DNA of 34,927 nt from Pseudomonadota bacterium (GTDB taxonomy: Bacteria > Myxococcota_A > UBA9042 > GCA-2863065): positions 1-34,927 of the forward strand of contig CANMLD010000019.1 in the NCBI GenBank assembly GCA_947498315.1, written 5' to 3'. This document shows positions 1 to 34,927 of the stretch, piece by piece; position 1 is the first letter of the stretch, and each line of letters starts with the position of its first letter. Under the pieces are notes generated by a model. That model did not search any database, had not been told where the DNA came from, and saw only the letters and a program-made list of their open reading frames with translations. The position numbers and the translations under genes are program-made.

Positions 1-15
1 GACCCACCGAAACGG
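1..15 (-). repeat. Truncated copy of the end-repeat family
   Basis: The first bases, GACCCACCGAAACGG, match the reverse complement of the sequence at the start of the right-hand repeat copy (CCGTTTCAGTGGGTC at 34761-34775) at 14 of 15 positions. The window therefore seems to begin at the very edge of another family member, in the same orientation as the full copy at 69-199. The match is short, so confidence is limited. Confidence 0.45.
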
Positions 16-68
16 GGTTACCCGCACCGTGACTTTCCGCCGTGACGAGGCTTGCGGCGAGCTCACGA

Positions 69-199
69 GCTTCGGCTGAGCGCCGATAGGCGCGTACTCG
101 AGCGACGAAGGCGGGCTGCATCGCCCGCCCTTGGGCGAGATCAACTCGATGCTAGAAAATTGCCGGTGGACGCCAATCTGAGTTTTGTCCGACACACTG
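69..199 (-). repeat. 131-bp structured repeat, left copy
   Basis: The reverse complement of this segment aligns without gaps to 34766-34896, with about 8 mismatches in 131 bp. Read on the minus strand it holds three hairpins in order: ATTGGCG-tccac-CGGCAAT (one G.G mismatch), GGCGGGC-gatgca-GCCCGCC, and GCGCC-tatc-GGCGC. No mismatch between the copies breaks a stem pair. The ORF called across it (52-438) is best seen as repeat sequence, because the same pseudo-protein appears at the other end of the window. It may be a REP/MITE-like element or the end of a larger mobile element; no transposase is visible. Confidence 0.85.
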
Positions 200-217
200 C
201 GCCCGGGCGTCTCTATT

Positions 218-236
218 CCATCTTCTTCGAAGATGG
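218..236. other. Perfect 8-bp hairpin upstream of the first lipoprotein gene
   Basis: CCATCTTC-TTC-GAAGATGG forms a perfect 8-bp stem with a 3-nt loop, 60 bp before the ATG of the first gene. No T-run follows, so it is not an intrinsic terminator. It could be an operator or leader structure. The rest of the space between the repeat and the gene shows nothing recognisable. Confidence 0.4.
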
Positions 237-296
237 ACACGCTGCCGCAACGCCGGGCCACTTCTTTTCGAAGCTAGACTCGGGTAGAAGACGGAG

Positions 297-1382
297 ATGC
301 GTTTCGCCTTCAAGTCGCTGCTCGTCCTTGTGCTCGCCTGTGCCGAGCCGGAGACCTTCGATCCCGACGTCTCGTCGGCCTACAAGAGTCTGGTCGACGC
401 CGTCCGCGCCAAGGATGGAACCAAGCTCTGGGAGATGACGCCCGACTCTGCGCGGAAGACTCTGAAGGAGCTCTATCTGGAAATCAGCGACGTCGTCTCG
501 GCTGCGAGTGCGGGATACCCGGAAGTAGACCGGGTTTCAGCCCTCGCGAGCCTCGGAGCGAGCCTCGTCGAGGGCGCCCGTGACGAACGTGACTTCTTCC
601 TGGCGCTCCTCGACTTCGGTCGGGTGAAGTTCGATGCGGCTGCCGACGCCGGAATGGCAGTCGAGTCGCTCACCGTGCAAGGAGATGAGGCCAGCCTTAC
701 CACTCGCGCCGGGGAAGTCTTCCGCTTCGTGAAGGAAGGTGGCGTTTGGAAATCGACTGCCATTCAAGTCCAGTTGGACCTCAATCCGACCTTCAAACGC
801 CTTCGAGCTAACCTCGCCGTCGCCCGCTCCAACCTCGCGAGCTGGGACAAGGCAGCTCAAGAGACGACGGACCGCAGCAAGCCCGAAGGTGCATTCAATG
901 TGTTCTTCGAGTCGGTCAAACGTGGTGCGCGAGTCATGGTCTACGAGCTCCTCAGCCCGGCGTCTCGGGAGCCCATCAAGAAGGCGGTCGTGTCCCTGAA
1001 GGAGTACCAAGCGGCGCTCGAGAAGCGCTTTCCAGCGCTCCCGGCGAGGCAAGCACTCCTCGCGGAACGTAAGTTCGCGTGGACTGAGCGGGTCGGCGAT
1101 GAGAAGGCGTTCTTCGCGGCGCTGTGGGACACGGGCGCGCTCGCTGCCGATCTTCCGATCGGCTCGACCGCCGCCATCGATAAGGTGAAGAGCCAAGGGC
1201 CCGAGAAGGCCCTCATTGATGTGAAGCTCGACGGCAACAGACGCACGTTCGTCATGACACGCGACGACACGAAGCGCTGGGGCTACGCGGGACTCGAGGC
1301 GACGCTCGAGCGTGAAGGCCTTCGCCGCGTCGAGGCTGAGATGCGGCATTTGGACGCCCTCCCCACCCCTCCTGCACCATAG
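297..1382 (+). CDS. Lipoprotein with two NTF2-like/DUF4878-like units, function unknown
   Basis: The 361-residue product starts with a short signal peptide ending in the lipobox VLAC (Cys at about 15), so it is probably lipid-anchored in the envelope. The rest appears to be a tandem duplication. Residues ~28-155 and ~185-350 each begin with a helical segment holding a TPDSAR or LSPASR motif and end with a beta segment of the type seen in NTF2-like folds (..VKEGGVWKST.., ..RDDTKRWGYAGL..). No catalytic residues are recognisable. The next gene encodes a one-unit version of the same architecture. ATG at 297 is chosen because it yields a clean lipoprotein signal; the Shine-Dalgarno sequence is not well placed. 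The function is not known to me. Confidence 0.8.
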   Translation: MRFAFKSLLVLVLACAEPETFDPDVSSAYKSLVDAVRAKDGTKLWEMTPDSARKTLKELYLEISDVVSAASAGYPEVDRVSALASLGASLVEGARDERDFFLALLDFGRVKFDAAADAGMAVESLTVQGDEASLTTRAGEVFRFVKEGGVWKSTAIQVQLDLNPTFKRLRANLAVARSNLASWDKAAQETTDRSKPEGAFNVFFESVKRGARVMVYELLSPASREPIKKAVVSLKEYQAALEKRFPALPARQALLAERKFAWTERVGDEKAFFAALWDTGALAADLPIGSTAAIDKVKSQGPEKALIDVKLDGNRRTFVMTRDDTKRWGYAGLEATLEREGLRRVEAEMRHLDALPTPPAP

Positions 1383-1527
1383 AGGGCGAACGGTGGCGCC
1401 GCTGGCCGAACAATGACAGCGCGCGTTTGAGTTGTTAAGGTCCCCCTGGAGGTCACTCGTGTGACCACGGCATTCACCCCTTCACGTCGCCGGATCCGAA
1501 GTGACCCGAAAGCTAGAGCGGAGACAC

Positions 1528-2037
1528 ATGCCCATAGTAGACAGATCTGAAGGACGAACGACCTCGTCATGGCGCTCGCTGCTCATCGCGGGCCTTTTGG
1601 CCCTGGCGCTAGGCTGCGGCCGACAAGAGCCCGCGCCCACCGACGTCGCTCGCTCGTTCGCAGTCGCCATCGACCGACTCGCGTCGGGGGCCGATGGCGC
1701 GGCGCTCTCTGCCTACGGCCTCCTCTCGCCGGAGAGCCAGGCCACCTTCATCGAGCAGGCCATGCGGACCAACGACGCGCTGCCGCCCAACTTGCCCCGA
1801 CTCGAACCCCACCAGCTGTTGCGTGTGCGGCGCTCCCACGTTGGCCCTCAGGACGAGTTCGTGGAGGTGGAGCGTAGCGACGCCCGCGCTGTCGTCGAGA
1901 TTCGCCGCGGAGATAAGAGCACTCGCTTAGAGCTCGTGAAGCAGCCCGGCGGGTGGAGGATCTCGCTGCTAGCGCCGATCCCGACGTCGCCGTCCGAACT
2001 CCCTCCGAAACCGCGCCAGGAAGGCGAAGCGGGTTAA
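1528..2037 (+). CDS. Lipoprotein with one NTF2-like unit, function unknown
   Basis: From ATG 1528 the product is 169 residues, with a signal peptide (SLLIAGLLALALGC) and lipobox ALGC. The mature part has a helical stretch with LSPESQ and a C-terminal strand region ending in PGGWRISLL. This matches the unit found twice in the preceding gene, so the two are probably paralogues. ATG 1528 is preferred to the GTG at 1501 because GGAG lies at good spacing before it and the signal peptide becomes normal in length. It ends 9 nt before the next gene, so the two may be co-transcribed. No enzymatic motif is visible. Confidence 0.75.
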   Translation: MPIVDRSEGRTTSSWRSLLIAGLLALALGCGRQEPAPTDVARSFAVAIDRLASGADGAALSAYGLLSPESQATFIEQAMRTNDALPPNLPRLEPHQLLRVRRSHVGPQDEFVEVERSDARAVVEIRRGDKSTRLELVKQPGGWRISLLAPIPTSPSELPPKPRQEGEAG

Positions 2038-2046
2038 GCCGACCTC

Positions 2047-2955
2047 ATGAGCGACACCAACTTCCACAAGACGCGATGGCTCTACAAGCGAGATGGCCGC
2101 GACGTTGGTCCATTCCGTCCGCATGAGCTGAAAGACCTTCTGAAGCAGAAAGCCCTTACCGAGACGACTCAGGTGCGTGAGCTGACGTCGACGGAATGGC
2201 GGGTGCTGCAGAGCGTCCCGGGCTTCGCCGACCTCATCCGGGCCGCGGCTACCGAGCTCGAGCGACACGCGGAGGACCGAAAGGCCTCGAAACAGAGGGT
2301 GATCCCGTGGGTCGCCATCTCGAGCGCGATCCTGATCCTAGGCGGCGTCGGCGGTTACTTCGGCTGGCAATACATGCGAGAGAAGCAGCCGCTGTCGACG
2401 AGCGGGATCCCGACCGACCTGCTCCGAACGCTCGACCTTCAGACATTGCCAGAGCGCGCGTATCTCGACACTCGCGGCCCAATTCAATGGGCTGAAGAGA
2501 AGGTCGCCTTGCGCGAAGTCAAGGCGGGCGCGACGGCAACCAAGCCGAAGCGGAGGCCGGTCGCCGCCCAGAGCGCTCCTGGCGAAGCTCGAGCGGTCGG
2601 TGCCGACGACCTCGCTGACGACCCCGCTGCGGTGCAGGAGATCGACTTCTCCGCCACAGCCGACGAGGGGCGGGAGCTCGGGCCCGGAGAGTTGGCGATG
2701 GTTCGACAGAGCGCCATCTCGAAGCTCCTCGGATGCGCCCAAGCCGAAGCCGAACGCAGCGAGACCTTCAATGGGACGACCGTCCAATTTAGCCTGCTCC
2801 CGACGGGTTCGATCGGCAACATCAAGCTTGGCCAGAACGGTGCCAACTCAGCGGCGTTCGGCGCCTGCGCGCGGGGGGCGCTCGCCGGGATCTCCGTCAA
2901 ACCGTTTGGCGGCGGCGCCGAGGTCATCCGGGTCCCGCTCAAGATCGGGCGCTGA
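2047..2955 (+). CDS. GYF_2-domain membrane protein with AgmX/PglI-like C-terminal domain
   Basis: 302 residues. Residues ~9-60 look like a GYF_2 (DUF4339) domain: WLYKRDGRDVGPFRPHEL, then a Trp near the end of the repeat. A membrane helix follows at ~82-102 (VIPWVAISSAILILGGVGGYF), then an Ala/Arg/Pro-rich linker. Residues ~225-302 (KLLGCAQ.., a gap, then VPLKIGR) resemble the C-terminal domain of AgmX/PglI, known from myxobacterial gliding-motility proteins, with a TonB-C-like strand pattern. By analogy it would bridge the cytoplasm and the periplasm, but no other motility gene is in the window. Its last 108 nt overlap the convergent lamin-tail gene. Confidence 0.8.
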   Translation: MSDTNFHKTRWLYKRDGRDVGPFRPHELKDLLKQKALTETTQVRELTSTEWRVLQSVPGFADLIRAAATELERHAEDRKASKQRVIPWVAISSAILILGGVGGYFGWQYMREKQPLSTSGIPTDLLRTLDLQTLPERAYLDTRGPIQWAEEKVALREVKAGATATKPKRRPVAAQSAPGEARAVGADDLADDPAAVQEIDFSATADEGRELGPGELAMVRQSAISKLLGCAQAEAERSETFNGTTVQFSLLPTGSIGNIKLGQNGANSAAFGACARGALAGISVKPFGGGAEVIRVPLKIGR

Positions 2956-3723
2956 CGACGCTGCCTCAGGGGGGGCCACCTTCGGAATCGGCCACTTGAG
3001 CTTCGTCACCCCTGGCGTCCCGTAGTCGCCTCCCGAGAGCCGCTCCGTCGCGCTCTTCCAACCGCTTGGCACATCATGCTCGCGAAGACGCGTCGCCTCC
3101 AGAGACCGGCCCGGCCGTGCCTTTGGGAATGCATCGTCTGTGGGGTAGATGAGGTCGATGATCGCGTCCCCACAAGGATCGTCGAGCCGGATCCGATCGG
3201 ACTCGTTCGACAGGTGGAAGCCCTCGTAGCGGTAGTCCACTTGCACACCGCCATTGAGCCTTCCGTCGAACTCGAGACCAAGGACGATACTGGCGCCGGC
3301 CGGTATGACGAGGCCTCCCGACACTCGGATGAGGTGAGAGTCGCGACGCCCATCGGTGAGGCGCCAGCCGTCGAGATCGACCGACTTGGGCCCGGGGTTG
3401 GTGAGCTCGATCCACTCGCCGGCTCCGTCAGGGACGCGCTTTGGATCAGCCATGAACTCCGTGAGGCGAACCACCTTGCCGCAGCGCTCGCGGTCCGACG
3501 TCGGGCTCGTTACTGGGACGGACTTGTGGTGGGCTTTGGCAGGTGGCGTCGCGGACGAGGGGTGGCCGACGACAGTGCGACGGTCTGCCAGACCGCCCAG
3601 ATCGTCAACCAGCGGGAAAGGCGGGGACGCGTCCCCTTCGCCAGGGTCAGCGGGCAACTCCGGACCGAGTCGAGAGCACCCGAGATGAACGGACACGAAG
3701 ACGAGTAGAGCAATATCGAGCAT
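2848..3723 (-). CDS. Lamin-tail-domain lipoprotein
   Basis: 291 residues with a lipoprotein signal (MLDIALLVFVSVHLGC). After a Pro-rich spacer, residues ~85-200 match the lamin tail domain (LTD): VRLTEFMADP, GEWIELTNPGPKSVDLDGW and a series of beta strands. Bacterial LTDs are usually secreted surface modules of unknown partner. The start is well supported: AGGAGG lies just before the ATG at 3723. The last ~36 codons run antisense inside the conserved C-terminal domain of the preceding plus-strand gene, giving a charged low-complexity tail (..GERPPRAGAERR). That tail may be a read-on extension rather than a folded part. Confidence 0.85.
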   Translation of the reverse strand: MLDIALLVFVSVHLGCSRLGPELPADPGEGDASPPFPLVDDLGGLADRRTVVGHPSSATPPAKAHHKSVPVTSPTSDRERCGKVVRLTEFMADPKRVPDGAGEWIELTNPGPKSVDLDGWRLTDGRRDSHLIRVSGGLVIPAGASIVLGLEFDGRLNGGVQVDYRYEGFHLSNESDRIRLDDPCGDAIIDLIYPTDDAFPKARPGRSLEATRLREHDVPSGWKSATERLSGGDYGTPGVTKLKWPIPKVAPPEAASSAPDLERDPDDLGAAAKRFDGDPGERPPRAGAERR

Positions 3724-3817
3724 GAGAGCCTCCTGGCGACCCGCTTTTCACTCGGCATGCCAACTCATCATGTTCTTTAGTTACAAGCACTTGAATTCGC
3801 GCACTGTCCCAGGTGGC

Positions 3818-3853
3818 GTCCGATTTTCGGACAGGACTGTTCGATTTCGGGAC
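3818..3853. promoter_or_regulatory. Two operator-like inverted repeats spaced by 21 bp
   Basis: Upstream of the lamin-tail gene lie GTCCGATTTTCGGAC (3818-3832), a perfect inverted repeat with a 3-nt centre, and a second version, GTTCGATTTCGGGAC (3839-3853), that agrees at 12 of 15 positions. They start 21 bp apart, about two helical turns, which suits cooperative binding of a dimeric regulator. A related half-site, ACTGTCCC, lies just beside them (3803-3810). The regulator is unknown. Confidence 0.5.
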
Positions 3854-3881
3854 TACGCCGTAAAATTAGCTGCGAGTCGTT

Positions 3882-4148
3882 TCACTCGAGAATGCGGAGC
3901 TCAGGACGCTTGCCGTACTTGCGCGCGGCGTTGCTCAACAAGGTCCGGAGAGCAAGCGCCATGGCGCCCTCGCGACCGATGACCTTACCGACGTCCCCTC
4001 GCGCCACGGCGACTTCGATGACCACGAGTCCACCGGACTCGAGTACGCCGGTTCTCACATCGGACTCGGCGTCGACGATGGCGCGAACCATCACGCCTAC
4101 CAGCTCAGCGAGCACGGGACCGGCGTCGGGGACGGGTGGCAGCGGCAT
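3882..4148 (-). CDS. khpA: KhpA-type KH-domain RNA-binding protein
   Basis: 88 residues, the usual size of the YlqC/KhpA family of single-KH RNA-binding proteins. The KH signature is present as VGKVIGREGAMALALRTLL, with GREG as the GxxG loop that contacts RNA, and the family ending RKYGKRPELRILE is intact. KhpA proteins bind RNA, often with KhpB/EloR, and in many genomes lie near rpsP and rimM; neither is here. The ATG at 4148 gives the full family N-terminus, but no strong Shine-Dalgarno precedes it. The gene is followed by a 158-bp spacer before the lamin-tail gene on the same strand. Confidence 0.9.
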   Translation of the reverse strand: MPLPPVPDAGPVLAELVGVMVRAIVDAESDVRTGVLESGGLVVIEVAVARGDVGKVIGREGAMALALRTLLSNAARKYGKRPELRILE

Positions 4149-4476
4149 GGAAGTACGATAGACCTTCCATGCGCTCGAACCAATCCCGCTCCTAAACTGA
4201 ACGCAGTTGCCCGGCAGTCGTCGACGGCAGCGCGTCTGGTAGCGGCGGTCAAACTCATCTAGACGGCTGAGGATCCACGCGCATGACGAAGCGACCCATG
4301 CCGAGCAAACACGTCGCCGAGAACCGGATCGTATTGCGATGCAAGTATGCTGACTCTAAAGCGCTTCGATGATAGAAGCCCGTTCCACGGCGAGGGAGTG
4401 GTCCCGGCTGGAGCAGTCGGGGCGTACCGTCCCAGGTCCGCACCGTGTGGGAGCGACCCGTTGAGGAGGCCCGGAC
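4149..4476. other. 328-bp divergent intergenic region between khpA and pntA
   Basis: This region must hold the promoters of khpA (minus) and pntA (plus). I see only weak promoter candidates (for example TTGCGA at 4334 with TCTAAA 15 bp later) and no convincing operator or riboswitch. The only firm signal is GAGGAGG just upstream of the pntA GTG. The ORFs listed across it are in shadow frames with unconvincing products. Confidence 0.5.
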
Positions 4477-6087
4477 GTGAGAATCGGAGTACCGCGAGAG
4501 TCGCTGTCCGGAGAGACCCGGGTGGCTGTCGCGCCAGACACTGTGAAGACACTGCTGAAGCAGGGCTTCTCGGTCGTGATCGAAGCGGGGGCCGGCGTCC
4601 TCGCCAGCTTCCCTGACGCGCACTACGAAGCCATCGGGGCGACCGTCGGCACTCGCGATGAGGTTTGGGCATCCCCGATCGTCGTCAAGCTCCACGCGCC
4701 CCGAGCGCTCGATGATGTTGGCGAGACTCACGAAGCTGACCTACTGCAGACAGGGAGCACCCTCATCAGCTTCCTCTACCCAGCACAGAACGCGCCACTC
4801 GTAGAGCGCCTCGCGAAGCGTGGTGTCACCGTACTCGCGATGGACCAAGTGCCTCGAATCAGCCGCGCCCAGAAGCTGGATGCACTGAGCTCCATGGCCA
4901 ACATCGCCGGCTATCGCGCGGTCCTCGAAGCAGCGAGCCACTACGGCAGCTTCTTCACTGGACAGGTAACGGCAGCGGGCCGCACGCACCCCGCGAAGGT
5001 GCTCATCATCGGTGCCGGCGTCGCGGGACTAGCCGCTGTCGGCGCTGCGCGGGGTCTCGGGGCCATCGTTCGAGCGTTCGACACGCGTTCCGCGGCGCGA
5101 GAGCAGGTGCAGAGCCTCGGCGCCGAGTTCCTCGAGATTACGATTCAGGAGTCCGGGGACGGTCAAGGCGGCTACGCCAAAGAGATGAGCTCCGAGTTCA
5201 TCGCCGCCGAGATGGCCCTGTTCAGGACTCAGGCCAGAGAGGTCGACGTCGTCATCACGACGGCGCTCATTCCGGGCCGCCCTGCGCCAAAGCTGTGGCT
5301 AGCCGACATGGTCGCCCTCATGAAGCCGGGGAGCGTCATCGTGGATCTCGCGGCGCGACAGGGCGGCAACTGCGAGCTCACGGTGCCCGGCGAGGTCGTC
5401 GTGCGGCACGGCGTCACTATCATCGGCCACCACGATCTCGCGACCCGCCTACCAGGGACCGCTAGTCAGCTCTACGGTAACAACGTCGCTCATCTACTCG
5501 ACGACATGGGGAAAGCCGCCGGCTTTCATATCGATGAGTCGGACGTAGTCGTCCGAGGAGCGTTGGTCCTGAACCAAGGCGAGCTGAGATACCCTCCGCC
5601 TCCGCTCCCCTCCCCAGTCGCCGCGAAACCGACCCCGGCCCCCCGGAAGGTCGAGCCGCCCGTCGAAAAGTCTGCGCAGGAACACCGGCACGAGATCGCT
5701 GCACGGAAGGAGACGCCGCGCCGTTCGTTCATCTACGAAGCCATCGCTATGATCTTGCTGGCGATTTGGGTCTACATGAAGGTCACGATGGACGGCTCCA
5801 TCAACCCGGCGACGCGTGACTTCCTGAACCACGCTACGGTCTTCGTGCTCGCCTGCTTCGTCGGGTGGCAGGTTGTCTGGAATGTCGCTCCAGCGCTCCA
5901 CACGCCGCTAATGAGCGTCACGAACGCCATCAGCGGAATCATCATCGTAGGCGGCATGCTGCAAGCAAAAGGGGCGCTCTTCGAACCGGCGACTCTCCTC
6001 GGCGGGCTTGCCGTGCTGCTCGCCACCATCAACATCGCAGGCGGATTCGTCGTGACCGAGCGCATGTTGCGGATGTTCAGGAGGTAG
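4477..6087 (+). CDS. pntA: NAD(P) transhydrogenase subunit alpha
   Basis: 536 residues. The alpha subunit of the proton-translocating transhydrogenase carries the NAD(H)-binding domain I and part of the membrane domain. Residues 1-370 are domain I (start [20 protein letters not shown]) with the Rossmann motif [20 protein letters not shown] near 168. A Pro/Lys-rich linker (~370-415) follows, then four membrane helices to the end. This is the E. coli-like two-gene layout rather than the three-gene pntAA/AB/B form. The GTG start at 4477 has GAGGAGG at ideal spacing. pntB begins 6 nt after the stop, its ribosome site overlapping the end of this gene. The enzyme couples hydride transfer from NADH to NADP+ to proton flow at the inner membrane. 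Confidence 0.97.
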
Positions 6088-6093
6088 GCCCCA

Positions 6094-7494
6094 ATGGAAC
6101 ATCTACTCCTCTCGGTCGCCTACATCACCTCGGCGATCCTCTTCATCCTCAGCCTGCGCGGTCTCTCGAGCCAGGTCTCGGCGCGTCAGGGCAACCTGTA
6201 TGGCGTCGCTGGCATGATCATCGCCCTCGTGGCGACGACGCTCACCGATGCCGTCCAAGTCTACTCCATCCTCGCGCTCGGCATTGGTGGCGGATCAGTG
6301 CTCGGCATCGTCCTAGCGCGTCGCGTCGCGATGACAGCGATGCCCGAGCTCGTCGCGCTGCTCCACAGCTTCGTCGGCGCGGCGGCTGTCCTCGTCGGCA
6401 TTGCGAGCTACCTCGGAGATCAGGGCGACCACTCTCGCACTATCCTGCTCGTCGAGATCGGTATCGATGTCTTCATCGGTTCGATCACCTTCACCGGGTC
6501 CATCGTGGCCTATCTGAAGCTCAAGGGCTCACTTTCGGGGAGGGCGCTGCTGCTTCCCGCTCGGCACGTCCTGAACCTCACGCTGGTCTTCACATGTGTG
6601 GCGTTCATGGTGCCCTTCGTGAAGGCCGACGGCACCTCTGGGCTGTGGGCCCTCCTTGGCGTGACGGCGCTTGCCTCTGTTCTCGGCGTGCATCTCGTTG
6701 CCGCCATCGGGGGCGGCGACATGCCGGTCGTCGTCTCGATGCTCAACTCCTACTCCGGTTGGACCGCGTCGGCGGCTGGCTTCATGCTCTCCAACGACCT
6801 GCTCATCATCACCGGTGCCCTCGTAGGCTCGAGCGGCGCAATCCTCTCTGCGATCATGTGCAAGGCCATGAATAGGTCGATTTGGAGCGTCATCTTCGGT
6901 GGTTTTGGCAATACCCCGCCCGCCGGCAGCGGGGCGGCGACAGTCATCGAAGGGAGCATGCAGGAGATCTCCCTCGATGCGACGGTGGACGCGCTGCTCG
7001 CTGCCCGAGAGGTGGTCGTGGTGCCTGGCTACGGCATGGCGGTCGCCCGCGCCCAGCACGCGGTCCACGAGATGACGCGTCTTCTCGGCGCACGAAAGAC
7101 TCGGGTGCGTTTCGCCATTCACCCGGTGGCGGGCCGACTCCCCGGGCACATGAACGTCCTCCTCGCCGAAGCCAACGTCCCCTACGACCTCGTGCTCGAG
7201 ATGGATGAGATCAATGAGGACCTCAGCAAGACCGACGTGGTGCTCGTGCTCGGCGCGAACGACATCGTGAACCCGAGCGCCGAGACCGACCCCAGTAGCC
7301 CCATCGCTGGCATGCCAGTTCTACGGGTATGGAACGCGGCGCTCACCGTGGTCAGCAAACGCGGAAAGTCAGCCGGGTACGCCGGGGTCGACAACCCGCT
7401 CTTCTATATGGACAAGACGCGCATGCTCTTCGGAGACGCGCGTGAACGAATGGAAGCGCTCGTCGCGGCGCTACGGTCGCGTATTACGGAATAG
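6094..7494 (+). CDS. pntB: NAD(P) transhydrogenase subunit beta
   Basis: 466 residues, close to the E. coli length (462). The first ~260 residues are hydrophobic helices with conserved Gly- and His-containing segments (for example ELVALLHSFVGAAAVLVG). The C-terminal ~180 residues are the NADP(H)-binding domain III: VVVVPGYGMAVARAQHAV, FAIHPVAGRLPGHMNVLLAE, VVLVLGANDIVNPSA and ..SKRGKSAGYAGVDNPLF. The ATG sits behind an AGGAGG that overlaps the pntA stop region, so the two subunits are translationally linked and should be made in balance. Nothing unusual was seen in the conserved motifs. Confidence 0.97.
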   Translation: MEHLLLSVAYITSAILFILSLRGLSSQVSARQGNLYGVAGMIIALVATTLTDAVQVYSILALGIGGGSVLGIVLARRVAMTAMPELVALLHSFVGAAAVLVGIASYLGDQGDHSRTILLVEIGIDVFIGSITFTGSIVAYLKLKGSLSGRALLLPARHVLNLTLVFTCVAFMVPFVKADGTSGLWALLGVTALASVLGVHLVAAIGGGDMPVVVSMLNSYSGWTASAAGFMLSNDLLIITGALVGSSGAILSAIMCKAMNRSIWSVIFGGFGNTPPAGSGAATVIEGSMQEISLDATVDALLAAREVVVVPGYGMAVARAQHAVHEMTRLLGARKTRVRFAIHPVAGRLPGHMNVLLAEANVPYDLVLEMDEINEDLSKTDVVLVLGANDIVNPSAETDPSSPIAGMPVLRVWNAALTVVSKRGKSAGYAGVDNPLFYMDKTRMLFGDARERMEALVAALRSRITE

Positions 7495-7503
7495 GCCCAC
7501 GCC

Positions 7504-7520
7504 GCGACGTCGCACGTCGC
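7504..7520. other. Hairpin between convergent pntB and beta-barrel genes
   Basis: GCGACGT-CGC-ACGTCGC is a perfect 7-bp stem with a 3-nt loop in the 75-bp space where two operons converge. It lacks a T-run on either strand, so it is not a textbook intrinsic terminator, but its position suits a role at the transcript ends. Confidence 0.35.
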
Positions 7521-7569
7521 ATCCGCCCGAACTGCACGCTCTGCACTACCGGTGCCTGCCACGGACCCG

Positions 7570-8298
7570 TCAGAACCGCCAGAAGACGTCGATGACAGGC
7601 CAGATGCAGGGGTAGTCCCAGCTGTTCGGGCATGCGCTCACGACGCCAGCTTCGAGTTCGAGTGGGAAGTCGCCGTAGGCCACACCCGCCGCAAGATGGA
7701 GCGCTCCCCACGAGTGCACGTAGGCAAGGCTGGCGTTCACAGCCTTGATGGCGTAGATGCGGCCGAACTGGAACCCGCCCTGGAGTTGAAGCAGAGAGGA
7801 CGGCCCAATCACCCAGTCGATGACGAAGCTCCAGTCGAGGTCATCGTCGTCAGGTGCGAAGTCACGCTGGTAGCCAACCTTCCCTGTGAGCAGCCAGGAC
7901 CCGAGCGTCAGCGTCGAGCTGATCCCGATGTCGATGTGACCCGCCGGGCGACGAACGTCGGGGATGTCCACGCCGTCGGGCGACACCGCCACGGCCCCGC
8001 CGAACACGGCAGCGACGCGGATGGGCTCTTCGTCGTAGAACCGGAAACGAAAAGAACCGTTGGGCGCCAACAGAGCCCAGCTCACGGGATGGATGAAGAC
8101 GGTCAGCGAGTCATTGATCCCGTACGCGAGTGGCGACAAGACGCCGATGACTAGCTCGCCCTGCTCCAGCGTCTGAGCGGTGCCGAGGATGACCTCACCC
8201 GGCGGGTCGAAGCCGGCCAGAGCGGCATCGGCATGCACCAGGAGGCCCGCGAGCGTCGCACAGATACTGCTGAGCGCGACGCCCCCTCCGCGCTTCAT
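7570..8298 (-). CDS. Small outer-membrane beta-barrel-like protein, function unknown
   Basis: 242 residues with a Sec signal peptide (..ATLAGLLVHADAALAG). The mature part is a series of alternating hydrophobic strands (for example GSFRFRFYD, GSWLLTGKVGYQRDF, LLQLQGGFQFGRIYAI, ALHLAAGVAYGDFPLELEAG) and ends in VIDVFWRF. A terminal aromatic residue is the usual beta-signal for outer-membrane assembly. I do not recognise the family; by length it would be a barrel of roughly 10-12 strands. Its ATG overlaps the trmL stop (ATGA), so it is translationally coupled as the last gene of a four-gene operon that also encodes a tetraheme lipoprotein. Confidence 0.75.
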   Translation of the reverse strand: MKRGGGVALSSICATLAGLLVHADAALAGFDPPGEVILGTAQTLEQGELVIGVLSPLAYGINDSLTVFIHPVSWALLAPNGSFRFRFYDEEPIRVAAVFGGAVAVSPDGVDIPDVRRPAGHIDIGISSTLTLGSWLLTGKVGYQRDFAPDDDDLDWSFVIDWVIGPSSLLQLQGGFQFGRIYAIKAVNASLAYVHSWGALHLAAGVAYGDFPLELEAGVVSACPNSWDYPCIWPVIDVFWRF

Positions 8299-8741
8299 CG
8301 CGCCTGTCTCAAGACCTCGTAGAGCACGATGGAGACCGCGTTAGCGAGGTTCAAGCTGCGGATGTTCTCGCCATGAGGGACCTTCAAGAGGTCGTGCTTG
8401 TGTTGTTCGACGAGAGCCGTAGGGAGCCCGTCTGATTCACGGCCGAACACGAGCAAGTCCGCTGGGCCGTAGGTCACATCCCAGTAGGTCTTCTCTGCCC
8501 TAGCGCTGAAACAGAGCACGCGGCTCGTTGGGAACGAAGCGAGCACGTCCTGCCACGAGTCGTGTACGGTCAACTTGATGAACGGCCAGTAGTCGAGGCC
8601 GGCGCGCTTCAAGTACTTGTCGTCGAGAGAGAAACCGAGGGGCTTCACGAGGTGAAGCTCGACGTCATGGCCAGCGCAGAGACGACCGACGTTCCCCGTG
8701 TTCTGCGGGATCTCGGGGTGAACGAGTACGACGCGGACCAT
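8295..8741 (-). CDS. trmL: tRNA (cytidine/uridine-34-2'-O)-methyltransferase TrmL
   Basis: 148 residues from ATG 8741, a SPOUT-class methyltransferase of the TrmL family (E. coli 157 residues), which methylates the wobble ribose of certain leucine tRNAs with SAM. Motifs: VHPEIPQNTGNVGRLCA near the start, LVFGRESDGLP, and the knot region NIRSLNLANAVSIVLYEVLRQ. The longer ORF start at 8846 is rejected, since homology begins at MVRVVLVHPEIPQ. The start codon shares a base with the stop of the upstream cytochrome gene (TGATG), and the stop overlaps the next start (ATGA). A tRNA modification gene locked between exported proteins is unusual; the pairing may be accidental. Confidence 0.95.
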   Translation of the reverse strand: MVRVVLVHPEIPQNTGNVGRLCAGHDVELHLVKPLGFSLDDKYLKRAGLDYWPFIKLTVHDSWQDVLASFPTSRVLCFSARAEKTYWDVTYGPADLLVFGRESDGLPTALVEQHKHDLLKVPHGENIRSLNLANAVSIVLYEVLRQAR

Positions 8742-10186
8742 CAGGGCCCCTTCGCTCCCTCGAGCGGCAGTCCGTGACCGGGGGCCAAAAGACGTTCGCG
8801 ATAAGCGTCGAACTCGAAGCGAGTCGAGTGCTTCGGGTTGTGGCACGTCTTGCAGGAGCTCTCGGTCGGCGAGCGCTGAATGAGCGTGACGTCACCAGCC
8901 TCCGCATGGGCGCTGCCGGGCCCGTGACAGCTCTCACACTGCACGTCCTTGCGGCCCTCGAGGGCCTTCAGGGAGGAGCCGCCCGGACGCATGAAGCCGG
9001 TGACGTGGCAGGAGACACAGTACACGTCGAAGGTCTTTTTGTCCTTCTCGAGGGTCTCCCACGCCAGCGCGTGCTGGTCCTTCTCGTACCACGCCCTCGT
9101 CTCCTCGTGACACTCGAAACACTTGTCTACGCCGACGTAGGTTGGTTGCCCAGCCACGGCTGGGATGGGATCGCCGGCTGCGCTCATGTTCACGGCCTCG
9201 AGGTCCGCGTCGAAGCGGTCCATGATCGCGGCGACGGCCGCGTCGCGTGGGAGATCCCAGTTCACGGGCGTGAGCGTGTAGCGGAGCTGACCGCCTGTTG
9301 CAGGTGGCGCCTCTGGGTCGTAGACCGAAAGCCCCCCACCCGACAGGTCGATGTCGATACGGCCGACCTGCCCACCCTGGACGAAGGATTGAAGGACGAA
9401 GGTCGGGCGCGCTTCGGGTCCTATCGTCTCCACCTCGTCCGTGACCACCGCTTCAAGGCCCTGGCCAGCAGCGACCATGACGTCGACGCCGAGCCCACCC
9501 CGAGCCAGGCGTTTGGCCGAACGTAGGCCAAGGGAGCTGAGCGCGATGACGACTTGGGCGCCGCGCCCACGTAGCGCCGCAGACTCGGCCTGTGCCGCCA
9601 CGAGAGGGTCGGTCGCGCCCGCCGCACCGCCTGGAACGAGTCCGATGATGCCGACTTTGAGCGGACCGGCGTCGAGGAGCAGCGACCGCTTCACGTGGGC
9701 TCCCCACGGTGCATTCGGCGGTGCATTGGTGACGATGACTGGCACCGACAGCTTGGGGATCGCTTCAGCGAGCCACTCTGGCTGCTGAAGGTCGTTCGGG
9801 CCCAGACCAACTGCGTCTACACGCATTGAGGTGAGCGAGTCAGCGAACGCCACGAGTCGACGGTCTATCTGAGCGCGGAGAATGTCGGGGATCCCTTCAT
9901 CGTCGAGGAGCAGGTCGCCTGCGTGGAGCACGAGCCCGGTCGGGGCAGCCTCGCGAGCCATGCGTAGCACTTCGGCGACCCGGTCGAGGCCACCCCGGCG
10001 CAAGTCAGGCGAACAACCGCAGGGTTTCAGGGTGCCCCGCAAGTCTGCGAATACGAAGAGGGTGCCCTTCGGGTCGGTCTTGGGTGCGGGGTCGAGGGGG
10101 CCAGTACGGCCACAGGAGCTCGCAGCGACGCCGATCAAGAAAAGCAGAGCCAGTGCTCCCCGCCGGATTGGAGGTCGGGCGCCCAT
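8741..10186 (-). CDS. Metallophosphatase (UshA-like) domain fused to a tetraheme cytochrome c
   Basis: 481 residues, probably a lipoprotein (AASSC at 22-25). Residues ~40-300 resemble the 5'-nucleotidase/UshA-like metallophosphatase fold: FVFADLRGTLKPCGC, a GD motif in LVLHAGDLLLDD, and VGLGPNDL. The usual DxH of the metal site reads DLR, and a CGC motif lies directly after it. This resembles UshA-like families known to include selenoproteins (recalled, not checked). Residues ~350-455 carry four CxxCH heme sites: CFECH (356), CVSCH (390), CESCH (417) and CKTCH (445), in a cytochrome c554-like arrangement. Electron transfer at the outer envelope is the likely role; a phosphatase activity is doubtful. 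It is second in the operon, starting 7 nt after the preceding stop, with AGAGGT as ribosome site. Confidence 0.85.
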   Translation of the reverse strand: MGARPPIRRGALALLFLIGVAASSCGRTGPLDPAPKTDPKGTLFVFADLRGTLKPCGCSPDLRRGGLDRVAEVLRMAREAAPTGLVLHAGDLLLDDEGIPDILRAQIDRRLVAFADSLTSMRVDAVGLGPNDLQQPEWLAEAIPKLSVPVIVTNAPPNAPWGAHVKRSLLLDAGPLKVGIIGLVPGGAAGATDPLVAAQAESAALRGRGAQVVIALSSLGLRSAKRLARGGLGVDVMVAAGQGLEAVVTDEVETIGPEARPTFVLQSFVQGGQVGRIDIDLSGGGLSVYDPEAPPATGGQLRYTLTPVNWDLPRDAAVAAIMDRFDADLEAVNMSAAGDPIPAVAGQPTYVGVDKCFECHEETRAWYEKDQHALAWETLEKDKKTFDVYCVSCHVTGFMRPGGSSLKALEGRKDVQCESCHGPGSAHAEAGDVTLIQRSPTESSCKTCHNPKHSTRFEFDAYRERLLAPGHGLPLEGAKGP

Positions 10187-10193
10187 GGACTGA

Positions 10194-11327
10194 CTACCTC
10201 TGAATGCTGAAGCTATTGCAGTTACCGATGGTCTCGATGGCCGCCGATGTCTTGGCTTTGGCGCGGGTCGGGTAGACGTTGGTCACCGCGAAGGTCTGTC
10301 CACACAGACTACCGCGCTTGCCCGCCTTTACGCCGTGTCGCTCGCCGCGGTTCAGATACAGCACGGTGCCATCGGGCGCACGAACCGTGGAGGTCACCGT
10401 ACCGGTAATGGGTCCGGTCGGATCGGCATCACCCGAAACCGCCACACACTTCGCGCTTGCCGCATCACATCGCTCGTTGGCCGCACACGGCGGGCACTTC
10501 GGAGCGCCGCCGAGTGGGACACACTTGCCAGACTGGCAGAGCTCGCCTGGCTTGCAGCCGCCTGCGCACGTCTTGGGGGCCACCGCTACGCATTGGCCGT
10601 TTCGCCGATTGCAGGAGTAGCCGGACTTGCAGGCAGGGCGGCACTCCTTGAGCACTTTCACGCACTCGCCGGAGGCGGCTTCGCATTGATGGCCGCGCTT
10701 CTTCGGGCAGCCATCATCGCACTGGTACTTGCACTCGCCGTCGTCGCAGAGGAAGCCCGCTTCTTCGTCGCACTCGGGATCGCACTCCTTGATCGCCTTG
10801 TTGCACTCGCCGTCGACACACTCCTCATCGTCGTCGCAGCGGGCGCAGGGGTCGACCGCCTTGAACGCCACTTGTGCGCTGTAGGCATAGTCGCCTTCGG
10901 TGACCTTGAACTCGAGGTAGTAGGGCTTCTGAGCCTTCACCTCGACCTCGAAGTTGTATTTGAAGATCGATGGATCGACGCTCTTCTGGTCGAGGACCTG
11001 CCCTTCGCCGTTGTAGAGGACGATGGTGCCTTTGAGATCATGCTTCTCGAAGGCGGTACCTAGGCGATACTCGATCGAGGCCTGCGAGTCCTTGAAGTAC
11101 TTGATCTCTTTGCAGTCCGAGATGTCCCCGGTCTTTGCGGAGAGCTCGTCCTTCACGGCCACGCCGAAGGGGAGCGGCTTGGCTTTGCTGCACAGGTCGT
11201 CATCGTCGGTGTACTTGAAGGGCGTGCAGGCGGAGCTCAGTGCCGCCGCCAGGACTGCCAACCCTAAAAGTCGCTTCTCGAACCGTTGCATGCCGAGCTG
11301 AGTCCCGAACCGTACCATCTCGACCAT
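10194..11327 (-). CDS. Cys-rich lipoprotein, first gene of the cytochrome operon
   Basis: 377 residues with lipobox SSAC near 34. Residues ~35-165 form a beta-rich domain resembling modules that bind at the cell surface (EYRLGTAFEKHDLKGTIVLYNG, YYLEFKVTEGDYAYSAQVAF). Then come ~7 short Cys-rich repeats (CDDDEECVDGEC, CKSGYSCNRRNGQC, CKPGELCQSGKC and others) and a C-terminal beta domain of ~70 residues (GTVLYLNRGERHGVKAGKRG). The start at 11327 is kept because GAGGGG precedes it; a start at MQRFEKRLLG (11291) would give a more normal signal length. It is separated by 7 nt from the cytochrome gene, so the products may act at the same surface site. The family is not known to me. Confidence 0.8.
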   Translation of the reverse strand: MVEMVRFGTQLGMQRFEKRLLGLAVLAAALSSACTPFKYTDDDDLCSKAKPLPFGVAVKDELSAKTGDISDCKEIKYFKDSQASIEYRLGTAFEKHDLKGTIVLYNGEGQVLDQKSVDPSIFKYNFEVEVKAQKPYYLEFKVTEGDYAYSAQVAFKAVDPCARCDDDEECVDGECNKAIKECDPECDEEAGFLCDDGECKYQCDDGCPKKRGHQCEAASGECVKVLKECRPACKSGYSCNRRNGQCVAVAPKTCAGGCKPGELCQSGKCVPLGGAPKCPPCAANERCDAASAKCVAVSGDADPTGPITGTVTSTVRAPDGTVLYLNRGERHGVKAGKRGSLCGQTFAVTNVYPTRAKAKTSAAIETIGNCNSFSIQR

Positions 11328-11646
11328 GCGCCCCTCACTCTATTGACTGTCTCGATGGGCATCGGTTGAGCCGCCATCGTCCCGCGCTCGACGAGGCCGC
11401 ATGCTCCGTCGTCACCATCGTGAGCCGAACCGCGGCTCGGAGAAGTAAAGTAACATCCACGCGGGGATGTTCCAACAAGCGTGTCCTATGGCGTTCGAGG
11501 TCGAGTGGGGCTCGTTCGTCTCGCCTCCAACTTGCCATGGAGGGCAGCGCGAGTCAGAACGAGGCGGCGCGCGTCCAGGACGCGGGCGCACGTGCTCAGG
11601 GGGGCCACCGTTGTACGAAGGACGTGAGAAGACACGGTCGCGCTCG
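11328..11646. other. 319-bp divergent region between two lipoprotein transcription units
   Basis: The region separates the minus-strand cytochrome operon from the plus-strand HEAT-type lipoprotein. The main signal is the minus-strand promoter candidate with its embedded inverted repeat at 11447-11475. The rest contains only shadow ORFs; the upstream part of the track ORF starting at 11467 is rejected as coding because the lipoprotein signal begins at 11647. Confidence 0.5.
11447..11475 (-). promoter_or_regulatory. Candidate promoter of the cytochrome operon with an inverted repeat in its spacer
   Basis: Read on the minus strand: TTGGAA, 17 bp, TACTTT. The spacer contains AACATCC-N6-GGATGTT, a perfect 7-bp inverted repeat that reaches from the -35 to the -10 element. 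Such placement is typical of a repressor site. The GGAAC within the -35 could instead mark an ECF sigma promoter. The predicted leader to the ATG at 11327 is about 115 nt. Confidence 0.4.
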
Positions 11647-12636
11647 ATGCACTATACCGTGACGGTGCTGCTCGCTGGTTTGGCCCTTCAAGGTAGCGGT
11701 TGCCGAAAGTCGAGCGACCGAGCGTCGACTGACGACGACTCATCAAGGACGGAGGAGATGATCCCGAAGCCGCGCGCGCGTGTGCCGGACGGTCTTACTT
11801 CGCTCGCTCGAACGGAGAAGCCGAAGGTCGCGCTAGGCGGTAATGGCCTGACGGACTTGAAGCGGCTCGCGATCGTGGCCATCGACGTGACGTCGCCCGC
11901 GGAGCGGCCAGTGGACCTAGCCGCATCACTCGAGGCGATCATGGACGCAGGGAGCATGCAGGCCGGGTTCGAGCGCGCTCGGGACGGCAACCCAACTGAG
12001 ATCGAGATCCACTACGGGCTGGCCACGCACGCCGGAAAGCTGGAACCGAAAGCCGAGCGAGGTCTGCTCGTGTACGGAGCGAGGGCACGAGTGCGAGTGG
12101 CCGATAGCGATGGACTCTTTGAGATCGTGGAGGGCGGTAGCCTGGGCGAAGCGCCGTTCGTCCGCGCGGCGCTCCCCGACCTCCGAGCGGCCTTCGCTTC
12201 GGTTCTGGAAGGCTGCATTGCGTCGGCACTACGTGACGTGGCGATGCAGCTCCGGTACCGCAGCGCATCAGAGTCGGACGCTAGCTCGGGACTGATTTCG
12301 AACTTCGCAGAGGAACGCTGTGCTGCGGCTCGACGGCTCGCAGAGCTCGGCGCCCGCTCGCACGTCCCCACTCTCCTCCGGCTGGCCGATGCGGCGTCGG
12401 GCGTCGAGCTTGGTATCCTCGCGACGGCGCTGGGCCGCCTCGGCGACGCCACTGTCGTCGCACCGCTCCTGAAGCGCGTCGGTACCGCCGCCCCGTCGGT
12501 CGCGATGGCCATTGTCGATGCCCTGACGTCGCTCAATGTTCCAGAGTCTAAAAGAGCACTCGAGAAGATCTCGATGAACCATCCAGACCCGGTCGTTCGT
12601 TCAGCGGCACGTCAAGCGCTGGAGACGGCCGAGTAG
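11647..12636 (+). CDS. Lipoprotein with C-terminal HEAT-like repeats
   Basis: From ATG 11647 the product is 329 residues, with a signal peptide (MHYTVTVLLAGLALQGSGC). The middle (~60-205) is a mixed alpha/beta region beginning LKRLAIVAIDVTSPAERPVDL. Residues ~215-329 show helical HEAT/PBS-like repeats: EERCAAARRLAELGARSHVPTLL, GILATALGRLGDATVVAPLL and PDPVVRSAARQALETAE. HEAT repeats are protein-binding scaffolds; the partner is unknown. The longer track start at 11467 is rejected because it puts 60 residues before the signal peptide. No good Shine-Dalgarno is seen at 11647. Confidence 0.8.
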   Translation: MHYTVTVLLAGLALQGSGCRKSSDRASTDDDSSRTEEMIPKPRARVPDGLTSLARTEKPKVALGGNGLTDLKRLAIVAIDVTSPAERPVDLAASLEAIMDAGSMQAGFERARDGNPTEIEIHYGLATHAGKLEPKAERGLLVYGARARVRVADSDGLFEIVEGGSLGEAPFVRAALPDLRAAFASVLEGCIASALRDVAMQLRYRSASESDASSGLISNFAEERCAAARRLAELGARSHVPTLLRLADAASGVELGILATALGRLGDATVVAPLLKRVGTAAPSVAMAIVDALTSLNVPESKRALEKISMNHPDPVVRSAARQALETAE

Positions 12637-12775
12637 CGGAAGTTTCGGTTGGAAACATCTGCCTTTACATGGGTTTCCCCGTCCGCTAGAAGGCGCACGT
12701 TGAACGGGCACTGCACCCTCCCGAGGTCAGCGGTGTCCGAGCCCGACTTGACCGACGACCGGACCAGGACACGTC

Positions 12776-14200
12776 ATGCGAACCTCGCTCATCTCGCTCT
12801 TCGCCATCCTGACCGTAGTCGCGGCCCACGCGACGCCGCCTTCCGCCGACGACCATGCGCGGGCAGGCGCTGATGCACTGGCAAAGAAGAAGGCGAACGT
12901 CGCCGTCGTCGAATTCGTGCTCGCTTTTGCGGCCGATTCTCGGCCAGAGCGCCTCCTCGGCGTCGCGCAGGCCTTCGAAGCCAGCAAGCAGAAGGCCGCC
13001 GCAATCGAGCTCTATGAGCGCGTGCTGATGACGGGCCAAGGCGTCGCCGCCACCACGGCACAGGAACGGCTGGTGGCACTCGGCGCGATGAAGCCGGTCG
13101 CCCCGACGACCCTGAGCCTCACGGTCATGCCGCCTGGAGCTGAGGTCTTTCTGAATGGCGCCGTCGTCGGTCGCGCGCCGATGGGGGTCCAGACGATCAC
13201 GCCGGGCGCCCATCGAATCGAGCTCAAGCTGCCGGGCTACCAAGCCTTCTCACAGGCGATCCAGGCCGCCGCTGGTCAACAGATCGCGATGGTGGTCACG
13301 CTGGTGCCCGGCGTCAGCGCTCTAGTGACGACACCGCCGGTCATGGCGCACATGGGGGCGCCGCCCGCGCTCACGCCATATCCGCTCACGCCTGCGGCGC
13401 CGTCGACGTCGAGCGGCCTCGCGGGGGCTTGGTTCGGTGCGCCTTACTCGGAGAACACGGCGCGGCAAAAGCGCTCGCTGACCATGAAGCTCGCGGGCGT
13501 CGGCACCCAGGTCACGGGAGAGCTGTTCCTGACCGACACGACGCTGCTGCCGGCCCACAAGCGCGCCCAGTGCGCTGGAGCCACTGAACTAACGTCGACG
13601 ACACGCTTTCGGGCCCGCTACGGCGGGTCTGCTGAGACGGGCACGCTCTACGCCGAAGCGCCGGCTATCTCGGCATGCAGCTGTGACGGCCACTGTTCCG
13701 CGGAAGACAGCTTCTCACTGCCCATACGCCTGTCGACCCGCGGCACCGTGATGGCCGGGGAAGACTACTTCTTCCAACGCTACGACGGCGGTGTCGTCCC
13801 CACAGGCGTCGCCCGCGCGCTCGACGGGAGCGCGATGGCTGGGTCTTGGACCGTCTTCGTGGCAGGCGTCGTGGGCCGCGGGAGCGCCACGCTCAAGGGT
13901 GCCGCCGGTGAACTGAGCGGCACCATGACGCTCGCGAGGTCGGTCGCGATCCAGGGTTGGCGCAAGAACGAGTGCGGCGGCAAGGACACGGCCGACGCCA
14001 CATTCCGTTACAAGGTGAGCGGCGACGGCGAGACCGCTATCGACCTCGAGTTCAAGGGCGACAAATGGGAGACGTGCTCGTGCGGCGAGGGTGCGTGTGC
14101 GTCGGCAGCAGCGTCGGCAGGCATCGACGACGAGACCGCGTACTGGACTCTCGACGGGAGCCATATCGTTAGCTCGAAAGTCCTGATGGTTCGCGACTGA
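12776..14200 (+). CDS. Secreted protein with TPR-like and PEGA domains
   Basis: 474 residues with a cleavable signal peptide (..AILTVVAAHATPPSA). Residues ~25-105 are helical and TPR-like (HARAGADALAKKKANVAVVEFVLAF, AAAIELYERVL). Residues ~110-185 form a PEGA domain (LSLTVMPPGAEVFLNGAVVGRAP, GAHRIELKLPGYQ), a surface or periplasmic module common in myxobacteria. After a Pro/Thr-rich linker, the C-terminal ~250 residues look like one or two beta-barrel-type units with GSWTVFVAG.. segments and four CxC or CxxC pairs (CSCDGHCS, CSCGEGAC) that may form disulfides. The ATG follows AGGA. I do not recognise the C-terminal family. Confidence 0.8.
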   Translation: MRTSLISLFAILTVVAAHATPPSADDHARAGADALAKKKANVAVVEFVLAFAADSRPERLLGVAQAFEASKQKAAAIELYERVLMTGQGVAATTAQERLVALGAMKPVAPTTLSLTVMPPGAEVFLNGAVVGRAPMGVQTITPGAHRIELKLPGYQAFSQAIQAAAGQQIAMVVTLVPGVSALVTTPPVMAHMGAPPALTPYPLTPAAPSTSSGLAGAWFGAPYSENTARQKRSLTMKLAGVGTQVTGELFLTDTTLLPAHKRAQCAGATELTSTTRFRARYGGSAETGTLYAEAPAISACSCDGHCSAEDSFSLPIRLSTRGTVMAGEDYFFQRYDGGVVPTGVARALDGSAMAGSWTVFVAGVVGRGSATLKGAAGELSGTMTLARSVAIQGWRKNECGGKDTADATFRYKVSGDGETAIDLEFKGDKWETCSCGEGACASAAASAGIDDETAYWTLDGSHIVSSKVLMVRD

Positions 14201-14208
14201 GAACTGCC

Positions 14209-14247
14209 GTGACTGGAAACGTCTGTGACTGGAAACGTCTGTGACTG
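14209..14247. repeat. 16-bp tandem repeat, 2.4 copies
   Basis: GTGACTGGAAACGTCT occurs at 14209-14224 and 14225-14240, followed by a partial third unit (GTGACTG). It lies directly after the stop of the PEGA-domain gene, in the 135-bp space before the next gene. A related GGAAACATCTG occurs upstream of that gene at 12651. Confidence 0.75.
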
Positions 14248-14335
14248 CGAACCGGCGCGGCAGAGTCGCATTGGAACCAGCGGCCGGCCATTTGGGCGGA
14301 TGACACGGACGGCGCCTTCGCGGTAGCGTCTTACG

Positions 14336-15805
14336 ATGGTCTTTCGCTGCCGCCGCCGACGTATCACGCTTGCCCTCTTCGCAGCAGCAGCCACCCTCGC
14401 CGGTTGCGGCGACGAGCTCGAGGCGGGTAGCACGCTCATCTCGGACGTCGGACGCACGAACACGGCCGACCTCGGTGACGACGACGACACCGGCGGCACG
14501 CCGGGTCCTGGGTCCGATACAGAAGCACCTGACGACACGTTCACGGGCGACGACCTCGATGGCCTGCCTGAAGGCGATACTGCCGACGAAAGCGATGTCG
14601 CTCAGTCCGAAGAGACGTCGCCCGAAGGAGACGCTGGGGGGCTCGAGCCTGGACCGGACTCGACTGCGGTGGACGCACTGCCTCCGGAGCCCATCTGCCC
14701 GGTCGGCCTCGTGGGCTGCATCGAGGGCGACCGTCTCGTGTGTAACGACGACGGATCGGCGTTCGAACGTATCGAGTGTGAGAGCGGCCATTGCCTCGAT
14801 GGGACGTGCGTTGACTGCACTGCCGATGCCGACTGTGAGGCCGGCTTCGAGTGTCAGGCCGGTGCGTGCCTTGCGCCGCCGCTCGTGATCACGACGAGCG
14901 TCCTCCCCACGGGGCAGGTCGGGGCTTCGTACTCGGTCACCATCGCTGCCACGGGCGGCGTGCCTCCCTACGTCTTCGCCGCGAGCGCACCGCCGTCAGG
15001 GCTCAGTTTCACCACTGAGGGCGTCCTCTCGGGGATCCCGGACGACGCGTCGGAGGTCGAGTGGGAAGTGCAGGTGAAGGATGGGGACGACGCGACGGAC
15101 TCATGGGTCTTCATCATCGAAGTCATCGACGCCACGCTGGTCATCACGACGGCGTCGCCCCTCCCGAAGGCTATCGAGGGCGAACCCTATTCGGCTCAGC
15201 TCGTCGCGAGCGGCGGGGTCACGCCATACTATTGGGGCGTCAAGGCTGGCTCGCTGCCCCCGGGGCTCTCGTTCGGTGCGGGAGGGCTGCTGTCCGGGAT
15301 CCCATCGGAAGGTGGGTCCTTCTCATTTACCGTCAAAGCGCTCGATGACGGTGCGCCGACCGCCACGGCCGAGAAGCTCTTCGAGCTGCCAGTCAGCCTA
15401 GCGCCGCTCGAGATCATCGGTGAGCAAGAGGTCAACCTCTTCGTCACCAAGCTAATCACGATGCCGATCATCATCGTAACGCCGGCGTTTCCGGTCCCTT
15501 ATAGCAACAAGCTCACGGCCAAGGGCGGCAAGAAACCCTACACGTGGACGGAGGAGCCGCTCCCGGGCCTCGTCGCAGGCCTGATCCCAGGTGGCGGCGG
15601 TCTGCCGGACGGGCTCACGCTTGCGGCCGATGGGACTGTGAGTGGCGGGGTCACCGATCCTTCCCAGGTGGCCAATGTGACCATCCCCTTCACCCAAATC
15701 ACGCTCAGTGGGTTCTTCTTTCAGGCCCGCGTCAGCGACAGTCAGGCGCCGGCGGAGTCCAAAACAGCGCTATTCATCCTCCCAACCGTGCCCATCGGCA
15801 ATTGA
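14336..15805 (+). CDS. Lipoprotein with Cys-rich motif and putative-Ig (He_PIG) repeats
   Basis: 489 residues with lipobox LAGC at ~24, then a long Asp/Gly/Glu-rich low-complexity spacer (to ~120) typical of surface-exposed lipoproteins. Residues ~120-180 carry Cys pairs (CPVGLVGCIEGDRLVC, CTADADCEAGFECQAGAC). Three putative Ig domains follow: LPTGQVGASYSVTIAATGGVPPY (~190), LPKAIEGEPYSAQLVASGGVTPYYW (~280) and FPVPYSNKLTAKGGKKPYTW (~395). Each continues with a PxGLSF..GxLSGIP motif or a variant of it. Such modules commonly mediate adhesion. The final 36 nt overlap the convergent ttcA gene. The start codon context is weak, but the signal peptide supports it. Confidence 0.85.
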   Translation: MVFRCRRRRITLALFAAAATLAGCGDELEAGSTLISDVGRTNTADLGDDDDTGGTPGPGSDTEAPDDTFTGDDLDGLPEGDTADESDVAQSEETSPEGDAGGLEPGPDSTAVDALPPEPICPVGLVGCIEGDRLVCNDDGSAFERIECESGHCLDGTCVDCTADADCEAGFECQAGACLAPPLVITTSVLPTGQVGASYSVTIAATGGVPPYVFAASAPPSGLSFTTEGVLSGIPDDASEVEWEVQVKDGDDATDSWVFIIEVIDATLVITTASPLPKAIEGEPYSAQLVASGGVTPYYWGVKAGSLPPGLSFGAGGLLSGIPSEGGSFSFTVKALDDGAPTATAEKLFELPVSLAPLEIIGEQEVNLFVTKLITMPIIIVTPAFPVPYSNKLTAKGGKKPYTWTEEPLPGLVAGLIPGGGGLPDGLTLAADGTVSGGVTDPSQVANVTIPFTQITLSGFFFQARVSDSQAPAESKTALFILPTVPIGN

Positions 15806-16606
15806 GCGAGGGCCAGGACCGGTCAGCTCGGAACCCAGGGCGTGGTGATCGAAGAGCTTCTCGTCGAGAAGGTGCGAAGGCCGGATGTTGGCCATGGCGT
15901 TCATGAGGCTGGCCGCGATTCCCGGGATCTCCTTCTCTAGCTCGTGCACGAGACGCCCCACACGGTCACGCTTGAGATCCCGCCCGCGGCCGCACAACGT
16001 GCAAGGCACGATCGGGAACGTCTTCGCGTTAGAGAACTCGATGATCGTGGCCTCCGAGACTTCAGCGAGGGGCCTTATCACCACCACGTCGCCCGCGTCG
16101 TTCAGGAGCTTCGGCGGCATGGTCGCCATCATCCCGGCGAAGAACAGGTTCAAGAGCAGCGTCTCGATGAGGTCCTCTCGGTGGTGCCCGAGCGCGACTT
16201 TGTTGCACCCGTGCCGCCTCGCCGCGTCGTAAAGGATGCCACGTCGCAGCCGTGAGCATAGCGAACAGGGCGTCTGGCCGACTGGCACCTTCTCCGTGAC
16301 GATGCTGTAGGTGTCTTCGCGCTCGATGGCCCATGGGACGTCGAGCGTCTCGAGGTGTTCCCGTATTCGGTGAACCGGAAAGGACGGGTGGCCCTGATCG
16401 AGGTGGAAAGCCAGGAGCTCGAAGCTGAATGGCGCGATGCGCTGTGCACGCATCAGCATGTGGAGCAAGGTGTAGCTGTCCTTCCCCCCAGAGACGCCGA
16501 CCAAGATACGGTCGCCCTCTCCGAAGAGGCCGAGCCGGACATTGAGCTCGGTCATGGCCTTCCCGATCTTTCGCTCGAGACGATCAGCCAACTCGGCGTC
16601 GGTCAT
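15770..16606 (-). CDS. ttcA: tRNA 2-thiocytidine(32) synthetase TtcA
   Basis: From ATG 16606 the product is 278 residues. It is a PP-loop ATPase with ILVGVSGGKDSYTLL, the paired cysteines of the iron-sulfur cluster site in PCSLCSRLRRGILYDAARRHG, ALGHHREDLIETLLLNLFF, and the third cysteine motif FPIVPCTLCG. These match TtcA, which thiolates C32 in several tRNAs using an Fe-S cluster and a persulfide donor. The longer track ORF (TTG at 16726; another ATG at 16687) is less likely, since those extra codons have poor third-position GC and E. coli TtcA aligns from about MTDAEL. The 3' end overlaps the convergent Ig-repeat gene by 36 nt. Confidence 0.95.
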   Translation of the reverse strand: MTDAELADRLERKIGKAMTELNVRLGLFGEGDRILVGVSGGKDSYTLLHMLMRAQRIAPFSFELLAFHLDQGHPSFPVHRIREHLETLDVPWAIEREDTYSIVTEKVPVGQTPCSLCSRLRRGILYDAARRHGCNKVALGHHREDLIETLLLNLFFAGMMATMPPKLLNDAGDVVVIRPLAEVSEATIIEFSNAKTFPIVPCTLCGRGRDLKRDRVGRLVHELEKEIPGIAASLMNAMANIRPSHLLDEKLFDHHALGSELTGPGPRSIADGHGWEDE

Positions 16607-16771
16607 GGGAGGAGGTGCCACGGCGACAGCCACTCGACTTGGGCTGCCGTCGGGGAGAACGGAATGGACTGGGATTCGTGAGCTCATCGGGGCCAGGAGC
16701 CTAGAGAGCGCTCCCACGGGCGTCAACGTGGATCGTCGAGCTAGCCTCAGAGCCGCAACGTCGGCTTGAAG

Positions 16772-17521
16772 TTACAGGCGACATGACCCGAGCGCCGGGT
16801 CGCAGATGAACCCGGGCGCGCAGTCGGCGTAGCTCAGGCAGGCGCCGGCCCTGCACGTGTTGCCGTCGCAGTACTCGCCGTTCAAGCAGTCCCGTTCGTC
16901 GCGGCAGAACGGCGTGTTGGCGCAGATCCCATTCGCTGCGCAGTACGTTCCCGGCGCGCATTCAGCGTTGCTCGTGCAGCGGGCGTCCTCGTAGCAGTAG
17001 CCATTGCCAGCGCAGTAGGCGCCTGAGGGGCAATCGATGTCCTGCGCGCAGGTCCCAATGAGCCCGCAGAGGCCGCTGGCCGAGCAGCTGTAGCCATAGG
17101 CGCACTGGGAGTGCACCTGACAGCCTGCCGCTTCGTAGCAGAAGTTGTTGGCGGCGCAGTAGTAGCCGACGCCGCAGTCGATGTCCGAGAAGCACTCGAC
17201 GCTGAGCACGCAGAGGCCGCTGACCGAACACGCGTACCCGACTGGGCAGTCGACGTCGTAAAAGCAGCCCGAGACTGGCAGGCAGCTGCCGTCAAGCTCG
17301 CAGTACGTCCCGTTGATGCAGTCGAGGTCGCTGCGGCAGCCGTCGTAGTAGCGGCAAATGCCGCTGGCCCCGCAGTACTTGTCGTACGGGCAGTCCGAAT
17401 CGAAGTAACACGGCTGGAGGATCCCGGAAGGGCTCTCGGTCCAGAAGCAGCCGGCGCTCGGCAGGATGAGAGCAATTGGCGCAAAGCGAAGCAGTTGGAG
17501 TGCAGCGTGCATGTTTCCCAT
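16772..17521 (-). CDS. Cys-rich lipoprotein with nine C-x5-C-x5-C-x5-C-type repeats
   Basis: From ATG 17521 the product is 249 residues. It has a lipoprotein signal (..LRFAPIALILPSAGC) and then nine consecutive ~22-residue repeats of the form C-x5-C-x5-C-x5/6-C, for example CYFDSDCPYDKYCGASGIC and CFSDIDCGVGYYCAANNFC. That places about 36 cysteines in ~200 residues, with acidic or aromatic residues between them. Each unit probably forms two disulfides, giving a rigid rod. No enzyme motif is present; a surface stalk or binding protein is likely. The TTG at 17548 in the track is rejected. Similar single units occur in two other lipoproteins of this window. Confidence 0.85.
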   Translation of the reverse strand: MGNMHAALQLLRFAPIALILPSAGCFWTESPSGILQPCYFDSDCPYDKYCGASGICRYYDGCRSDLDCINGTYCELDGSCLPVSGCFYDVDCPVGYACSVSGLCVLSVECFSDIDCGVGYYCAANNFCYEAAGCQVHSQCAYGYSCSASGLCGLIGTCAQDIDCPSGAYCAGNGYCYEDARCTSNAECAPGTYCAANGICANTPFCRDERDCLNGEYCDGNTCRAGACLSYADCAPGFICDPALGSCRL

Positions 17522-17790
17522 GATTTTTCCGACGGCCTCAGAAGTCAACGTCTACTCGAAAACGACGGCCAATACACCCTACATCCCGACCCGCCCCTCG
17601 GCTCGCCATAGTGCGTGGCGATGGAAGAAAGCGCGAGCCGTGACGCGTTCGACGAGCCACGGCGCGAGTTCTTCAGAGAGAGAGCATGCGGTCGGCGATA
17701 ATATCGTTGCACGGCGCCGCCGCCCTCGAGCGGTAGGTTACACCATTGAGGCGGCTGCGCCCCGACCGGCATCGTGGTATCGTCAAAAAG
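17522..17790. other. Divergent region upstream of the nine-repeat lipoprotein and a membrane protein
   Basis: This 269-bp space holds the starts of two opposite transcription units. I see no promoter that stands out on either strand; TAATAT near 17700 is a possible -10 without a clear partner. No repeat or RNA structure was recognised. Confidence 0.4.
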
Positions 17791-18477
17791 ATGGATGAGC
17801 CCGAGACTCTCACGACCTTGTCACCTCGGCCCAGGCGGCGCCTGCTGATCGGGATTGGCGGCACCCTCGTCGCCACGACCGTCACCGCCGTTGTGCTAGC
17901 CAAAGCCCTCGTGTCCGACCTGATGACGGGTGACCCGCAGCCCCCGTCTCTGGTGTTGACTGAGCTCGACGCGGCAGCTCGAGAAGGCCGGTGGGCAGAG
18001 GCTGACGCGTGGGTGGACTTCACGGTGCCATCGAGGGCACTGGTTCCCGATCTTTGGGACGCCGCCGATGCACCGTCGCGGCAGAAGATGATGCTGTTCC
18101 TGCGCTCGCTCTTTCAGCAGACGTGGCAAAAGTACCATGGTCGAAGGGCGATGGCCGCGGGGACTCACTTCGAGGCCACGCGCATCGAGCCCACGCTCGT
18201 CATCGTCGAAAACGTCGGCTTCGACGCTGAGGGCGAAGAGGCCCTTCGCTATACCTTCGAAGCCAAGCCGGAGGGGCATCGCGTGGTCAACCGCCGGGCT
18301 CGCATCAAGCGCCAAGTCAACAACCCGAACCAGACCATCAAATCGGTAAGAGGACGGATCGAGACGCAGCTCGGTCGGCCGCCGACACTCGATGAGTTCG
18401 TCGCCAATGCACCGAGTTGGCTCGACCGCGTGCGCGCCCGGAAGATCGAGGTCACCCCCGAGATGCTGGGCCATTAG
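17791..18477 (+). CDS. Membrane-anchored protein of unknown function
   Basis: From ATG 17791 the product is 228 residues. A short basic cytoplasmic stretch (PRPRRR) precedes one membrane helix (LLIGIGGTLVATTVTAVVLAKALV), so most of the protein faces the periplasm. The soluble part has a helical unit (AAREGRWAEADAWVDF, PSRQKMMLFLRSLFQQTWQKYHGR), a beta segment (RIEPTLVIVENVGFDAEGEEALRYTFEAKPEG) and a basic C-terminus. The middle resembles the MlaC/Tgt2 lipid-carrier pattern only faintly, so I do not assign it. The start at 17746 in the track is less likely because it adds a basic tail with no ribosome site. Confidence 0.7.
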   Translation: MDEPETLTTLSPRPRRRLLIGIGGTLVATTVTAVVLAKALVSDLMTGDPQPPSLVLTELDAAAREGRWAEADAWVDFTVPSRALVPDLWDAADAPSRQKMMLFLRSLFQQTWQKYHGRRAMAAGTHFEATRIEPTLVIVENVGFDAEGEEALRYTFEAKPEGHRVVNRRARIKRQVNNPNQTIKSVRGRIETQLGRPPTLDEFVANAPSWLDRVRARKIEVTPEMLGH

Positions 18478-18514
18478 GCCCACACCAATCGGCGGTTGCA
18501 GTTGTCTGCACGTC

Positions 18515-18552
18515 CGAGCAGTGCCGGCCCGGGCGAGCAGTACCGGCCCGGG
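18515..18552. repeat. 19-bp direct repeat, two copies
   Basis: CGAGCAGTGCCGGCCCGGG (18515-18533) is followed at once by CGAGCAGTACCGGCCCGGG (18534-18552), with one difference. It lies between two convergent genes. Each unit holds the palindromic core CCGGCCCGG, so it could pair with itself in RNA. No T-run follows. Confidence 0.75.
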
Positions 18553-18565
18553 CGAGGTACAGCGT

Positions 18566-18886
18566 TTAGCGGGAACGGTCCGGCGTCTCGCGGAGACGGC
18601 GGAGGAGATGCGCCTTGACCGAGTTCGGGGCTTCGGCCGTCGGTGCCGATGCCGGTCGGCGCATGGCTTCGATGGCCATTTGTTCGAGCATGGCGAGCTT
18701 CGCGCGCGTCTCAGGGTTGCCCTGGCCCACGAGGCCCAGCGGGGCGCGCGAGTCCGGGGAAGAGCCCGTGCGCATACGCAGAACGCGCTCTTGCTCAGCG
18801 GACAGGGTGCCGGCGGGAGCCCGCTCAAGAGCGGCCTTCACGCTGACCTTGGTCTCGACGGTGGTCGTGCTTCGTCTCGTGCTCAC
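18566..18886 (-). CDS. Small stand-alone protein resembling sigma-70 region 4
   Basis: 106 residues from a GTG start at 18886, which is preceded by GGGAGGT at ideal spacing. Residues ~28-78 align without gaps to region 4 of the E. coli housekeeping sigma factor as I recall it: LSAEQERVLRMRTG against LTAREAKVLRMRFG, then LVGQ against EVGK and TR..E..A...R.P at matching places (about 17 identities in 51). The helix that reads the -35 element is altered: of the contact residues in TRERIRQ only TR is kept (TRAKLAM). Regions 1-3 are absent. A decoy or adaptor binding the beta-flap or an anti-sigma partner is an inference. The longer track ORF (to 19354) is not coding upstream. Confidence 0.7.
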   Translation of the reverse strand: MSTRRSTTTVETKVSVKAALERAPAGTLSAEQERVLRMRTGSSPDSRAPLGLVGQGNPETRAKLAMLEQMAIEAMRRPASAPTAEAPNSVKAHLLRRLRETPDRSR

Positions 18887-19133
18887 AGGAACCTCCCACG
18901 GCGAATCCGCGTGTTGGTGAAGCCACGTCCGAAGCCATTGCCTTGGACGGAGCTCGCCGGGCCTGAGGTGCAGGGCCGGTTCACAGAAAACTAGTCTGGC
19001 ACTCGCCCGACGGCGGGTCCAGGAACCCGAGATCGATCGTGCTGCGATTGCGGCCAGGCGATGCCCACCATCGCCATGGCGACCGCAACGCCGAGTAAGA
19101 TACGGCCGGTCGGCCCACCCTCCAAGAAAGTTT

Positions 19134-19162
19134 ATCCACCGCAAGCGATCCGGTGGATTTTT
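19134..19162 (+). terminator. Intrinsic terminator, plus strand
   Basis: ATCCACCG-caagcgatc-CGGTGGAT, a perfect 8-bp stem, is followed by TTTT and an AT-rich tail. The direction fits the plus strand. The nearest plus-strand gene ends 650 bp upstream (18477), so the transcript ending here would cross the sigma region 4-like gene in antisense, or come from an unseen small transcript. Confidence 0.65.
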
Positions 19163-19169
19163 CATTAAT

Positions 19170-19183
19170 TTCAAAGCTTTGAA
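19170..19183. promoter_or_regulatory. 14-bp perfect palindrome, possible enhancer site
   Basis: TTCAAAGCTTTGAA is a perfect 14-bp palindrome in an AT-rich patch. It sits about 190-200 bp upstream of the predicted start of the sigma-54-type promoter at 19344, a distance usual for enhancer-binding activators of that sigma factor. It also lies upstream of the minus-strand sigma region 4-like gene, which it could serve instead. Confidence 0.4.
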
Positions 19184-19343
19184 TAACTGCCGCTGTCGCC
19201 AACTGCGCGTTCGATGCCGCGTCGCGAGACCGCTGTGGTCTGGATGTCTCCTTGGCAGGGGCTCAGGGGACCAATTTTGACAGAATGGCAAAGTGAGGGT
19301 CCGAAACGCGGCGCCGAGGCAGCAGTGGACGCGCCTCTGGTGT

Positions 19344-19359
19344 TGGCACGCCATGTGCT
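19344..19359 (+). promoter_or_regulatory. Sigma-54-type promoter of a predicted small RNA
   Basis: TGGCACGCCATGTGCT fits the sigma-54 consensus TGGCACG-N4-TTGCW at all fixed positions except one (G for the first T of TTGC). The invariant GG (-24) and GC (-12) are correctly spaced. The predicted start is near 19370. The sequence is almost identical to the promoter before the transglutaminase-like gene (15 of 17 positions including the preceding T). Confidence 0.6.
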
Positions 19360-19369
19360 AGGTCTCGTT

Positions 19370-19459
19370 CCGCCAGCGAAGGCACCCTCCTGGCCTCCCT
19401 TGCTCCGCATTTCGCCCATCTCACCCTCTGGGCCCCCCGGCTCAGAGGGTGAACTTTTT
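19370..19459 (+). ncRNA. Predicted sigma-54-dependent small RNA, about 90 nt
   Basis: This is an inference from flanking signals: a sigma-54-type promoter at 19344-19359 and an intrinsic terminator at 19421-19459 delimit a ~90-nt transcript with no ORF of note. Its 3' half is the terminator hairpin, and the 5' half is pyrimidine-rich (CACCCTCCTGGCCTCCCTTG), able to pair with GGAGG-type ribosome sites. That would suit a trans-acting regulator. It does not match any RNA family I know. Its 3' end lies opposite the region just beyond the ROK-kinase gene. Confidence 0.45.
19421..19459 (+). terminator. Intrinsic terminator in a nested stem
   Basis: TCACCCTCTG pairs with CAGAGGGTGA (10 bp, 12-nt loop) and is followed by ACTTTTT, which makes a strong plus-strand terminator. 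An outer pair, GCCCATC (19414-19420) with GATGGGC (19471-19477), encloses it. On the minus strand the same structure begins about 20 nt after the ROK gene and may mark the end of that mRNA, although no U-run follows in that direction. Confidence 0.75.
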
Positions 19460-19499
19460 AAGGGCTGCGAGATGGGCAGCCATCGCCTCTTCAACAAAA

Positions 19500-20432
19500 T
19501 CAATGGTGCGGCTGGAGCTGCCACTGAAAGGCGGCGCCGAGGATTCCGGCGCGTTCGCCTAAGGTGCCGACGTGGACCTCGACGCCGTCCGCGATCTCGG
19601 GGAAAGACGCCCCGCGCAGGGCCGCTAGCGCCGTCTCAGCCATGAGGTCCCATGTGTGTGCGACTCCGCCGGCGAGAACGACGGTTTTGACGTCAAAGAT
19701 GTTGAGCAGGCTCCCTAGGCCGCGGCCGAAAGGGCCCGCGACCGAGTGGAAGCACGCCAGCGCTTTGGGGTCACCAGCACGAGCGCGGATTGCGAGCTGC
19801 TCGGGGAGGTCAGCGGCGTCGAGGTCAACGCCGTCGATGGGGCCGTGAGCTCGAGCTTGAACCCGGAGCCCATTGACCGAGGGGTACATTTCGAGGCAAC
19901 CCCGGCTACCGCACCCGCACGGGGGCCCACTCGGGTCGACGCAGATGTGGCCGAGCTCGCCGGCCATCCCTCGCGCACCTCGCCACATCGCGCCTCCGAG
20001 GATGATTCCCCCACCGACGCCAGTGCCAAGCGTCAGCCCGATGAGATCGCCACGCCCTGCCCCAGCGCCTCGCAACGCTTCACCGGCGATGACGCAGTTG
20101 GCGTCGTTGTCGAGGACGACCGCGTGTCCGGACAGGTCGGAGACACGCCGTTGTATCGGGACGTTGCGCCAGGTCGGGAAGTTGGGCGATCGGCACACGA
20201 GGCCGCGTTCGCGGTCGATGACGCCGGGCAGGCCGAGCCCCACGAGGACGGGGCGCACTCCCGCACACACCTCGTCGATGAGCGACGCAAGCCGTTGCGC
20301 GAGCGCGTCACCATCGAGCCGGGGGCCGTCTTCGACCCACGCGACGACATCGCGCACGACCTCATGGCGTTCATTGACGAGGCCCGCCTTGAGGCGAGTC
20401 CCACCGACGTCGATCCCTACGTAGTGCTTCAT
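19500..20432 (-). CDS. ROK-family sugar kinase (probable glucokinase)
   Basis: 310 residues. The ROK fold is clear: ATP-site motif YVGIDVGGTRLKAGLV at the start, catalytic Asp in VLDNDANC, GLTLGTGVGGGIILGG, then the ROK signature GELGHICVDPSGPPCGCGSRGCLEMYPS. In that signature CGCGSRGC provides three cysteines that bind zinc together with the His of GH. The C-terminal phosphate-2 motif is VVLAGGV. The family phosphorylates glucose or related sugars; the exact substrate cannot be read here, but glucokinase is the most common role. The ATG follows AGGGGAG at good distance. glgC is nearby but in a separate unit. Confidence 0.92.
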   Translation of the reverse strand: MKHYVGIDVGGTRLKAGLVNERHEVVRDVVAWVEDGPRLDGDALAQRLASLIDEVCAGVRPVLVGLGLPGVIDRERGLVCRSPNFPTWRNVPIQRRVSDLSGHAVVLDNDANCVIAGEALRGAGAGRGDLIGLTLGTGVGGGIILGGAMWRGARGMAGELGHICVDPSGPPCGCGSRGCLEMYPSVNGLRVQARAHGPIDGVDLDAADLPEQLAIRARAGDPKALACFHSVAGPFGRGLGSLLNIFDVKTVVLAGGVAHTWDLMAETALAALRGASFPEIADGVEVHVGTLGERAGILGAAFQWQLQPHH

Positions 20433-20581
20433 GATGACGCTCTCCCCTGCCGCTTCGAGTGCGGGTGCAGACTATCGCGAGCATTGGCAGCGCGATAGGC
20501 CCAGAGGTCAGGGGAGAGAGGCGGAGGGCAGGAGAGGCACGAGGGGCTGGGCTTGGCGCCCTGCCCCCACGGTCGTTCGAA

Positions 20582-22723
20582 CTAGTACTCGATCTCGAGC
20601 TTCCAGCTGTTCAGCTTGCCGCTGTCGCCGTACGCGTCGGTGTCGATGACCCACAGCTCCCAGGCGCCACCGGACTCTTGACCGTTGAAGGCCGTGACGT
20701 CGAACGTCTTGACCAGCTCGGTGGCATCGCCACCTTCGCTGGCGCTCAGCGTGGCGCGGACGGCGCCATGGCGTAGCTCGACGTTGAGGGCACCGACGTA
20801 GGTATGAGCGATGTCGACGGAGACCTTGAGGCCGCGGATCTGCTTGGAGTCCGCGAGCTGGAGGGAGCCGTTCACACCCGTGGCGTCGTTGTCCTTGAGC
20901 GTCACGGGCGTGGTGCTCTCAGCGACCTGGGTGCCGGAGTCGGCGGGCGGGGTGGTGCCGCCCGCGACCTTGAGCTTCAGCTTCCACGTGTTGAGCTTGC
21001 CCACGTCGGATTGAGCCGTGTCGGCCACGATGAGCTCCCAGGTACCGTTCGCCTCGAGGCCATCGAACTGCGGGACCGTGAACGTGCGCTTGAGGTTGTC
21101 GGTGCTGCCGCCGGCCTTGTCGTGGAGCACGTAGGTCTTGTCGCCCTTCTTCAAGGTGACGGTGAGGTCACCGATGAAGGGGTGCGTGATGTCGACTTCG
21201 ATCGTCAGGCCGTTCACGACCATGGCATCCGGCACGTCGATGGTGCTGTTCACGCCGGCTGGATCGTTGTCCTTGATGTCGAACGCGTTGGTGTTCTCGT
21301 AAACGAGGAGATCGGCAGCGGGGCCTTCTTCCTCCGCGGGACGGAGCGACATCTCGACGAGCATGCGGACCTGGTCGATGTCGATGCTGGGGTTGCCGCC
21401 ACGCGCCGCCGTCGGGAGCCAGAGGAAGTCCGGGTGGTTGGTGTTGGAGTTGCCGATCCACTCACCGCCGTCGATCTTGCCGTCCTTGTTGACCTCGAGG
21501 AGGTACTGATAGCGATCCTCGCGGGTGTACTCCGAGATGACGTCGGTGAACGGCTCGGTCGAGGCGTGGCTCTCGGTGATGTAGAAGCTCGAGGCGTCCA
21601 CTTCGTAGAACTTCGTGGCGTTGGCGTTGTAGGGGTACTTCGTGACCGTACACTTGCTCTCGACGCACGCTCCGAAGTTCACGTCCTGGGTACCGACCTT
21701 CACGGAACACTCGGTGTCGGCGGTGCAGGCCTTGTCGACCTCGAGCTTCAGGAGCGACGTGGCCTTGGCCAGGTCGATCTCTTCCATGTCGTGAACCTTG
21801 AACTCCACGACGGGCTGATTCCAGACTTCGTAGTTGTAAGTACGGTCCTCAGCCAGAGCGCGCTTCATGAGCCCCAGCATGTTGCTCATGACGATGTGCC
21901 AGGTGCCGGCGTTCGTGTCGCGGCACTGCTCGTCGAGGATGCGGCCGGTCTTCTCGTCGCGCTTGACCTCCTTGTCGTTGCAACGGCCGCCGATCATCGT
22001 GGCCTGGCTGCGGTCGTACTGGGAGATGAGGAGCGCCTTGATGTCCGAGACCTCGAAGGTCACGCCATTGTAGGTGACGGCGCGCTTGGGCTCGGACTCG
22101 AGCATCGCGGCGGGGACCCAGGCGTGGCAGAGCCCCCACCAGGTCTCGACGCCGTCGCGGTCGTCGCACTCGTCAGTCTTGCCGTCCTTGTCGTTGTCGA
22201 GGCCGTCACGAGCGTGCAGGTTGCCCTTGTTGTCGCTCGTCCACTTCGCGGCGGGCCCGAGCTTCTCGTAATACTCCTTCGACCAGCCCTTGGACTCGCA
22301 GTTCGACGCTTCATAGGGCTTTAGGTCGGTGAAACCTTCGGGGACCTTCCAGCCGTTGAAGGCGAGGTCGTACTTCTGGGCTGGCGACAGGACGCCACGG
22401 CCACTCCATTGGACGTTGATGCTGTCCTGATAGGTGGCCCAGTAGGTGTCCGGCCAGGGGGTGCGCTCGGCGCGGCCTTCACGGGGCAGCTTATCGAACG
22501 CGTATTCGAGCTGGAGGTTGAAGCGGTCCGGGCTGTTGGCCCAGTTCCAGTGATCGGCCTTGCCAGCGAGATCCTTACCAACGCCGGCGGGACGCGCCGT
22601 CTCGGCACCAATGACCTCTGCTTCGCCCGCGGCGCAGCCGAAGGCGAGACCCGCGATCGCGAGGGCGGCGCTACCGGGACGTACCCAATTGGAGAAAGTT
22701 CGGATGATTCGCTTGATGTTCAT
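20582..22723 (-). CDS. Transglutaminase-elicitor-like lipoprotein with two P-domains
   Basis: 713 residues from ATG 22723, with AGGAG before it and lipobox LAFGC (Cys 30). Residues ~55-470 resemble the transglutaminase elicitor family first known from Phytophthora (GP42). The candidate nucleophile is Cys ~199 in ETWWGLCHAW, with conserved Trp/Tyr-rich surroundings (DHWNWANSPDRFNLQLEYAF). Two proprotein-convertase P-domains follow (~500-600 and ~620-713), each ending WEL.V.DT....GKLN.WKL. P-domains are common on secreted proteases and aid export or substrate contact. The enzyme could crosslink proteins at the surface, but activity is inferred. Transcription probably starts at the sigma-54-type promoter upstream. 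The track start at 22783 is rejected. Confidence 0.85.
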   Translation of the reverse strand: MNIKRIIRTFSNWVRPGSAALAIAGLAFGCAAGEAEVIGAETARPAGVGKDLAGKADHWNWANSPDRFNLQLEYAFDKLPREGRAERTPWPDTYWATYQDSINVQWSGRGVLSPAQKYDLAFNGWKVPEGFTDLKPYEASNCESKGWSKEYYEKLGPAAKWTSDNKGNLHARDGLDNDKDGKTDECDDRDGVETWWGLCHAWVPAAMLESEPKRAVTYNGVTFEVSDIKALLISQYDRSQATMIGGRCNDKEVKRDEKTGRILDEQCRDTNAGTWHIVMSNMLGLMKRALAEDRTYNYEVWNQPVVEFKVHDMEEIDLAKATSLLKLEVDKACTADTECSVKVGTQDVNFGACVESKCTVTKYPYNANATKFYEVDASSFYITESHASTEPFTDVISEYTREDRYQYLLEVNKDGKIDGGEWIGNSNTNHPDFLWLPTAARGGNPSIDIDQVRMLVEMSLRPAEEEGPAADLLVYENTNAFDIKDNDPAGVNSTIDVPDAMVVNGLTIEVDITHPFIGDLTVTLKKGDKTYVLHDKAGGSTDNLKRTFTVPQFDGLEANGTWELIVADTAQSDVGKLNTWKLKLKVAGGTTPPADSGTQVAESTTPVTLKDNDATGVNGSLQLADSKQIRGLKVSVDIAHTYVGALNVELRHGAVRATLSASEGGDATELVKTFDVTAFNGQESGGAWELWVIDTDAYGDSGKLNSWKLEIEY

Positions 22724-22758
22724 GGCTTCGCTCCTGGCCCGTTGATTCGCGGATGTAA

Positions 22759-22774
22759 AGCACATTCCGTGCCA
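22759..22774 (-). promoter_or_regulatory. Sigma-54-type promoter of the transglutaminase-like gene
   Basis: Read on the minus strand, TGGCACGGAATGTGCT matches TGGCACG-N4-TTGCW with one deviation and correct GG-N10-GC spacing. The predicted start lies near 22748, giving a ~25-nt leader to the ATG at 22723. Sigma-54 promoters need an activator bound upstream; the inverted repeat at 22824-22859 is a candidate binding site. Confidence 0.65.
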
Positions 22775-22823
22775 AGACTGCAACGGTTTGTTATCATTGG
22801 GAGTTTCGCTTCAGGCTTCGCAG

Positions 22824-22859
22824 ACCCCAGCCCGTTCGAGCGGCCGACAGCGCTGGGGT
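22824..22859. other. Inverted repeat between the vWA and transglutaminase-like genes
   Basis: ACCCCAGC (22824-22831) and GCTGGGGT (22852-22859) form a perfect 8-bp inverted repeat with a 20-nt centre. It lies about 75-110 bp upstream of the predicted sigma-54 start, suitable for an activator site. It also follows the stop of the vWA gene closely, so it might be an RNA hairpin at that 3' end; no U-run is present. Confidence 0.4.
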
Positions 22860-22882
22860 GGGGCTTTCCGGCACCAGCGTCT

Positions 22883-24910
<2,028 letters not shown>

Positions 24911-25070
24911 GAATGAGCTCCGTGGTTCAGGCGCCAAGTCGCGGTCCCGCTCTACCGCATCTTGGTAGTTTTCCAGAGTTGCGGGACAAAGGGTGCTAGA
25001 AATCAGCATGGGGCGTCGCGGATACTCAACGCCGCGCTGGGCGCCGCCAGAAACACCGGGAGGAGCACGC

Positions 25071-26336
25071 ATGGACTTGAGCGTCGGGGTCGTGATCATG
25101 GGTGGCGGACGGGGGACTCGGCTCGAGCCTCTCACGCTTCGTCGAAGCAAGCCGGCGGTTCCGGTTGGCGGCAAGTACCGGTTGGTCGACGTTCCAATCT
25201 CGAACGCCATCCACTCCGGGATGGGGAAGATATTGCTGCTCACGCAGTTTAACTCCCACTCCCTTCACCGGCATGTGCTCAACACCTATAAGTTCGACCA
25301 CTTCGGTAAGGGCTTCATTCAGCTCCTCGCGGCTCAGCAGACGCCGGGCTCAAACCAGTGGTTTCAGGGGACTGCCGACGCCGTCCGGCAGAACCTGAGC
25401 TACATCGATGAGCTCAACTCGGACCTCGTGCTCATCCTGGCGGGCGACCACATGTACCGCATGGACTACCGTGCGATGGTCCGCACACTCGTGGAGTCGT
25501 CTGCAGACTTTGCGGTCGCCGTGCAACCGGTCACCGAGACCGACATCGCTGACTTCGGGGCCCTTCGGGTCGACCACGCCGGGCGAATCATCGAGTTCCG
25601 CGAGAAGCCCAAGACGGCCGAACAACGCCGGGGGCTCGCGCTCTCCGAGGACTGGCTCACGGCAAAGGGCCTCGCCGGGACGAAGCCTTACCTGGCGTCG
25701 ATGGGAATCTACTTGTTCCGGAAGCGGGTCCTCTTCTCGTTACTCGACAATGATCACACGGACTTCGGCCGCGACATCATCCCAAACTCCGTCAGCACGC
25801 ACCGAGTGCAAGCGCACTTCTTCACGGGCTACTGGCGCGACATCGGGACCATCGACAGCTTCTTCGACGCCCACATGGACCTGGTGAGTGAACATCCCCC
25901 GTTCCGCTTCGACGCCGCCGACTGGCCCATCTACACGCACCCTCGCTTTCTGCCGTGTGCTCGCGTATCGAACTCGACGTTTCAGCGCGCCCTGATTGGG
26001 GACGGCTCGGTGGTCGTGAACTCCACCGTCGAAGAGACGATCATCGGTATCCGGTCGCATGTACGTGGCGCGACGATTCGGCGCACGCTGCTCATGGGCG
26101 CCGATCCGAACCCGCCACAGGCCGGCCCGGAGGCGCCTGCCGTCGGGATCGGAGAAGGCACCTTCATCGAGGGTGCCATCGTCGATCTGAACGCCCGAAT
26201 CGGCCGCAACGTGCGCATCGCCAACGACGCGCACATCCTCGAAGCGGACGGCGGCAGTTGGGCCATACGGGACGGTATCATCGTCATTCCGAAGGACGCC
26301 GTGGTCCCGGATGGGACCATCATCGGTGGCGGCTGA
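25071..26336 (+). CDS. glgC: Glucose-1-phosphate adenylyltransferase
   Basis: 421 residues from ATG 25071, preceded by GGAGGAG. It makes ADP-glucose from glucose-1-phosphate and ATP, the committed step of bacterial glycogen synthesis. Motifs: MGGGRGTRLEPLTLRRSKPAVPVGGKYRLVDVPISN at the start, WFQGTADAV, ILAGDHMYRMDY (metal-site Asp), the substrate-site region IIEFREKPK, YLASMGIYLF, and GYWRDIGTIDSFFDAHMDL. The C-terminal ~120 residues are the left-handed beta-helix (VEETIIGIRSHVRGATIRRTLLMGAD). The track ORF begins 26 codons earlier, outside homology. No other glycogen genes lie beside it. Downstream, 24 nt separate it from a convergent gene. Confidence 0.96.
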   Translation: MDLSVGVVIMGGGRGTRLEPLTLRRSKPAVPVGGKYRLVDVPISNAIHSGMGKILLLTQFNSHSLHRHVLNTYKFDHFGKGFIQLLAAQQTPGSNQWFQGTADAVRQNLSYIDELNSDLVLILAGDHMYRMDYRAMVRTLVESSADFAVAVQPVTETDIADFGALRVDHAGRIIEFREKPKTAEQRRGLALSEDWLTAKGLAGTKPYLASMGIYLFRKRVLFSLLDNDHTDFGRDIIPNSVSTHRVQAHFFTGYWRDIGTIDSFFDAHMDLVSEHPPFRFDAADWPIYTHPRFLPCARVSNSTFQRALIGDGSVVVNSTVEETIIGIRSHVRGATIRRTLLMGADPNPPQAGPEAPAVGIGEGTFIEGAIVDLNARIGRNVRIANDAHILEADGGSWAIRDGIIVIPKDAVVPDGTIIGGG

Positions 26337-26360
26337 GCCGCATGACGACTAATCAAACAG

Positions 26361-27233
26361 CTACTTGAGCAGTCGAATCCCCGTCGCGATAAGCTCCATG
26401 AGGCTCACCGCTGCGGTCGTGACGTCTGGAGCAGGCTCATACTGAGGCACGGCGCCGACGGTGCTCACGGTCTTGATGCGTTCGTTCGCTGACTGCTCTG
26501 CCTTGGCGATCTTCTGGCTGTACACGTCTCCTCCCGCACGTATCCACGTCAAGATCTGCTCGAGTTCGCCGTGATCGAACCAGCTGCCATGCCGAGGGCA
26601 CTGGTCGATGACGACGCCGCTGGCCTTGCCCCAATTCCGACGCGCCATGTGGGCAAGGCAGGTCGGGCACCGCCGGTAGACGACCTCACGCAGGCGGCGC
26701 CCCTCGCGAAAGGGCTTCATCGCGTGCTCAAACGCGACTTGATCGAAGGGCCTCGCTAAAGCGCGAGCCCGTTCGGTGACCAGCGCAATCGCGTCGTGCT
26801 CAACCCAGAGGCCGGCACAGCCGCCACATTCGAGGAGCGTCAGGTCTTGGACGCGGCGCGTCGTCAGGTGCCGCTCGGGGCACTCAGGGCATGGCAAGGT
26901 CGTCGCCGATCCGACGTCAGCCTCGCCGATCAGCGGGCGCGCGCACTGGTGGCAGAAGCGCCCGTGGGAGCTGCAGCGAGTGAGACAGGAAGGGCAGACG
27001 GTCGTCCGATCGCGTTCGAACAGTGAGAACGCCGTCCCACAGAAGGCGCAGTCAGGCTTCCCGGTTATCGCGCCGGCGCCGCACGACGGGCACCTCAAAA
27101 CCTCGGCGTCTCGTGGTTCAAGGGCGTTGGCGACCACGACGTCGCCGCAGAAGCAGCGGAAACGATCGCCGGGAGGACGACTCGTCACGTCGAACTGCCG
27201 CCCACAACCATGGCACATCGAGAGAATTCGCAC
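26361..27233 (-). CDS. Zinc-ribbon protein of the zf-TFIIB type
   Basis: From the GTG at 27233 the product is 290 residues, starting as MRILSMCHGCGRQFDV. It has at least five Cys pairs: CHGCG, CFCG, CPSCGAG..CAFCG, CPSCLTRC..CHQC and CPECPE..LLECGGCAGLW, and a final CPTCLAHMARRNWG..IDQCPRHGSWFDHGELEQIL. The last two are the zf-TFIIB signature (C-x2-C ... C..h/cG.Wfd.gEl). It is probably a cytoplasmic multi-zinc protein of unknown partner. The track ORF extends upstream through the hexamer repeat to 27611, giving a (Pro-Leu)n tract. That extension stays in frame because the unit is 6 bp, but it is unlikely to be translated. The start choice is not certain. Confidence 0.75.
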   Translation of the reverse strand: MRILSMCHGCGRQFDVTSRPPGDRFRCFCGDVVVANALEPRDAEVLRCPSCGAGAITGKPDCAFCGTAFSLFERDRTTVCPSCLTRCSSHGRFCHQCARPLIGEADVGSATTLPCPECPERHLTTRRVQDLTLLECGGCAGLWVEHDAIALVTERARALARPFDQVAFEHAMKPFREGRRLREVVYRRCPTCLAHMARRNWGKASGVVIDQCPRHGSWFDHGELEQILTWIRAGGDVYSQKIAKAEQSANERIKTVSTVGAVPQYEPAPDVTTAAVSLMELIATGIRLLK

Positions 27234-27300
27234 CCCGTGATGGTAAACCGATTTGGCTCGCACGCAACGGTGGCCTAAGGCTGCGTCATGCTTGTGCCCC

Positions 27301-27516
27301 GGAAGCGGAAGCGGAAGCGGAACCGGAAGCGGAAGCGGAAGCGGAAGCGGAAGCGGAAGCGGTAGCGGTAGCGGAAGCGGAAGCGGAAGCGGAAGCGGAA
27401 GCGGAAGCGGAAGCGGAAGCGGAAGCGGAAGCGGAAGCGGAAGCGGAAGCGGAAGCGGAAGCGGAAGCGGAAGCGGTAGCGGAAGCGGAAGCGGTAGCGG
27501 TAGCGGAAGCGGTAGC
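27301..27516. repeat. 36-unit hexanucleotide satellite (GGAAGC)n
   Basis: Thirty-six consecutive 6-bp units: mainly GGAAGC (29), with six GGTAGC and one GGAACC. The variants cluster near the ends and at 27361-27372, while a run of 17 pure units lies from 27373 to 27474. Long pure tracts are prone to length change by slipped-strand pairing. It lies between divergent genes and ends 6 bp before a candidate -35 element. Confidence 0.97.
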
Positions 27517-27522
27517 GGCTGG

Positions 27523-27550
27523 TTGACTCTCGGAGCACGAGCTTGATAGC
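27523..27550 (+). promoter_or_regulatory. Candidate promoter of the thrombospondin-type lipoprotein
   Basis: TTGACT, 16 bp, GATAGC. The -35 is good and the -10 is only partial. It starts 6 bp after the hexamer satellite, so the satellite occupies the place where an UP element or activator would bind. The distance to the ATG at 27626 implies a leader of about 68 nt. Confidence 0.4.
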
Positions 27551-27625
27551 CTTGGGACGCTCGGGGAGGCCCGTCGGCGCGTCTAGGTTTCGCTGCTGAC
27601 GGGACCTTCACACTGGAGAAACTCC

Positions 27626-29908
27626 ATGCGCGTCGCGATCCCGACCCAAATCTTCGCCCTCAGCATTGCGTCGTTGACGCTTGCAGCCTGTGGCGACGGC
27701 GATGCGGGCACGACCCCTGTCGTCACGGGTGACGCCATCAACGTTGACACCGGCGGCGGCAACGTTGGCGGAAATGACACCACGACGCTTCCCGATACGG
27801 CCAAGGACACGGGCGGGACAGACAGCGGCGACGCCGGGACCCCGATCGACGAGTACCCCGAGTGGTTCGGTCAGGAGTGCTCGGACAACAGCCAGTGCAA
27901 GGACGACGCGGTCACCGGGTTCTGCGTCGAGGACGCCGAAGGCGAGAAGACGTGCACGGTCGAGTGCACCGAGAATTGTCCTGAAGGGTACGGCTGTGCG
28001 GGCGTTCAGCTCGGAGGGGCCGACCCGACTTTCGTCTGCGTGAAGAAGACCTCGACCAACTGTGAGCCTTGCGAGACCGACGGCGACTGCATTCACGAAG
28101 GCGCGCGATGCATCGACATCGGCGAGAACGACGATGCTCCGGACAAGCGCTGCGCGATGCCGTGCGACGCCGGTCAGGCGTGTGGCGAGGGATATCAGTG
28201 CGTCAGCCAGGAGCCGAGCGCAGGTGCGGGTTTGGCCTCGCTCTGCGTCCCGACAACAGAGAGCTGCATCTGCTTTGGGGAGACCGACGGAACGAGTCGA
28301 CAGTGCTCGAAAGCGCAAGAGGGCGTCGGCACCTGTTACGGCACGGAGACCTGTGACGGGGCGAAGGGCTGGATCGGTTGCTCGGCTCAGGATCCCGCCG
28401 CAGAGACCTGCAACACCGTCGATGACGACTGCGATGGCAAGACCGACGAAGACGAGGACCTGTCTCTCACTGCCTGCGAGAAGACGAACGACTTCGGCAC
28501 CTGCGCTGGGCAGAACGTATGCGACGAAGGTGCCGTGACCTGCAGCGCGGTTACGCCGGCGGCCGAGACCTGCAATGGCATCGATGATGACTGCGACGGT
28601 TCTACCGACGAAGGACTCGCCGATAACGACGGCGACGAGACGTGTGACGACCAGGACGTCGATGATGATGGCGACGGCACGCCCGACGCGACCGACAACT
28701 GCGACTTCACCGCGAACCCGGACCAAGCGGACAGCGACAAGGACGGCATCGGTGATGCGTGCGAGACCGATTGCGACAATGACGGGGCTCAGGACGGCGT
28801 CGACAACTGCAAGTGCGTGCCGAACGTATCGCAGGCTGACTTCGATGAAGACGGGCTGGGCGATGCGTGCGACGACGATAGCGACGGCGACGGCATCAAG
28901 CCGCCTGTCGACTGCAACGACTTCGACGCCGCAGTCGGCGGTGCGATCGAGCTCTGTGACGGCAAAGACAACACCTGCAACAACGTCGTCGACGAAGGGT
29001 TCCCGGACACGGACGGCGACCAACTCAAGGACTGCCTCGACACCGACGACGACAATGACGGCGATCCGGACACCGAGGATTGTTCGCCGAGCAACGGCAA
29101 CGTAGGCTCGTCGGAGCCTGAGCTCTGTGACGGCATCGACAACAACTGCGATGGCAACACCGACGAAGGTTTCCCGGACTTCGATGAGGACGGCACCTGC
29201 GACGGCATCGACACCGATCAGGACGATGATGGGTTCACGAACGACAAGGATAACTGTCCGACCGTGCCCAACCCGGACCAGACCAACTCCGATAAGGACT
29301 TCCCGGGCGACGCTTGCGACACCGACAAGGACGGCGACGGCGTGCTGAACACGATTGACAACTGCCAGCTCGTGGCCAACCCAGAGCAGACCAACCTCGA
29401 CGGCGACGCACTAGGCGACGCCTGTGACAGCGACGACGACGGCGACGGCAAGCCGGAAGGCAGCGGCTCGGACTGCAACGACAAAGACGCAGCCGTTTAC
29501 TTCGGCGCCCCGGAAGTGTGCGACGACAAAGACAACAACTGCAATACGACGGTGGACGAAGGGTTCCTGGACACCGACCTTGACCAAAAGAAGGACTGCG
29601 TCGACGACGACGACGACGGTGACGGCTACCCCGACGAGCTCGACTGCGCTCCGCAGAGCGTATTGATCGGCCCGGACGCTCCAGAGACCTGCGACGGCTT
29701 CGACAATAATTGCAACATCGAGATCGACGAAGGGTGCCCTCCGACGTCCGTGAACATCATCTTCCCGAGCGCGGTGGTCACCGGCACCACCGCGAGTGGA
29801 CTGAAGCTGACCTTGAGCGTGGGAGTGCCCGGCATCGTTGGCACCGTCGCACCTGCGGGCCCCAGCGGCTACGCCGTCGACTGGGGCTTCTACTACACCC
29901 TCCCGTAG
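27626..29908 (+). CDS. Large acidic lipoprotein with CDGxDNDCDG and thrombospondin type-3 repeats
   Basis: 760 residues with a lipoprotein signal (LSIASLTLAAC, Cys 22) and GGAG before the ATG. A Thr/Asp/Gly-rich spacer leads to Cys-rich units (~85-270: CSDNSQCKDDAVTGFC, CPEGYGC, CEPCETDGDC). Then six putative metal-binding motifs (CNTVDDDCDGKTDED, CDGIDNNCDGNTDEG and variants) are interleaved with calcium-binding thrombospondin type-3 repeats (DSDKDGIGDAC, DFDEDGLGDAC, NSDKDFPGDAC). The C-terminal ~65 residues are a beta-rich segment ending WGFYYTLP. Very high Asp content suggests calcium-dependent folding outside the cell. A surface structural or adhesion role is likely. Its promoter abuts the hexamer satellite. 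Confidence 0.9.
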   Translation: MRVAIPTQIFALSIASLTLAACGDGDAGTTPVVTGDAINVDTGGGNVGGNDTTTLPDTAKDTGGTDSGDAGTPIDEYPEWFGQECSDNSQCKDDAVTGFCVEDAEGEKTCTVECTENCPEGYGCAGVQLGGADPTFVCVKKTSTNCEPCETDGDCIHEGARCIDIGENDDAPDKRCAMPCDAGQACGEGYQCVSQEPSAGAGLASLCVPTTESCICFGETDGTSRQCSKAQEGVGTCYGTETCDGAKGWIGCSAQDPAAETCNTVDDDCDGKTDEDEDLSLTACEKTNDFGTCAGQNVCDEGAVTCSAVTPAAETCNGIDDDCDGSTDEGLADNDGDETCDDQDVDDDGDGTPDATDNCDFTANPDQADSDKDGIGDACETDCDNDGAQDGVDNCKCVPNVSQADFDEDGLGDACDDDSDGDGIKPPVDCNDFDAAVGGAIELCDGKDNTCNNVVDEGFPDTDGDQLKDCLDTDDDNDGDPDTEDCSPSNGNVGSSEPELCDGIDNNCDGNTDEGFPDFDEDGTCDGIDTDQDDDGFTNDKDNCPTVPNPDQTNSDKDFPGDACDTDKDGDGVLNTIDNCQLVANPEQTNLDGDALGDACDSDDDGDGKPEGSGSDCNDKDAAVYFGAPEVCDDKDNNCNTTVDEGFLDTDLDQKKDCVDDDDDGDGYPDELDCAPQSVLIGPDAPETCDGFDNNCNIEIDEGCPPTSVNIIFPSAVVTGTTASGLKLTLSVGVPGIVGTVAPAGPSGYAVDWGFYYTLP

Positions 29909-30001
29909 CCGCCCGACCTCGGGTCGCCCAAGACGCGGGCAACCTGAGTGCGATTCCGGCCCAGCCGGCTCGCCCGCGCGGCGCTTCCATCCAGGCTAAC
30001 C

Positions 30002-30949
30002 ATGACGAACGTGACAGGGCGAGCCAGTGCGCCCGGCAAGGTCATCCTCGCGGGCGAACATTTCGCCGTTCACGGCGTTCCTGCGCTCGCCCTTCCCTTT
30101 ACAGGGGCGTGCACGACCGTGAGCGTGGCCCCTGCTCCACCCGAGACCGTCACACTCACCGCGGCGCTGAGCGAGAACGATCACGCCCGTGCGCTCACGG
30201 TGGTCGAGGCCGCGCTCACCCGGCTCGCGCTACCGCGCGCGTGGACCGTGTCAGTCGACTCCACGATCCCTGTGGGTTTTGGGCTTGGGTCTTCTGCCGC
30301 TTTCGCCGTCGCGCTAGTTCGGGCATTGCTCATGGCAGCCGGGCTCAGCGCGACGCCGGAAGACGTACGGGAGCATGCACACGCCCTAGAGCGGCTCTTT
30401 CATGGCTCACCCTCGGGCCTAGACGACTCGGTCGTCGCTTACGAAACTCCGATCGCTTTTCGGCGAGGTGAGGCCCCCGAGCGGCTCGTCCCTGGAGCGC
30501 ACTTTCGCTTCGTGCTCGGTGCCGTGGGCTACGCCGGTTCGACCATGGAGGCAGTGGCATCTGTAAGACGGAGGGCTGAGGCCGATCCGCCGTGGTTCTC
30601 GAAGCTCAAAGACTCGGCCGGTAGCGCGGTGAGTCAGGCGCGCACCGCGCTGGAGTCCGGGGACGCGCATGCGCTCGGGCGTGCACTCGATGACTCTCAT
30701 GGGCTCCTGCAAGAGATCGGTGTTTCGACGCCTGAGCTCGATAGTTTGGTGGTAGCAGCGCGCGACGCCGGCGCCCTAGGTGCCAAGTTGACCGGCGCGG
30801 GCTGGGGCGGCTTCATGATGGCGCTGGTGACGCCGAACCGACATGCCGGGGTTCGTGACGCCCTTTCGAAAGCAGGGGCCACCCTCGTTCTCGAGCTCGA
30901 CGTCGGCCCCGTTCCGGAGAACCGCCGTGGCTCTGACGGCTCTAAATAA
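30002..30949 (+). CDS. mvk: Mevalonate kinase
   Basis: 315 residues from ATG 30002, a GHMP-kinase fold enzyme that phosphorylates mevalonate. Motifs: RASAPGKVILAGEHFAVHGVPALA (motif 1), TIPVGFGLGSSAAFAVALVRALL (motif 2, the ATP P-loop), the LERLFHGSPSGLDDSVVAY region with the catalytic Asp, and GAKLTGAGWGGFMMAL (motif 3). The length is usual for bacterial mevalonate kinases. The track start at 29948 lacks homology. It is first in a three-gene set with the later steps of the same pathway, starting 93 bp after the preceding lipoprotein gene. Assignment to mevalonate rather than another GHMP substrate rests partly on that context. Confidence 0.93.
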   Translation: MTNVTGRASAPGKVILAGEHFAVHGVPALALPFTGACTTVSVAPAPPETVTLTAALSENDHARALTVVEAALTRLALPRAWTVSVDSTIPVGFGLGSSAAFAVALVRALLMAAGLSATPEDVREHAHALERLFHGSPSGLDDSVVAYETPIAFRRGEAPERLVPGAHFRFVLGAVGYAGSTMEAVASVRRRAEADPPWFSKLKDSAGSAVSQARTALESGDAHALGRALDDSHGLLQEIGVSTPELDSLVVAARDAGALGAKLTGAGWGGFMMALVTPNRHAGVRDALSKAGATLVLELDVGPVPENRRGSDGSK

Positions 30950-30984
30950 ACGCAATCATTGACTTCCCCCTGTAGAGGCACTTC

Positions 30985-31968
30985 ATGAACGGACGAGCTA
31001 CTGCCAGAGCAAGCGCCAACATCGCGCTCGTGAAGTACTGGGGCAAACGTGATCCCACGCTGAACCTGCCCGCAAGAGGCAGCTTCTCCGTCACCTTGGC
31101 CGGCCTCACCACCACGACAACCGTGACGATCGGCGCGAGCCGTGGCGAGGACCAGCTCGTCCTGAACGGCGAGCTGGCAGATGCCGGCGTGCTGAAGAAG
31201 GCGAAGAGGGTCCTCGACCCACTCCGCGACCGCGCGGGGGCTCGCGCGGCCTTCCAAGTCAGCTCGAACAATGACTTCCCGACAGGTGCTGGACTCGCGT
31301 CGAGCGCCTCTGGTCTCGCGGCGCTCGCCGTGGCGACGGCTGGAGCGCTCGGCCTCGAACTCGACTCGGCAGAGCTCAGCCGCGTCGCGCGCGTCGGCTC
31401 CGGCTCAGCTTGCCGCAGCCTTTACGGCGGCTACGTCGAGTGGCTGGCCGGAGAGCGAGCCGACGGCGTGGATTCGTATGCCGTGCCACGATTCGACGCC
31501 GACTGGTGGGATCTCCGTGTCGTCGTAGCCGTCGTCGCCCCGGGTAAGAAGGCGGTCAGCAGTACCGACGGCATGACGCACACAAAGGACACGAGCCCTT
31601 TCCACGAACCTTTCTTGGCGACAGTGGACGGCGACCTGAGCGCGGCGAAGGCGGCCGTCTTCGCGCGGGATCTCTCAGCGCTCGGCCAGGTGGCGGAGCG
31701 CAGCTCCCTCCGGATGCATGCGGCGATGCAAGGTGCTGATCCCGCGCTCGTCTACCTCGCTCCCGAGAGCTGGGTCGTCATTTCAGCCGTTCGGAAGCTG
31801 CAAGAAGCTGGCGTGCCGGTGTTCTTCACCGCGGACGCGGGGCCGAACATCAAGGTCTTCACGACGCCTGAAGCTCAGGACACCGTGCGGTCCGCTTTGA
31901 TCGACCTCCCCGTGGTGCGCCGCCTCGTAGCGGCACGCCCAGGTGGCGCCGCCGAGCGCATCGAGTGA
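30985..31968 (+). CDS. mvaD: Diphosphomevalonate decarboxylase
   Basis: 327 residues. The enzyme converts mevalonate diphosphate to isopentenyl diphosphate with ATP and loss of CO2. Motifs: ARASANIALVKYWGKRDPTLNLP at the start, the ATP loop NNDFPTGAGLASSASGLAALA, and GSGSACRSLYGGYVEWLAGE, all diagnostic for this family. The catalytic Asp is probably that in FFTADAGPNIKVF. It follows mevalonate kinase by 35 nt and overlaps the next gene by 4 nt (GTGA), so the three are almost certainly an operon. With a phosphomevalonate kinase present, the classical eukaryote-type route rather than the archaeal one is indicated. Confidence 0.96.
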   Translation: MNGRATARASANIALVKYWGKRDPTLNLPARGSFSVTLAGLTTTTTVTIGASRGEDQLVLNGELADAGVLKKAKRVLDPLRDRAGARAAFQVSSNNDFPTGAGLASSASGLAALAVATAGALGLELDSAELSRVARVGSGSACRSLYGGYVEWLAGERADGVDSYAVPRFDADWWDLRVVVAVVAPGKKAVSSTDGMTHTKDTSPFHEPFLATVDGDLSAAKAAVFARDLSALGQVAERSSLRMHAAMQGADPALVYLAPESWVVISAVRKLQEAGVPVFFTADAGPNIKVFTTPEAQDTVRSALIDLPVVRRLVAARPGGAAERIE

Positions 31969-33041
31969 TCCCCATGGCGGGTAAGGGCCTTCGCACCGCA
32001 GACGACGGCGTCGTTCGCTTCGCGCTGCCTGGCAAGCTGATGGTCGCCGGTGAATACTCCGTTCTGCGCCCGGGTGGCCTAGCCCTCGCCTTCGCCGCAG
32101 GTGTGGCGATCGAGGTCGATGCCAGCCCGGCTCGAAACACCGAAGACGGCCTGCACCTCGTGCGTCGCGACACTGGGGCGACGTGGGATGGCGAGGCAGC
32201 GGTCCCAGCCGACCTTCGCTTCCTCCTTGCCGGCGTGCGAGCGGGCGGGCTCACCGCCGGTAGCATCGCCGCGTGGGCTCCTCAGGAGACCGGGATTGGA
32301 GAAGCGAAGCAAGGCCTCGGCGGGAGCGCGGCGGCCGTGGTCGCCGGGCTCCTCGTGGCCCATCGACTCCGAGGATTACCCATTGACCGGGACCGCTTCG
32401 TGAGCGCCGCTGTCGTCGCGCACGCTGCGGAACAAGGTGGACGAGGCTCGGGCTATGACGTAGCCACAATCGCCCTCGGTGGCGCGACCTTGTGGCGTGT
32501 CGACGAGACCAAAGGCGCCGCGGTCGTCCGCGGCCATGCGACCGCGCTCTCACTGCACCCTGGCCTCGAGATCATGACCGGCTTCACCGGCAACAGCGCC
32601 AGCACGACCCAGCTCGTGGGGCGGGCCCTCGGCGCGCTGACCCTGGCAGAACGCGACGCCGCGCTCGAGGCCCTTGGCCGCCCGGTCGCACCGTTGGTTG
32701 CCGCGCTCTCAGCCGGAGACCCGACGGCGATGCGCTTAGCGGCCGACGATGCTAATGACGCGCTGAGGCGTTTCGACCGCCTGACGAATGCCGGCATCCT
32801 TACCGAGAGCATCGAGTCGTTACTCGCCACTGCCAAGGGGCTTGCGCCCTGTCGGGTCTCCGGGGCTGGAGGAGGCGACTCGGTCATCGCGTTCGACGTC
32901 GTGCCGGGCTCCCTCACTGCGCTCGAGACACGGTGGCGTTCGGCCGGATTCTCGACTCGGCGCTATGCCATCGCCACCAACGGGGCGATCGCTGAGGGCT
33001 GTCGTGAGTCCGACGTCCCGACAGAGAAATGTGCGACCTGA
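31965..33041 (+). CDS. mvaK2: Phosphomevalonate kinase
   Basis: 358 residues from the GTG at 31965, which overlaps the mvaD stop (GTGA); an ATG at 31974 is possible. It is a GHMP kinase with FALPGKLMVAGEYSVLRPGGLALAFA near the start, the ATP loop in KQGLGGSAAAVVAGLLVAHRL, HAAEQGGRGSGYDVATIALGG and the C-terminal motif PCRVSGAGGGDSVIAFD. These fit bacterial phosphomevalonate kinase, which makes mevalonate diphosphate for the decarboxylase encoded upstream. HMG-CoA reductase and IPP isomerase are not in the window. A tRNA promoter begins 14 nt after the stop. Confidence 0.92.
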   Translation: MIPMAGKGLRTADDGVVRFALPGKLMVAGEYSVLRPGGLALAFAAGVAIEVDASPARNTEDGLHLVRRDTGATWDGEAAVPADLRFLLAGVRAGGLTAGSIAAWAPQETGIGEAKQGLGGSAAAVVAGLLVAHRLRGLPIDRDRFVSAAVVAHAAEQGGRGSGYDVATIALGGATLWRVDETKGAAVVRGHATALSLHPGLEIMTGFTGNSASTTQLVGRALGALTLAERDAALEALGRPVAPLVAALSAGDPTAMRLAADDANDALRRFDRLTNAGILTESIESLLATAKGLAPCRVSGAGGGDSVIAFDVVPGSLTALETRWRSAGFSTRRYAIATNGAIAEGCRESDVPTEKCAT

Positions 33042-33054
33042 GCCTCAAAAGTCG

Positions 33055-33083
33055 TTGACCGAGCCCGAAGTGGGGTCTATAAA
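33055..33083 (+). promoter_or_regulatory. Sigma-70-type promoter of the tRNA pair
   Basis: TTGACC, 17 bp, TATAAA: one mismatch to consensus in each hexamer and ideal spacing. The predicted start is near 33090, just before the tRNA-Val 5' end at 33097. It is the best housekeeping promoter in the window and separates the tRNAs from the mevalonate operon. Confidence 0.85.
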
Positions 33084-33095
33084 AGCGTCCACCTC

Positions 33096-33171
<76 letters not shown>

Positions 33172-33212
33172 GAAAAGGTTCAAAGCGGCTCGCGACAGGG
33201 AGCCAATATTTT

Positions 33213-33286
<74 letters not shown>

Positions 33287-33294
33287 CCGAAAGC

Positions 33295-33326
33295 AAAAGC
33301 CCGGAAGGTTCACCTTCCGGGCTTTT
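33295..33326 (+). terminator. Intrinsic terminator of the tRNA transcript
   Basis: AAAAGCCCGGAAGG-TTCA-CCTTCCGGGCTTTT: a perfect 14-bp stem including the A/T ends, with a TTCA loop and a T-run. Because both sides carry the A/T tract it can act on either strand, but it is placed directly after tRNA-Asp. Confidence 0.95.
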
Positions 33327-33345
33327 GTGTTTTAAGCTCAGCATT

Positions 33346-33510
33346 GCGCCACTGGGGGGGCCGCCACAGCGCCACTGGGGGGGCCGCCACAGCGCCACTG
33401 GGGGGGCCGCCAAAGCGCCACTGGGGGGGCCGCCACAGCGCCACTGGGGTCTCGCCGAAGCGCCACCGGGGGCTCGCCGAAGCGCCACCGGGGGGCTCGC
33501 CGCAGCGCCT
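33346..33510. repeat. 23-bp G-rich tandem repeats, seven units plus an eighth partial start
   Basis: The unit GCGCCACTGGGGGGGCCGCCACA begins at 33346, 33369, 33392, 33415, 33438, 33460 and 33482, with a final GCGCC at 33505. The first five are nearly identical; the last ones are shorter and diverged (GCGCCACCGGGGGCTCGCCGAA). A 23-bp period shifts the reading frame with each unit, yet no frame contains a stop. The array ends just at the 3' end of the HEAT-like gene. Confidence 0.95.
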
Positions 33511-33515
33511 TCGAA

Positions 33516-34358
33516 TCACCGCTTCTGGGACACCTTCGTCAGGATCGTCCGAAGATCGCCGCTGTCGGCGTAGAACTCTTCCGTCGCGGGCGAGTTGATG
33601 AGGATTCGCTCGACGTCTCGCAGGAGAGCCTTCGGAGAGTTCGCCTCGATCATCGTACGTGCAAGCTGCTCGACGAGGGCGTCGGCGGAATCCGGGACGA
33701 GCTCGATGAGCTCGCGGGCTTCGAGCTCGGCGATGAGCTCGCGGGCGACCCGGGGAGCCTCGCGCTCGAGCTCGCTCTGCGGAGGAAGGTAAGGCTGAAC
33801 GAACTCGATAGCGGCGGCCGAGGTCTGTCGCGCGTGCGCTACCGCGGCCGACAGCGCCGGGTCGTCCGCCGCCTTGAGCGCAGATTCGAGCGCCCACGAG
33901 AGGTCCTCGTGAGCCGCGGCCGGGACGGTCTTCTTGCCGAAACGAAGCTCGATGAGGAGGCGGCAGAGGCCGGACTTGTCCAGACGATCTTGGAAGAGCT
34001 CGAGCGCCGTGAGCCGTGCTGAGCTGCCCATGAGCTGAATGGAGTCCTTGATGACGCGGTTTACCGCCACTTCATCGCCGACGGCGGCGAGGACTGGGAT
34101 AACGTCTTCCCACAGCTCTGGGCGCGTCTCGAAGACCTTCAGGACGATGTCCTGACAGCTCTTGTGACGACGGCGTTCGAGCGCCGCCGCCGCGCAGGCA
34201 GTCACCGGCCCGGCAGGCGCGGCGGCGAGGACCTCCGCGATGGCGATGGTCGCCGCCTTGCCCTTCATCTCGTGCAGGCGCTCTACCGCCTTCACGGCAC
34301 GCGGCGTGTCAGCGAAGTTGAGGTTGCTGAGGATCTCTTCGATTGCGAGGTCTTCCAT
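33516..34358 (-). CDS. HEAT-like helical repeat protein, function unknown
   Basis: 280 residues, soluble, no signal peptide. The N-terminal part shows paired helices resembling HEAT repeats: AVKAVERLHEMKGKAATIAIAEVL, ACAAAALERRRHKSCQDIVLKVF and LWEDVIPVLAAVGDEVAVNRVI. The second half is also helical (SALKAADDPALSAAVAHARQTSAAAIEFV) and ends DLRTILTKVSQKR. It is likely a scaffold protein in the cytoplasm. ATG 34358 begins a clear helical domain, but its ribosome site is weak. The 3' end borders the G-rich repeats. I do not recognise a named family. Confidence 0.8.
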   Translation of the reverse strand: MEDLAIEEILSNLNFADTPRAVKAVERLHEMKGKAATIAIAEVLAAAPAGPVTACAAAALERRRHKSCQDIVLKVFETRPELWEDVIPVLAAVGDEVAVNRVIKDSIQLMGSSARLTALELFQDRLDKSGLCRLLIELRFGKKTVPAAAHEDLSWALESALKAADDPALSAAVAHARQTSAAAIEFVQPYLPPQSELEREAPRVARELIAELEARELIELVPDSADALVEQLARTMIEANSPKALLRDVERILINSPATEEFYADSGDLRTILTKVSQKR

Positions 34359-34542
34359 TGGGCGCTTTCTACCCGGTTTCCATTGCCTCGGGTAGAGCGG
34401 ATTTCAAGAGCAGTACAAGTATGAGCTGCCGTGCCCATTAGGAGGAGACTCAGGGGCGACGGCCGGCTGGCTTGTGCCTGCGCTAGGGAAATCCGTGTGC
34501 TTCATTTATCGTTGGCCGAGGCTCCTGTCGGACACGCTCTAG
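34359..34542. other. Upstream region of the HEAT-like gene
   Basis: The space must hold the minus-strand promoter of the HEAT-like gene. Only a weak candidate is seen (TTGTAC, 16 bp, TCTACC on the minus strand). The plus-strand ORF starting at 34431 has no family features. Confidence 0.35.
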
Positions 34543-34749
34543 CCCCCTCACTTACCCAGCCCCCCCCCGGAGCGCGGGCTGATCGACTCGCTGCTAGACC
34601 TCGACGGTCTCACCGACAGCGCCCTCGAAAAGGCGCTCGATGGGGCCATCCACCTCGTTCGCGATCCCCTGTATCGGGCGGCCGCGACCTGGCTCGGTGA
34701 CGACCGGCTGAACGCGCTGATCGCGGGTGGGCAGCTCCGGTATCCATGA
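34543..34749 (+). pseudogene. 3' remnant of a coding sequence next to the repeat
   Basis: One plus-strand frame reads as a plausible protein end: ERGLIDSLLDLDGLTDSALE.., continuing ..HLVRDPLYRAAATWLGDD.. and finishing with GGQLRYP before TGA at 34747. No start codon lies in frame after the stop at 34540, and a run of nine C (34560-34568) interrupts the frame. It is probably the tail of a broken gene or a frameshifted one. The end-repeat begins 16 bp after the stop. I do not recognise the family. Confidence 0.4.
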
Positions 34750-34765
34750 ACTAGGGGAACCGTTT

Positions 34766-34896
34766 CAGTGGGTCGGACAAAACTCCGATTGGCGTCCACC
34801 GGCAATTTTCTAGCATCGAGTTGCTCTCGCTCAAAGGCGGGCGATGCAGCCCGCCTTCGTCGATCGAGTACGCGCCTATCGGCGCCCAGTCGAAGC
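34766..34896 (+). repeat. 131-bp structured repeat, right copy
   Basis: The inverted partner of 69-199: gapless, about 8 differences in 131 bp. The three hairpins are intact. In the middle hairpin the right copy has AAGGCGGGC/GCCCGCCTT where the left has a G.T wobble at one pair, so pairing is kept. The ~10 bases upstream also match the window's first bases, as described for the truncated copy. The ORF called here on the minus strand is the same pseudo-protein as at the left end. Confidence 0.85.
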
Positions 34897-34927
34897 AAGA
34901 GGGCGGCTGCGTCGGCAGTCCGTGCGC

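Follow-up and report, generated by a model that had tools for sequence, protein, structure and literature searches.

The window analysed here is the whole 34,927-nucleotide stretch of contig CANMLD010000019.1. At 18566..18886 on its minus strand lies a short gene, with a GTG start and a TAA stop, encoding a stand-alone protein of 106 aa that resembles region 4 of sigma70; a ribosome binding site, GGGAGG, can be read directly 5 nt before the GTG (18892..18897, minus strand). The preliminary description had reported both a 106-residue open frame and a ribosome site here, and both are present; the strand, which it left unstated, is the minus one (18886..18566), and frame 1 of the plus strand across 18566-18886 is not the gene. 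The open frame continues in frame up to 19354, and a longer start in that part was considered and rejected: the upstream portion is absent from the homologues, which begin at the equivalent of about 18886, most of them with ribosome sites of their own, so the start at 18886 is preferred. Given the family homologues and the profile match described below, the short gene is real, and its match to region 4 is beyond chance. A ROK-family gene (19500-20432) lies upstream, and between the two genes an inverted repeat (CCACCG ... CGGTGG) is visible by eye at 19136-19155. Also on the minus strand of the window are a 318-aa ORF (15770-16726), by eye resembling a TtcA-type tRNA thiolation enzyme, and a cysteine-rich 258-aa protein (16772-17548) with repeated C-x-x-D-x-D-C-like units.

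Taken alone, the window protein has no match in Pfam, the cut-off of Sigma70_r4 (PF04545) included, and a weak one to TIGR02393 RpoD_Cterm (E=0.0012). RpoD_Cterm is matched by 29 of 30 family members at E<=0.1 (best 1.5e-6), and Sigma70_r4 by one of the 30 (E=0.069). A profile of these 30 homologues (A1), run against the PDB, aligns without gaps to region 4 chains of E. coli RpoD at E=4e-12, and all of its matches below E=0.04 are sigma factors. When the family is compared by HHalign with 38 sigma sequences and the E. coli one, the result is 98.7% and E=2.4e-16 over 52 columns; the match spans residues 23-77 only and does not align the C-terminal helix to H5. The profile match that had been proposed as a check is thus present, and the earlier claim of a gapless alignment of some 51 residues, including LSAEQERVLRMRTG, holds: that sequence is in the small protein as described, and RpoD region 4 aligns without gaps over about 52 residues. 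The reported absence of regions 1-3 also stands, the protein having 106 aa and its library matches being confined to the C-terminal part of RpoD models. A functional sigma factor would carry region 2, with its -10 recognition, on the same chain, and the window protein does not; the RpoD of the window genome is a separate 583-aa open frame on contig C25, with TRERIRQ kept. Some members match MzaA (best E=1e-4) and phrog_3512, "sigma factor" (best E=1.2e-5), matches that we read as shared sigma homology. On this profile homology, the small protein is a descendant of sigma70 region 4.

Of 53 genomes, comprising the window's own and those of relatives, 43 gave a match to the single sequence, while the A1 profile found a short match in 48 of 52 class genomes, among the matches listed, with one per genome and RpoD as the usual further match. 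The class homologues are 84-123 aa long. A wider profile detects short forms in other Myxococcota families as well, f19 among them, so that the homologues of similar length that the preliminary description had proposed looking for do occur across Myxococcota. Among named public records, the short form occurs in Myxococcus xanthus AM003, Pyxidicoccus fallax and Hyalangium versicolor, and also in MAG records titled Myxococcales, Deltaproteobacteria, Proteobacteria or Bradymonadales bacterium; every public record found for the window's own class is a MAG. The family is in neither Pfam nor NCBIfam, and no publication on it was found in the literature searched; it is an undescribed protein family spread across the phylum. 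For the members searched, a phage origin and a plasmid origin were set aside, the window protein having no match among phage records and a second member (L108) no plasmid match. Three record titles call for comment. A family member occurs in a record titled as a Klebsiella pneumoniae MAG (L121, CAMDBH010000001.1) and another, near-identical to that of Myxococcus, in Comamonas sp. KCTC 72670 by title (L152, BNCN01000002.1); both titles are probably wrong. A record titled Nanoarchaeota archaeon (L126, JAHJDQ010000012.1) has a pair of RpoD-like ORFs close together, 374 and 390 aa long, and since sigma factors are bacterial, its title or binning is doubtful.

To locate what has been kept and lost, 47 members were aligned with E. 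coli sigma70 and compared column by column against 38 sigma sequences. The region 4.1 / helix-2 signature LSAEQERVLRMRTGSS (residues 28-43; 18758..18805, minus strand) is retained, its residues kept in 42-47 of the 47 members: E555 in 46, R560 in 47, M561 in 42, R562 in 45 and G564 in 46. Position 556, an A in E. coli and an E in RpoD relatives, is E in 46, giving a helix-2 signature common to the family of E-E-x-V-L-R-M-R-x-G. L573 (42 members) and E591 (46) are retained too, and the I590 equivalent is I in 28 and M in 15.

The former helix-turn-helix LGLVGQGNPETRAKLAMLEQMAIEAMR (residues 50-76; 18659..18739, minus strand) has had its -35-reading residues replaced. R584 survives in 19 of the 47 members, E585 in none, R588 in two and Q589 in none, so that the family lacks the set by which a functional region 4 was judged; R586 is kept in three and T583 in 17. 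Specificity for the -35 element depends in sigma70 on R584, E585 and R588 (PMC2613000). The change from TRERIRQ to TRAKLAM reported earlier for the window protein is confirmed, and the loss of -35-reading residues extends across the family. TRERIRQ is present throughout the comparison set of 38 RpoD sequences, an invariance that is partly by construction, since a pattern for this very motif served to extract them; the other columns are unaffected. Beyond what was first described, the change reaches the helix-turn-helix core and not the reading helix alone: V576 has become R in 25 of 47 members, F580 is kept in six, and V582 has become E in 34. Falling below the Pfam cut-off and without what a working region 4 requires, the family is not filed here as a sigma factor.

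Near the C-terminus is a further helix, SVKAHLLRRLRE (predicted at residues 89-100; 18587..18622, minus strand), with the family pattern KxxIIxxLRxL; it is conserved in the family alignments A1, A3 and A5, and may be the equivalent of sigma H5. Sigma makes its beta-flap contacts through residues within or close to H1, H2 and H5 (PMC2988021). Of two AlphaFold runs, the one with the window protein first had a mean pLDDT of 71 and pTM of 0.33, and the one with L108 first a mean pLDDT of 80 and pTM of 0.38. Both of these low-pTM models (0.33-0.38) place helices at the positions of H1, H2 and H4 and none at that of H3, and the first has a helix, residues 58-76, where the recognition helix would lie. 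Foldseek with that first model (pTM 0.33) returned nothing below E=5 and no sigma fold; with pTM values this low and no sigma fold found, the retained surface has been judged from sequence only.

Ahead of the region-4 part is a threonine-rich N-terminal tail, STRRSTTTVETK... (residues 2-22; 18821..18883, minus strand), recognised from the composition of the family. Threonine makes up 25.7% of residues 2-22 as against 4.5% elsewhere (52 sequences), and 42 of the 52 sequences have at least 4 threonines in the tail, which is also basic on average.

Class families f2-f9 are represented by 31 loci. At 26 of them the gene directly upstream, on the same strand and no more than about 345 nt away, encodes a sigma54 activator, and at 24 of those 26 this gene is preceded by one for a Ser/Thr kinase; distances were measured from an approximate start, and the profiles derive from these same clusters. 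A Pfam scan of a single locus shows FHA, Sigma54_activat and HTH_8 (Fis HTH) domains in the activator, and Pkinase and PEGA in the kinase. No adjacent sigma54 activator was found in f1, the window's own family (3 loci), in f19 (6) or in f28 (1). The window's own member is without kinase or activator neighbours; an FHA activator is encoded elsewhere in the window genome, beside genes resembling those of nucleoside metabolism.

In relatives, the regions upstream of the small gene share a conserved promoter, which, like the threonine-rich tail and the kinase and activator neighbours, was no part of the preliminary description. At 24 of 41 loci an A-tract, TTG[C], a spacer of 15-19 nt and a TANNNT-like element score above 12. 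The same threshold is passed by 13 of 2245 stretches of 300 bases taken at random and, in front of other long ORFs of those loci, by 2 of 513 stretches; because the scoring was built after viewing the regions upstream of the small gene, the comparison is descriptive only. The form in the relatives is CAAAAAAT-TTGC-N18/19-TANNNT, and its A-tract is similar to AAAAAARNR, the proximal subsite of the UP element (PMC2801614). The window has a weak candidate, TTGGAG-17-TATCTT (19097..19125, minus strand), whose score of 9.5 is below the threshold. A sigma54 (-24/-12) promoter before the small gene was rejected, with 1 match in 41 upstream stretches, about the chance rate. So was a regulon shared through the promoter motif: seven genomes have 0-4 exact matches each, most of them before unrelated genes. 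Of the exact matches elsewhere (L205-L211, L213-L215; functions assigned by eye), one is the promoter copy of the small gene itself in G006 (L208). Two small proteins that are alike and look roadblock-like (L206, L211) follow the matches in G058 and G174; other matches lie ahead of a PilZ-like protein (L213) and of a response regulator (L215).

Taken together, an origin in the end-piece of sigma-70, the replacement of the promoter-reading residues and, in many relatives, the kinase and sigma-54 activator neighbours suggest that the small protein is probably a regulator of RNA polymerase that does not itself read DNA. The parts that would meet the beta-flap are better kept and the DNA-reading parts are gone, and the simplest reading of this is a polymerase-binding regulator derived from region 4, with its beta-flap-facing part kept and -35 recognition lost; we favor this specific form tentatively, at somewhat under an even chance. 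It would have arisen when region 4 of the housekeeping sigma factor was copied. In addition to the residues that read the -35 element, it has probably lost the folded helix-turn-helix. The retained helix-2 face and the C-terminal helix would be the kind of parts that touch the beta-flap in sigma, and the protein would most likely dock at the beta-flap, or close to it, on polymerase in its core or holoenzyme form. Once docked, it may compete with sigma region 4 or modify it, shifting transcription away from -35-dependent promoters, and in most of the class its partners would be the adjacent Ser/Thr kinase, perhaps as a controlling element, and the FHA-sigma54 activator. In favor of a polymerase regulator, genomes within the class and outside it carry the small gene as a single copy in addition to a normal RpoD; against it, the window member has neither kinase and activator neighbours nor a clear promoter copy.

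The same retained helix-2 residues and E591, with DNA reading lost, could also serve an imitation of region 4 that titrates an anti-sigma factor or a region-4-binding activator away from RpoD, and proteins that bind region 4 itself exist in T4 AsiA and MotA (PMC2988021, PMC6755090). No conserved anti-sigma gene was recognised beside the small gene, however, in the loci examined (some neighbours being scanned with Pfam), and we consider such a mimic unlikely.

FHA domains bind phosphothreonine, and the threonine-rich tail and the conserved order of kinase, FHA-activator and small gene together suggest an adaptor, in which the kinase would phosphorylate the tail, the FHA domain of the activator would bind it, and the region-4 part would tether the activator to polymerase. 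However, the tail is also rich in threonine in the window's family, f19 and f28, all of them without that neighbourhood, while the tail in Myxococcus has few threonines; this seems distinctly improbable. Fainter still is the prospect of joining it to the polymerase-binding regulator, as a phylum-wide, DNA-blind remnant of region 4 whose kinase-phosphorylated tail docks on the FHA domain of the sigma54 activator and so couples sigma54 and sigma70 on RNA polymerase. For the polymerase-binding regulator itself, the link between kinase, FHA domain and tail would be a further step, one that leaves the members without that neighbourhood unexplained. Least probable is that the altered recognition helix reads another sequence, as the helix predicted at residues 58-76 and the basic tail might suggest, since the first helix of the helix-turn-helix has lost its hydrophobic positions and is not helical in either AlphaFold model, and several of the replacing residues differ among members, with no settled new reading set.

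Relative to region 4 of RpoD, then, the family shares the gapless stretch of about 52 residues with E555, R560, M561, R562, G564, L573 and E591, and differs in lacking regions 1-3, in its replaced -35-reading residues and polar helix-turn-helix core, and in its threonine-rich N-terminal tail. In Bacillus subtilis, the SigO-RsoA pair forms a working sigma factor. There too sigma modules lie on separate polypeptides (PMC10141391), but in the present family -35 reading has gone from the region-4 part, and the loci examined showed no recognisable gene for a region-2 partner next to it. T4 AsiA is likewise small (about 90 aa), touches the beta-flap and alters the use of region-4-dependent promoters (PMC6755090, PMC2988021); it is, however, a phage protein that binds sigma region 4, whereas this family is sigma-derived, and its window member has no match among the phage records searched. 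The FHA-domain sigma54 activators of Myxococcus xanthus are the kind of neighbour found with most class members (one scanned), a likeness that belongs to the neighbouring gene and not to the small protein.

If the small protein does bind polymerase, a host-encoded regulator derived from sigma would exist in almost every genome of the class and in model myxobacteria, and would offer a tractable example of a sigma domain put to new use with no reading of DNA; with a homologue in a Myxococcus xanthus record (L138), the family can be tested in a laboratory species.
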